Assembly: GCA_961205875.1 (NCBI GenBank)
Contig: OY540812.1
Location: forward strand, 15,624,001-15,688,000
Source of the DNA: Sialis fuliginosa
Lineage: Eukaryota > Arthropoda > Insecta > Megaloptera > Sialidae
Length of the DNA stretch: 64,000 nucleotides
Direction of reading: 5' to 3'
This document shows, one piece after another, positions 1-64,000 of the stretch. Positions within the stretch are counted from its first letter, which is position 1. Each line of letters begins with the position of its first letter. The notes below the pieces were generated by a model. It searched no databases. It had not been told where the DNA came from and was given only the letters and a program-made list of their open reading frames with translations. A program made the translations under genes and the position numbers.

Positions 1-576
1 TAAATATATATTTATGAAGTATGTATGGCTTTTGGTTTAATCGATACTGTCTTTATATTAAAATTATCCACCGAATTATATATGTAAATTTTATTAAATG
101 GAGAGCTTTTGATGTTTTCAATTTCATGTAATATATACAATATCAAACATCGTTTAAAATTATACTTTGTGTATTAAATGTCAAACAAATATATGTATAT
201 AAATAAATTTATACTATAAAGGCAAAATTTTTTATTGTATTGAATAAATATAACAAATGACTAACAAGAATTTTAATTTAATTGCCATTTTGAATTCGTG
301 TTGTATGTAATATTTTGTAAACTAGCATCTTCATAGCAGTATTATTGCTTATACATACATGAAATGTAGGTACAGTATAATAAATTGTAGTAATTATGAA
401 AAAACTCAAATTCGAAATTTCAACGGAATTATGTTTTGAAGGTCTCTGGTTACAACCATTATTTAATGATGTAGTGTTTCTGTTAACGTTCTACAACTAA
501 AATGGTGAAACTTACAAAAATGAAATACTAAACTTATGATTACGATACTGTAGATGTGCATATCCTATTTTAGCTT
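1..576. other. AT-rich DNA, no gene seen
   Basis: No coding frame with recognisable protein content, no RNA gene and no clear repeat boundary. Base composition is strongly A+T. Confidence 0.6.
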
Positions 577-720
577 TACTAAACCGGAAACGGATGTTTA
601 CTCTTGCCAATTTTTGAATTGATCTATTTTCAATTAAAACGGAAGATACGTAATAGAAAAAATGTTTGAAATAAGTTGTAGAGAATATTATTATCTAAAT
701 TTATTTTCGACAAAACGAAC
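577..720 (+). repeat. dispersed repeat, copy 1 (partner at 29.6 kb)
   Basis: A stretch beginning with AAACCGGAAACGGATGTTTA is closely matched at about 29611, followed in both by a CAATTTTT(G/T)AATT tract, an AAAACGG/AAACGG block, an ATGTTTGAAA-like block and TATTATTAT. The similarity fades over about 140 bases. No termini are visible, so the family is unknown. Confidence 0.5.
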
Positions 721-1426
721 CATTTTCGATATAATGATGTATAAAATAGTCTTGTGTTGGCACAGCAGTTGATTATGTCAAGACTGGTGAGTTTTTTATG
801 AAAAAATATTTTTACTTTAAAACATAATTTTTAAAAGCATATTTAAAAATATATATATAAGTACATATTTTTATTTTAAGTTGCAATCATATGATTCAGT
901 TATACAAATTATCCATTACAAACGGACAAATCAATTACTGATAAATGTAAAAAAAAGCACTAAAATGGTAGCACGTCTATGGCTTTAATTAAATTAATTC
1001 AATAATACTACAGTTTGGTATTCAGTAAGTTTTATTCTTTGTAAACAAACGTTCAGTTAAATTACGAAACACAAAAAAGGCAACAGTACATCAATTTCAG
1101 CCACCGACAGTTTCGGTAAAATGTTAAATCATGTAATTTGAAAACAACCACTTAAAAAACGTGTAAAATGTAGAGTGGCAATTTGTTCCCGCGTCAATCA
1201 CTCCTGACATTCTCTAAACTAAAAAAAAGTAAACGTTATCAAGGAAGCGTTGTGTGTGCTATTGACAGGCTATGCTAGAATCAAGTTCTTGCACAACTTC
1301 AGGAAGAAACTTTGAAGAAATGCGAGCATAATGCGCATCACGTCAGTATCTGCAGAATGTTCTCTCAACTACTACATAACAAAAATAGATTAGAAAAGTA
1401 AGTATGGAACTTGTTAAACATCGTCA
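721..1426. other. AT-rich DNA, no gene seen
   Basis: No recognisable coding or structural feature. The part from about 1180 to 1370 is slightly less A+T-rich but holds no convincing frame. Confidence 0.5.
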
Positions 1427-1459
1427 CGCACACATACACACACACAAACACACACACAA
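1427..1459. repeat. (AC)n microsatellite
   Basis: Interrupted CA/AC dinucleotide run, CACACATACACACACACAAA and onward. Confidence 0.85.
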
Positions 1460-1646
1460 TCGAAATTTTCAATCATTTTAACTATAATCAAGTGATTATC
1501 ATGTTGACTGAAGTGAATAAGCTATAATATCAGTATAAAAATAGAAAAATTCGGACAAGACATACACGGGTATATGCCATAAAGGCGTTTTTCCACCGAT
1601 GTCGGTGTGTGCGACGACACCGGTTGCAATGTAATAAAAGCAGAAC

Positions 1647-1704
1647 TTTTCTACGTAGACCGGCCCTGCACCAGCAAACTAGCCGGGCCGATCTACGTGG
1701 AAAA
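1647..1704. repeat. GC-rich imperfect hairpin
   Basis: The left arm reads TTTTCTACGTAGACCGGCCC and the right arm GGGCCGATCTACGTGGAAAA, with a loop of about 18 bases. The core pairs are ACGTAGA with TCTACGT and GGCCC with GGGCC. Just upstream, CCACCGATGTCGGTG is another small hairpin. The block stands out from its AT-rich surroundings and may be a MITE remnant. No target duplication was found. Confidence 0.5.
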
Positions 1705-1754
1705 AAATTATATATAATAAAATAAAATACTGAAAAAAATAAAAATAGGGTCAA

Positions 1755-2135
1755 ATACTACTGATTGATATCTACATTTTGACACCTCACACACCTTGGT
1801 ACACTTTTTTTTGGATTTGCTTTAACGCTCCCTGCAGGCGCCTTTTTTGATTTAGAAAACTATAAGAAAGACGGTCAAATTTTACTTGTAAGGTAATATA
1901 ATTATGCCTTGATATAAAAAAATGTTTTCCTAGCTTTAGCTCCATAACCCCTTCCCCCACCTGAATTTTTTTTAAATTTTTACATCTTTTACTAGAGGGC
2001 ACCATTTTACATATTCAATAAAAATTTCAAGTTTCTAGCTTATATAGTTTACGAGATATTTTGCTGTGATTGTAAAGGACACACGGATGGATGACAAAGT
2101 GAGATTAATAGGGTTTCTTCAGAACACTACAAAGT
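1755..2135 (+). repeat. probable dispersed repeat fragment
   Basis: The phrasing TTTCAAGTTTCTAGCTTATA, GTTTACGAGATATTTTGCTG and GGACACACGGATGGATGACA is typical of degenerate interspersed insect repeats, and it differs from the simple AT-rich flanks. No partner copy lies in this window and no ends were found, so the assignment rests on resemblance only. Confidence 0.3.
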
Positions 2136-2923
2136 AGAAATAAGGTTATAGAATAAATTAAGAGATGTATCACTTCAATTAAAATAAATATTAATAAATT
2201 GTGACTTATAATTGCTGTAAAATTCATAATTTAAAAAAGACAATAAGTATTTATTCATCAAACCGATTTTTTTGATGCAAGTTCTTTACTTTAAATATTT
2301 TTAAATCATTCATAAGATTATGTGTTTTATAGTTTTAAAAAGCTATCTTCGCAAAATAATACGTTTTTTATCCACCCGAGATGTATGTTTGATAAATGTA
2401 GTGTGCTGAAAACTTTTAAAGAATAAATACTCGTTAAATCAGCAAAATACGAACATAATATCAAAAATTACATATATGTAAAATGTAAATACACTATAAA
2501 GATAGTTTGTAATTGGTTATAAGTCGGCAATTATTATTATCCACAGATGGTGGAAGATTCGAAGCTGCACAAAGTCAGACAGAGCAACCGACGAGCGAGT
2601 TTCTTCAATGACTTGAAAGCAGGCTGCAAATTAATAGAAAACGCTTGAGCACTTTTTAAGTGAAACCAATTTAAAGTTTTCTGCGCAACGAGTTTTCACC
2701 CGTCGGTGTAAACATTACCAAGTCTAATGTCTACATAAACGGCAGTTCCAAAAATGTTGGTTATTAATATATATTTTATATCCTTAAATAAAAACCAAAT
2801 TGTTCTGTTAAGATTGGGTTATTGATAGTTGGATTAATGAGCAATTTATGTATGTATTTTTTTATACAATTACTATATAATTTATCAAATTTAATGGGGA
2901 CATGTCACATGTAAGTTGATACG
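2136..2923. other. AT-rich DNA with a mixed-composition patch
   Basis: No gene recognised. About 2540-2710 is less A+T-rich than its surroundings but has no convincing frame, repeat partner or promoter signature. Confidence 0.4.
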
Positions 2924-3057
2924 TAAAGGCCTATATACACCACCCAATTTGACGTCCAATCTGCATTGTATAGGCAAGTCGGAGGGGTTATATATAATAT
3001 ATATATATAAAACACTACTCACTATAACAGTGGTGTATACTGTATAGAAGCCGTAAA
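2924..3057. mobile_element. short MITE, diverged copy (TAAAGGCC ends)
   Basis: It starts TAAAGGCCTATATACACCAC, and CCAATTTGACGTCCAATCTG follows. The right end (GTGGTGTATACTGTATAGAA) is degraded. A better preserved copy sits at 51515-51690 with the same left end and an inverted GGTGGTGTATAAAGGCCTTTA right end. Both copies carry AAAAACACTACT in the middle. No transposase is present, and the superfamily is not determined. Confidence 0.6.
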
Positions 3058-3151
3058 TCGGGAGCTAAAGGTAGGTTTCTGAAAATAATTTTGAACTGAA
3101 AATTCAAATCAGTATCTTTAAAAAGAACTGATTTTTTGCATTAATATATAT

Positions 3152-3901
3152 GTTACCGGCAATGTATGAAATACGGCATTCTATAGAATTCCTAGGTATT
3201 CTATAGAATGCCTAAAATCACCAGGCAATGTATGAAATGAATTTAATTATATACATTTCCTAGGCATTCTATAGAATACCTAATTGATAGCCGGCAATGT
3301 ATGAAATATAAACATAAATAGGGTGATCTCACTTAATACGTACCCGGGCAAATATTTGACTGAATTGATTATATAATATTTAAAGTTCCAATATTGTTTC
3401 TGTGAAATTGTTATTTTAACAGTAAGGGCCTTAAATCTAACTTAATAGACGTCTGGACTAATATGTTATTGAATTTTTAAATAATATCCAAGGTTTTTAT
3501 TTTTTATTTTAATAATTTTATATCATACTTGATATGCGTCTGAACTAATATTTTATTTTATTTATTATAATAAATATCAAATGTTATACTATTATTTATG
3601 TGGTTTTGTTATTTTAACAATGAAAGACCTAGATCTTACATAATATGAATTTGGACTTTTTAAAATTAATTAAATAATACCTATCTGTTTTATTAATATC
3701 ATTTTGTCTTTTATTTCATACATTTCCTAATATTATCTTGGCATTCTATAGAATTCCTAGGGATTCTATAGAATGCCTAGGGAAAGTATATAATAAATTT
3801 CTATTAAACAAATATTTCATACTTTGCCTGAAATCGTCAGGCATTCTATAGAATTCCTAGGAATTCTATAGAATGCCTGAATTACATACATTGCCGGTAA
3901 C
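3152..3901. mobile_element. palindrome-studded inverted-repeat element, copy 1
   Basis: The element starts GTTACCGGCAATGTATG and ends with its inverse CATACATTGCCGGTAAC. Inside, a motif A (CCGGCAATGTATGAAAT or close variants) alternates with CTATAG palindromes. The left side reads A 3156-3172, palindrome 3175-3212, A 3221-3238, half-palindrome 3259-3281, A 3291-3307. The right side carries A in inverse orientation at 3713-3727, 3814-3828 and 3881-3897, with palindromes at 3740-3777 and 3838-3879. The middle is AT-rich and non-coding. A second copy lies at 23626-24454. It is presumably a non-autonomous DNA transposon, but I could not match it to a known superfamily or fix a target duplication (TA is possible). 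Confidence 0.75.
3838..3879. repeat. 42-bp perfect palindrome inside the element
   Basis: Each 21-base half begins CAGGCATTCTATAGAATTCC, and the centre is CCTAGG. The two halves are exact reverse complements with no loop. Each half also contains the 12-base palindrome ATTCTATAGAAT. The equivalent site in copy 2 is 24391-24432. Confidence 0.9.
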
Positions 3902-4581
3902 ATATACACCGTATGATGAAAAAAGATTTTATAAAATAAAACTTAATGAAAATTGTATATTATAAATAATAATAGAAAACAATAAATTTCAAATTGAAAG
4001 TAACTTTTAGATTAATCTATCAATTCAAAGTAATCCAGAAAAAGAGTAGATAAACTGAAGTAAAAGAAAAAATTTAAAACACGATACTCACTAGAAGAAA
4101 AACACATGTAAAAGTTTATAAATTACGACTTTCTTAGGTAGTAAAACTGAATTTAACTTTATTTTGAATTAAAAACAGATTAGATGAAAAATTTGCAGTA
4201 TAGAAGATATAGTAGACGTTAATAGTGAAATATTTGTTCTGGATACTATTTTTCAAACCATCTTGGTTTTATCAGCTATAATATAAAACGAAATCGTAAT
4301 AAAAAGAAACAAAAGCAGATGCACATCTTATTTGGAAAAGCTGCACGATTTATATCTTAGTTACTCTTTTAATGTTTTAAAGAAAATAAAGAAAGTTGAT
4401 TGCAGCATAACAGACATTTCTTGTTACAATTTTTCATAAGTTAAAATAGTAATTTAAAATTCTAAAGAAACTTTTTTAAATAAAAATTATCTTACTTTTA
4501 CTAGTTACTCGTCTTAAAAGATAATTAGTTTTATTCCAACCTAAATTAAGAATATATTAAAATATTATACTTATGATATTA
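3902..4581. other. AT-rich DNA, no gene seen
   Basis: Strongly A+T-rich and without recognisable coding frames, repeats or RNA genes. Confidence 0.6.
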
Positions 4582-4589
4582 CAATAGAC

Positions 4590-5572
4590 CAGGGCTGGCC
4601 AACCTGCGGCCCGCGGGCACATTCGAACTAATTATATTTTATAACGTTTTTTTAAGTATCGGGATTATCGGGATATTTAGAATGCCTGAAACTGGTTTTA
4701 TTTACCCATTATTTTTTTTTATAACATTTAAGATATTGTTTTATTTATGTACCTACTTAATATAACTTAACTAAAAGTTTTAATTGTTAAAACTATTTTT
4801 ATAATAAAAAATAAGAATTTTAAGTATTATTGATCGAATGAGACCAATTACAATCTTTAATCTCTGACAGGGAACGAAATATTAAATTTTTCATTTTACG
4901 CCGTTTATTTTTTAGACGGGAGGTTTTTTGCTGCGCGGTTTTTAGCCGTTCGCGCACATTTTTTGTTTCCGCTAACTATTACAACTTGTACACATGTATT
5001 CAATTCCGAAAAGTGGCTGTTTCACCTATGAAATGCGACTGGTTGCGTTTTTAAAATTGCGTGGCGATAAACCTCGACTCCTATACGCGATATGGGGTAG
5101 TTTTTATTTTATTTTACACCTCCCATGTTTTTTTCTTGTCAAATATCAAACGAGACCAATTACAACCCTTCATCTGTGACGGGAGATGAAATATTGAAGG
5201 TTCAAAATCCTATGATAATTTGTTTACTAATATATTTAAGAGTTGAGGGACGGAAGGTTAAAAATCTTATTATAATTCTATTGGCGACTTTATAATATGT
5301 ATTTCTGTACGATTATTAGTTCCGGGGATACAAGTTTTCCAAAGGAGACATATTTTCTTTGCATTTATTGCTCCCGAGATTACCAGATATATAAGGCGTT
5401 CTACTTTAAAAGTGTGACTACAAAAAGAGTTCAATAAGTACGAAATTCGTTGTAAAGCCAGATATCGTACTTATTGTGAGAAAAAAAATTAGAATTGTTA
5501 TTTATGCGCGGCCCTCGAAAAATTTTAGATCATTAATGCGGCCCGTGAAGCAATTTGGATTAACTAAGCCTG
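4590..5572 (+). mobile_element. non-autonomous hAT-like element
   Basis: The left end CAGGGCTGGCCAACCTGCGG, followed by CCCGCGGGC, is the classic hAT/Charlie-type terminus. The right end is degraded (GCGGCCCGTGAAGC ... TAAGCCTG). Candidate 8-bp target duplications are CAATAGAC (4582-4589) and TTATAGAC (5573-5580), matching at 6 of 8 positions. The block GAGACCAATTACAA(T/C) ... GAAATATT occurs twice (about 4840 and 5152), an internal duplication. No transposase frame remains. The GC-rich ends against an AT-rich interior fit an old internally derived MITE. Confidence 0.6.
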
Positions 5573-5580
5573 TTATAGAC

Positions 5581-6379
5581 CATAAGTTTAATGTAGATAA
5601 TACTAATCTATAGTATCAAAATACATTGAAGTTTTATAATTATTTTATATGTAGTTTTACATATGAAGGAGACGTGACTATAATATCTCGATCGTAGAAA
5701 ATGGCTAGCTTATTTTGCTTAAGTAACTAGTCAAGTGCTGTTAAAAAGCGACACCATATTTTTAGTATCATTACCTATACAGTAAAAAAAAACACGTTCA
5801 GTGTGTTTATTTAACTAATTCAATGCCCATTCCGCACTATTAACAGTATTACAGTTAAAGTTATCTCTTTTTCAATTTTGCTGATGTTAACGTTCGGGTA
5901 CACATCACATTTAATTCAAGAAGAAATGAGGTAGACTAAGAGAAAACTTTCTGATTGATTTGAAAAGTTTTTAGATAAATTATCCCCTTACGATTGTAAT
6001 GTAGTTGGAATGAATTAAAATGCATTAATGGTATCCACTTTATTTTTTAGAACTGTTTGAATTTTGTAATAATAACGGGTTAATTATGAATAGGTAATCT
6101 ATTTCTCTTGTCACTAATGCATCATTTCGTTAGTTTTCCTTTGAGATCTTATTTGATTAGTGATAATTAAAACTTAAGAGAATACATACATAAATTAATG
6201 AGCAACTGAAAATTTTATTAACTTTAAATTTAGAAAATAAGGCAAATTTATGTAAAAATTTAATTAAATATTCCAAACTAAAAAGTGAAAAATTTAGAAA
6301 AACAATTTAATTAAATTTAACAACTATGAAAAATGACACTTTTCAATTTTAAATAATAAACAAATTAACTGTCTAAACG
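5581..6379. other. AT-rich DNA, no gene seen
   Basis: No recognisable gene or repeat. Confidence 0.6.
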
Positions 6380-6500
6380 TCAAAAAATTTATTGAAGAAT
6401 AAGTATCGCAAAGCTTTCGATTCACAGAATCATCGTCAGGCTATTAAGAAAGAACAAAATGTGAAAACGATGTCGTTATCTCAACAATATTCATGTGACT
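6372..6500 (+). repeat. dispersed repeat, copy 1 (partner at 33.65 kb)
   Basis: Matching blocks with about 33650-33790 are TGTCTAAACGTCAAAAAA, then an AAGTA..CGCAA block, CTTTCGATTCAC / TTTTCGATTAAC, AATC followed by CGTCA, and a later ATATTCAT. The order and spacing are the same and the copies are in the same orientation. The family is unknown. Confidence 0.5.
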
Positions 6501-7530
6501 TTTTTTCATTTCAATTTTAAATATTTTAGGTTAAATTTAGAGATAAGATAATTATAATAGTTTTAATATCTCAAAATATGTTGTTAGCCTTAATGCAAGT
6601 ATGTACGTTCAGCATAACATTGCACCAAGACATACTCTAATAGGTACTAATTTCATTAAAGAAACTAAAAAGCATTCCGAAGAAGAAAATAAAGAATGCA
6701 TAACATTATTTACTTTGAGTTTTGTCATTTAATGAAGTAATCCGATGTATAACATTCTTTAATTTACTCTACTTTGATACACTATTGTAACAAACTAACG
6801 AAATAACTATTCAAAAAAGTTATCTGTTTTGTGAGTACAGACAGTTAAGACCATTAAATTAAAAAGCAAATAGAGTATGTTAACAAAGGATTTCAGTAAA
6901 AAGTCGTAGTTAGTATGTAAATACGTAGAAGTACTCGTATGTTTGTTCTAACAAAGTTAATAGTAAAATTTAGTACAAACGTAGAAACAAACAAAATGTC
7001 TTTTTATTTTACTATTATTGAATTTATTTTATGCTATAGGTTTTTGAAAATTTAATGTAGATGATATAAAATCAATCACTGAATTATATTTCCCAGTTGA
7101 GGGGTTAAGCCCGATGGTCAATAACTTTTCATTATATAAAATAAAATTAAATAAAAAATCATATTATAACACTTTGTTCTTGTTAATTTGATAATTAGGA
7201 CAAATATAATTATCTTATGTACCATTTTTATAACATGTACATTATTGTACATGAGTTTATAATATTACTGTATCTTGTAAAAATTGAAAGATTCAACCAA
7301 ATCCAAAGTGACCTACCTCAACACAATGTCCCTTATATCCCGGTCTCCATGTTCGTCAAAACATGCTATGATCGATCAATCAGCATCTTCCCAATTCTTT
7401 CGCGTCAATTCTCTAATAGAACATTAAGGTGTGCATAACAATTAAAATTCCATTATTTTTTACCTATTGCAAATTCATGAAGAAACATATTTGAACATAT
7501 TAGGTATCTGTTATAAATGTATAATAATTA
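6501..7530. other. AT-rich DNA, no gene seen
   Basis: Short open frames here (for example 7217-7438) have no recognisable protein content. Confidence 0.5.
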
Positions 7531-7746
7531 CTATATTATGAAGTATGGGCTTCAGAAGTTGTCTGCCACCGTAAAGGACAGAATCGCTTATAACAGATTC
7601 GAAAATATTAAGACAAACATCATCGGTTATCTTTTTATAGGGTGGAGTTTATATAATTACATCATTTTAAATAAAAACGCAAATAAACTTTCATTTCATT
7701 AATTAATTTTGTATCAAGTTTAACATAATCTATATACAATAATATA

Positions 7747-9366
7747 CACTACCGCTCAAAAGTTTCTGGGCAGTGATAATTTTTGATGAAAATAGTTATA
7801 AAACTGAAATTATTTTAAAACTATTGAACTTTTTTGATTATATAAAGTGTATTAAGGATATATTAATGAAATAAAACAGTTTTAGCAATATATTTTTTAT
7901 TTCAAAATCAATAAAGCTTATACATGTCTTTCATCGAAAAAACCACCTTTTACTTTTACAATTTTCTCAGTTATTCTCGGCATTCGTTCTATTAATTTTT
8001 GGATGGTTTCTGGTTTTATATTCTTCCAGGCTTCTTGTAAAATGTTCCAGAGATGATCCTTTGATGTAGGACAGTGTTTTCTTACCTCCCGATCCAATTC
8101 ATCCCAAAGGAGCTCTATAGGGTTAAGATCAGGTGATTGAGCCGGCCAATCCATATTTTTGAGCGTGCCGTCATCTTCCTTTTCAGCAAGGTAACTCCTA
8201 CAGAGCTTAGAAGCATGTTTTGGGTCGTTATCCTGCATGAATATAAACCCAGGACCAATTAACCGCAATCCTGAAGGAACAGCATTCTCTATAATATTTG
8301 TTTATAGTCCTCTTTCTTCATAATTCCATCTATTCGAATGAGATCTCCAACTCCCGCAGAAGAAAAACACCCCCAGACCATAACAGACCCCCCACCATGC
8401 TTCACAGTTGGCACTACACAAGCAGGAATCATGTTTTCTTTTTCCGTTCGTCTCACGTAAACGCGTCTTTTTTGCCCGAACACTTCAAACTTAGATTCGT
8501 CTGTCCATAGTACATTTCCCCAGTCCTCAACTGTGAAATTCTGGTGATCTTGTCCCCACTTCATCCTTTTAATTTTATTTTGATGTCGTAGTAATGGTTT
8601 TTTTACCGCAATTCGTCCTTTTAGGTTCCACTTGTAAAGCCGTCTTTTTACTGTTGATACAGAAACACCTTTAGTATGAGAATTGTTGAATGCAGCGCGT
8701 ATTTGAGGTGCTGTCAATCGTCGATTTCTCTTGCATATTACTTTAATAGTCATATCCTCAGCGGCTGTCGTACATTTAGGCCTTCCACTTCGTTTTTTGG
8801 TCGTGTTAAGGCCTGTCGACCTAAACCGAACGATTGTGTCATGCACTGTCGACTTCGGTATTTTTCAGTAATATCTCGTTCTGAATATCCTTCAGCATGC
8901 AAAGTTATCACCGAAGATCGTTTTTCAACACTCAAATCCTTTGATTTTTCCATCACAAACGATTATTATAAGATTTTAGCACAATTATGATGTCCTTTCA
9001 GAAGTACAACAACAACTGAAGGAATAAGGGTTGTGGTCAGCTTTTATACCCCCTAAGCTATCAAATCTACCTGGTAGTGATTAATTTTATTCTCAAATCC
9101 TAAGTAATCCGAAATTGTTGTGAATCAGAGAAGATTAACTGTTAAAATGTACAAACGTTAAATTCGACGAAAAATGATATTTGGTGTATTTTTACCTGAA
9201 TTTCAGTAATCTTCAAAGAGGTTGCAAAAATAAATACCAAACATTAAATTTTAATAGTTCTGTGTAAGTACTGAACCATTAAAGTGTACTTATATAGTCA
9301 AAATAATTCAAAAAATCAAATAAAATATGATGTCTGTAAGTGCCCGGAAACTTTTGAGCGGTAGTG
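7747..9366 (-). mobile_element. Tc1-like transposon, DD38E type (Intruder-like)
   Basis: It is 1620 bp with 26-bp terminal inverted repeats CACTACCGCTCAAAAGTTTC(T/C)GGGCA (one mismatch), flanked by TA (7745-7746 and 9367-9368), the Tc1/mariner target. A single transposase reading runs on the minus strand and is broken by two frameshifts. The residue spacing in its catalytic core is D-38-E. DD38E Tc1 relatives have been described as the Intruder family, and placement there is by spacing only. It lies inside the Helitron, so it arrived later. Confidence 0.92.
7918..8956 (-). pseudogene. Tc1-like transposase, two frameshifts
   Basis: The start is MMEKSKDLSVEKRSS at 8956. The N-terminal helix-turn-helix (LHAEGYSERDITEK) is followed by a frame change at the A-run 8861-8865. 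The next frame carries the second HTH, the AT-hook-like SGRPK and the first catalytic Asp in LWTDESKFEVFG. A second 1-base shift near 8288-8295 leads to the frame ending at 7918, with the second Asp in MQDNDPKH and the Glu in PDLNPIELLWDEL, 38 residues apart. Tc1 and mariner usually show 34. Both lesions look like single-base losses. The intact protein would be about 340 residues, the usual Tc1 size. It cut and joined DNA at TA sites; this copy cannot encode a full enzyme. Confidence 0.93.
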
Positions 9367-10375
9367 TACATAATATGTATAATAACATGTCCTGACTGAC
9401 TGACTGATTCATCATCGCCCAGCTGAAACCCCTGGTCCTAGAAACGTGAAATTTTAAGGGTGTCTTCCTTTTATGACGTAACCACCCACTAAGAAAGGAT
9501 TTTTTGATAATCAACCCCTAAGGGGGTAAAAGAGGATGTAAAAGTTTGTATGGGAAAAAAATATTTTTTGGTCAGATTTACTTGAAACTTAAAATAAATA
9601 CTCTTCAATACAAACAATGAAACACGTATTTCAGCATTTTCCAAAATTAGGAGTGGGTAAGTTTGTAAAGGAAAAATATTTTTTGATCGGATTTACTTGA
9701 AACTTAAACTAAATACCCTACAATACAAACAATGAAACACGTATTTCCCAAAATTCAACCCCTAAAAGGTTGCAAGGGGGTGGAAAAATTTGTATCAGAA
9801 ATTTTTGTTTGTTTGTATTCACTCGAATGAAACATAGCACAAATAGTCTACAAGACAAATAACATTTTCGAAAATTCAACCCCTAAGAGATGAGGGGGGG
9901 GGGGGTTAACTTTTTTAAATTTTGATATATTTATCTACATAACTGTTTATGATATTAAGGTAAATTTGGACAAAATAATATTAAATTAAAATAAAAATTT
10001 CGACATTCAATTCTTACGATTTTGTATAATTAAGAAAAAAACAAATAAAAGAAAATTTTAATATTTCACTCCATGTCACGTATGGAGGGTTGTATTTAGT
10101 TTCAAATCCCACGCGAGCGAAGCCGCGGGTATCAGCTAGTTAAATAATAAAATTCGGAATATCAAATATTTATTACCACAAAATTTACTTCTACAATTTT
10201 CAATAGTTTACATAATAATTTAATCACACAAACGTAATATATGAGTATACTATAAACGAAGAGTACTTCTTTATCTAGCAAATGAGTTCCAAAAATCTGT
10301 CTTTGTTTGGTACATGGAGAAATTATTTAAATATTATAATAATCAAATGGGAGGAGCCTACTTAGTTTGTGATTT

Positions 10376-10649
10376 CACTGTACATATTCATTTTCAGGCA
10401 GCAAATTTCTGTTACGATAACTGAAATATGCCCGTAACGGGTATTTTATTTTAATTAAATAATATTTGCATCAAAAAATATTTTGAATACAGGAAAAAAT
10501 AGCGTATATTAATCTGCAAACACTAATATATGCACTATAATGTGTCAAAATCATCCAACTGTACAAATGCATCTATTGAAAGTGTTAATAATACAGACAT
10601 TACGTTACATCATGCACGGTTACATAAACGTGAATACTTTATGCTAATA
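10376..10649. other. AT-rich DNA flanking the gypsy element
   Basis: No feature recognised. It ends in the ATGT target site (10650-10653) of the LTR element. Confidence 0.6.
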
Positions 10650-10653
10650 ATGT

Positions 10654-11203
10654 TGTAACAAATAATGCTAACCGTATAAAATAAAATATTTATTAGGCTT
10701 ATGCAAGTACATACCAATATACGATATCAATACAAAAATAAATTCAAGATAAAAAATTCAAAAAAAAAACGGAACTACATATACAAATACAATAAAAAAT
10801 AACACACCCAAAAAATGAATTAATAATTTGGAAAATAACAAAATATGAACACAAAAAACTTATTAACTGCACTGACAAAAAATACACTAGTTAATTTAAT
10901 ATATACAAAGAACTAACAATTGATTACAGCACAATCACATTCACGACGAGGTGTGAGGAAATAGTGAAACATAGGATCCTCGCTTTTTCGTCGCTTCCCT
11001 TAGGAACAAAATGCGTATTGCTATACTGTTAATAATCACTGACTGAATCTCGTCAGCGCACTGCCATCGGTTCTCTATCCACAAGTTTAGAATTATGAAT
11101 AATCATCTCTTTCGTAACCCAGAGCGATAACACCATCAAGTTACGGCGTAACAAGTAAATTTTAATTAATTTATTTGTTATGGCTATATAGAAGAGTGTT
11201 ACA
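10654..11203 (-). repeat. 3' LTR of the gypsy element
   Basis: 550 bp, bounded by TGTAACA and TGTTACA on the plus strand. Comparison by eye with 15427-15976 shows the same length and no difference, including the A10 run. On the minus strand, AATAAA (plus 10689-10694) lies near the LTR 3' end and is the likely polyadenylation signal. Confidence 0.95.
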
Positions 11204-11216
11204 TCCTCCCCCCCTT
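11204..11216 (-). other. polypurine tract of the gypsy element
   Basis: On the minus strand, AAGGGGGGGAGGA runs directly into the TGTAACA start of the 3' LTR. This is the usual primer for plus-strand DNA synthesis. It overlaps the pol stop codon TAA (11215-11217), so there is no spacer and no room for an env gene. Confidence 0.9.
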
Positions 11217-14200
11217 AGACGGGAAGCTCTGGGTTCCTGGGATAATATTCACGCAATTGATCTATATGAGCACGTGATCGTTCAACACCTCCATCTAAAG
11301 GTTCTAGCAACACGTTTCCCGTGTTTACGAACTCGGCGATTCGCATGGGTGGCGACCATCTCCAGCGGAATTTAGAGCCTTCTGTGTTCCCAGGTGTAGG
11401 ATGTACCTTTTTCAATACCAACTGCCCCACCACAAATGGATTCTGGCGGCGACCCTTATTGTAGAGGCGCTCCATATGATGGCGGGCTTTAGTTATGGCA
11501 TCTCTTACTTCTTCCCGGGTAGGTCTAGTATCCTGGCTGGTGATTTGGTTGAGATTCCATTTGTTCAACAACGCGTGTGGCAGTTCGCGACCTAAAAACA
11601 GCATAGCGGGGGAGTGCTTGGTAGTTTCGCTCTGCGCTGAATTATGGGACAACGCGACGTAGGGTACCTTAATATCCCACTGCCTATAACTATTTCCTAG
11701 TTGATTCAGTAAAATAGTTAAGGTAGCCTTCATGTCCCTGTGCACTCTCTCAACTTGATTTCCCTGCGGTCTATATGACGAAGTCGTCACGTGTTTAATC
11801 CCCCATGCTACACACATCTGCTTGAATCTTTGGGATACAAAACACTTCGCGTTGTCAGTAACTATAACTTCAGGTGGACCATATCTGGACCACACGCTAG
11901 GAATCAATTTTCCGACAGTCGCCTCTGCAGTAGCCCTACGAAGTGGTATCAGTTCTACCCACTTAGTGTACGCATCCACCAAGGTGAGAACATAGCAATT
12001 ACCTCCGCTGGATCTTGTTAGCGGACCGACATGATCGATGTACACTCTCTGCCAAGGCCGCTGTGGAGACTCCGAGTGCATTAACCCAGCTGGGGCTTGA
12101 TTTAGAGGTTTAGCTCTTTGACACTCTACACAGGAGCGAACATAAGCACTAACCTCTTTGAAGAGACCTGGCCACCAAAAGGTCTGGGCGATTCGTCGGT
12201 AGGTTTTTGTTACTCCTTGGTGTCCAGACGTTTCCGCATCGTGAAAGTAAAAGAGTATCATGCGACGTAGATTTGGAGGAACAACTGCTCTCTTAAGTCG
12301 ATGTTTCCCAACAGTTCGCATCAGCAACCCCTGTCCGTTAACGTACCCTTTCACATCTTCGCCGGCGTTGAGTCGGTCTAAGATGAGGCGTGTCTCTGGA
12401 CAAGTGTGCTGATACTCCCTGAGGTTCACAAAGGACTCGGGGACCGTTTGCAAAACGTTGCATTCCTCCGTCTGTGTTGTCTCTTCAGGGTACGGGAGCC
12501 GACTGAGACAATCTGCCACTGGGTTGTTACATCCTCTGATATGTTCAACGGTAAACTGGTATCGTGATAACTTGAGGACCCACCTTCCGATTTTACCCAA
12601 CTGTTTTGGATGCTGAAACATCCAGGTAATCGCAGAGTTGTCAGTTTGTAGGGTGAAAGGCTGAGTCTCCAGATAAGCTGAAAACTTTTCTATGGCCCAC
12701 ACCGCCGCAAGAGCTTCCTTTTCATAAGTAGGGTAGTTTAATTCGGCCTTATTCAATTTGCGACTAGCGTATTGAATTGGTCGCAGCTCTTCATTCACCT
12801 TTTGCAATAATACAGCTCCGAGGGCAACGTCAGATGCATCCGTTTGTAGCACAAATGGTTTACCGAAGTCTGGATACGCCAGAACTGATGGACTTATCAA
12901 TAATACCTTCAGTTTTTCCACGGCCTCTATTTCTGTTGTACCCATTGTAAATCGTGCATGTTTCTTCTTCAGTGCATGAAGAGGAGCGGCGATTTTGGCG
13001 TACTCTGGGATGAAACGTGAAAAGTACCCTACCATGCCAAGGAAGCGTTCTACTTGTTTCAGCGTTCTAGGTATAGGATACTCGCGGATCACCTCTGCCT
13101 TCGTAGGATCTATATGAATTCCTTCGCTAGATAAGACGTGTCCTAGAAACTGAATCCTGCTCTTACACAGCTTGATCTTCTGCGGGTTTACGGTAAATCC
13201 TACCTTTCGAAGCCTTAAAAAGACTTCTCGCAAATGCTGCAGGTGTGAAGAGATGTTATCACTATAGACCAAGATATCATCAAAATAAGGATAGACGTAC
13301 TTATAGCGTAGATCCGAAAAGATTGAGAAGATGATCCTATTCAATGCCTGCGGTGAAACACATAGTCCGAATGGCGTGAACTTAAACTGGTAAGAGCCGT
13401 TTGGTACCAGAAAGGTAGTGTAACCTTTGGATTCTTCGCTTAAAGGTATCTGGTAGAATGCAGAATTTAGATCGATTACCGAAAATATCGATGCACCCTT
13501 GATTGTTTGAAAAACCGAATCGACACATGGCGTCGGGAACGAGTCATAGATTATCTTCTTGTTAAGTTCCCTATAATCTACACAGAGCCTTCTGCTACCA
13601 TCTTTTTTAGGAATTAAAAACGCGGGAGCACCGTATGGTGATTTGGATGGCTCGATCACCCCTTTTTCAAGAAGACCTTTTATGTGACTGCTCATCTCTT
13701 CGGCTTTTGGTGGGGTCAATGGATAGGGTGGCCTTCTCACTGGCACTTGGTCCTTCAGCAATATTTGGTATGTGTAGTCCGTCGTACATCCGATATTTAT
13801 CGACACGACATCTTTAAATTCATGCAGCAGCGAATTCCGTTCTTGTTGCTCTTTGACGTTTAAATGATGATCTTCCTCTGGATAAGAAAACAAACACGAG
13901 TGAGTCTTCATTAATTCTTCTGGTATCAGAGGTATCTGTACATTACGGTTGAACAAGAACGACAGCGTTTGGTTGTTCAAATTCAAGGATGCTTGAGCTG
14001 AGCATAGGAAATCCACTCCCAAAATCATTTCTGCAGCTAAACGCGACGCCACAAGGAAGGTTCTTGTCCAGTAGTACTTTCCAATATTCATCTTGAGGTT
14101 GACCTTTTCATGAATGTTGATTAAGGTCCCATCCGCTATTCGAGTAGAAATGTGACAGGTTTGCGTCTTGAACTTCCTAAGCTTGGCAAGTGTACCGGCA

Positions 14201-14361
14201 GCAATAAATGACGTGGTAGAACCAGTATCGACCAAGGCAGCAATCTTTGTTTTATTGATGTAAACGTAAATGAATGGAGGGCGATAACGGTGGACGTTTA
14301 TCTCCCTCGAATTATTTAGTTTTTTGAAGACGACGCTTGTACCGTCTTCGTGGCCAGACAC
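11215..14361 (-). CDS. pol: gypsy Pol: protease, reverse transcriptase, RNase H, integrase
   Basis: An uninterrupted frame of about 1048 residues that makes the enzymes for copying the element's RNA and integrating the DNA. Protease DTGS is at residues 45-48. RT has the D297 region (SVIDLNSAF) and YFDD at 359-362. RNase H has LQTDASDVALGA near 506 and LQTDNSAI near 571. Integrase has the zinc-binding set H707, H714, C744, C747, then catalytic D776, D836 and E871, and a C-terminal GPY/F-like stretch (FRWRWSPPMRIAEF). The frame opens with GTG, not ATG, and overlaps the end of gag by 46 bases in the -1 frame, so it is most likely made as a Gag-Pol fusion by ribosomal frameshift. No chromodomain is visible. 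All catalytic residues are present. Confidence 0.96.
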   Translation of the reverse strand: MSGHEDGTSVVFKKLNNSREINVHRYRPPFIYVYINKTKIAALVDTGSTTSFIAAGTLAKLRKFKTQTCHISTRIADGTLINIHEKVNLKMNIGKYYWTRTFLVASRLAAEMILGVDFLCSAQASLNLNNQTLSFLFNRNVQIPLIPEELMKTHSCLFSYPEEDHHLNVKEQQERNSLLHEFKDVVSINIGCTTDYTYQILLKDQVPVRRPPYPLTPPKAEEMSSHIKGLLEKGVIEPSKSPYGAPAFLIPKKDGSRRLCVDYRELNKKIIYDSFPTPCVDSVFQTIKGASIFSVIDLNSAFYQIPLSEESKGYTTFLVPNGSYQFKFTPFGLCVSPQALNRIIFSIFSDLRYKYVYPYFDDILVYSDNISSHLQHLREVFLRLRKVGFTVNPQKIKLCKSRIQFLGHVLSSEGIHIDPTKAEVIREYPIPRTLKQVERFLGMVGYFSRFIPEYAKIAAPLHALKKKHARFTMGTTEIEAVEKLKVLLISPSVLAYPDFGKPFVLQTDASDVALGAVLLQKVNEELRPIQYASRKLNKAELNYPTYEKEALAAVWAIEKFSAYLETQPFTLQTDNSAITWMFQHPKQLGKIGRWVLKLSRYQFTVEHIRGCNNPVADCLSRLPYPEETTQTEECNVLQTVPESFVNLREYQHTCPETRLILDRLNAGEDVKGYVNGQGLLMRTVGKHRLKRAVVPPNLRRMILFYFHDAETSGHQGVTKTYRRIAQTFWWPGLFKEVSAYVRSCVECQRAKPLNQAPAGLMHSESPQRPWQRVYIDHVGPLTRSSGGNCYVLTLVDAYTKWVELIPLRRATAEATVGKLIPSVWSRYGPPEVIVTDNAKCFVSQRFKQMCVAWGIKHVTTSSYRPQGNQVERVHRDMKATLTILLNQLGNSYRQWDIKVPYVALSHNSAQSETTKHSPAMLFLGRELPHALLNKWNLNQITSQDTRPTREEVRDAITKARHHMERLYNKGRRQNPFVVGQLVLKKVHPTPGNTEGSKFRWRWSPPMRIAEFVNTGNVLLEPLDGGVERSRAHIDQLREYYPRNPELPV
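14316..14325 (-). promoter_or_regulatory. -1 ribosomal frameshift site at gag/pol junction
   Basis: On the minus strand the gag frame ends TCA AAA AAC TAA. A AAA AAC (plus 14319-14325) is a canonical X XXY YYZ slippery heptamer in the right phase, and the gag stop follows at once. A one-base backward slip enters the open pol frame. The frame arithmetic (gag codons at phase 2, pol at phase 0, minus strand) confirms a -1 shift. I did not fold the downstream RNA to test for a stimulating structure. Confidence 0.88.
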
Positions 14362-15278
14362 TTTCTATCTGCATTGGTAGATTGTCGCAGATTAGATGAA
14401 GCTGAGTTATCGGTACGTGCGGCTGCTGTTTCCTGCTCGGCGGCATACATTATTTTTCGTCGCTTTGCGGCTTGCACTTGTTGACCTAGTGCATGCAGTT
14501 CATTGAAGTTGCCGGGTGGTTGATGAAATCGCATTAAGCTAAAGGTTTCATCGTTAACGTGGTTAAAAATAATGCTGCATATACTAATTTCAGATGTATT
14601 TAATTGAAGTGCCTTTTCTTTTTGAATAACGTCATACGTGAACTCTCTGAAATCTTCGTTTTGACGTTGCCATCGATAAATGAATTCCGATTTCAAAGCT
14701 TCGATATCTAACTCTGTCATTAACTCACGAAGCATGGCAGTTTTGAGTTGCGGCCACGTACGATATCGACGGGCGTTACCACCCCACCACTTTGCTAGGT
14801 AATCTTCACATTTGCTCGACAAACGAAAAACCAAATTTCCAGGAGTGATACATTGAAGGTCGTCTACAGCATCAACGGCTTCAATGAAAAGAAGTGTTTG
14901 CATTGGATCCAATCCGTTGATTATTGGAACCCGGTCGAACATGGATGTGCAATTTTGTTCTTCACTGTTGATTCGCTCGATTCGCTGACTGGTTAATGAA
15001 GACACAAGCCGATTAATCGATTGTGTAAGCTCGACTTGATACGCTGCAAGGCCAGTCAGCGCGTAGGCGGTGTCTTCTGGTGATATACTTCGCCCTTCGG
15101 TCTGCGTAGCGGTTCGATCTGGCGGCGAATTCGCTTCTCTACCAGCGTCTTCATTATTATTGTCAACTTGCTGATGAATAGGAGGTGTGCTATTCTCTGT
15201 CAAATATCTCGAAGACGGTGGCCCTCTAGCTCGGCGATCTTCAGCCGTTAGTCTTGGAGGAGAATTGGGAATAGACAT
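14316..15278 (-). CDS. gag: gypsy Gag protein
   Basis: 320 residues starting at ATG 15278, the first ATG after the primer binding site. It would form the virus-like particle that packages the element RNA. The N-terminal 65 residues are polar and disordered (SPPRL, NNNEDAGREANSPPD). Residues about 150-250 (FRLSSKCEDYLAKWWGGNA, TWPQLKTAMLRELM, FREFTYDVIQKEKAL) look like the alpha-helical retrotransposon Gag core. A basic AAKRRK patch is at 270-275. There is no CCHC zinc knuckle, which many gypsy Gags have, so RNA binding may rely on the basic tail. It ends in the slippery site and TAA at 14316-14318, overlapping pol. Confidence 0.92.
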   Translation of the reverse strand: MSIPNSPPRLTAEDRRARGPPSSRYLTENSTPPIHQQVDNNNEDAGREANSPPDRTATQTEGRSISPEDTAYALTGLAAYQVELTQSINRLVSSLTSQRIERINSEEQNCTSMFDRVPIINGLDPMQTLLFIEAVDAVDDLQCITPGNLVFRLSSKCEDYLAKWWGGNARRYRTWPQLKTAMLRELMTELDIEALKSEFIYRWQRQNEDFREFTYDVIQKEKALQLNTSEISICSIIFNHVNDETFSLMRFHQPPGNFNELHALGQQVQAAKRRKIMYAAEQETAAARTDNSASSNLRQSTNADRKCLATKTVQASSSKN

Positions 15279-15407
15279 GGTAAAATAATGGAAGTAGGAA
15301 TGATAAACAATTATGATACAGGATCGTCGTGACTGTATAATTTAGAATAACGCGATAATTAATATGACTATAATAAACCGAATTACTAAGTTAGCATTGC
15401 ATAATAG

Positions 15408-15425
15408 ATCCCGGTTGAGCCCCCA
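15408..15425 (-). other. primer binding site, tRNA-Pro type
   Basis: On the minus strand, after the 5' LTR and a 1-base spacer, the sequence is TGGGGGCTCAACCGGGAT. Its complement would be a tRNA 3' end with CCA, a C discriminator base, acceptor strand UUGAGCC and T-stem CCCGG. The C73 and the CCCGG stem fit eukaryotic tRNA-Pro. The acceptor differs from the common ACGAGCC form, so the exact isoacceptor is uncertain. Confidence 0.75.
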
Positions 15426-15426
15426 T

Positions 15427-15976
15427 TGTAACAAATAATGCTAACCGTATAAAATAAAATATTTATTAGGCTTATGCAAGTACATACCAATATACGATAT
15501 CAATACAAAAATAAATTCAAGATAAAAAATTCAAAAAAAAAACGGAACTACATATACAAATACAATAAAAAATAACACACCCAAAAAATGAATTAATAAT
15601 TTGGAAAATAACAAAATATGAACACAAAAAACTTATTAACTGCACTGACAAAAAATACACTAGTTAATTTAATATATACAAAGAACTAACAATTGATTAC
15701 AGCACAATCACATTCACGACGAGGTGTGAGGAAATAGTGAAACATAGGATCCTCGCTTTTTCGTCGCTTCCCTTAGGAACAAAATGCGTATTGCTATACT
15801 GTTAATAATCACTGACTGAATCTCGTCAGCGCACTGCCATCGGTTCTCTATCCACAAGTTTAGAATTATGAATAATCATCTCTTTCGTAACCCAGAGCGA
15901 TAACACCATCAAGTTACGGCGTAACAAGTAAATTTTAATTAATTTATTTGTTATGGCTATATAGAAGAGTGTTACA
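15427..15976 (-). repeat. 5' LTR of the gypsy element
   Basis: Same 550 bp as 10654-11203, with TGTAACA/TGTTACA ends. It is the promoter-bearing copy for the minus-strand transcript. Confidence 0.95.
15644..15678 (-). promoter_or_regulatory. LTR core promoter: TATA box and TCAGT initiator
   Basis: On the minus strand, TATATATT (plus 15671-15678) is followed by TCAGT (plus 15644-15648), the arthropod initiator consensus. The first T of the TATA box is 32 bases before the initiator A, the normal spacing. This would set the start of the R region near 15646. The same pair occurs in the 3' LTR at 10871-10905. Confidence 0.65.
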
Positions 15977-15980
15977 ATGT

Positions 15981-16840
15981 GACGTTATGTAACACATAGC
16001 ACATATGTTATGATCCATTATCAATTTGGACAGGGAATCGCGCATCATAAATTAACGTGTGTTTAATTTGTCTGTACCGTGTCTTCATGACAAACAGCCT
16101 TCCAATGTTCTAGTAATAATAACCACGATCGTGGTTAATACGTGCATTGAACCTTATTGTTTTCATTAGAATGAAGGTAGTTTCTGCCACAAATCAATGC
16201 AATGCCGTCTATCTATTGCGCGAGATAATTAATTATTACCATTGAAAGAGCTTAAGTTAAAACAATGAGTATTTATACGAATATAAGCTTTAGATACAGA
16301 CTGTAATGAAAAACATAGTGTTTAAAGATATATCAGAAAATTATCTTAACAACAGAATAAATAAATAAAAATAGTTGCAATTTCATGATAAAAAATGGGT
16401 GTGATTATGTCGGGATGCACAGTCGAGGGATTGACGTGGTAATGGGGTTAAATAAAACTCAGACGCATGGATTTATGCATCTTTAAAAAAATGTTGTTAC
16501 ACAGAAACGTTTGAATTTTTTGTAAAATAGATACAAAATGTTTCCGTAAACTTAATATAAATAGGTAAATATATAACTAGTATTGTATATTATAGTCCTT
16601 TTTTCTTTTTTTAAATTAAAAAAAAAATTTGTTTTGTTTTATTCATGTCAAAAATAATTTTATTACAATAAAAGAATGCATTTTGTTAGATATAATTATT
16701 ACCAATTATTACGTATACCTATCTATATTAATATTCGTGGGTGTATGAGAGATTGTAAATTTAATCCTACTTGAATAGCTTTGCAATTTGCTAATATTCG
16801 TATTATAGTTATTGCTTAGTGAAGTATTTGACTTTACTAC
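15981..16840. other. AT-rich DNA, no gene seen
   Basis: Host flank of the gypsy insertion. No coding frame or repeat structure recognised. Confidence 0.55.
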
Positions 16841-17450
16841 TTTATTTAATGTCTTTGTCAATTTTATAGACTCTAAAAAATATGTCCTGCAAAGGAAATT
16901 TTAAATAAAAAGTTATAGCGTTTTGTATACGGCAGAATTGACACTGCGGTGGCGCGCATCGGACAATATTTAGCCTAAACTTTAAACGCGTTTTTCTCGA
17001 AACTACTTTTTTCAAAGTGGTTAACATAATATCTCAAATTCTATCTGACCGATTGACTTGAAATTTAGTGTGTACCTTCAATATATGTTGTTTTATGGTC
17101 CCTGATTCGGAAATTGCTAAATTGTTATTATTACTATTTCTTTATAAAAAACTTAAAAAATTACAAAATTTTTTTCAGACAGCCACCATTTTATGTTTTT
17201 TTTCGTTCTTTTTGATATCTGCCATAAAGACATCCTTCCTTTATTAAAACTTTTATTTTATGTTTCAGACATACTTTGGAATTATGTCAACCACAACGTA
17301 ACTTTTTTTATGACCTTATATAGAATTTTCAATTTTTCTATACAATTTTTTTTTAAATAAATTCTTGAAATTTTAGTAAATAAAATAGTAAAAAAGTGTA
17401 TTAAAAATATTTTTTGTTTTTTTTTTTTATTCAGCCATAAAAAATGCCTG
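16841..17450. repeat. probable dispersed repeat fragment
   Basis: The section has the composition and wording of degenerate insect repeats (AACGCGTTTTTCTCGAAACT, TGACTTGAAATTTAGTGTGT, CAGACAGCCACCATTTTATG). It has no second copy in this window and no visible ends. The 61-residue open frame at 16842-17027 inside it has no recognisable content. Confidence 0.3.
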
Positions 17451-17689
17451 AAACTTACTTTCCTAGACTATAATACCCTCTTAATTGAAGCAAGTAGACT
17501 TACATACATTAAATTAACTTGTGACTAATAATTATGTATAAATAGTTAAAAAAAAACTCCCAATTTTCATTGGCTCAATACATTACGAATTTAAAATATA
17601 AAAATACTCGACATATTCAGAGTTAACGCATGTATGTTTTAGGTAGGTATATTATTATATACCACACGAGATAATTAAGCATGTCCACT

Positions 17690-17890
17690 CAGTACATGAA
17701 CACACAGTCTCGGTAAATTAGCGGCGTTATGGTTGTTGCAATTGGAAATAATCTCTCAATAATTCTAATTTCGAAACCGAGCCAGGATTATGCAGGATTG
17801 TGTCGGCGAGCCGCCCACCAGAACAATGTGAAACCTAAACATTTGTGTCGGCCGATACATTCGTTATATTATGTTAAATAAACCGCACAA
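17690..17890. other. mixed-composition island
   Basis: About 200 bases clearly richer in G+C than the flanks, with GGCGAGCCGCCCACCAG, GTGTCGGCCGATAC and AT-rich homeodomain-like cores (CAATAATTCTAATTTC). It has no long open frame and no repeat partner. It could be a conserved regulatory element; this is inference. Confidence 0.3.
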
Positions 17891-19600
17891 TCTGCGCGGA
17901 CAGTTTTTTAAATTGATGTAGGTATATATAGACATTTTCGAAAATGAGTTCAATTAATTGATTTCTTTGTTCATAAAAAAATGTAAATTGGATGATTTGA
18001 ACTTTTTTTTAACCGACCTTTTATTTTTTGTATAATGCATTATTTAAAAATTCAATTCGCGTTTTTGAATTCATAATTTACTTATTACAAAAAATACTGA
18101 TGAACTACATATAGTTATATCACATATTTATGTACAACATGTATGACTAATTATTTGGTGATAATGAATACAACATAACTAATCCATATATTGATAAAAA
18201 AAGATGCTTTTCTCAAAATGACCACTAAATTTGTTAGTAGATATATATTTGATATACTTTAGCAAAAAAAGATAAATACATAAACAAATCTAATAAAAAT
18301 TCATTGAATTAACCGAATTCTTCGTAACGATAAGAATAATCTGTAATGAATAATTGATTGCTTAGGATTCGTATTATTATTCCATTGGTCTATTAAAAAA
18401 ACATCTGCCAAGTGCTGGCTCAATGTTTCCTCGTGGTAAATTCTGCAAAGCGAGATACATATATGTATATCTTTGTAAGAGAATATTTTATTACAAAAGT
18501 TGTAATGAATTTTTTCATAGAAAATTGAATGGTATACAGAAAAGATTCTACTCTACTCAACTAACCAACTTTAACTAAAATCCGTTTAGTGCTTCATCAG
18601 TTGTGTGTAACGAGGATTTAGGGGGTTGGGGGGGGGGGGGGAGAGAAAGACATACAAACAACGTAACGAAACGAGTTTGTTTTGACCTGAAACGGAAAGA
18701 TCAAGTGGAAATTTTGTAATCGGAGACCAATTTGTCTGCTTACAGAAATCATATAGCTATCTTATCATTTGGATACAGCGAAGAAGCAATAAAAACAGTA
18801 TAAATTTTATGTACATTTTTGTACAAAAATACATTTTCTCTTACAAGAAGAAACATATTATATCCTTAATATATATATAGCTCAACGTCTGTCTGTCTGT
18901 CGAGATTCCTTTATCCCATTTACGTTTATTTTTAATTCATAGATATGTTCTCTGGCCAGGTTATAGGATATATTTTGTTACGTTAGGTATAAGGAATAAG
19001 CAGTGACGATAATAGTAAATCAAGTCGGAAAAAAGTTTGCCGCCACCACGCATAAAGCTGCTTAAACCGTTAAATATTGAACAAAATAATATAGTAAAGA
19101 ATTGTGCAGAATCAAAAGATCTAAAATAAAGTTCGCGATACCATATATCTAACTTTTATATTTTAGCTACAGTGACTGTTTTTATGTTACAAAGAAAATT
19201 TAAAATGTTTGGGTTCTGTTTACGAGCATTTATGACCCGCAAAGCATTAGTCTTTATCGAAATAAATTATTTCATCGTCATAAATACTTAATGTAGATAT
19301 AATGTGCCCTTTACAGCATCCAATTTGCTCTTTTAGTTTAGGAAATAACATTAAATAAGTTATATACGGTAAAATATTATTAATTAATAACGCGCGTACT
19401 AAAGAACAAGTGCCGCGTCGAAGCATCTCGGCTGCCATTCGGACACCCTCTGCTCGACTGTTGTCTTTTAACAGTCAATTATTTATTTTGTTTTTAATAA
19501 TTAACTTTTAAATTTAAACAGAACAAAAATTATTTGTACTTTTTGTTCTGATTCGTTTTTGTTAGATAAAGGTTAGGTTAGTGTTTGTACTTAATTCAAC
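17891..19600. other. AT-rich DNA with one poly-G tract
   Basis: No gene recognised. G5-TT-G14 at 18621-18641 could form a G-quadruplex. Near 18880 GTCTGTCTGTCTGT is a short tetranucleotide run. Confidence 0.5.
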
Positions 19601-19602
19601 TA

Positions 19603-21527
19603 CACTCATCCAAACAATTAAAGGAACAAGAATTTAAACATTTTTTTGGGGTGTTTTTTGAAGTGCTGTATCTTTGTGAAAAAATGGTCGTATCGAAAAA
19701 AAACAAAAAGCATTTTAAAGCGTCAAGTTTCTAGTTTTGAGATTTTTAAGCATAATTTTTTTTTTGTTACGGTTATCGCGCAATCAAAAGAAATAGTGAG
19801 ACATAAAAATTTTACAATTTTTAAAATTTTTTAAGGGCCCTCGGGCTTGGGAAATTTTTTTTCAGTTAAACCAATGCATTGGTCAGTTAACTTGCTTATT
19901 CAGCTTTAATTTGTTTTTTTTTGGTCTCTCTCAATATTTTTTTGCCGAGATATCTGACTTTAAATGAAAAATGATTCTTTTGTCTTCGATCATCAATATA
20001 TCAGCAACTAATGATTAAATAGTAAATTTAAGGGTAGTTTTAAAAACTTGAATACATTTCCTACAAGACCCTTTCATGACTTTATTAGAAAAAAAAATTT
20101 TTTACCCTCACCATTACTTTGAAAAAGTACAAAAAAATGACCTTTTATGTTCTTTTAGTAAATCTATCGCTACTTTACAAATATTGATGGGAAGACTAAT
20201 GTTGCCAGGTATTTTTATAGCTTAATGTATCCCCAACAGTCCTGTAAATTTTGAAATTGATCCATCGAACCGTTTTTCCGAACCGACTGATCAAATTTTG
20301 CTTGCGTATTAATTCGATTCCAACATGCGAGACAAAATTATTTTACAATTTCGTACGGTTCCCGTTGTGAAAGAATTAATTAATGCAATTAATTCAAGAT
20401 GAGTAAAATTATGGTACGCAAAAGCCGAATCGTGTCAAAAATGGGTCAGTATTGTTTCTTGAAATGTTTTAAAAATTTTGAAAAAAAAAATTCAAAATTT
20501 AAAAAAAAATTATTTTTTTAATTTTTTGGAATTTTTTTTCTCCATTTCAAATTTAACAAGTAACTAATGCAAAACTGTAAAAAAATCAAAAATCGAAAAT
20601 CATTTTCTTCATTTTGATGATGATTACACAATGTTATGTTCCAGTCTGGTTCACAATACACATGTTCCTTTAATTTTTTTGTAAAACTTTGATCAATCGG
20701 TCCGGAAAAACGGTTCGATGGATCAATTTCAAAATTTACAGGACTGTTGGGGGTACATTAAGCTGTAATGCGGTGTTCACACCAAAGAAAACAAAACAGC
20801 AACACGGTGTTTGAAAACACGTCGTATTTAAAAATGCCTAGGCTTTATTGCACTTTTGTTAAAAAGACACGATGTTGCTGTTTTGTTTTTTTTCGGTCTG
20901 AACACGGCATAAAAATACCTGGCAACATTAGTCTTCCCATCAATATTTGTAAAGTAGCGATAGATTTACTAAAAGAACATAAAAGGTCATTTTTTTGTAC
21001 TTTTTCAAACTAATGGTGAGGGTAAAAAAATTTTTTTTCTAATAAAGTCATGAAAGGGTCTTGTAGGAAATTTATTCATGTTTTTAAAACTGCCCTTAAA
21101 TTTACTGTTTAATCATTAGTTGCTGATATATTGATGATCGAAGACAAAAGAATCATTTTTCATTTAAGGGCAGATATCTCGGCGAAAAAAAATTGAGAGA
21201 GACCAAAAAAAAAAAACAAATTAAAGCTGAATAAACAAGTTAACTGACCAATGCATTGGTTTAACTGAAAAAAAACTTCCCGAGCCCGAGGACCCTTAAA
21301 AAAAATAAAAAAATTGGAAAAATTTTTTGTCCCACTATTTCTTTTGATTGTGCGATAACCGTAACTCAAAAAAAATTATGCTAAAAAATCTCAAAACTAG
21401 AAACTTGACGCTTTAAAATGCTTTTTGTTTTATTTCGATACAACCATTTTTCACAAAGATACAGCATTTCAAAAAACACCCAAAAAAAATGTTTAAATTC
21501 TTGTTCCTTTAATTGTTTGGATGAGTG
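19603..21527. mobile_element. 1.9-kb foldback element, Tc1/mariner-type ends
   Basis: The ends are CACTCATCCAAACAATTAAA and its exact inverse, flanked by TA (19601-19602 and 21528-21529). The left arm (19603 to about 20298) and the right arm (about 20690-21527, minus a nested MITE) are near-complete inverse copies of about 695 bp, around a loop of about 390 bp without coding content. The TA target and end sequence suggest mobilisation by a Tc1/mariner transposase. Transcripts would form a very long double-stranded RNA. Open frames inside the arms are mirror pairs and not genes. Confidence 0.9.
20769..20909. mobile_element. 141-bp MITE with TAA target duplication, copy 1
   Basis: Ends are TGCGGTGTTCACACC and the inverse of TGCCGTGTTCAGACC, extending through an AAAACAAAACAGCAACA tract into imperfect arms covering most of the element. 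It is flanked by TAA at 20766-20768 and 20910-20912, the 3-bp TWA target typical of PIF/Harbinger. It sits in the right arm of the foldback. The opposite arm lacks it, reading AGCTATAAAAATACC where this arm would read AGCTGTAAAAATACC after excision. Confidence 0.88.
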
Positions 21528-21555
21528 TATATTTTTCAAAAATCCTAAACAATAA

Positions 21556-21580
21556 TTCCGTAGTCCACGCGAGCGAAGTC
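21556..21580 (+). repeat. fossil Helitron-type 3' hairpin
   Basis: CCACGCGAGCGAAGTCGTGGG closely resembles the 3' hairpin of the Helitron ending at 10139, but the CTAG terminus downstream is lost. It is a remnant, and the matching 5' end was not identified. Confidence 0.45.
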
Positions 21581-21600
21581 GTGGGCACACTTACAATTGG

Positions 21601-23262
21601 TTAATTATAAATTAGAAAAATTCAATAAGAACGGAATAAAAAAAAAGATAATTATATAAAATCTAATAATCAACGGAAATATAAGAGAGTTCTTAAACTG
21701 ATATGAAAATCAACAAAAAATGTATTTGTTAAATAATGTCAAATCTAATAATGTCATCCTTGTTTCACAAAGTCAACATGCCGTATACAACACAAGCTCA
21801 ACAATAATCGGTTAAAGTAAGACAAAGAGGGAAGATGAGCAATACATAGTCTACTGTATGTCTGTTTCTATCTTCATAATTCTGATATGTTCGGTTTGTT
21901 AAAATACACATTTCAGTTTACATGAACCGTACAAATAAAAGCTCGAATTAAAAGCCCTGACTGACGCTTTGACCAGATGACATACCGTAGTCGATAGATG
22001 TTTCTGATAGTAGCTTTTAGCAAACGAAATTAAATTTATCAATATACAGATATATACACACATTTACCAAAGTACTAGGGACATGTGTTATATGTCGTAC
22101 AGGTATGCGTTTTTACATTTAACTGAACCAGGGGGTGTTTTAGTTTGCACTTCTAGCTTGTTTATGCAGCTCTGAAATTGCAATACGCAGTTCTAAAAGT
22201 CATTTTATGTAGTGCTTAAGGGTTAACATGGAAAGCAAAAAAGTTGTCATATACATAAATTTTTTTAATTTGCTTTACCGAACAGCAAATTGTGCAAGTT
22301 ATACAACATTTTAACGAACACGTGAGATTTTGTTCGTATATAATATCGAATTAAAGTTTTCGAACAAATCATAAAAATAAGAAATAGCGAATTAGAATGT
22401 TTGAACTTTCCAGTATTGACCTTTAACAACTGACGTGCGGTTTCACAGACCACCCAGTGGTTTGCAAATTAATAATGCACCCCCTTTCCCTTTTACGGCA
22501 ACATGGAAATCTCACAAGTAAACCTACCCAAGTGCCACTCGCGGATATTCTTGAAACTTTGCACACACGTAATACATCGAAAAACATTAAACAAAAGTGT
22601 TTTTTTTTTATTTTGGCTAAAAAGGCGTTTTAAGGTTAGAAAATGCATTCGAAAGTTTAACACAGTAAGTACGATCGATTTGAAATTTTGGAGCGGCGTA
22701 TAAGACTGCAGATAATTTTTTTGTTGCAGCATTGTTTAAGTGTATTTTGTTTAGAATTTCTTTATTACCTGTCGTTAATTAGTAGTTAATATTCCAAGAA
22801 AAGTTTAATTTAATATAAGTGATCTTTTATGATTTTATGATAAAAAAATGAGTCCTTTGTGATTTCAAAATAGTAAATGTTTAATAAAATTAAATACCAA
22901 AACCAATCATATTTTCATTTATCAACCTTATCTTGTCGAAACATACGTGAATTAAAAAAAATAATATTTCAAATTTTCCACAGTGATTTATCGATATCCA
23001 AAGCCTCACGTTGGTAATTACGTTACAAAGTTAATAAAATAAGTTTAGCGTTTAGGATCCGCTTCATTCATTGAGATTTTGTTTGGAAACTTTAAGCACA
23101 TATTTTCTATTGACGGCCATAACGACATAGTTCATATCTTGAAATCAAAATCAACTTAAATAGCACTTGGATTATATAGAGGAAAATATTCAGTCATAGA
23201 GGAGTATTTTTATCTCCATATTTAATAATTTAAATAACATTAATATATTATATATTATATAA
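21601..23262. other. AT-rich DNA, possible old repeats
   Basis: No gene recognised. About 22440-22740 (ATATTCTTGAAACTTTGCAC and flanks) reads like a degenerate dispersed repeat but has no partner here. The overlapping open frames on both strands at 22493-22732 have no recognisable content. Confidence 0.4.
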
Positions 23263-23604
23263 TCTAATATATAAAATTCTCGTGTCGCGGTGTTTGTGGT
23301 TAAACTCCTCCGAAACGGCTTTCCCGATTCTCATGAAATTTTGTGTGCATATTGGGTAGGTCTGAGAATCGGACAACATCTATTTTTCATCCCCCTAAAT
23401 GTTAAGGGTAATCCACCCCAAAATTATTTTTTTTCAATTTTAGATAAATTTTTTTTTTAAAATTTTTTTATGATACAGCATTAGTAAATACATATAACCC
23501 TGAATTTTCAACCCTTTACAATCAATCCCTATTTTACCATCGCGATTTTTAATGTTTCCTACAAATAATATACATTGCAAAACAACGTTTGCGGGTCAGC
23601 TAGT
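23263..23604 (+). mobile_element. short non-autonomous Helitron
   Basis: Starts TCTAATATATAAAATTCTCG after host A and ends GCGGGTCAGCTAG (23603) before host T. The interior (CTCCGAAACGGCTTTCCCGA, TCTCATGAAATTTTGTGTGC, GGTAGGTCTGAGAATCGG) is the familiar insect Helitron-derived repeat. It has no Rep/helicase coding. It is a different family from the Helitron at 7729. Confidence 0.85.
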
Positions 23605-23625
23605 ATAATATATATTAATATATAT

Positions 23626-24454
23626 GTTACCGGCAATGTATGAAATACGGCATTCTATAGAATTCCTAGGTATTCTATAGAATGCCTAAAATCACCAGGC
23701 AATGTATGAAATGAATTTAATTATATACATTTCCTAGGCATTCTATAGAATACCTAATTGATAGCCGGCAATGTATGAAATATAAACATAAATATAGGGT
23801 GAATCGATCAATTTTGGTCCAGGTACAGATGTTGCCTTACTTTATGTTATAAAATACTGATGCAAATATACAATAAAAAAATCTTGGTTCATTCTCGATA
23901 GCTGTAGGTAGGTTTCTAGATTATAATTCAGTATTGTCGGTACAATACTGAATTATTTATCAAAATAAACATTTTATATTTACGCGTTATAGGTATAATA
24001 GAAAAATGTATGTACTATGTAGGTATATTGTTTCTATGAATTTGTTATTTTTACAATAAGGGCCTTAAATCTTACTTAATACACGTCTGGACTAATATGA
24101 TTATTTTATTTTATTTATTATAATAAATATCAAATGTTATACTATTGTTTATGTGGTTTTGTTATTTTAACAATGAAAGACCTAAATCTTACAGAATATG
24201 AATTTGGACTTTTTAAAATTAATTAAATAATACCTATCTGCTTTGTTAATATCATTTTGTCTTTTATTTCATACATTTCCTAATATTATCTTGGCATTCT
24301 ATAGAATTCCTAGGGATTCTATATAATGCCTAGGCAAAGTATATAATAAATTTCTATTAAACAAATATTTCATACTTTGCCTGAAATCGTCAGGCATTGT
24401 ATAGAATTCCTAGGAATTCTATACAATGCCTGAATTACATACATTGCCGGTAAC
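23626..24454. mobile_element. palindrome-studded inverted-repeat element, copy 2
   Basis: Same GTTACCGGCAATGTATG ends, same order of motif A and CTATAG palindromes, and the same orientation as copy 1 at 3152. The first 190 and last 330 bases are nearly identical to copy 1, while the middle is about 80 bp longer and differs in part. The palindrome near 24292-24330 has lost symmetry at one position, but the 42-bp palindrome at 24391-24432 is perfect although its sequence differs from copy 1. No coding content. Confidence 0.75.
24391..24432. repeat. 42-bp perfect palindrome, covarying with copy 1
   Basis: The half-site begins CAGGCATTGTATAGAATTCC. Against copy 1 (3838-3879) position 9 is G instead of C and the mirror position 34 is C instead of G, so perfect self-complementarity is kept. 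Confidence 0.9.
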
Positions 24455-24659
24455 ATATACATAACATTAATATATTACAGTTTCGGTCAGTATGGTCAGA
24501 TGGTTATTCCATATAATATATTTGTAAAATATATATCATATGTAAATGGCCCCAATAAAAAATGCCCCCCTCCCAAAAAAAATATCCTGGTTACACCAGT
24601 GCAGCGGGGGATCAAGTCCCCTTGCCCCTCACTGATTACACTGATGCACGCGCGCCTCA

Positions 24660-24965
24660 CTGTCACTTGACTTTTATCGAACTGCCGAACTATTTATCCA
24701 ACTGCCGAACTATTTATTTAACTGCCCAATTCAATTATTTTACCGCTCAAATAATAATTGCACTGGCCATTTATTTAATCTACTGCTCGAGTAGGTTTTT
24801 AACTGTCACTGTAAGATTAAATAACTTACCAAAATCTTGTATATTACTTGCTACATTTTACTGCCACAATTGATTTAATTACCGCACAAAAAGTTTAATA
24901 CTGCCCAAATGAATTATTAAGTGCCCAATGTAACCGCCCGAATATTTAAAAAAAAACTGCTCAAA
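24660..24965. repeat. degenerate minisatellite, ACTGCC units
   Basis: Units built on ACTGCCGAACTATTTATT recur with variable spacing: AACTGCCGAACTATTTATC, AACTGCCCAATTCAATTATT, TACCGCTCAAATAATAAT, ACTGCCCAAATGAATTATT, AACCGCCCGAATATTT, ACTGCTCAAATATTT. The period is about 18-25 bases and decays toward the right. The frame 24562-24873 that crosses it is not a gene. Confidence 0.6.
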
Positions 24966-27860
24966 TATTTACTTCCCTATATTAATTGATATTTAATAAA
25001 AAATTACTCAATATATAAAGATACATTTTTACAGCGCAAGCAAACATTTTACGGTTATTATATTAGTTGGGTTAGACGACAAGAATAATATACCCATTAT
25101 TATTTAAAGCCAAATACAAATATATAAATTCAGATATTATCGTCAAAATGCATAACTACAGAGACGTGTAATGGATCTATGTATTTCATATCCAACATAA
25201 CACCGCTGCTGTATGATACATTCACTCATAATTGAATTTCAAAAACCATATTTCACTCGCATTGATATGATCTAACATATTTGATGTGTAATGTATGAAT
25301 AAAATATACATAAATATACACGTGTTAGAATATAGATGACACGTTGCATTTTCTGACTGCCAATAACACCTTTATCTCTTTCCTAGCTACGGGTGACTGT
25401 ATGGCATGGTAATACATTTATTTTGTTTTGGTTTATTGAATTTATTAATATTTTTGAACATTATTATTATTCATCTAACAATAACAGTACCTTCTCACTT
25501 TAAAAATATATTATTATCATGATCTGATTATAAAGTTTCTTACGAATTCATTTATTTTACAGTAGAATATCTTTACTGTCGGTCGGTCGCGCAATCAAAT
25601 ATCAATACTGGCTTCTTGTATTTTTCCCTAACGCGCATAGAGTGGATACGAATACAAATGCGCTTTGACAGCAGTTTTTATTATTTTGTGGTAATTACGC
25701 AGATTACAAACTGTCACTTCTGTATAAAGAGTAAAATGCGTAGGCATATACGTTACTATGATTGGTCGACAAAAAAAAACAGAAGGTGGTAAATAATCTG
25801 GCAATAATGATCGCGTGGGTCGAACAGTAGTGATACCCTATTGTATACTTTTAGACTTTATATTCTCATTTCACTTTGCATATACAACTGGAATCAGTTG
25901 AGTCATTTATATACATTTAATCCAAATAATTAATAATATTTTAAATAGTCATTTTTGCTTTCAACAAATACATCGTAGAAAAATCAATTTAGGCTGTATA
26001 TAACCCACAAATAACTGTGTAACCATCTATTTTTACTAACTTAACATATTGCAACAAAAAAAAAGCATGACAAATAAACACACGAAAATGTATAAAAAAA
26101 TATTCTAAAACAACTTTATAATCAGATGTTAAATTCATATATAACAATAAAATTTATTTGAAAACGTCAAGAGTGACATTTTCTAACAAATCAAATAGTG
26201 GTATCAACATTTTATACAAAACCCCTGCCAGTGTATTTCAATATTTTACCAATCGATAACCGATCAGATAAAAAACACGTATGTTTCCTATTGAAACCCC
26301 CATAGAACAAGCCGTCAATGTTTGCTGTGAACATTGCAACCCTAGAAACTCCTGTGTCACAATGCTACCAACCTAACAAGGTGGATTCTAGCAGTACCAC
26401 CACCGCTGTCGCTATTGTTTACCGTGCGGCGTTTTTGTCAAATTGAAAACACGTTTTTAATGTTCCACATGTCGGTGACGTATGGAATTTATTCGCTGCA
26501 GGATAATGCAGCATCACATTTTTATTTATTTTTATTCTAATTTGTACGTCAACATACAACAACGTTTCGCGATTTGATGCGAATGCTGTTATATAGCTTA
26601 CATATGTAAATAAATGAAAGATTTTTGTTTTTATTATTTTGCCTGTGTCGTTTGAATAGATACGAAATAAATTTCACATGACTAAACGGACACATTTTAT
26701 TTATATTAAAAATTTGTCGATATTGTCGCAAGTGACTAACATAAATGAAACTGTATGCATTAAATACCCGACATACATTCATAAAATATGTATCACTTCA
26801 TTTACATTAAAATATTTTTTCTTTCTTATACCCATGTATACATATACTTAAATATTTTATAATATAAGTATTGTAAAGCCGATTTTTTCGAATCCCGGAT
26901 TTAACAGAATTATCCATTTTGACCTTCCCTGAATCAATTCTGACTATTTTTGCCATGATGTCTGTGTATCTGTAGACGCTGTAACTCAAATACGACAAAT
27001 CGTAGAAGTGTGAAATATTATTTTTAAGATTAATTTTTGTCTGGGAAGAAACCCTCCTATTTTTGAAAACGATATTTCTTATTATTTTTGAAACAGTTCG
27101 AATTAGAGAAAAATGGTCAAGTTAAAAATTGTACGTAATATTATTATCTATAATTTACATTCTATTCATTTTTTCAAAACAAAACACATTTAAAGAAAAA
27201 TAGTTTAACATTGTATTCCAAATGGTTCGTAACAGAGAAGAAATATCTGCCATGAGTGTCATGGAACTTTTTTATACGTAATACTGAAAGTGAAGGGAAA
27301 AAATGAATAGAACATAATTTATATGTATGTGTATATGAATAGAACATAATTTATAGATAATACTACACTCGATCATTTTTATCTGAAATATTAATTTCTT
27401 ATTCGCACCGTTTTAAAAATAATTCGAAAATTCAAAAATTAACAAGAGTAATTACGTTTAAAAAAATTCATTTGATACATGTTGTAGTGAATATTATTAT
27501 TTTTAATGTATGTCCCATTTAATTTATTCTATCTTTTATTAGTTTGTCAGAAATACTTTTTAATAAAATTAGAATCACATGCACTGTTCACCCTCAGTAT
27601 TACGTATAAGTCCCGTGGCTGCCATGGCAAATATTTTATATATTTTAAATTTTTATTTTTTATGGGCAAAGGTTATAATTCAAATGAAACAAATACAACT
27701 AACATTTTTTATTATTAAGAAAATTTTATACAATCATTTACAAATAATTAATTTTTGAACGTTGCTTATTTCAAATATAAACATTTTCACCTTATCTTCC
27801 ACTTCTTCTACTGTCATTATCATTGCAACATTAAACCACTCACACGATCTAATATTCACC
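24966..27860. other. AT-rich DNA with two mixed-composition patches
   Basis: No gene recognised. About 25560-25860 and 26270-26490 (CAGTACCACCACCGCTGTCG, TTACCGTGCGGCGTTTTTGT) are richer in G+C than the rest, without convincing frames or repeat partners. They could be regulatory or short non-coding exon sequence; this cannot be decided here. Confidence 0.35.
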
Positions 27861-27865
27861 GTTTT

Positions 27866-28237
27866 TCATGCAACTGTGTGTATTTTCACTTTAGTCTTCT
27901 TTTTCTTCAATTTTACTTTAATTATTTTTGAATCCTTTAAAACACGTTGCACGTTTCGTACGTTAGTTATAACACCTGCTTTCCTGGCAATTTCTCTTGC
28001 TGTGGCTGAACTTTTTGAAGCAACTTTTAAAATTGTTTTCTTATCACGATCACTGATAGCTTTTGGTCGTCCTTGGCCTTTAGGTTTACCATAATTATCT
28101 GGGTCTTTTAAAAAATTACGAATACAATGTTCGCTTCTCTTTAATTCTTTTGCAATTTCAGTATTGTTTTTACCATTTCGATGTAGAACTGACACTTTCT
28201 TACGTTCTTCAAGACTCAGTTGCTTAGCTCTTCCCAT
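27866..28237 (-). pseudogene. Tc3-like transposase DNA-binding domain only
   Basis: Reading from MGRAKQL (28237), 123 residues. The first helix-turn-helix (LSLEERKKVSVLHRNGKNN, TEIAKELKRSEHCIRNFL) is followed by DPDNYG, an AT-hook-like GQGRPK (54-59) and a second helix-turn-helix (DRDKKTILKVASKSSATA, REIARKAGVI, VRNVQRVLKDS), then a Lys-rich tail. This is the paired-type DNA-binding region of Tc1/Tc3-family transposases. The DDE catalytic domain is missing: a stop follows KIHTVA and no catalytic motif appears downstream. The frame is also open 21 residues upstream. TATATAAGG lies about 95 bases upstream of the ATG. It is most simply a 3'-truncated transposon. An exapted DNA-binding protein is possible because the frame is clean, but nothing else supports that. 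Confidence 0.8.
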
Positions 28238-28574
28238 TTTAACAACACAATAATAATCACTTGTAGACGTTACAAAGAACTTTTCTCTATCCAATGTCAC
28301 ATCTAAATATATAATATCGAACGCTTACATCGTACCTTATATACTCGTCTAAGTTTTTGGTGCAGGTAAAATTTTTCGGTAAATCTGAGATTAAAACCAA
28401 GTTAAGCAATAAAACGGTATGACTTATATGAATGTAAATAACGATTAATGGTATCTTAAGATAACATCAAAGGAATTAGTTATAGATGTAGTTGTGTTTT
28501 ATTTTAGAAGGGAAATTATGAAAATTGTTAGAAATCTAGCGGATAAAAATGATTTTGCAGTGTTTTATATACTG

Positions 28575-28598
28575 TTTTTTTTTTTTTTTTTTTTTTTT
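28575..28598. repeat. T24 homopolymer
   Basis: Uninterrupted run of 24 T. It could be the inverse of a retroposon poly(A) tail, but no retroposon body or flanking duplication was identified. Confidence 0.8.
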
Positions 28599-28599
28599 A

Positions 28600-29600
28600 A
28601 TTGTAATATGTATGTAACACATTTGTATTATTTAAAAAGTGTTTTATAAATAATGGAACATTACTCTGATGAAAGATATTTGTTTTTCATTTGTTTTGCG
28701 ATGTTAACATGCTGATGATATGCTTTTGTTCGACTTAACAGAATATCCATCATTTATACAATTCTAATTGAAAAATAAACACGCCCGTAATTCTACAGAA
28801 TAATCCTATTGTGTTATTTATATACAAATACTTTGTTTAATAAAGATGGATTATTTTGTCATCACCAGATCCATCGCGTGTAACTGTTTCGTAATCAAGA
28901 AATTTATTTAGGGAATTTTGTTGTTGCTTTTATTACAACCTAATTTTAATTATGTAGGTAACAGTAGGTGTAGGTATACATATAAACTTTTAGTATTAAA
29001 AATATAAACATATAACTTTAAAAAAATAAAGTAGGAAATATAAGTTTTGAAAACTTATATCGCACATTTTTAATGAAACAAGATATTCTACTGCTCGCCA
29101 GGTAGTTTTAATTTAATATGTTTCTAAGAAAGATATACGAGTAGTGTACCAGGTACACTACTCTTCCTATTAGTTACACTGTACCTGATATAAAAAGTAC
29201 CCATGTATATCCTTTCTATATTTAAAATATGTATAATGTACATATTCATTGTACTTGCTTGAGTGTTAAAATATAATTAAAATCATTAGAAACTGATTTT
29301 ACAATTTATATTTTTAGGCCAGTGCAATTGTAAAAATCACTTGCACTAATTTTTTAGATTGAACTTTCTAAAAAATTAAAAATATACGAAAAAATAATCA
29401 GGTGCGTCTTAAGAAAATGTTTGAACTAATATTTTTAGTATAATTGTATAAAAATTAAATGGTTAACCAATGCCGGGCAGTTTGTCTGAACACTTAATCG
29501 GATTTTATTTAAATTGTTCAATAATTAACTACCTTTGGTGAATTTAGCACGAGAAAGCACTGTGTATTTATTTGGAATATATTTTTTAAACGTAATTAAT
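28600..29600. other. AT-rich DNA with one short hairpin
   Basis: No gene recognised. GAGTAGTGTACC and GGTACACTACTC (29139-29150, 29152-29163) form a perfect 12-bp hairpin around a single base. Confidence 0.6.
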
Positions 29601-29745
29601 AAACCGGGAACGGATGTTTACTTCTATCAATTTTTTAATTCTCGATTTATTTTTGAAACGGTGCGAAGAAAAAAATGCTTCAGAAAAAAAATGTCGAATA
29701 GATTTATTAGTTAAATATTATTATGTTTCGAGCAAAATTAATAAT
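29601..29745 (+). repeat. dispersed repeat, copy 2 (partner at 0.58 kb)
   Basis: AAACCGGGAACGGATGTTTA and the following blocks match 577-720 in order and orientation, with moderate divergence. Confidence 0.5.
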
Positions 29746-30059
29746 TAAAAATCAAACAAACAAAATTATTAAAAAATATAAATATTTAAATTTGCTACAC
29801 AGCAGTGTTTTAAAAAATGTGACAAAGATCTTTACTAAACAGGAATTTGGATTGCAAAATCAATCGAACAAGAATAAAAAAAATGTACTAATTGTAATTT
29901 AAATTATAGAATCTATATAATCTAATGCACGACAGTATCTACAGCATACACATATCGATAACAGGTACCACGACACATTTGCAGAGTTATCACGACCGTA
30001 TTAAGTATCAGCAGCTAGATCTTAATAATCCAAAGGTTGCTGGATGCACAAACCACAAT

Positions 30060-30320
30060 CATCCGCCTTAAGCAATCGGTTTTGATAACGGCGGGCGTGT
30101 GGGTGTGGGCCAACGTCTAGATGATTTAGCGCGATGGCGGCGTCTGCACGTTTGGTCGGGCGTCGCGACGGCATATATTACAATCTCGCGCGACATGTTC
30201 ACTTAACCCTGCGGCGATGCGGTAATGCGGATTCGTCACACAATTTCCCTTCGTGTGTTACTGCTGCTGGTGCACTTATTTCTGTACCAGTGGCGGAGTG
30301 TGCACTCTTCATTTTTTAAT
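30060..30320 (+). other. G+C-elevated island with CpG
   Basis: About 260 bases with many CG dinucleotides (GGCGGGCGTGTGGGTGTGGG, GGGCGTCGCGACGGC, GATGCGGTAATGCGG) in otherwise AT-rich DNA. It contains a 61-codon open frame from an ATG in a favourable context (GCGATGG) at 30134, MAASARLVGRRDG..., ending at a stop at 30319. The protein matches nothing I recognise and has no domain. It could be a first exon or promoter of a host gene, or a regulatory element with GT-box motifs. Splice sites were not established. Confidence 0.35.
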
Positions 30321-30429
30321 TAATAGGTACTTATATTTGAGCAATTAGTTGTGTCTTGTTTAACTATTAAAACAATTTTCAATGCTATTATACGTCGATG
30401 ATGATACTACCAAACAATCTTATGTACTG

Positions 30430-30987
30430 TGTTTTTTTTTTTTCAAGACGGTAAAATTTTGATACCATTGGGTTTCAAAATGAAGCGTTTCAAATTTCAG
30501 GTGGAAGATGGGCGAAAGTTGATCTAAATATTAAGGAAAATTGCTGATTTTCATGATTTTTTTTTCTTTCATCACATGACTTATATTGTACACAAAAATA
30601 ATTTTTAATGTTTTACATTTATTTTTTATCTAATTTTTTTGGCCACTACAAAATGATGTTTAAAAAAAAATGCTTGACTGTGGAGAGTTCTACTCCTCCA
30701 AAATTTTTTAAAAAGATTATTAATCAGTATGAAAAAATGTAAAACGGAGGATTTTTTCCGATGAAAATTAACAAAATGGGAGCTATTTCAAAATTAAATC
30801 TCAAATTGGGTCCTTTTGGAGAGTTTTTCGTTCAAAAAAATGTGAAATTTTCAAATAAATAAAAAAATAAAAGAAGAAGAATGAAGTGGCAAAATTTGAG
30901 ACGGATAGCTTGAAAACTCTTCGTTTAAAGTTGGTATGTGAGATGCACTTTGCCTTATCTTGCACGCACCTGGTCGATCTCTTTTTC
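30430..30987. repeat. probable repeat arm, not paired in this window
   Basis: T-rich and A-rich blocks alternate with short phrases (GATACCATTGGGTTTCAAAA, GGGTCCTTTTGGAGAGTTTT) in the style of the foldback arms elsewhere in the window. Here no inverted partner or end is visible. It contains the MITE at 30991 at its right side. Confidence 0.3.
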
Positions 30988-30990
30988 TAA

Positions 30991-31129
30991 TGCCGTGTTT
31001 AGACCGAAAAAACAAAACAGCAACATTGTGTCTTTTTGACAAAAGTGCACTAAACCCTATGCATTTTTAAATACGATGTGTTTTCAAACACCGTGTTGCT
31101 GTTTTGTTTTATTTGGTCTAAACACGGTA
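30991..31129. mobile_element. 139-bp MITE with TAA target duplication, copy 2
   Basis: Same family as 20769-20909. Ends are TGCCGTGTTTAGACC and the inverse of TACCGTGTTTAGACC, with the AAAACAAAACAGCAACA tract at both ends. It is flanked by TAA at 30988-30990 and 31130-31132. Independent insertion with the same 3-bp target supports PIF/Harbinger-type mobilisation. Confidence 0.88.
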
Positions 31130-31132
31130 TAA

Positions 31133-32397
31133 GGAAGGCTGTAGCGACCGGAATAATTCAAATGTCGCGATCAAAATTTAACAGCATGTTTATGAAAGGC
31201 TATATTTTTAGATAATGCAAAAAAAAAGATTTTCAAAAAATTTTACAGTGGAATGGTCCCTAATATGTTCAATAATAAATCCTTTAATATATGGTATGCC
31301 AGGTCTAGTTCGAAACGTTTTAATAAAAACGTTTTTTTTATATTCCGTTTTTCACTTATTTTCTTCTTGCAACCTTTTAAACTCATCTAAAACATTTCTA
31401 TCACTGATTTAAGTGCTTTTTTCTTTGCATACGCTTTTTTAACAACTGAAATGTCATGATATTAATGCGCCGGGTCATAATTTACAGATAGGAGAATATA
31501 CTAGCCGATAGTACAATTAGCTTGTGAAGACGCAGCATAAAAAATTAGAAGGTATAGAATAATTCTTACAATTTGATCAATGGTTAATAATAGGTTAATA
31601 AACACTCGTACATTCTAATTAATAATAGGCGTGAAAGTATAAGATATAGAAAATGTATAATGACTACGATGTTATGTTATATAAATCACGATTTTAAGGT
31701 GTTTTTTTTTCGATATTAGATCCTATTTTTTTAAATTTGATGAAAAATTTACCGCTTGTAAAACTGTCATTTCGGCTAAATTGAAAGACAATCGACAACA
31801 CTTAATTAATGGAAATTAGTTCATAAAATAATGATCAAACAAATATCAAAGGTCACGAATTTTAGTAAGATATAAGAAGATAAATTTTAAAATGCTGACA
31901 AATACTTTTAAAAATATCAACTTTTTGTCCTACTGTAAAATTTGGTTCTTTATTTATTTTTAGCATTCTAATGTCATTATAAGTTGGTATATATATATGT
32001 ATCAATAACAGATAGTTACATGCATTTGTTTGGAATACAAATATTTCTAAATAATAAATTTCCCTACGCCACTGAATTTACGAGAATGAATAAATATTCA
32101 TGTATGTACGTTGTATCAACCTCGCGTAGATGATACAAAATCTCTTACCATCAAAGAAACTCGTGATTTTACGAAAAATATTATTTAAAAAAAATATACA
32201 CAAATACAGAAGTTTTATTAAATTTCATTCTGAGTAAAAATACACTGCAGATCGTAGATAGTATACATTATACACGTGTCTGTACGGTGTACGTACGTTT
32301 ATTAATTTTATTAATATAACCCTGTGTTTATCCGTTGTGCGGACGTATGTAGAGTTGCATGCAGAAGTGGTCGACCAGTTTACATTCAAATTTGTTT
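31133..32397. other. AT-rich DNA, no gene seen
   Basis: No recognisable gene. The short frame 31215-31412 has no protein signature. Confidence 0.5.
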
Positions 32398-32828
32398 ATC
32401 ACAAACTTAGTAGGCTTCTTTCATTTGATTATTATAATATTTAAATAATTTCTCCATGTACCAAACAGAGACAGATATTTCGAAATTCATTTGCTAGATA
32501 AAGAAGTACTCTTCGTTTATAGTACTCATATATATTTGTGCGATAAAAAATTATTATTTATTCTATTGAAAATTTTATACGTAAATTTTGTGGCAATTAT
32601 ATTTAATATTCCGAATTTTAGTATTTAAACATGTTAAACTTGATATAAAATTAATTAATAAAATTGACGTATATTTGTGTTATTATTTAAAATGATGTAG
32701 CTATATAAGCTCCGCCTTAGAAATAGATACCCGATGATGTCTGTCTTAATATTTTTGTATCTGTTGTAAGCGATTCTGACCTTTAAGGTGGCAGACAACT
32801 TCTGAAATCCATAGTACCTATGGTGCGG
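32398..32828 (-). repeat. uninterrupted copy of the 7.5/10.1-kb repeat
   Basis: Inverted relative to 7533-7728 plus 10140-10375 and continuous across the point where those two pieces are split. On the minus strand the junction reads GTTTAACATGTTTAAATACT, where the filled copy reads GTTTAACATAA, Helitron, TTAAATAAT. It serves as a natural empty site. Confidence 0.85.
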
Positions 32829-33625
32829 GCGGGCGTATTTGTTTGCTATGCGTGTACAATATTGTACAAGTGTATTTCCTTCTAAAAGTTTACGTACCCC
32901 GTGCGGGTGCGTGTATCTTTAAATCTGATATATTTTTTACTAAAATTACACATTAAATACAATTTATTTGAATTCATAAATTTTATGTCCCACCGCATGA
33001 TTCATTTAACTCAAAAAACCAAGATAAATATTCGTTGTAGAAACTTTTTAATATTCCCTACTCTTTCATAAATTGAACAATAAAATTTTAAAAATTGAAT
33101 CAATCATGTTACAACTACAATTTTTCATTACACGTTACATCACAACAATTTAAGTATCAAATCTATCACTAGATTAATCAAATTAAAGTGTCAATACAAT
33201 GTGTACACACGTATGTAGCATACGTATGAGTATGTGTGTGACGCAGGTGCCTACAACAGAGCGGGGTCCTTTATTCTGGTATAATCTAATTTACTTGTAT
33301 ATTACATCGATACAATTACTATGTTTGCATGTCTTGCGTTTAACCACCAACTGTCATTTAAGATTTCAATAAGGAGACACTAAAATTGATTTAGTAAATT
33401 AAATTATAGTTATCACTTCATGTATTTACTGCTTAAAATGTTCTCATTTAAGGCAATTAAACTGTTTCAGTGAATAATTTATTTATAGTCGTTATTTTGT
33501 TAATTTTGTTATTAATGGCAGAATATATCAAAAACGGCAGCAACAGAACAAAAACATTAGTGATGATGAATTTTTCTTGTCTTATTACATAAATATTTTT
33601 ATGTACAGTGTATATTTTTAGAATA
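32829..33625. other. AT-rich DNA, no gene seen
   Basis: Contains a G+C patch near 32820-32920 (GTGCGGGCGGGCG, CCCCGTGCGGGTGCGTG). No frames or repeats recognised. Confidence 0.45.
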
Positions 33626-33650
33626 ATAATAATAATAATAATAACTTTAT
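33626..33650. repeat. (AAT)n microsatellite
   Basis: About eight AAT units, directly before the start of the dispersed repeat copy at 33650. Confidence 0.85.
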
Positions 33651-33790
33651 TGTCTAAACGTCAAAAAAAATTTCTAAAGAAAAAGTACACGCAAGTTTTC
33701 GATTAACCAAATCGTCAAGTTTTTAAAAAGAAAAAGATTTGAGAAAGATATCGTAACTCTAAAAAATATTCATCTAGTAATTGCTGTAAG
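33650..33790 (+). repeat. dispersed repeat, copy 2 (partner at 6.4 kb)
   Basis: TTGTCTAAACGTCAAAAAA and the following ordered blocks match 6372-6500 with moderate divergence. Confidence 0.5.
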
Positions 33791-36080
33791 TGTTAAATTT
33801 ATTAAATCAATTTTTACAAAAAACAAATAAAACGAATGGGACGAAAAAAAAATTGGAATTGTTTTCAATTATTTGCGAGGCACCTTTGCGCTTTCGTACT
33901 CAAAACAATTGCCGCCAAGGTCAATTTGCGCAATATTTAGAGCTAGCCAGCGTTGTAAACTGAAACTAAATAAAAAAATTTTAAATGTCGATTCGATTCG
34001 CTTTGGCCAACCATATAAAAAATATAAAATTGTATATTTGATCTGCAGCGAATTAAACTATTGAATTGTTACTATCGTTGTAATAACAATAGGTGCAATA
34101 GATATGTACAAGGAGAATTTAATATTACTATGACATGAAGGCAAGCTCCTTAAATTCCTTATGTTTTAGGCTAGCGTTCGGGAATCGTTAATCCTCATAA
34201 GAACCAACGGCCATCTCACCGCCGATTTGAATGAACGTTGTAACATACCCCGACGACTCAGCTTTAATTAAATTTTAACAAAGGTGTCTCCATTCATTCC
34301 CTCTGCATGCTACTACAATATGTGATATTTACGTGAATAAAGAACGTTAATGAGTAGGGGTTCTTTTTTTATTACACTATGTATATACATATGTACATAC
34401 ATGGCATATTTTTACTCTCTAATTATTTAATTTGGACTTGAAATTCTTTAATATAAGTTTTTAAATTAAAACAACTTTTTGTTTTAAAAATATTAATTTG
34501 TATGAAATTATACAGAAAAATGTATGAAACATTTTTTATTTTACATTTGGTTTAAAAAATATGCATCCTATTTCATCAAATACATTCTTGATTTAATTTA
34601 TTTTAAGTACTATTAGTATAAATATATAAGGTAAAGGCATCAGTTATGGCCGCTATAAGAGCAAGTTTCGTTTTTTTTTTATTAATGGGCTTGTTTTTTG
34701 TAATTTTCATGAACTCATGTTACTAATATGTAAAACAAGTAACTCTTTATTTAATCAATTCAATTACTAAAGTCCGCAAATATAGATTGTTTTTTACATT
34801 ATAGCCTTTTATTTTGTTCATGTTTTTTCTCCAGTAATGGCAAAAGATGTAAAAGAAAGAATCGTTGAAACAATATAAAGCAGTTGCTATGATAATATAA
34901 TAATTAATAAATAAATTATACTAATAATTATTTTAAATGTCTACCATTTTGACACCAATTGGCCAATTGTCATCAAAATTACGCTGTAAGACAGTTAAAT
35001 GTATATAGATTAATATTCAGAAATCGTAGTAATCAAATATCAACACATATTTCTAATTCAGTACATTTAATTAAAAATTTGTCATTACTGAGGTCCTTGC
35101 CAAGACTGGTGTCACTACCTTATTTGAAAATAATTTACATAATAATAAGTTCATACACTGTTAAGAGTCAAGATTATATTTGAATATTATTCCAAAATAT
35201 TATAACCCTAATACCGTATTCTCCAGTTTTCAAGATAAGCAGATACACATTGGTATAAATATACAAAGCAAAACAAATTTGAACAACGTCCAAGGCTACT
35301 TGAAATTCGAAAGCGCAAACCGAAGTTTAAATCCTTTGAGATTTCTCATATATCTAGTGGTGAGACACACGCATACATATTGCATATTTTCCCTACGCGA
35401 CACAAAAATCCACTTCAAATGCGAATAACCTCCATTTGAACAACTATAGACCGTAACCGTACCATTTTACATATACAAAGTTTAATTTTATAAATATACA
35501 AGATGTATTTTTTTGAAGTAATGTTATTGCGATCTCTCCGACTAATTAAATAATACTTTCACTTATTAAAAATTACACAAATCAAACCGTAATCTAATTT
35601 AAATTTAATTTTTACAAAATGTTTTTTTTTTTGCTTTGGAGATTCGATATTTTTAATTCTGCATTAGTGATGTACAGTCTCACAAATCTAACAAATTTTG
35701 TTTTTAAATAAATTGGCGGTAGAGAGTTAATATCTTTTTATTAACCCTTAACAATCGATTACGTGCCGTCTATGAGACTATTTCATTTATGTATTTTTTG
35801 GCATTTTCCAAAAGAAACTGATTCTAAAACCTGTAACTCCATTTAATCCTCACTGTAATGAACTCCACCATCCTATCTGCAGCATCTTTGCATTGCTTAC
35901 TCTTGAATTTTAATGATTTATTACCATAAATGACATACGTATTTTTTATTTTATCAAAATGAATTGAAATATTGATATTTGTTTTTGGTATTGTCCTAAA
36001 GTAGCATCAGACTAAAAATCGCCATATTAGCGGAACAAGCATCGCATAAAACAAACCATGAAAAAAATGTTAAAAATAAA
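33791..36080. other. AT-rich DNA, no gene seen
   Basis: Short frames (33873-34064, 34959-35183, 35180-35428) have no recognisable domain. About 34150-34320 is of mixed composition without a frame. Confidence 0.4.
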
Positions 36081-36084
36081 ACTA

Positions 36085-36962
36085 TACAGGGAGGGGCATT
36101 TAAACTGTTACAGTTAATTATCTCAGAACCATCGCATATTTGAAAAAAAAATTTCAACCAAAAGATGTTTGGTTGTAAGGGGGTAATCGAATAGTAATAT
36201 TTATTTGCTATTTTAACGTGGCCTTTAAGGATATTTGAAGGTCAACATCATTTTTTTAAATAGGAACCTACAGTTTTTATTTAGTATTCTTATTCTACGT
36301 GAAAAAACACGAATCATTCATTGAAAACTTTTTTTTGAACAACCCAAGCTTTCCAAGGTATCTAACAAAATAATTCGAGATTTTCAACTTTCAAGAATTT
36401 TTTACTCAGAAACCACAAACTTTAGAAAAAAAGTATAGGATACACAAAATATTTATTTTGGTCTAATAAAGCGTGGAGAATTATTTAAAAAAATTTTAAA
36501 ACTTTTTCTATTTATTTTATTTTAGCAAAAAAAAAAAAGTACGAAATGTTAAAAAAAATCTAGAATAATTCTCCAAGTTTCATTAGACCAAAATAAACAT
36601 TTTTGGTATCTTGTACTTTTTTTCTAAAGTTTATGGTTTCTGAGTAAAAAATTCTTGAAAATTCAAAATCTCGAATTATTTTGTTAGATACCTTGGAAAG
36701 CTTGGGTTGTTTAAAAAAATGTTTTCAATGAATGATTCGTGTTTTTTCACGTAGAAAAAGATTACTCAATAAAAACTATAGGTTCCTATTTAAAAAAAAA
36801 TGATGTTGACCTTCAAATATCCTTAAAGGCCACGTTAAAATAGCAAATAAATATTACTATTCGATTACCCCCTTACAACCAAACATTTTTTGGTTGAAAT
36901 TTTTTTTTCAAATATGCGATGGTTCTGAGATAATTAACTGTTACACTTTAAATGCCCTATAT
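36085..36962. mobile_element. 0.88-kb foldback element, family 1
   Basis: The left end TACAGGGAGGGGCATTTAAA pairs with right-end TTTAAATGCCCTATATA. The arms of about 425 bp are near-exact inverses and meet around 36525-36540 with almost no loop. TATA occurs at both borders. There is no coding content. The left arm from about 36235 (GGTCAACATCATTTTTTTAA, TAGGAACCTAC, CTACGTGAAAAAACACG) matches the same part of the foldback at 61502 in order and distance from the end, so the two belong to one superfamily. Confidence 0.88.
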
Positions 36963-39417
36963 AATTCGTATTTGTTAAATTACCAACTTTTTTAACACTG
37001 TTGTTTATTTGTTGATGTGTTTATTAACGAGTTTAAGATCTACCTCAACGGATTTTCAAAACAACAAAGATCGTTTTTAGTGGAAATGCCGAATCGAAAC
37101 ATCAATATATTTTTAATTATTTATTGATGGATGAAAAACTTAAAAGGTTTTAATACCATTTTCAATTTTAGATATTTGTAAAATAAATACAACTTTTATT
37201 GAATATATAGATTTTGACATTAGCGGAGAACAACAACAGCAACTTTATTGGTTTAGTGGAAATTTAATTTTAGTTTGATTTCAAAATTGGCAACTTTTGT
37301 TCTTCTATTTGTAAGAAAAAAAATTTGTTATTGAAAAACCAGCTAAACGTAAAAACGGAGCGCCCTAAAACGAGAATCCTACTGTCTAATGTTGTTATTA
37401 TTTTTTCAATTAAATAAACCGAAAATCCTAGTCGATGAAACAAGCAAATTGTACAAACCCGACTAATATATTAACTGCATGTGTAAACACATTGTAGATA
37501 AGAAGTTACACACAACAAATCCTCTCATTAACTTTACCAAACTCCCAAAAGTTCAGACGTTATCCTCTAAGAGTAGTTGTGTATCCAGGATTGACTTGTT
37601 TACGTAAAGGCCAAGCAATCTTGTCAGTCACCTTCATCGTAATGTTGCCTTTAACTATATTATCGGATCAAAGCAGCTTTTCTCATTCAATTGCTTATCT
37701 TTAGTTCCGCTGTTTGTAACGGCTCGAATATATTATAACGTACCTTCATATTCTCGAATGTATTCATGTATCTTAGATTGTGATTGTGTGCTTTTTAATT
37801 TTTGAAATTTAATTAATTTTGCTAATTTCACTTCGAATATAAACCATTTGTTTTTGTACGGTAAGTAATTAATTAATTAATACATTTTTATTTGTTAGCT
37901 TCTAGAAATGTGCTGATTAATGCTGCAATCACTTAAGAAACAGACTGTATTTCAGATAGTATGTAGGGATGTAGGCAATGTGTTATTATGATTTTGAAGC
38001 TACATGTACATATTTGGTAAAAAGCATAGCCTTTGAAAATCTAATTTGCAACATTTTTTTTGTTACTTTCATATTTATTTATATACTCGTACATATTCAG
38101 CCCGAAGGATTTCAAGTTTTAAAATTAATGAATGAACTTTTGTTTAGATAACAACAAACGAGTTTTATATAAAGAATGTAAAATATTTATTTTGTAAACG
38201 TAATTTGCTTTACTGTCAAAAAGAAAACATTTTATCGATAAAAAGTTTAAAAAATAATACTTGTATAATTGTATATTTAACAAACGTTGAAAATATTAAA
38301 AATTATAAAAGATCTATACAGTTATTCTATCTGTATATAAAAAATTCTATAACAAAAATGTTTAGGTACTTTTATTTTTATTTTAAATTAAAATGTGTGT
38401 TATTTTATTCTTCGTATACATATTTCACGTCAACTGGTTCTATTCTTATGCTGACAGTTCCTTTGTATAATTGAATGTTTATTTCATATATGCTATGTAA
38501 TTGTGTGTAAAAGAGCATGAGGACACAAAACAGGAAGATAAAATTCTAATGGGAGATATTATGTAAAAGGCATGTTAAGAATTATATTAATTTTTTAAAT
38601 ATGCTATAATTTGATTCGGTTTTGATTTTTACTTTCTTCACATAAAATATTTCAGTAGATATCACAATTATATAAAAACTAAATTTATGTGAATTTAGTG
38701 ATTATAATTTTTTACAGGTGATGGAAGCCTTATCAAAATTAAATATATAACACATGTTACCCAAACATTCTACGGCAGTTTTTTTGAGATTCTGCACCAT
38801 TGACGATATTTGAGATAGTTAAAAACTTGATAAAAAAACAGAGAAAATAGAAGATACTAATAGTAAAATAAATAAGCGAGACAATTTTTAATAGAGCTAC
38901 AATAAGGCGACGTCATTAATCTGAAATCCAGATAATCCTTTCTGCGTCGTGGAATGAACATTACATTGTAAAATAAAATAAAAAATATATAAAACCATTT
39001 TCAGTGCACGCTATGACGCGAGAATTATACTAGTTGCTTCGTGTACAGAGCTGCAAGAATTACAAAACTCGCAGTGCAAGTATATTTAGAGAGAAATTAC
39101 ACAGCTCTGGAGATCGCCCGGATTTCGGAATATATAATTAGAGATTTCGAGTTAATGCGGCTTGTCTATATACGCTTTTCACATATCTTTTTAATAAAAT
39201 GTACAAGGGTAATTAATTATAATAAGTATTTATACTTAAAGAAGGACAAATGAAACATGATAAAGAACTAAAAACTGCACATAATTTATTGGAAATATTA
39301 CAAAATACACTAAAAAAAGTCTAGTGTTATAGAATCTGACTCTTCAAACTGTTCCAGTGAAATTAAACTAAAAGATTCTTCCTCTGCGGGTTCGGGTTTT
39401 GTAGATTCTAGTAGTAA
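36963..39417. other. AT-rich DNA, no gene seen
   Basis: No recognised gene. The frame 38205-38474 is K/N/I/Y-rich, as random AT-rich DNA gives. The frame 39041-39253 (ARITKLAVQVYLERNYTALE) may be a worn upstream part of the coding fragment at 39418, but I could not show it. Confidence 0.4.
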
Positions 39418-39657
39418 TATTTTTATGATGAAATCATAAACACCTATTCGCCGAAATCACAAAATCTTAAGGAGGGTGATTTTGTAATAGTAAAATTAGA
39501 AAAGAAGAAGACCGTTAGAAACTTTGATGACAAAATTCTCTTCAGAGAAAAAGTTCAAAGATGTGACTTTCACGTTTTTTATTTTAGACGTAAACCATCT
39601 GGAACTTATGTCTGTCCGGACATAAAAGATAATATTTCTGTCTACATATTGTGTTGA
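39418..39657 (+). pseudogene. C-terminal coding fragment, probably transposase-derived
   Basis: An in-frame stretch of about 79 codons ending at TGA 39655-39657 and containing KEGDFVIVKLEKKKTVRNFD, a cysteine-histidine stretch and HVFYFRRKPSGTYVCPDIKD. The pattern GDFVIVK, then VFYFRRK, then TYVCPDIKD resembles the C-terminal tail of insect pogo/jerky-type transposase-derived proteins; this is from memory of the pattern and not a search. Just upstream another frame reads a Ser-rich linker (SSNCSSEIKLKDSSSAGSGF), which joins this one only through a frameshift near 39410-39425. No N-terminal or catalytic region was found. It is a broken remnant. Confidence 0.5.
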
Positions 39658-41911
39658 AGTTGTCAAAACCAATCATCAAGAAAGGCGCCAACATAATGAT
39701 ATTTCTTTTAAAATTCAATATTAATTACTAAGGTGTATTGACACCCATGTTTCAATGTGCCCTGTGAATGGAGTACTTCGATACAAATTCCACTTAAAAA
39801 ACAAATAGTAATAACATTTCTTTTTAACAAGCGAGGGTTCCAATTCTCCCTCAAAAAGTTACCCAGATAAACATTAAATACAACTAACTATTATCGATTA
39901 ATTTAATTATAATTTTATGTGCTTTTTTAGTTTCTAAAATAAAATGTATCAATTTGCCTCCACTCCTCCTACTAACTTATCAAAGACGTTATTAGGTATA
40001 TAGATATATAGGTACAATATTAAAACACGTCTTGCTTTTCTCTATGGAATTGTATAATTTAATAACTATACCATTTTCGTTGCAATCTACAAAGCTGTTT
40101 ACTCAACAAAAATAACAACTTCAAGTACTACTAGCTAATATTTGTATCTCAAAATCACTTTCCATTAATTCAAATAAAACATCAACAGACATAACATACA
40201 AGCTTAAAAACAAGATTATTTTTCAGAAACTATTCGAGAGGAGTGAGGAATTGGCTAAAAGAACATGTTGCCAAGCAGTTGCGGGCGGAGTCTATAATTC
40301 CAGAGAACGATTCTGAATAACTTATGCGGATTAGAATTAAACTGTGCTACATGTTTGGTGCATGGGATGTCTGAAATAATAACCGTGTGTGTGGAAACTA
40401 TCAGCTGCACAAACTCGGGTCTCTTCGCAAGAGGATTACGCTTGCCGCACAACTCGAAGAGTGCCGTCGTTGACTTAAATTGCGAACACTGCTGCCGAAA
40501 TGTCTTTAAAATAATTTTATAATTTGTTTGCTATGTTTTCAATATAAAAATATTGAAATATCGATAAAAGCAACAATGTATGAATGGCAATAGAATCCAT
40601 TTTGATAATTTAAAAAAATGATATTTTGTTTATTTTGAAAATATATCTATTTGAAAAAAAAAGCTAGTAAAATAAACATATAAAACGTATATTGGTAGAT
40701 ACTGTTTACACAAAAACTACCTCTATTGTGTAGAAAGGCATTTATTTAAATAAATATATGATTTATATACATAGATTGTTTTTAGAGAAGTGGATAAAAA
40801 CAATTCAATTACAAAAAGGAGTAAGTAATAAATTACGTTAGAAATATGTATTAAAACTTTAAACAAAAATTTACTACTGAAAGAAAATCGTAAATACATT
40901 TCCACGCACTAATGAATTATTTCCTATATTCAAATAAAAATAAAAACTCGAACTTAACCATTTTCTTCTTAACAAGAGTTGAATTTTTCCAAGAAAGTCA
41001 TATATCTTTACTTTTTACATCCTTGCACATCGAAAACCAAGCGCTGTTATTTAAATAACTAATGGAGTCCTTCGTAATCCGTAGACAACTTTTCAAGTAA
41101 AAATAATGTTTCTTGTTGAGTGTATTCTCAACAATTTTTTATGTTTGTTGATCTTCTTATGTTGCCAAACACGAGTGTAACCCTTTATTGTACCTAATTT
41201 CAATAATTCAAAATACTTAATGTATTTTTTATTGGTCTAATTCTTCGGTTTAAGAGTTAATCTTACGAATTTTGTCTGACGTTTCACTCATTTTATATTT
41301 ATTAAAATAAACGTTAACTAACACGAAAACCATATTTATAAAAGAAAAAGAAATAAAACATTTAAAATATTTTATAAAAAAATGTGTGAATGTACATGGT
41401 TATATCATACTAAAAAAAAAAAAAACGATATTAGAAATTCCTCGCAACCACCATAGCTGAAACCTCGATATCGAAATGATAAATTTGAGCATCGATTCGT
41501 GAAATATTGCATTTCGAAATGGATTCTGATATCCACACCATATTTGTGGGACATTGCGCTTGGCTGCAAATTGATGCATCCGTCTTAGCGATCGTTGCTG
41601 TATTTCAAACATCCAAAATGTACCCGGCATTACTCATCTAAGTTTTTGCTCTAAGATACAAATTACCTCTTCGTGAGTGGACGGGATATTGTGCTTATAT
41701 TAGAACAAATTACGTCATGTGATTTCCGTAGATATCTCAAGATATATTGCACAAATTATAACCCCCTCCCCCCCATAAGCATTGTCTCGAGTGTATAGAT
41801 GTATGCACATAAATTAAATGCAAAAGTATTGTATGAACTTAAGTACGTATAGTGTATAGGTACTTATATTTGCATATCATATGGCACAATGCATGTTAGT
41901 TTGTGTGATTC
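39658..41911. other. AT-rich DNA, two mixed-composition patches
   Basis: No gene recognised. About 40240-40500 and 41430-41640 are less A+T-rich. Their minus-strand open frames (40255-40452 and 41400-41630) show no known domain, so I do not call them genes. Confidence 0.4.
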
Positions 41912-42220
41912 ATGTTCGGTATTATAAAGGAGCTAGCAAATTTGCTAGCTAGAAAGTACTTTAGAGTGGGGTATTGATTTTGTGATAGTATCTATGGATT
42001 GCTATGGAATTTAGAGCAGTGATTCTTCAACCCAGTTGGCGACTCTGGCTGTACAAAATAATTTTTATCATCACTGTTTTAATACCGTTGGTATTTACAC
42101 AGCATGCGTGCGCAAAAATTGTCAAACACTTCATGAAACTGTCAGATAGGTTAGAAACCTCATTAGAAAGTGCTTGCTAGCTAGCAAATTTTGCTAGCTT
42201 GTTTATAATACCAGACATTA
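41912..42220. mobile_element. MITE with GGTATTATAAA ends, divergent subfamily
   Basis: Ends ATGTTCGGTATTATAAA and the inverse of ATGTCTGGTATTATAAA. The perfect 20-base palindrome AGCTAGCAAATTTGCTAGCT (41931-41950) lies just inside the left end, and GCTAGCTAGCAAATTTTGCT on the right. The interior differs from the three relatives at 48375, 49357 and 60558 except for the ends and a CATGCGTGCG patch. Confidence 0.7.
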
Positions 42221-42960
42221 ATTTAGATACACGGCATTCACCAAACCGGTTTAATTACCATTGAGATCGCATGGAAGGAGCTATCAAATAACAAAGTATA
42301 ATGTTTGTCAATTTTCTTTAAATAGTTTTGCTATATTTCTGGAAGTTTTATTAGCATACCACATTATATGTTATCCCACGAAATTTTCTTCAGCTTGCGT
42401 TATATTTTTTTTGACGCCTACTCCGATGATATGATGTAAAATACCTTATGTTACTCGAGAAATCATGAGAAATACTTTTGTTGGAAATTTCATCCAAATA
42501 GATAAAAGTTAATTAAAGTAATAACAATTTTTTTTTTCGTATTTATAAATACAAAATATTTTGCTAAATAAGCAACATGAGGTTTAAGAGTACAAACGTT
42601 AAGTCAAACTAATTTTAGAGGGATGACACAATTAACTGTACCTTGTTAATAAAGCAATAACATAACTAATATTCAACAGACTTTGATATGCAAAACGTAG
42701 AAATAATTAAAATTTCAACACGTGCATAAAGCGATATAATTAAAACAAAACTAGTATTCAGTACATCTAGTAAACAGTTAATTATAGGAAGCAACACGTG
42801 TACACAATATACTTGTCTTCAAGCAAATTAAGCTTACTTATTTAACAAGAAAACAAAATTGACACAGTACAAATAACAAACTTATAATATTACTCACGAG
42901 GGAACCTTTTCAAGTGGTATATTCTTATCAAGTTTAAATTTTGAATGTAGTTAGAGAGTG
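42221..42960. other. AT-rich DNA, no gene seen
   Basis: No recognisable feature. Confidence 0.55.
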
Positions 42961-43617
42961 TCAGGGTAAGTAAGAAAAAAATTATCTGAGCTTCGGTAAA
43001 ACGGTTTAAGGAGGTGAAATACCCCTATTAAAAAGTGCCAAATAATCATATATTTCAAATAGATCTGAAAATAATGAAGATTTAAAAAAAATTATAATAC
43101 AAAATTTACATAATTTTATATAGTCGAAATTATATATATATATTTATTATAGTCGAAAATGGCAACAGTCGAAATTCGAAAAAGAGACGCCGTTATTTTT
43201 CTAAATTGTTCACTTTTCAACTAGGTATAGTCAATATTTCAAATATCTCTACAACTAATGAAGATTTAAAAAAATCTATAATACAAAATTTACACTTAAA
43301 AAAATTAAATATAAATTTTTCGAAATATGATAATGTGGCGATGAAAAAATAAATAAATAATAAATAAATAAAAATAAATAATAAATAAATAATGGGTTGA
43401 GTGGGCGTTAACGGTTTCACCTTTTTTCGAATTTCGATTTTTGCCATTCGAAAGACTATAAAAAATAATGAAAATTTTGTATTATAGATTTTAAATAAAT
43501 TTCATTAGTTTCAGAGGTATTTGAAATATATGATTATTTGGCACATTTCAATAGAGGTATTTTATCCCTTTAAACCGTTTTACCGCAGCAAAGATATTTT
43601 TTTCTTACTTACCCTGA
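42961..43617. mobile_element. 0.66-kb foldback element, TCAGGGTAAGTAAG ends
   Basis: The left end TCAGGGTAAGTAAGAAAAAA has its inverse at the right (TTTTTTCTTACTTACCCTGA). Inverse arms extend through GGTAAAACGGTTTAA, GTGCCAAATAATCATATATT and CGAAATTCGAAAAA. A block with ATTTCAAATA, AATGAAGATTTAAAAAAA and ATAATACAAAATTTAC is repeated directly at about 43056 and 43228. An (AATA)n run at 43345-43391 lies inside. No coding content. Confidence 0.8.
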
Positions 43618-46600
43618 CCTCATTTTACTATATGCAAAATTTATACTTGATACGAATATGCCATTTATTATCAGTATCGCATCTCAATGTGCATATCTCA
43701 ATTATTAATTATCATACGACTATAAAATCTAATAACTAAAACAAACTCGTTAATAATAACGACTTAACAGTATTTTTTATTGTAACGAACACTAATAACA
43801 CAAAACAATAGCATCTAGCGATAACCAACATATTGTTAGTACGTATATATGTATTATATATGTATGTGTATTACGTATTATGGCTAGCGGATAGTTTACA
43901 AATTAATCCTGGTATTAGCAATAACAAACAACCACACATAATAGTAGGAGTAGGGGTCCCCGTTGTATTATAGGAATACCACGAGCGGGTGACGAGGAGG
44001 CCCGAATGCCGCTACTCAGACTGGCTTTCTCTACTCGTGCCGATGGATTTGTGACGTGGCTTAATATGGGAATATGTTTTATTTATTTTACACAATGGTT
44101 TTAATCAATTCTAGTTTAAATTTAATAAAGTTTCAAAAGCTAAGTGTTGCATCTAATCAAATAAAAACTAACATTTTCTTCTTCTTTATCTAGTCTTTAT
44201 TAACAAGGTGCCAAAAGTCCCCATCGATCCACTGTACTAATAACATTTAACAGCCCATAAAAATGTGCTAAGAATTAGTTTTAAGTAAATATCTTCATAT
44301 CTATTGGTTTTAAGACTAAATTGGTTATTTGCTTATTATCATGTTTTAAGGATTATTATGTTTAGGTTTAGACCTATACAAGGTGATTTAAGATTATCGT
44401 ACCAAATTTTCAAAAGTGGATCGGGGAAGTTGATTTTGCCCAATAGGTATTAGTTTTTATTTAAAATCTTGAGAACTTTGAGTATCAATTTTTTTAGACC
44501 GGGTGTGCGTGGGGCATCAAAAAAAATCAAAGCAAAATTTTGGGTTTAATGCAATTTTGAAAGCCACACAGTCATTTTTGTTTAAAATAATGTTATGAAC
44601 TATTGTAGAAAATTTAATATTCTATTTAAAATGTGAAAGACGGAATGGATCGGACATTTCGTTTATTAGATACAGTTTTTTTTTAGAAAATTCTTGTACA
44701 ATTATACTTTGGGCATTCTATAGGAACGAAGATATATTGTTAAAAGTAATAATTAGCACCTTTTAAGAACTGTACACAATTATACGCACTGCAGATCGAT
44801 AGGGACTTACAGTTATTTTTCGCCGCACTATGTATTAAAATTGAAATTTGGTTGGAATCTGCTGTCAAGTTTGATTTATTTTGACTTATCCATGTTAAGT
44901 CGATTATATAATATTATGTTTTGTATAAAATGCCGCAGGTAATGTGCGGTAATGTCTATAATTGTAAAACAGATTTATAAAACTAGAATAATTATGATAG
45001 ATATCTACATTATAATTACTCTGATATACATCAGTATATTTCTGCTATAAATAAGTTTAGGAAGCATAATAATATAACAATAAAATTATCTTTTATTGTT
45101 TTACATACAACAACATTAAATCGAAACGGTAGAAAATAATATATTAGCCGTGCTACCGGTCGGAGTAAGACATAAAGGTAGGTGGCTGTGACAAATCAAA
45201 ATAAGATGGCGGTTTGGCGAGGTTTATGGCATCCAAAGTGCTGGATTCAGTTGCCGGCAAGTTTATCGCGAGACTCGTACGTGAATAAATCGTTGAAAAT
45301 AAGCTTTTCATGTGTTTTTGAGCGCGAAATATTGCGACGAGAGATATCTGTGTTATTCAGCTTTTCTTCCCGAAAACTTCAACCATTTAAGGCTGGATAG
45401 ATTTACGTATACGGCCTACGTCAAAATATTTTTGTAATAATGTAAGACATCAACTTTTGTTTTCTAACAACTTTACAGATTTTATCTAGTGTTAATAATT
45501 TATGGAATATTAGTGAAAAATAACGGTTTGCATTATTCAGAAATATGATATAAAAGTGAGAAAATTCATTATTTTGATTTACTAATTATCGTTTTGATAT
45601 TTGATATGTTTATGAATAATTAAAAAAATAAAACAAAATACCTTTAATGTAGATTGGCAATGAATTGGAATAATTTTCTTACCTGAAACAGAAAAAAAAT
45701 TATAAGTTAAACATTTCAAATATTTAATTTATTTTTTTTATTAATTAAATACATATTTATAATAATAAATTTTATATAAAATATATTTAATGAAAGTACC
45801 AACATATTTCGTAACATTTCCATAACAATTTAACTACCTACCTACTGAAACTCTTCGAGTGAATAAAACGATAACAAAAATAAAATCCCCAGAGTGACAG
45901 AAAAAACACAAATATTTTCATTACCAACTAGTCAATTAAGTTTCAACATTACAACAAACATTTTCGTACGGGTAATATACACTTAATCCAGTGAAAAATC
46001 CAATGCTATTCTACCGTTATCCTCAACATAAAAACAAAGTTCCTAAAAAATCATTCCCTCCGTTTGTGTCGCTCACTCTGAAAGTAATTCTTTACAAAAG
46101 ATAAATAATGTGGAAATAAGAAAACTTGTTGGATATTTCGGTACATAAATAAGAACAGAAAACAATGTGATTGTTTTTTATATAATTTTCAAAATTATCA
46201 ATTTAAAAATGTATAGATTGAGTCGCTATACAAAATGAACAAAGCAATGTTATATTTTCTATTATGTCAATAAAGTAAAGTAATTGAAGTTATTGTAAAA
46301 GTAAATTAAAAACCAACACTGTAAGTGGAATATGTGCATTGGAATAAAACGGTATGGAACTATGTTTTTTATACGTAGTTAAAACTGTTTTATCGTTCTA
46401 TGAATTTACTAGTGATAATAAAATGTAGCATGTATAAAGAAAAATGTAAGTGAATACTGAATTTTACCATTAAAATTAGCAAGATAAAAATATTTTATTG
46501 AAATGGCGGACAAATAAAACATTCTTGCATTTTTTGCAGTAGTAGCTTTCAGGTAAAATACACAAGCGAATATGCATACATATAGGTATACCTAACAAGT

Positions 46601-46619
46601 TTTCATAAAAGCATTATCC
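43618..46619. other. AT-rich DNA, no gene seen
   Basis: No gene recognised. The frame 45182-45400 lies in a mixed-composition patch (45160-45410) without a known domain. Confidence 0.4.
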
Positions 46620-47095
46620 AAATTTCCTCCCCACTTGTCGCTGGTTCGGAAGCACTTGAGACTGTGTGAGCTTCAAATGGATGTTGATACAATCGGCCGT
46701 TCAATTTCAGCCGAACGATTCCGAACTGAGAATAATAACACTTTGCTCAATCGCGTGAGGAAACTGCGTATATAAGTATGACGAGAGTCGATAAATGAAG
46801 TTATGGGGCGTCTCTTGAACGAGGACCACACACTAGTGCACGATCAGGAAAAGGAAATTTGAATGCGGAGGTCGCCGTATCGGGCCGGTAGATCTTCAGA
46901 ATGGATCTTGGGGGTGTATCCATTTATCTTGGCTTCGAAAAGAAATGTTGGTGCGTGGCGTAGAGTTGAGCATTCGACACTGTCGAGTGGTGGGAGCTCG
47001 AGTAGTCTGTTTTTAGAGCGGGGGTGGGATAAGGCGCTCTAGAGAAATGCGTGGGTGGAAGCGGTGGACGAAAGGAAAATGGCTGTTAGGAATAT
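46620..47095 (+). promoter_or_regulatory. G+C-elevated island with TATATAAG, possible promoter
   Basis: The longest non-repetitive, less AT-rich stretch in the window (about 475 bases; GATACAATCGGCCGTTCAAT, GAGGTCGCCGTATCGGGCCG, GGTGGGAGCTCGAGTAG). TATATAAG at 46769-46776 could be a TATA box, but no arthropod initiator was found at the right distance. There is no long open frame and no inverted or direct repeat partner in this window. It may be a regulatory element or part of a non-coding transcript. Confidence 0.3.
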
Positions 47096-48374
47096 AAAGA
47101 GAGTTTGGTTTCAGTTTGGAATAGTTCTCTTGTAATTTAAATTGATTTATATATCTTGAAATATATCGGTTTTTGAAAGTTTAGCTCTACTATAAATTAT
47201 TATCAGATTTTTAGATAAGACAGGTAATGGATAAAGAATATCATAGATATGTATATTTAGTTAGAGATGATACATTATAATTTTTATTTTTATATGTTAG
47301 TACATATAATGTAAAGTTGTCTATTAAAAAAAAACTAAAATATAATTCCATTTTTGTCATAGGTATGCCTATCAAAAAAAAAAACAACAACGAACTTTTT
47401 TTGCTTGATATTTTTATTAGACTAGATGCGTTTCTTTAAAGAATAATATGTGAAATATAGGTATTGGAGTGACACCCACGTTCTAAATTCTAAAGAACAA
47501 ACAATAATTGCATCATAAAATAACATTTTTTTTTCGAAAGACACGGCACAAGTTTTGTGAAATATAGTTGTAAGTGAAGCAAAGAATAAAAAGCCATTAA
47601 AGTAAATGGTGCGAAAACGCATTACATTTAGATTACTCTCTGCAAATCCCATTGGCCGTTAATGAAAACGGTATCCAGCATGCTCTGAAAGATAAGGGGA
47701 TTAAAATTTAGAAAAGTTTTGTAGCAAAAAACCCCGTGCGCTGTTGGTACGAGATTAGAAACGTGCGCTGACTCAAAGTCCAAGAATTCTCCTTTAACTT
47801 TAACTAGGAGACGAGAGGCTTATTTACCAAAATATTGCATAGTTTATGATTTAATCTGCTTACTAAAAAAAATTCCAGACGTCTTTATGCACTTATATTA
47901 TAATAAACTTTTATTTTATTCAATATATATGCATACTATTAACATTTACACAGTTCTGCTTTAAATTTTGATTATTTTAAGTTTATAATTGCAGTATAAA
48001 GTTTGTTCCTGTGTCTGGAAACGGTCAGATATTTTAAACGAAATGAGTTTCTGTAAAACATATTTCATACAAAAGTTTGGGGTTTAAAAAAATGTAATCA
48101 ATTATCATATTTATTTGACATAGAAATGACATTGAAAGTTCTTGTCAAAATTATTCTCCAAAGTTTTAAAAGCTCAAATTTAATTTGTGTTGCAATTTTT
48201 CTTTCGAGGTGATAGTTTCCGAGAGTAAAATTCGAAAAAGCTCTAATTTTATCAGGCAAAAATTTATTTCAGATAAAATTTGTTTTTTCGTAGATTAAGA
48301 TACCGTAATAAAAATATGTTTTCGTTAAAAAATAAAATTTGAGACCGTTCAAAATCAAATAAATATGATCATTA
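47096..48374. other. AT-rich DNA, no gene seen
   Basis: No recognisable feature. Confidence 0.5.
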
Positions 48375-48702
48375 ATGCCAGGTATTATAAAGAATTTGGT
48401 TAGCTGCAAATGCAAATTAGCTCCCAGCTAACGCTTCTACTAGGTATTAAATATAAATGACAACCACTAACAGATGTAGCCAATGAAATCGTACATATAA
48501 TGACTTTGACGCATGCGTATTAAGTACAGTAAGTGATATAAAATGAGTAATGCCAAGTGTACCTCATAAAATGCATAGCATTTACATTATTATACATTTA
48601 TTACACTGCTTTAAAATATCGAGTAATTTCATAACAATTTGACTCCTGGCAAATAGCGTTAGCTGGAAGCTTTGCGTGCAAATTCTTTATAATACCGGGC
48701 AT
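48375..48702 (+). mobile_element. MITE with GGTATTATAAAGAATTTG ends
   Basis: Ends ATGCCAGGTATTATAAAGAA and the inverse of ATGCCCGGTATTATAAAGAA. 328 bp. Inner arms (CAGCTAACGC and GCGTTAGCTGG) are also inverted. Interior landmarks TATTAAATATAAATGACAAC, CGCATGCGTATTAAGTACA and AAAATATCGAGTAATTTCAT recur in the copies at 49357 (opposite strand) and 60558. No coding content. Confidence 0.85.
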
Positions 48703-49157
48703 AGAACATTTATTTAAACCTTGAATCTTTTGTAAAACATGTTTACCTAAAACTCTATTTACTTACTATTTTACCTTTTTTGGACCATTGGGACATACTG
48801 TATAATGTACCTACTATAATTTTTCAGATGATATTCATAATAGTCTTATTTGTAATTTATACCAGGGTTAAATAAAGCATTAATATATGTAAATACTTTT
48901 GAAACAAACGTCCTACAAACTTCTCAATAACTCTATAAATATCAGCCAGCCCATGACAGTTATTCGTTAAATAATGAACATATTATGCTAAAACATTTAA
49001 CGATGACTATATACTTGAATATTTTTTACGTAATTTCTATAGCCCGTTAAAATAAATTTAAACAGCGTTGACGTGTCGGTAAAGCCGGTAACTATTAATT
49101 TTACAGCAACAAAACCGACTAGATTTCATAGTCCCCGTTCACACGGCTATTATTTTT

Positions 49158-49264
49158 CATGTACAAATGGAAAATAAAAGCGGAACATCAGCAGTTTTAT
49201 TATGAAAACCACTGCTATTGTTTCCATGGCGTTGGACAGTGCCGGTCCATGATGAAAAATAATA
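49158..49264. repeat. short inverted repeat, possible MITE remnant
   Basis: CTATTATTTTTCAT (49158-49171) and ATGAAAAATAATAG (49251-49264) are perfect inverses, 79 bases apart, next to CCCCGTTCACACGG. No target duplication established. Confidence 0.5.
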
Positions 49265-49356
49265 GGGATATTGTTTTGTTTGTTTTGTTTGTTCGTGCAA
49301 ATTATTAATTATTATCAATTAAATATTTTACTTTTAAAATAACTAATATTATTCTG

Positions 49357-49642
49357 ATGTCCGATTTTATAAAGAATTTTCTCGAGAGCAAAATCTAATT
49401 AGCTATTGGCTAACGCTATAACGCGTCAAATCGTTATGAATTTACTCGGGATTCTAGAGCAATGGTAATAAATGTATAGTAATGTAAATGCTATGAAAAG
49501 ATACACTTATCAGTAAGTACTTATTTTAAATCGCTGATTTCTACTTAACGCGCATGCATTAAGGTCATTCATATATAATATTTCATTTGTTACACGAGTG
49601 AGTTGTCATTTATATTTAATTTATATTAATAAAATCTGACAT
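49357..49642 (-). mobile_element. MITE of the GGTATTATAAA family, inverted copy
   Basis: Ends ATGTCCGATTTTATAAAGAA and the inverse of ATGTCAGATTTTATTAATAT. The interior matches 48375-48702 in reverse orientation (CGTTATGAATTTACTCG, GTAATGTAAATGCTATG, GAGTTGTCATTTATATTTAA). Confidence 0.75.
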
Positions 49643-50196
49643 TAGAATAATATTAAAATTGAACAGCCAACCTTGATTATTCCTGATTGCTAGTCCGTAT
49701 GGTTATTTGTGTCTCAGTGACGCAAAAAATACTAATCGGATTAACTTATTATTTTGTATCAGGATAACAGAGACAAAGAAATAATACATAGGCTAATTTT
49801 TATCCACAGTAATACGAGAGGAGTTGTGGGCAATTTTTTTCAACTATTAATGATTCTTGTAACGCCAACTATGATGTAATTAAAATAAAATATTTACAAT
49901 CCAGCTAGCAATACCTATATACTTTTTATCTATTTATTTTTTGTATAAATTTAATTCAATTTATTTAATGGTCCGTAAAATTTCGAATATATTGCCATTA
50001 TATTATTAAATTACAATACAAAATAAACTGATATCAATAAAATTTAAAGAGGCATGATTGTCCCGTAATATTAAAGTCATTTAACTTAAATTATTTGTAG
50101 ACAAGTTATATAAAGTTAAAAATGTGTAATAGAATTAATTTAAGGATTGATTAGATTTATATTCTTTCATAGAGACCGCCAATGTGTGTATGAATC

Positions 50197-50243
50197 GCCA
50201 TTTGCGCCAGACACAATTACATTGTAACGTCCGGCGCAATGGC
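50197..50243. repeat. GC-rich imperfect hairpin
   Basis: GCCATTTGCGCCAGAC pairs with GTCCGGCGCAATGGC (one bulge and one mismatch) around a 16-base AT-rich loop. Confidence 0.65.
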
Positions 50244-50884
50244 CAATGAATTCCCCTTATCGTATAGACTCCTATTTCCTATCTTACATTGCCAAGCTTT
50301 GTCATCTACAATCCGACTAAGTGCTGAATATCGCTAGCTTGAGTTTGCTTCGAAAAATAGAAATAAATCTATGTCCGTTGCCTTTAAACTTCTTCTTCTT
50401 CTTTCAAACTGATATCGCCAGTTAAATCTTCTATATTCCCAACCATTGTTAGATAACTTTACCAAGAACAAATATATCAAATGGATTAGAAAGAGATGTA
50501 GAAAGCGCGACGCTTCTTAAAGGAACTGAGTTATTAGTTTATTTTTAGTTTGCAAGAAAAAATATAAAAATGTTTACCTTAAAAGTACACAATTTTGTAG
50601 ATTGTAACTTATATTGTGTAATTTATTGTTCCATAAATATAAATAAACTACTTGAAAAGTTTCTAAATTGAAAATAAATTAGAAACGTTCAATTTATAGA
50701 TTGAGATTTCAAGTTAACTCTAAATATAATATATATGATATTAGTAGATACTTATAACTTTTTATTTTTGTTTTGGTTAGCAACATACTCCATTTTAAGA
50801 CAAAAGCTGAATATATAAAATTATGTTGATATTAACAAAACAAAAATTACAAGGAATAAAATAAGTAATATAGGACTTATGCTT

Positions 50885-50933
50885 ATTTGTCTAATAAGCA
50901 TGCTTGTCTAATAAGCATGCTTATTAGACAAAT
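50885..50933. repeat. perfect 21-bp hairpin, 7-base spacer
   Basis: Left arm ATTTGTCTAATAAGCATGCT+T and its exact inverse, separated by GTCTAAT. The spacer repeats bases 5-11 of the left arm, so GTCTAATAAGCATGCTT also occurs as a direct repeat. Confidence 0.9.
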
Positions 50934-51514
50934 ATTTAAACATAAAAACATCTACAATAGAAAAATATACTGTTGGATAAAAAATGTGGCGATATTATTA
51001 TAGTATTCCAAAGTTATAATCATAGAAACTTCTGAATAGCCTTTGCATATATTAAGTAAAGTTAAAAATATTAAAATTTTATGAATTATGATGTGCGGAG
51101 ACTTCATATCTCCGGTTCTATTAATGGTAGGGAGATCAATTTGAGTTTTTTGGTTCGTTATATAGTCAAGTATAATTAAAATCCTATAGGGTTTTCTCAT
51201 CTGAGTCGTTAAAAAAATATGCGAGGATATTCAAAAAAAATTATATTTTTTGGTCATTTTTGAGTATTTTTGGTCAAACTTTGCTTCTTATTATATATTT
51301 ACGAAACAAATTAACGCAACGAGTTTTTTAAAAAATTGTAATTTTATAGAAAACAGAAAAGAGAATCTTGTTACGTCATTATTGACTTTGTTTAACTTCC
51401 TGTTGATTTTTACGACACAAATATTCCTGTTTACATAAAAAGTACCCTTCGATTTTGTCACATTTTGTGATAGAGTCAGAGATAAAAAGACATATGTGTG
51501 CATTTCCTAATACC

Positions 51515-51690
51515 TAAAGGCCACTATACACCACCCAATTTGACATCCAATATGCAGGGTCCCTGCAGACTGGGTCGTGTATAGGCTAGTCAGGACGATT
51601 GTATATATAAAAAAAACACTACTTACTTTACCCCAACTCTACCCCCCTACATATCGACCCTACAGATTGGGTGGTGTATAAAGGCCTTTA
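51515..51690. mobile_element. short MITE, better preserved copy (TAAAGGCC ends)
   Basis: Ends TAAAGGCCACTATACACCAC and the inverse of TAAAGGCCTTTATACACCAC, each continuing into CCAAT. 176 bp, no coding. The diverged relative is at 2924-3057. Confidence 0.75.
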
Positions 51691-53411
51691 CGCTCAGAAT
51701 CCAAGGTCACAAAATGGAATGTATCAAGTTTAAGCCAGAACGAACCAATAATTTGCGTGGTATACATTACTACATTTTAAAATCGATTTTATAGCTCTGG
51801 GGACTGGCCGATATTATAATAAATATTTTAAGACCAAGTTTATGTGAATTACTGTTCCAAAGTATCTACTGCTAAGTATGCAAAAATTCGTAAAATTATT
51901 CGCTTTATCGTCATGACAAACGAACGATATAATGTGTTTAGATTTTGTTGTTTTCATTTTTTTTTATAAAGTCAAATACTATAAATTAACATATACATAG
52001 GTACATTGTACATATGTTTCGTGGTGCGGTAATGTATGTAACGTGTTGATTATGTTTAGATTACACATTTGAGTTTCGAATAGTGTACACACGCATTAAT
52101 TAAACACTAACATTTTGATAATATGAACCAACCGCAGGTTCAAAATCAATTTAAAATTATAAACAAATGAAAACTAGTCCTGATTCAGCGAGCACCATTT
52201 TCAAGCGGATACTTTCCCAAATTTAAACAAAAGTATTTCATCATAAATCACATGTTTTGATAGTATTTGCATATCACCCAATGTTTAGCATGAGGGGAAG
52301 ATAGATATATACGGATTACTGCAAGGATCACGTAAAGTTCAAACAGTGATACCAAAATTGTTTGGTTCTGAAATTTTACATTACAATTTATGTACGCATA
52401 TTAGAAAGTTATTGCACTCGTATCAAATTATTTTAACATAAAAGACTTTAACATTGAATTAGATATTCCACATGGATTTCAAATTTAAATACTAATGCCT
52501 AACCCTAAGCTAACCTAATGCTTTCTAAAGGGTATTAAATTTATCTGGTATTTATTGATGAATACAAATTGGCGGTCTAAAAGCAGTGGTGATTGGTGTA
52601 TACCATAGAAAGGAGATTAAATGAGGAGGTGAGTTCCAAAACTCGTTCGTTCCAAAAAAAATTGAGATGTCAGTGGATAATTAATGCACTTCTCTAAAAT
52701 CTAAATAAAATTTATAATGATTCACCAACCTGTAGAAAGCATTTAGTTACGGTTTTGGTCTAGACCAAATTATTAATAACAGGCATAAATCGATTAATTG
52801 AATAATGAAGTATTTAACTCTATGTATAATACAGCTAGAATTCAATGAAAAAATAACCTTTTGAAGAATTACGACAAATTTTCATTTCAATTATTATTTG
52901 CGTAGGTATCATGGACTTTTTTTTAACTATATCAATTTTAATATCGTTATTCAATTGTGTTTTTACACAGAGGCGTGATACACAGTAGGGAAATTAGGCA
53001 AGTGCTTAAAACTCTGACTAAAGGGGTTAGGAGGTGGATGAGGGTGACTAACTCTAAAATATCTATCACAGCCATGCACCCATAATTTCAATTTCGTCCT
53101 TATAATTAATTAATTAATAATAGTAATAATTTTAACTACCGAAAATCTTTTGTTAGTTTTTGAAAAAAACTGTCTTGTTTTAAATAGTGAATTTTTCAAT
53201 TTAAATAACTAAAGTTTGTTTTTGTATGTACTATTTTTTCTAAAATCTTCAATTGAAAACAAACATTGTGTAGCAATGAATTATTCTATACATACATATA
53301 TTTTTTTAATATAAAATTTTTCAATTTAAGTTGAATGGAATGAACAAACATATTGATGTTTTGCATTTATAGTGTATAAGTACTGAACGACCACGAAGTT
53401 TTGATACTACG
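51691..53411. other. AT-rich DNA, no gene seen
   Basis: No recognisable feature. Confidence 0.5.
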
Positions 53412-53464
53412 GGGTAACTGGGCTGGTGAAATTCTAACCTGGAATTTCACCAGCCCAGTTACCC
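53412..53464. repeat. perfect 23-bp hairpin, 7-base loop
   Basis: GGGTAACTGGGCTGGTGAAA+TTC and its exact inverse around TAACCTG. It is unusually G+C-rich for this region. The frame 53367-53576 crossing it is not a gene. Confidence 0.9.
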
Positions 53465-54056
53465 AGCAACTTGCAATATCATATTTGAAATTTCTATAAA
53501 ACATAAACGTTGCATATACAATATTATAACCACAGTGTTTCCAATGTCTGTTATTTCTTTCAGCCTTGTAAATCAAATCATTTGATATTTAACAGATGTG
53601 TATTAAGCTGTCAGCACAAATATATTAAAACATAAACTGGGCATAAGAATATAAAATATTATGACCAACTAAAATTTTGTTGATCTCTGTCCTGACACAC
53701 AAACATACGCGCACGCACAGATAGAGAGAGCTGAATGCACGTGAGAGTTAAATGCAATCAATCTCCGGTAAACAAAGAGCCCGGAGTGATGTTTGTAACG
53801 TACATAATGGTAAATATACATCACATCTTCACTTCAGACGGAACACAGTTAGTGGGTATTAATTATACATTCAGATAGTTATTTTGTCAAGCAAATGGAA
53901 CCAAATGGACACTGAAATACGTTTAAGTGACGTACAAAAACATACAGCACTTTACATTTGTTGCTTTTGTGAAGAACATTGCATAGAGATTTTGTAGTAA
54001 AAAAATCATTATCTTTTTTGATATATAAAACTATATACGAAATATTTATTATTTCT
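53465..54056. other. AT-rich DNA, no gene seen
   Basis: No recognisable feature. It ends in the hAT target site GTATTCAC (54057-54064). Confidence 0.5.
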
Positions 54057-54064
54057 GTATTCAC

Positions 54065-55352
54065 TAGGGCATACAAAAACCCGATAAAATTTCAAAAACC
54101 GGTTTTCGGTTTTTCATAAAGTGAAAAACCGGTTAACCGGTATTTAGTCGGGTTTTTCAATTAAGTTTAAAAAATGTTTTAAACTGTTTAAATTTAAATA
54201 AAATAATATTTTAATATTAAAAAAAATAAAACTTATTTAACTATACCTTTTCAAGTTCAAATTGAGACTATTCAATTTCAAATTGGGAATAATCAATTTC
54301 AAAATTGAGACTATTCAATTTCAAATTGTAAATAATCAATTCCAAATTGAGACTTATCAACTGCAAATTGGGAACTATTAATTTTAAATTGGTAAAGATA
54401 GTTTAAAGCTAGTATTAAAAGTGATATAGGTGAAGACAGTAAATATGACTCAAACTGAGTTTTGTTTACAGTAGCTAAAAAATATTGTACGAGAAAATAT
54501 CACGAAAATTATTGTTAATTATATCCGATATGTCACTCATGATATATAATTATATGATGCATTAATTATGATTTGTTAATTTGGACAATAGTAAATAATT
54601 GATGGCCTGATAAAGTTAAGAAATTAAAAATATTTAATATATGTTAACTTAATTAATAAATATTCGTAACAATAATAAGTTAAATAATAATTGCAACCCT
54701 ATACAAGGCTCTAGCTTGGGAGTCTAGGATTAAGGGGGATCTGGCCCGGCGAGCAAAAGTAAAAATCAGCGAATTGTATATTTACGTATTTAAATTATTA
54801 ATTGAATGACCGAAAAAAAGACTGGACAAGAAAAAATTTCTTATGGGGTTCTCCAATAATCCAACAGGAGCTCGTGATAGTATGTGGAGGCCATAATTGC
54901 AGCTATAGCAAATATATTTTGATTTATAAAACATTATATTATATTGAAATAAATTGTTTATTTATTTTCATCTCAAATGTGGAATTTACAATTCTCAATT
55001 TGAAATTTATTATTCTAAATTTGAACTTGAAATGGTATAATCTCCTTTATTAACATATTATTATATACTTCAGGAATGACCCTCAAATTTCATTTCCTCC
55101 GCTATAATATTTTTATTTACACATTACGCGTTATTTTATAGATGTCCCCATTTTTTAATTTAAATAAATTCACAACATAAATACTTCATGAATAACAGTA
55201 AAAAAATAAAATTATTTGTCACTTAAAGAAACAAAAAAATATATATATAATTGACTTTCGGTTTTTCGGGAAAAACCCGGTTTTACGGTTTTGGTAAATT
55301 TTAACAAAAAACCGGTTAACCGGTGTCGGTTAAAACCGGTTTACATGCCCTA
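54065..55352. mobile_element. non-autonomous hAT element, 8-bp target duplication
   Basis: Terminal inverted repeats TAGGGCAT...ATGCCCTA and a perfect 8-bp duplication GTATTCAC (54057-54064 and 55353-55360), both diagnostic of the hAT superfamily. 1288 bp. Both ends are packed with AACCGGTT palindromes and half-sites (54093 onward, and 55280-55345), probable transposase-binding subterminal repeats. The interior holds a degenerate tandem array on the left and a few inverse units on the right. No transposase frame; the 83-codon frame at 54802 is not one. Confidence 0.9.
54250..54405. repeat. degenerate tandem repeat, AATTTCAAATTG unit
   Basis: About six to seven units of about 22-24 bases, each with a (C)AATTTCAAATTG-like palindromic core followed by a GAGACTATT or GGAATAATC variant. 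Inverse units (AATTTACAATTCTCAATTTG, ATTTATTATTCTAAATTTGA) occur at 54970-55030 on the other side of the element. Confidence 0.7.
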
Positions 55353-55360
55353 GTATTCAC

Positions 55361-56519
55361 GTTGTCTTCGTAAAGAAAGAATCCTTTTTGGGGTAATTAT
55401 AAATATTACATATATAGATAAAATAAAATGAAAAGAGGAAATGTACTTTTTTATAAAAAAAAACAATTAGCGAAAAAAGTTGTATTTCGGGCTGTTACAG
55501 ATAATTAGGAAGACATTAAAATAAAGGATATTGTTTATTACCGTGAAAGCAGTAGTCCTGTAAAATATATTTTTAAGCGATAATTAAATAACGAAAATTT
55601 ATATTTCAGTTTGAAATTATGACTTCCATTAGATGCTAATTAAAATTTTCATTTAATTAGCAGACTACAAAATAATCCCTTCCCTTACTTTTAAAGTTTT
55701 CATTAATATTCAGGGTAACAAAACGCAATCATACTATTAAATTGAACTACAATATATATTTGAAGTGAAAATAATTTCAGAACATTACTTTACATAAAAC
55801 CGTATCTATAATCTAAATAGAAAGCGTTCTTTCATCATTTCTTCTTACTGCAATGCTGCAATGTTTAATCTCTTTGTTTCATTAGACGACAAAATGAGAG
55901 AAATAAGATGAGAATTCGTAAGAGGCAAACATACATTTCCGTTAATTATAAGATGAAAATATTTAAGATGCTCTTCAACTAAGACAGATGCCTGATTAAA
56001 TTAATGACGGCATAAGAACCTCCTTTTCTAACAGATGACAAATATCTATTTATTCTGACAAAGATAATTTAGATTTAGGAATACTTATGATAGTGACACG
56101 AGTATATAAATGAACTTAACAGGATATTTCTGTCTTCTTTTAATAGTAACTGACTAATTCTCGAAATAAAGGGTTGCAGAGAAGGCGTTTAGTCGAATCA
56201 GCAGTATAAGAAATTGCTCGTTTTGAACTGTTTATCTAAAATATTTGTTATTTAAGAAATATGCTTGTCTGGAGACATATTTTGTCTGATAATATTTATA
56301 TGACCTAATAAGTTTACTTATTTATCTTCAAGCTCACAACAACAATAGAAGAAAAGTTAATCTAGAAAGTTTTTATTATTGAACAATCTGTTTTGTTTAT
56401 TTGTTAATCAAGTATTCATAATGTACTTGTTTACTTTTTGATATTTGATTTTTTAAATTATTTGAATAACTGTAACTATAACTAATAACATCCTCATCTC
56501 GATTTAAAATAATTATATA
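55361..56519. other. AT-rich DNA, no gene seen
   Basis: No recognisable feature. Confidence 0.55.
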
Positions 56520-57146
56520 CAGTACCTTCCAAAAGTTTCGGGCCACCTTAATAACTTTTGAATTATTTGAAATATAGGATTAAATTCATAGGATGATCAT
56601 AAAGTCTATTATTTAAAAAACAAAAAACACCCACAACATATCCCCGGGGGCGGGGGGAGCCAAGAAATCTTAAATGGAATGTGGGGTTGAGTGAGAGCTC
56701 GTTCGAAAGGGGTTTCCGAGACGAAAACAACGCGGGGTCGCCGAGGTAAGATTTTTTTTCGAAGGGTCATGGTCATTTGAACATTTCTATTGAGATTAGG
56801 TTAAATGAATACTCAAAAATCTGCTAAAAAAAGATCCAGTTAAAAAACACGATTATCAGCAAGAAATGTTCAAATGATTATAACTCTCCGAAAAAAAATC
56901 TTAGAGACCTCGGGGATCCCGCGTTGTTTTCGTCTCAAAAAGCCCTTTCGAACGATCCCTCACTCAACTCCATATTCCAGTTAAGATTTCTTGGCTCCCC
57001 CCTTTCCCAGGGATGTGAAAGTGGGTGTTTTTGTGGTTAAATAATAGACTTTGTGATCCCATTGTATCCCTATAAATTTCAATCATATATTTCCAACTAT
57101 TCAAAAGTTATTTAGGTGGTCCGGAACTTTTGGAAGGCACCATCTT
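56520..57146. mobile_element. 0.63-kb foldback with Tc1-like ends and GC-rich arms
   Basis: The left end CAGTACCTTCCAAAAGTTTC, then GGGCCACC, pairs with right-end GGTGGTCCGGAACTTTTGGA followed by AGGCACCAT. The CCTTCCAAAAGTT ends are like Tc1-type termini. Arms of about 275 bp include GC-rich blocks (CCCCGGGGGCGGGGGGAGCC, GAGACGAAAACAACGCGGGG) and meet near 56790-56850. A clear target duplication was not established. No coding content. Confidence 0.82.
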
Positions 57147-60100
57147 AATAAAACATTTATTATTTTTGCAATATTATCAAATAGTTCTTGTAATTTAAAC
57201 CACATATGTATGTACTCCATTAACACCGCGATAAAAGATATGGTAATTGCTACTGTAAAATGAATGGTATGAAGTTACTCACTTGATATTATAGCGACTT
57301 TTACCAGCGTCTCGTTAAACGGTATCATATGAAGATGAGAACGTTTATTAAATTAAAATTTCAAAATACAAAAAGCTCTCTTCTTAACGGATTTAATAAC
57401 GTCCCCTATTTCAATTAAGCGGTATTACCATATTCAACATGAACATTATAGGTATAGAAGCATATATAACAGTATGGATATTTTCGAATGAAACTTAATG
57501 AAGTAATAAATACTTACAATATATAGTCAGTTAACAACAATATTTATGTATGTGTAAGAACACTGCTTTAGTGCCAATATTGAAATAATATTAGATATGT
57601 TTAATATTGTTTAAGATATTCAATATACGCATTTCAATTCAGAAAACTATACATACTGTAAATAGTTTTAGAAAAGTATTCTTGAATTTAAAACTTCTAA
57701 ATATAAAGAGATAAAAAAAATCTTTTATACAGATATTCATCTTTACAAAAATATTCTCAAACTATATTTGTATAAATATAATGCGAATAGTTTTGCAATT
57801 TTCTTCAAACATTTTACATATTCAGTTTTATATTATTTTTAAAAATATAACGATACTTGTGCAAAATGGCAAAATGAAAAAAACTAAATCGATTTATTAA
57901 CTCTGCAGACAGAAAGAATTTTTTTATTTTTTATTTTTTTATTTATGAAATATATTATAACGAGTCTGTCAGACCTAACGTCACTTACTATAGTATACTA
58001 TAATGTTACTACATACTAATGTTATATGACATTATGAGATGTAAAAAATAAAGATAATTTTTGTTTTTATTTATTTTTGTAGAGTTTAAAAATAACAAAA
58101 AAAATATTTTTAATATACATTGATCACTTTGTACCTAGATTATCAGTCCCTAAAATATCAAATTTTACACCACTAAAGTCATATATAGAGATAGGACATC
58201 ACAATGGTTAATATTTAATTACCAAGGTACATATTTATACTAATAAGAATAATTTGGACAACTAACATTTTGAAAAAATAATAATAAACATTCATATTAT
58301 TTTAATTAATAACGTCATATTAACGAAGTATAGTTCTTAAGGGTGACGTAAAATTAAATCTGACAATTTTTTTTATAAAAAAAGCATCGAGGAAAGGATG
58401 ATTGCAAAAGGTTATCAAGACACAACAGTGCTATACAAACTAAATACATATTTCCGTTTTTAACAAACTCGTTGAAAAACTGAGTTCGCTCGAGCGAAAT
58501 GAGCCTAGGATACTTTATTATACGTTTGCAAAATAGCTACGCGTTTGCCGCTCCACCTTACGGTGGCGAGTAGAAAACGTCTATAGGTACAGCTTAAGAA
58601 AGCTTTTTAATAAATCTGTGTCGCTGAAATATTGCAAGGGTCGGCCACCCATAGTCTGTCATTGTTTTTCCTCTTATGAATAAGTGAGTAATAAAAAGAA
58701 ACTCTATCCGAAACGACGTTTATGAGAGGGCAAGTATAATTTATGTTAATGTTCATACATGAAATGAAATTTTTATTTCTCTGGATGAAAAAATGGGTCT
58801 ACTACTTTTGAATATTTATGTCTTATAGTATTTTTGTACAAAAGAAATATTTTAGAATCCCAAGAATTCGTTGAAAATGTATTCCGGTCATTAAAAAATT
58901 AGTTTGATACTTAAAATTTATTGGTACTACATCAATATATTAATTTAAATATGATTGATAAAAACATACAAAAATAACAAGTTATCATGGTATAGATACT
59001 TGAGTCATTTTTGGTAAGTACCTATCAGTGTATAATTTAAACAATTCATTGAACTAAACAAAATACATAAATTAGATATAAAGTGCCTCAATATTTCAAC
59101 TAAAAACTCAATTTCAAATTATTGTTTATGGCCTATTAATATTAAATAATTAGAAATTATTTATAATTGATAATTGCCGAATTAAATATAAATTTTATTT
59201 GATTAATTGTAGATTGTAGGTTTTTTATATGTGTTTGTTTGAAACTATTTGCAAAACCAAATGCAATGAAATAAATATAAAAAATATTGAAAGCAGAAAG
59301 AAGAATCATTAATTTTTGTTCCAGAACACATCATGATGAAAAACTAAAAATACATTTTAAAGCCAAGTGAAACGACGAAATTAAATTTAACAGAAGAAAC
59401 GTGACTTGTAAAATAAAGATACAAATGATGTTTGAAACATTGTTCATTTTTAAGTTTCTGCACTGGAAAAAACTCGTTAGATTTAAATTAGTTTACAAGA
59501 ACATTATATATAAAATTATTGAAAATAGAAATAAAAAACTTTTTGATGTGCCTCATTTTTAGTGCCATTCTTAATTCTTATTTAAATATTTATTATTATT
59601 ATTTTATCTTTTTATCATTGCATAACATTTAATTTTACAATTCGTATGGCAATAATTTACTTATTGTATTTTTAACTAAAAGATTATAATTTTTATAATA
59701 AGTCTGTAAATTATTGCAAATTGCAAAACAGATAGCACAATTTTATTTTGGAATTATAATTTTTCAGTCAGGATGACTAAACTGAACTTTTAAGAAATTA
59801 ATTTTATTTAGGGATTCACGCTGATGATACTTTTTTTGTATTAAAGCCAAAAGACCAACAAATAATTATTTTTTTGGTTGTGATTTGAATGATTTTTTAA
59901 ATGATCTTTTATCAATTAGTTTTTATGTATTATTTGCCGATTTATTGATAATTTATTATCAACTCAATTCAAACGAATACATATTTATTTTTAACATTAT
60001 TAGTTTTAAAGGATGTAATCAAAATTTGAGAAAAACATTTTAATTAAGAGATTTAATAATTTTATGAAGATCGATACAACTTTTTTTTCATCTAACTAAA

Positions 60101-60557
60101 ACTAAGGTTGAAAAATTGTCAGTCTAAATAATAATAATTATTTAGACTGACATTATTATTAATAAGTAAATACACTTTAAATAAACGGAAACAAAAGCGA
60201 TGGGTACAAACATTTTGTTGCATTGAAAAGCATCAAATGAGGAACGCGCTTATAAAGGTAGGGTGAAATATTACTTTTAAAATATGTAATTCACGTTGTG
60301 TACATTGTTCACAAAATAAACAAAGAACAGAACAAACGTAGGACGTAAATAAAGTTTAGAGGAAATAGTCACAAAGAAGTGCCGCGGTACAACAAAATTC
60401 AGTGTGCAAACAATTATGAATACATTTCAGACACGGAAGACTATTTTAAACAATAATAATGTTATGTAATCTTATAGTTGGTACATGCAATCAGTGAATA
60501 ATAATATTAATTGTATTGACGCCATATAATTTTATGATAGATATAAAACACTGTATA
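57147..60557. other. AT-rich DNA with small palindromes
   Basis: No gene recognised. TTCGCTCGAGCGAA (58485-58498) is a perfect 14-base palindrome. CCACCTTACGGTGG near 58553 is a short hairpin in a less AT-rich patch (58480-58660). Confidence 0.45.
60117..60152. repeat. perfect 15-bp hairpin, 6-base loop
   Basis: TGTCAGTCTAAATAA and its exact inverse around TAATAA. Confidence 0.85.
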
Positions 60558-60855
60558 AAATATATTATAAAGAATTTGCTTGAGTGTAAAAACAAATTTG
60601 CTTCCAGCTATCGCTATCTGCTAGGTATTAAATATAAATGACAACACACTCACAGATGTAGTGAATGAAATTGTACATATGATAATCTAAACGTATGCAC
60701 ATAAGTACAATTAGTGACTTAAAATAAGTGCTGCTTTATTATCACGCTTTAAAATATCGAGCAATTTCATAACAATTTGACACCTAGCAGATAGCGTTAG
60801 CTGGACGCTAATTTGCATTTGCAATCAAGTAAATTCTTTTTATAATACCGGGCAT
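60558..60855 (+). mobile_element. MITE of the GGTATTATAAA family
   Basis: The right end TTATAATACCGGGCAT is intact, while the left end is worn to TATTATAAAGAATTTG. Inner arms CCAGCTATCGCTATCTGCTA and the near-inverse TAGCAGATAGCGTTAGCTGG are long. The interior matches 48375-48702 (TATTAAATATAAATGACAAC, AAAATATCGAGCAATTTCAT). Confidence 0.82.
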
Positions 60856-61501
60856 TGAAGTCTGATATTCTGCTGCCTGATTTCTTCTATCTATGTTACC
60901 AGTTTGTTTGTGTTGACAGCTTTGTGATTTACATGACTGGAATCAATAACAGAATTTGATAAAACTAGAGGTGAAACAAGAATGCCGCAGATATAAATCC
61001 AAGACAAGACGGGACTAAAACTAAGTTGTAACTAAAATGTAATCAGTTGCTTGTAAATATTCAGTCACCCGATTTTTTATCAAAGAAAGATAATTAAAAA
61101 ATCTATATTAACATTTAAAAAAATGACTTTTTTTGCTCTTACCTTTTTTGTAAAAAAGGAAAAAAGATCTTTACGAAAATTATTTGAAACGCCAAAGAAA
61201 GGTTTTCACCGAAATTATTTGAAAAACAAAAAAAAATCTTCAATTACATATACAATTTTTAACTTATTACCTCAGCTCGTGGCCCTCATTCACCGCGGAG
61301 CCCTAGACAGTTGTCTAAAATACCTTATACTGTAAATCGCGTCACTTATTCATTGCACTTGTGACTGCAATGAATAAAGTTTTTATAAGTAGTGATCATT
61401 CGATAAAAAGCACAAAACAGAAAATAAAAAAGTATTCTGAAGTAAAAGTCATCTACCCCAAAAAAATTTAAGGATATGAAAACGCACTTTTGCATATATA
61501 C
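60856..61501. other. AT-rich DNA, no gene seen
   Basis: The 70-codon frame at 61123-61335 is lysine-rich without a domain. Confidence 0.45.
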
Positions 61502-62360
61502 ATTATACAGGGTGAGTCATTTTAATCAACGCAGTCAAATATCTCGAAAAGTAAGCGAAATTGAGAAAAACGTATTAAACAAAAGTTGCTTGGTTTCAAG
61601 GGGGCCAAACAATAATGACCTTGCGGTTGACCTTCAAAACATTTTCTAGGTCAAATCAAGGTTAACTTTGATTTTTTAAATGGAAACCTATATTTTTTAT
61701 TGCATATTCGTATTTTACGTGAAAAAATGAGTATCTTTAGTAGGAAAAATTGTTCTTAAAAATGCTTTCTTCTCTTGGTGGAGGGCGCTGTAATATTTAT
61801 CAATGAACTCAAATATCTGAAAAAAAGTTGCACCTAATAGCTCAAACTACTTTTAGCATTACCCAGAAACAACGGCGTGGACGTAGTAGTTGTATGTTTC
61901 TTTTGGGGTGCTTTTTAAAAGTAAGAGGCAAGAGGACTCACATTAAAAAAGCATCCCAAAGGAAACATACAACTACTACGTCCACGCCGTTCTTTCTGGG
62001 TAATGCTAAAAGTAGTTTGAGCTATTAGGTGCAACTTTTTTTCAGATATTTGAGTTCGTTGATAAATCTTACAGCGCCCTCCACCAAGAGAAAAAAGCAT
62101 TTTTAAGAAAAAAATTTCCTACTAAAGATACTCATTTTTTCACGTAGAATACGAATATGCAATAAAAAATATAGGTTTCCATTTAAAAAATCAAAGTTAA
62201 CCTTGATTTGACCTTGAAAATGTTTTGAAGGTCAACCGCAAGGTCATTATTGTTTGGCCCCCTTGAAACCAAGCAACTTTTGTTTAATACGTTTTTCTCA
62301 ATTTCGCTTACTTTTCGAGATATTTGACTGCGTTGATTAAAATGACTCACCCTGTATAAT
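61502..62360. mobile_element. 0.86-kb foldback element, family 1
   Basis: Ends ATTATACAGGGTGAGTCATT and its exact inverse. Near-perfect arms of about 415 bp, with a loop of about 25-40 bases near 61920-61950. TATA at both borders may be the duplicated target or part of the ends. The arm order (GGTCAA, TTTTTTAAATGGAAACCTAT, TTTTACGTGAAAAAATGAG) parallels the foldback at 36085. Open frames in the arms (61828-62028, 61915-62100, 62183-62533) are mirror artefacts. Confidence 0.92.
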
Positions 62361-64000
62361 CGATAAAAATGAATCCAATAATTGAACATGTAAAGACGTG
62401 TATTTATTAATAGATACATACCCAACACACACAATCGAGCACATGCAATAAAGCAGTCACGTTTTAACACGGACGAAGAAAGAGACGGTAGAGCAGTGCA
62501 GGTTCTCAACGGCGCGGCGGTGTTAACGAACATCCCAAAGAGAATATTAAGTTGGGCTAATGTTCATAAAAATCCGACCGAAGACAACATTACACTGGCG
62601 AGCGGAATTTACTACTACGATTTGTAAAGTTTAAATTTTTAAATTAAATATCCTACTTACAATTAGATATATGTATGTACATTGTGCATACCTATATATA
62701 TTTTTCATTGTAAATGAAGTTTTAAACACATTTGAAATAATAAATTAATTTATGAGTTCAATTTTCATTAGAGTTATTTTTAGAGCAATTATACTTATAG
62801 GTACTTAAGTACTTTATCAAACACAAGTACATTACAATTGTATTTAAAAAGTAATTGTACTTAAAATATAATTTTAAAGTAGGTACTAAGTACTAACCCA
62901 CTGGGTTTGTTTTTATATATAAATAATTTTATTAAAAAATACAAAACAAGTGGTGTGGAGTGTGGACCTAACCCACATAAGCACATGGTTGAAGTGAAAC
63001 GTCTTTTGTTTTCATTTACCATGCGAATTAAATAAATAAAGTAAATGATTATTAAATCAATAATCTAATATTTGTTATTTTAACACAAAATCCGTACACA
63101 AAACACGTACCTTGACAGTTTGACATCAACGTAAAATGATTTGTACATAGTATATACACTCTTTCCTTATCGTTTCATTTTTAAAATATGTCGAATTTTA
63201 AAATCTATCGAGGTTATTCCAATTCACTAGTCTCGCTAAAGAAGTTTCACTTCAAAAATATGATATAACAAATGTAATAATTGTAATTGCAATTACTTTA
63301 GTACACTTAAGTGGCAAAAGTAATTGTACTTGTGCACAGCTCTACTCTTACCACTCCATCGAAGATTGGTTGTCTCACAGATTCGGAAATTTAACAATCA
63401 GTTTTGTACATTGACATGGCTGGACTGATGATAAGTCAGACATGATGGCAGAAATTGAATATTTCCTAACAACCGAAACTAACTATGCGCATGCGTCAAC
63501 GGATGTTCGAAATTCAAATTTATAAAATTGATTTGTTAAATATATAAATAAATACATACAAGTTCAATTGTATATCAACTACAATACACTTATTTAACAC
63601 GCGAATACCTGTAATTTATTTTAATTATCAAATCATAACTAAATAAACAACCATAGATGCATACTAACTGTCAAATCTGATTAACAATTGAATAAAGAAA
63701 CTATAGAAGTACGTCACATACCTCTATATTATATCAAAATTGAGTTCAGTGTTGCGTCTCGCGCATGCGCAAATGGAAACGATACTGTTAGAAAAAAGTA
63801 TGAAATTTAGCCATCCGGTTTAATAGTAATTCCATAGGTATCCACTATCCAGTTAAATAATACCAGATCAGTGGTTTTGTAAAACAAGTAAACGCAGCAG
63901 AGAAAAATGTTTAAAATTGTAAACAAAATGCACCAACTCAGTACTAAAAATATACATATAAATTCCCTGTTGTGCCAACTAAACTAAAGGGTGAGGTGTT
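62361..64000. other. AT-rich DNA, no gene seen
   Basis: No gene recognised. Variants of AAGTAATTGTACTTA occur at about 62852 and 63319, with GTGCACAGCTCTACTCTT at 63331, a wording common in dispersed insect repeats. No ends were found. The window stops without a feature boundary. Confidence 0.4.

What the first reader, a model, noticed from the sequence alone, without database searches (positions are those of the whole stretch)
3152..3901. Unassigned element with mirror-ordered motif/palindrome arrays at both ends
At the left end a 15-17-base motif (CCGGCAATGTATGAAAT) occurs three times with CTATAG palindromes between. At the right end the same motif occurs three times in inverse orientation with two more palindromes. 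A second copy at 23626-24454 keeps the whole arrangement although its middle differs. So the ends are under a shared constraint and the centre is free, as for a non-autonomous element whose mobilising protein reads an array of sites. I know no superfamily with this signature and saw no transposase or Rep frame.
Basis: partly seen in the sequence, partly recalled or inferred. Interest (0 to 1): 0.75.

Follow-up and report, generated by a model that had tools for sequence, protein, structure and literature searches.

The report
Non-coding Ginger2-type jumping DNA element
This is a non-coding jumping DNA element present in hundreds of copies in an insect-like genome; a rare longer relative with the same ends carries a gene for a retrovirus-like integrase, which places it in a known transposon group called Ginger2.

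Summary
The arrays are real and far above chance. The element is 3151-3902 (752 bp); its sister copy is 23625-24455 (831 bp). Both have tips TGTTACCGG...CCGGTAACA, imperfect terminal inverted repeats (132/145 bp, 78-80%) and TATA on both sides. Their flanks are unrelated, so this is no segmental duplication. In the window's own genome the tips occur 244 (left) and 290 (right) times, controls 0. A 4-bp target duplication matches at 36 of 40 sites (cross-paired flanks 60%), six of them not TATA; one diverged copy outside the 40 mismatches too. Targets fit RTATAY. The 'free' centre is two different internal deletions of one longer parent. A 4,675-bp relative (G000:C4:35557667-35562341, -) has the same ends (170/175 and 195/200 bases), duplication CATA, and a 450-aa frame with Integrase_H2C2 and rve similarity and a conserved D,D,E triad; its gene is frame-shifted. 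The published Ginger2 marks that I tested are met (Bao et al. 2010, PMC2836005); no tree could be made. Verdict: a non-autonomous Ginger2 family, a new member of a known kind. The less usual part is the subterminal array of a 15-bp motif and CTATAG palindromes; that the transposase reads it is inferred. Repbase, Dfam and iMITEdb could not be checked.

The parts
3147..3150 (.). target duplication TATA, left of copy 1
3151..3902 (+). copy 1: complete non-autonomous element, 752 bp, tips TGTTACCGG / CCGGTAACA
3903..3906 (.). target duplication TATA, right of copy 1
3151..3282 (+). left terminal inverted repeat (80% to 3758-3902)
3758..3902 (-). right terminal inverted repeat
3158..3172 (+). 15-bp motif, exact
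3224..3238 (+). 15-bp motif, exact
3246..3260 (-). inverse motif, 3 mismatches
3293..3307 (+). 15-bp motif, exact
3175..3212 (.). left double palindrome (36 of 38 bases self-complementary)
3261..3282 (.). left single CTATAG palindrome (20 of 22)
3713..3727 (-). 15-bp motif, 1 mismatch
3740..3777 (.). right inner double palindrome (36 of 38)
3814..3828 (-). 15-bp motif, 1 mismatch
3837..3880 (.). right outer double palindrome, perfect over 44 bp
3881..3895 (-). 15-bp motif, 1 mismatch, next to the right tip
23621..23624 (.). target duplication TATA, left of copy 2
23625..24455 (+). copy 2: 831 bp, same ends, other internal deletion
24390..24433 (.). perfect 44-bp palindrome of copy 2 (variant CATTG/CAATG)
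24456..24459 (.). target duplication TATA, right of copy 2

Best explanation
It is a non-autonomous, MITE-like DNA transposon of the Ginger2 (Ginger2/Tdd) group. Shown: a family of at least a few hundred copies with tips TGTTACCGG/CCGGTAACA, imperfect terminal inverted repeats (132/145 bp aligned), 4-bp target duplications at RTATAY-like sites, internal-deletion forms of about 0.7-1.1 kb, longer non-coding forms (3.7 and 4.8 kb read), and one 4.7-kb copy with the same ends and a frame-shifted gene for an integrase-type (H2C2 + rve-like, D-D-E) transposase. Inferred: that protein, or a close relative of it, bound the subterminal sites, cut the DNA at the TGT..ACA tips and joined it to target DNA with a 4-bp stagger at RTATAY. 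Short copies arose by internal deletion and were mobilised in trans. The repeated motif and palindromes are probably transposase (or host cofactor) binding sites.
For: High copy: 244 left tips and 290 right tips (up to 3 mismatches), controls 0 and 0. 4-bp duplication: 36 of 40 sites in the recount of the fetched copies with both tips readable, against 940 of 1,560 (60%) for cross-paired flanks; other lengths fit fewer (2 bp 32, 6 bp 5, and 1, 3, 5, 7, 8 bp 0-1); purine at -5 in 39 of 40, pyrimidine at +5 in 39 of 40, strict RTATAY in 30 of 40. Six matching duplications are not TATA: TACA, CATA twice, TATG twice, GATA. Coding copy 4,675 bp: tips and CATA duplication; outer 175 and 200 bp match copy 1 at 170/175 and 195/200. 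Its 450-aa frame: Integrase_H2C2 E 8e-7 and Znf_SCAND3 E 1.7e-13 over their cut-offs, rve E 1.6e-6 below its cut-off; foamy-virus integrase structures at E 3e-17 over residues 85-338; D168, D227, E264 kept in 90% or more of 24 aligned proteins, 23 of them homologues I chose from the 120 listed of 1,230; named homologues include KRAB-A domain-containing protein 2-like of several insects. Published Ginger2 marks: 4-bp duplication, TGTNR tips, RTATAY, 50-180 bp TIRs, H2C2 + DDE without GPY/F and YPYY; a pea-aphid family of 2,885 bp with 166-bp TIRs (PMC2836005).
Against: Four of the 40 sites have mismatched duplications (L033, L075, L077, L084), and so has the diverged copy L043, seen and not among the 40. 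Of the 10 sites with a non-TATA side, 6 match and 4 do not. The only coding copy read is split into two overlapping frames (450 and 152 aa; the second matches the C-terminus of a 647-aa homologue), so it need not be active. The other strong protein match (C2:17544460) is broken, and 900 bp taken around where its left end was expected matched nothing of the coding copy. No Ginger2 reference sequence was at hand, so no tree was made. No empty site was shown. rve alone is under its Pfam cut-off. The protein search scored 150 of 369 candidates.
Confidence: 0.92

Rival explanations
1. A non-autonomous element of a superfamily not yet described; the coding copy is a chance or secondary capture of an integrase gene.
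For: The motif/palindrome array is not mentioned in the Ginger2 passages and section read. Integrase-like frames are common in this genome (444 first-look candidates for rve). Only one coding copy with these ends was found.
Against: The coding copy has the same tips, its own intact CATA duplication, and non-coding 5' and 3' parts that align with the 3.7-kb form (1-709 at 89%, 2312-3699 at 77%), so the gene sits inside the element. Tips, duplication length and target preference independently fit Ginger2.
Confidence: 0.04
2. PIF/Harbinger, ISL2EU or another PHIS element, or Tc1/mariner.
For: AT-rich targets; before copies were collected TA and ATAT duplications were both possible.
Against: PHIS duplications are TWA, AT, ANT, CWG, C|TNA|G or none (PMC4482050, passages). 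Here 4 bp fits 36 of 40 sites, with TACA, CATA, TATG and GATA among them. The 450-aa frame of the coding copy has no PHIS or Tc1 domain in Pfam.
Confidence: 0.02
3. A segmental duplication or satellite-like repeat that happens to have symmetrical ends.
For: L046 and L050 share flanks over at least 90 bp each side, with L057 sharing the left flank, i.e. one insertion duplicated with its surroundings. Tandem left ends occur in L031 and L037.
Against: Flanks of the two window copies are unrelated, and 40 sites with different flanks were read.
Confidence: 0.01
4. Within the Ginger2 reading: the arrays serve something other than transposase binding (replication of an excised circle, a host factor, or passive by-product of array expansion).
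For: The palindromes are not strictly kept: at the variable pair of the right outer palindrome the mismatched state C,C is the commonest (26 of 44 ends). In nine old left ends the bins over the palindromes differ no less from the consensus than others (26-base bins, coarse).
Against: The same order of motifs and palindromes is kept in the coding copy and in copy 1, with 97% identity at the ends.
Confidence: 0.3

Closest known systems
Ginger2-1_AP (Acyrthosiphon pisum; Bao et al. 2010, Table 2, PMC2836005)
   Same: Ginger2 element of an aphid; TIR 166 bp (here 132/145 aligned); as a Ginger2 member, 4-bp duplications, TGTNR tips, RTATAY target.
Ginger2-1N1_NV (Nematostella, same table; taken as non-autonomous from its name and 252-bp length)
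   Same: Short Ginger2 derivative in more than 50 copies.
   Different: 252 bp with 52-bp TIRs; whether it has a motif/palindrome array is unknown to me.
TDD-4/TDD-5 of Dictyostelium (same paper)
   Same: DNA transposons with an integrase-type transposase and long TIRs (260/297 bp).
   Different: 5-bp target duplications.
KRAB-A domain-containing protein 2-like genes of insects and other animals
   Same: Nearest named homologues of the transposase frame (for example 67% identity, Onthophagus taurus).
   Different: Annotated as genes; whether these records are transposons or domesticated genes was not tested.

Membership tests
Ginger2/Tdd | 4-bp target duplication (5 bp in TDD-4/5) | tested here: met
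   36 of 40 sites, cross-paired control 60%; 23 of 24 rows in the earlier count; L043 is a further mismatch
Ginger2/Tdd | tips of pattern TGTNR | tested here: met
   TGTTA at both ends of the copies listed and of the coding copy; the diverged L043 reads TGCTA and L047 has lost its left tip
Ginger2/Tdd | preferred target RTATAY | tested here: met
   R 39 of 40, Y 39 of 40, strict RTATAY 30 of 40
Ginger2/Tdd | TIRs of about 50-180 bp | tested here: met
   132/145 bp aligned, 78-80% identity in copy 1, copy 2 and the coding copy
Ginger2/Tdd | transposase with H2C2 zinc finger and DDE integrase core | tested here: met
   coding copy only: H2C2 over cut-off, rve below it; integrase structures; D,D,E in 90% or more of 24
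Ginger2/Tdd | no GPY/F and no YPYY motif | tested here: met
   by eye on the 450-aa frame printed; not tested by profile
Ginger2/Tdd | transposase groups with Ginger2 in a tree | not tested
   no Ginger2 reference proteins held; that KRAB-A-2-like proteins are Ginger2-type is recalled
Ginger1 | CCGG/CCGT target duplications, GPY/F and YPYY motifs | tested here: not met
   duplications are TATA-like; motifs absent by eye
IS3EU/GingerRoot | TA..TA tips and usually 6-bp duplications | tested here: not met
   tips TGT..ACA; 6 bp fits 5 of 40; family marks from PMC10045372 (passages)
IS481EU | TGT tips with 4-, about 15- or about 25-bp duplications; known from parabasalids | tested here: inconclusive
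   tips and 4 bp would fit; about 15 and 25 bp were not tested for; H2C2 over cut-off speaks against, since the paper says IS481EU lacks the HHCC motif (PMC10045372, passages)
PHIS (PIF/Harbinger, ISL2EU, Spy, Pangu, Nuwa) | duplications TWA, AT, none, ANT, CWG, C|TNA|G | tested here: not met
   family marks from PMC4482050 (passages)
Sola | 4-bp duplications with a Sola transposase | not tested
   Sola marks recalled only; coding copy carries an integrase-type protein instead
Polinton/Maverick | 6-bp duplications, PolB and capsid genes | tested here: not met
   4-bp duplications; in the coding copy the two longest frames, 452 and 152 aa, both belong to the transposase

The most novel reading that the evidence does not exclude
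This Ginger2 lineage has evolved a compound end: a 15-bp site and a related CTATAG palindrome (the two share 11 of 15 bases, counted by eye) multiplied into mirror-ordered arrays of about 190 bp. An integrase-type transposase with an extra zinc finger reads these cooperatively, unlike retroviral integrase, which works from short terminal sites (recalled). That would make it a distinct terminal architecture within integrase-type transposons.
Probability: 0.2. Interest if true: 0.45.

Novelty: new member of a known kind. Interest (0 to 1): 0.3.

Why it matters
It assigns an unplaced, high-copy, recently spread repeat family to the group of transposons whose transposase resembles retroviral and Gypsy integrases. 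Its array-like ends, shared by a coding copy and hundreds of tip copies, offer a natural test of what DNA such a transposase needs besides the tips.

Tried and rejected
(1) Pattern scans of viral contigs and of prokaryote genomes: 2, 5, 15 and 0 stretches. In the 22 fetched stretches the best similarity to the element printed is 18-30 bases long, which I take as chance. (2) ISL2EU/PHIS was my first guess from the GTTAC tip; rejected once copies showed 4-bp duplications. (3) The 6,977-bp copy L071 looked like the autonomous partner because of a 1,551-aa frame; rejected, since that frame lies in a separate nested transposon with its own 395-bp inverted repeats. (4) Short rve frames: of nine noted, two were read (L091, L092); they have Polinton-like neighbours by eye and no tips. 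(5) Compensatory change in the palindromes: not supported, the mismatched state is commonest. (6) Ends more conserved than interior: in 38 young left ends 0.4-1.4% divergence per bin over the first 182 positions against 1.0-3.2% beyond; most of these copies were chosen through an exact tip or motif match, so I use it only as a hint. (7) Empty site: the same joined-flank query was sent nine times and never answered. (8) My first duplication counts (23 of 24, 22 of 23) left out copies fetched later and the diverged L043 and L047; the recount replaces them.

Full report
Observation. The two structures exist as described. With up to three mismatches the 15-bp motif has 19 matches in the window, against 4.4 expected and 10 at most in 100 shuffles. 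The two longest perfect palindromes of the window, 44 bp each, are the outer right palindromes of the two copies. From the tip inwards each end reads: motif, double palindrome, motif, weak inverse motif, palindrome (single at left, double at right), motif. The two ends form imperfect terminal inverted repeats of 132/145 bp at 78-80%. The flanks of the two copies are unrelated over 1 kb on each side.

Family. The window lies in a held genome of 392,097,322 bases in 20 contigs. I suspect an aphid from its low G+C and general look, but no call names it. The 17-bp motif has 720 + 716 matches (up to two mismatches) against 13 + 21 for the reversed control. The left tip has 124 + 120 and the right tip 141 + 149 matches (up to three mismatches), controls 0; the tools listed only the first places of each. 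Of 48 left ends aligned, 34 lie within 2.2% of the consensus, so part of the spread is recent.

Borders and target. In 40 sites with both tips readable (42 rows, two of them, L050 and L057, dropped as the same site as L046), the tip TGTTACCGG with a 4-bp duplication fits 36; cross-paired flanks match in 940 of 1,560 pairs (60%, since TATA dominates). Other lengths fit fewer: 2 bp 32, 6 bp 5, and 1, 3, 5, 7 and 8 bp one or none. The mismatches are L033, L075, L077 and L084; the diverged copy L043, seen with tip TGCTACC and TATA/CATA, lies outside the 40 and is a fifth. Ten sites have a side other than TATA; six match (TACA, CATA twice, TATG twice, GATA) and four do not. Purine stands at -5 in 39 of 40, pyrimidine at +5 in 39 of 40, and the site is strictly RTATAY in 30 of 40. 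In the earlier test of borders, moving the border one base outwards leaves a 2-bp match in 23 of 24 rows, which is simply the middle of the same 4 bp.

Forms. Longer non-coding forms exist. L069 (3,699 bp) and L070 (4,804 bp) were read and have no frame over 91 aa; five further pairs of 3.4-3.7 kb are inferred from tip coordinates only and may include nested inserts. The interior holds repeats of about 110 bp. Copy 1 aligns with positions 1-176 plus 3118-3699 of L069's element; copy 2 with 1-377 plus 3291-3699. The variable centre is therefore the usual internal deletion.

Coding relative. A recalled consensus of KRAB-A-2-like integrases gave two strong places in the genome (73% and 66% identity); the other listed matches were at 35% identity or less. 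The first lies within a 4,675-bp element, G000:C4:35557667-35562341 (minus strand), with tips TGTTACCGG/CCGGTAACA and duplication CATA/CATA. Its outer 175 and 200 bases match copy 1 at 170/175 and 195/200. Its non-coding parts match the 3.7-kb form at 89% (left 709) and 77% (right). The 450-aa frame has Integrase_H2C2 and Znf_SCAND3 over their cut-offs and rve below its cut-off. It matches foamy-virus integrase structures at E 3e-17, and D168, D227 and E264 are kept in at least 90% of 24 aligned proteins (23 homologues chosen by me from the 120 listed of 1,230), 36 residues lying between the second D and the E. A second frame of 152 aa matches the C-terminus of a 647-aa homologue at 70%, so the gene of this copy is interrupted by a change of frame. 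The second place (C2:17544460) has a stop, and 900 bp taken around where its left end was expected show no similarity to the element.

Known kind. Bao et al. 2010 (PMC2836005; passages, section 6) describe Ginger2 by 4-bp duplications, TGTNR tips, RTATAY targets, TIRs of 50-180 bp, and H2C2 + DDE without GPY/F and YPYY, and list a pea-aphid family with a 166-bp TIR. The features that I tested are met; a tree was not made. IS3EU/GingerRoot (PMC10045372, passages) and PHIS (PMC4482050, passages) do not fit; IS481EU fits in tips and one of its duplication lengths but is reported from parabasalids and without the HHCC motif. PMC9179366 (Harbinger-like elements of fish, passages) was not used.

Mechanism. 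Shown: non-autonomous copies, 4-bp duplications, target preference, internal-deletion origin, and a coding relative with the same ends. Inferred: cut-and-paste mobilisation in trans by the Ginger2-type transposase, and reading of the array. Against a strict role of the palindromes: the mismatched state of one variable base pair is the commonest (26 of 44), and nine old left ends show no extra conservation in the bins over them (coarse). The order of sites is nevertheless the same in the coding copy and in copy 1.

Literature. Searches with MITE, aphid and subterminal-repeat terms, Ginger2 with aphid terms, with KRBA2, with non-autonomous/MITE/palindrome terms, Tdd-4 and insect/copy-number terms, and the letters of the motifs (0 papers), returned no paper whose listing describes this family; for these only listings were seen, apart from the papers named above. 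iMITEdb (PMC5199201, seen as a listing) reports 6,012 MITE families from 98 insect genomes and may hold this one; it, Repbase and Dfam were not available.

Noticed in passing
L071:897-6813 (G000:C5:27297501-27304700): A copy of the family is interrupted by another transposon of about 5.9 kb with 395-bp terminal repeats (96%), tips TAGCCCAGTC, apparent duplication GTA and a 1,551-aa open frame; 1,550 aa of it gave no Pfam match at E 0.1. By eye it holds a nuclease-like stretch and a CXC-like cysteine cluster.
   Followed up: partly
L091, L092 (C10:4430801-4434000; C1:24511101-24514300): Integrase frames of 309 and 372 aa with Polinton-like neighbouring frames by eye; the 372-aa frame length recurs at C9, C13 and C14.
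   Followed up: partly
window 7918-8864 and 27866-28324: Tc1/mariner-like transposase frames, the first split into two (by eye).
   Followed up: no
window 11215-15341: Gypsy-like retrotransposon with long open frames (1,049 and 341 aa, by eye); the same 1,049-aa frame length recurs at other places of the rve list.
   Followed up: no
L069:1540-1780: Inside the 3.7-kb form lies a small inverted-repeat insert beginning with TACTCCCTCTGTCCCATAATA, resembling Stowaway-type elements (by eye; resemblance recalled).
   Followed up: no
L080:66-114: Only the first 46-49 bp of the left end remain, with TATA next to both borders: a one-ended or deleted insertion.
   Followed up: no
L031:3474-3853 and L037:2187-2457: Left ends repeated in tandem (210 and 103 bp apart), possibly from end-to-end recombination or nested insertion.
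   Followed up: no
window 50904-50931: Perfect 28-bp palindrome TTGTCTAATAAGCATGCTTATTAGACAA outside the family.
   Followed up: no
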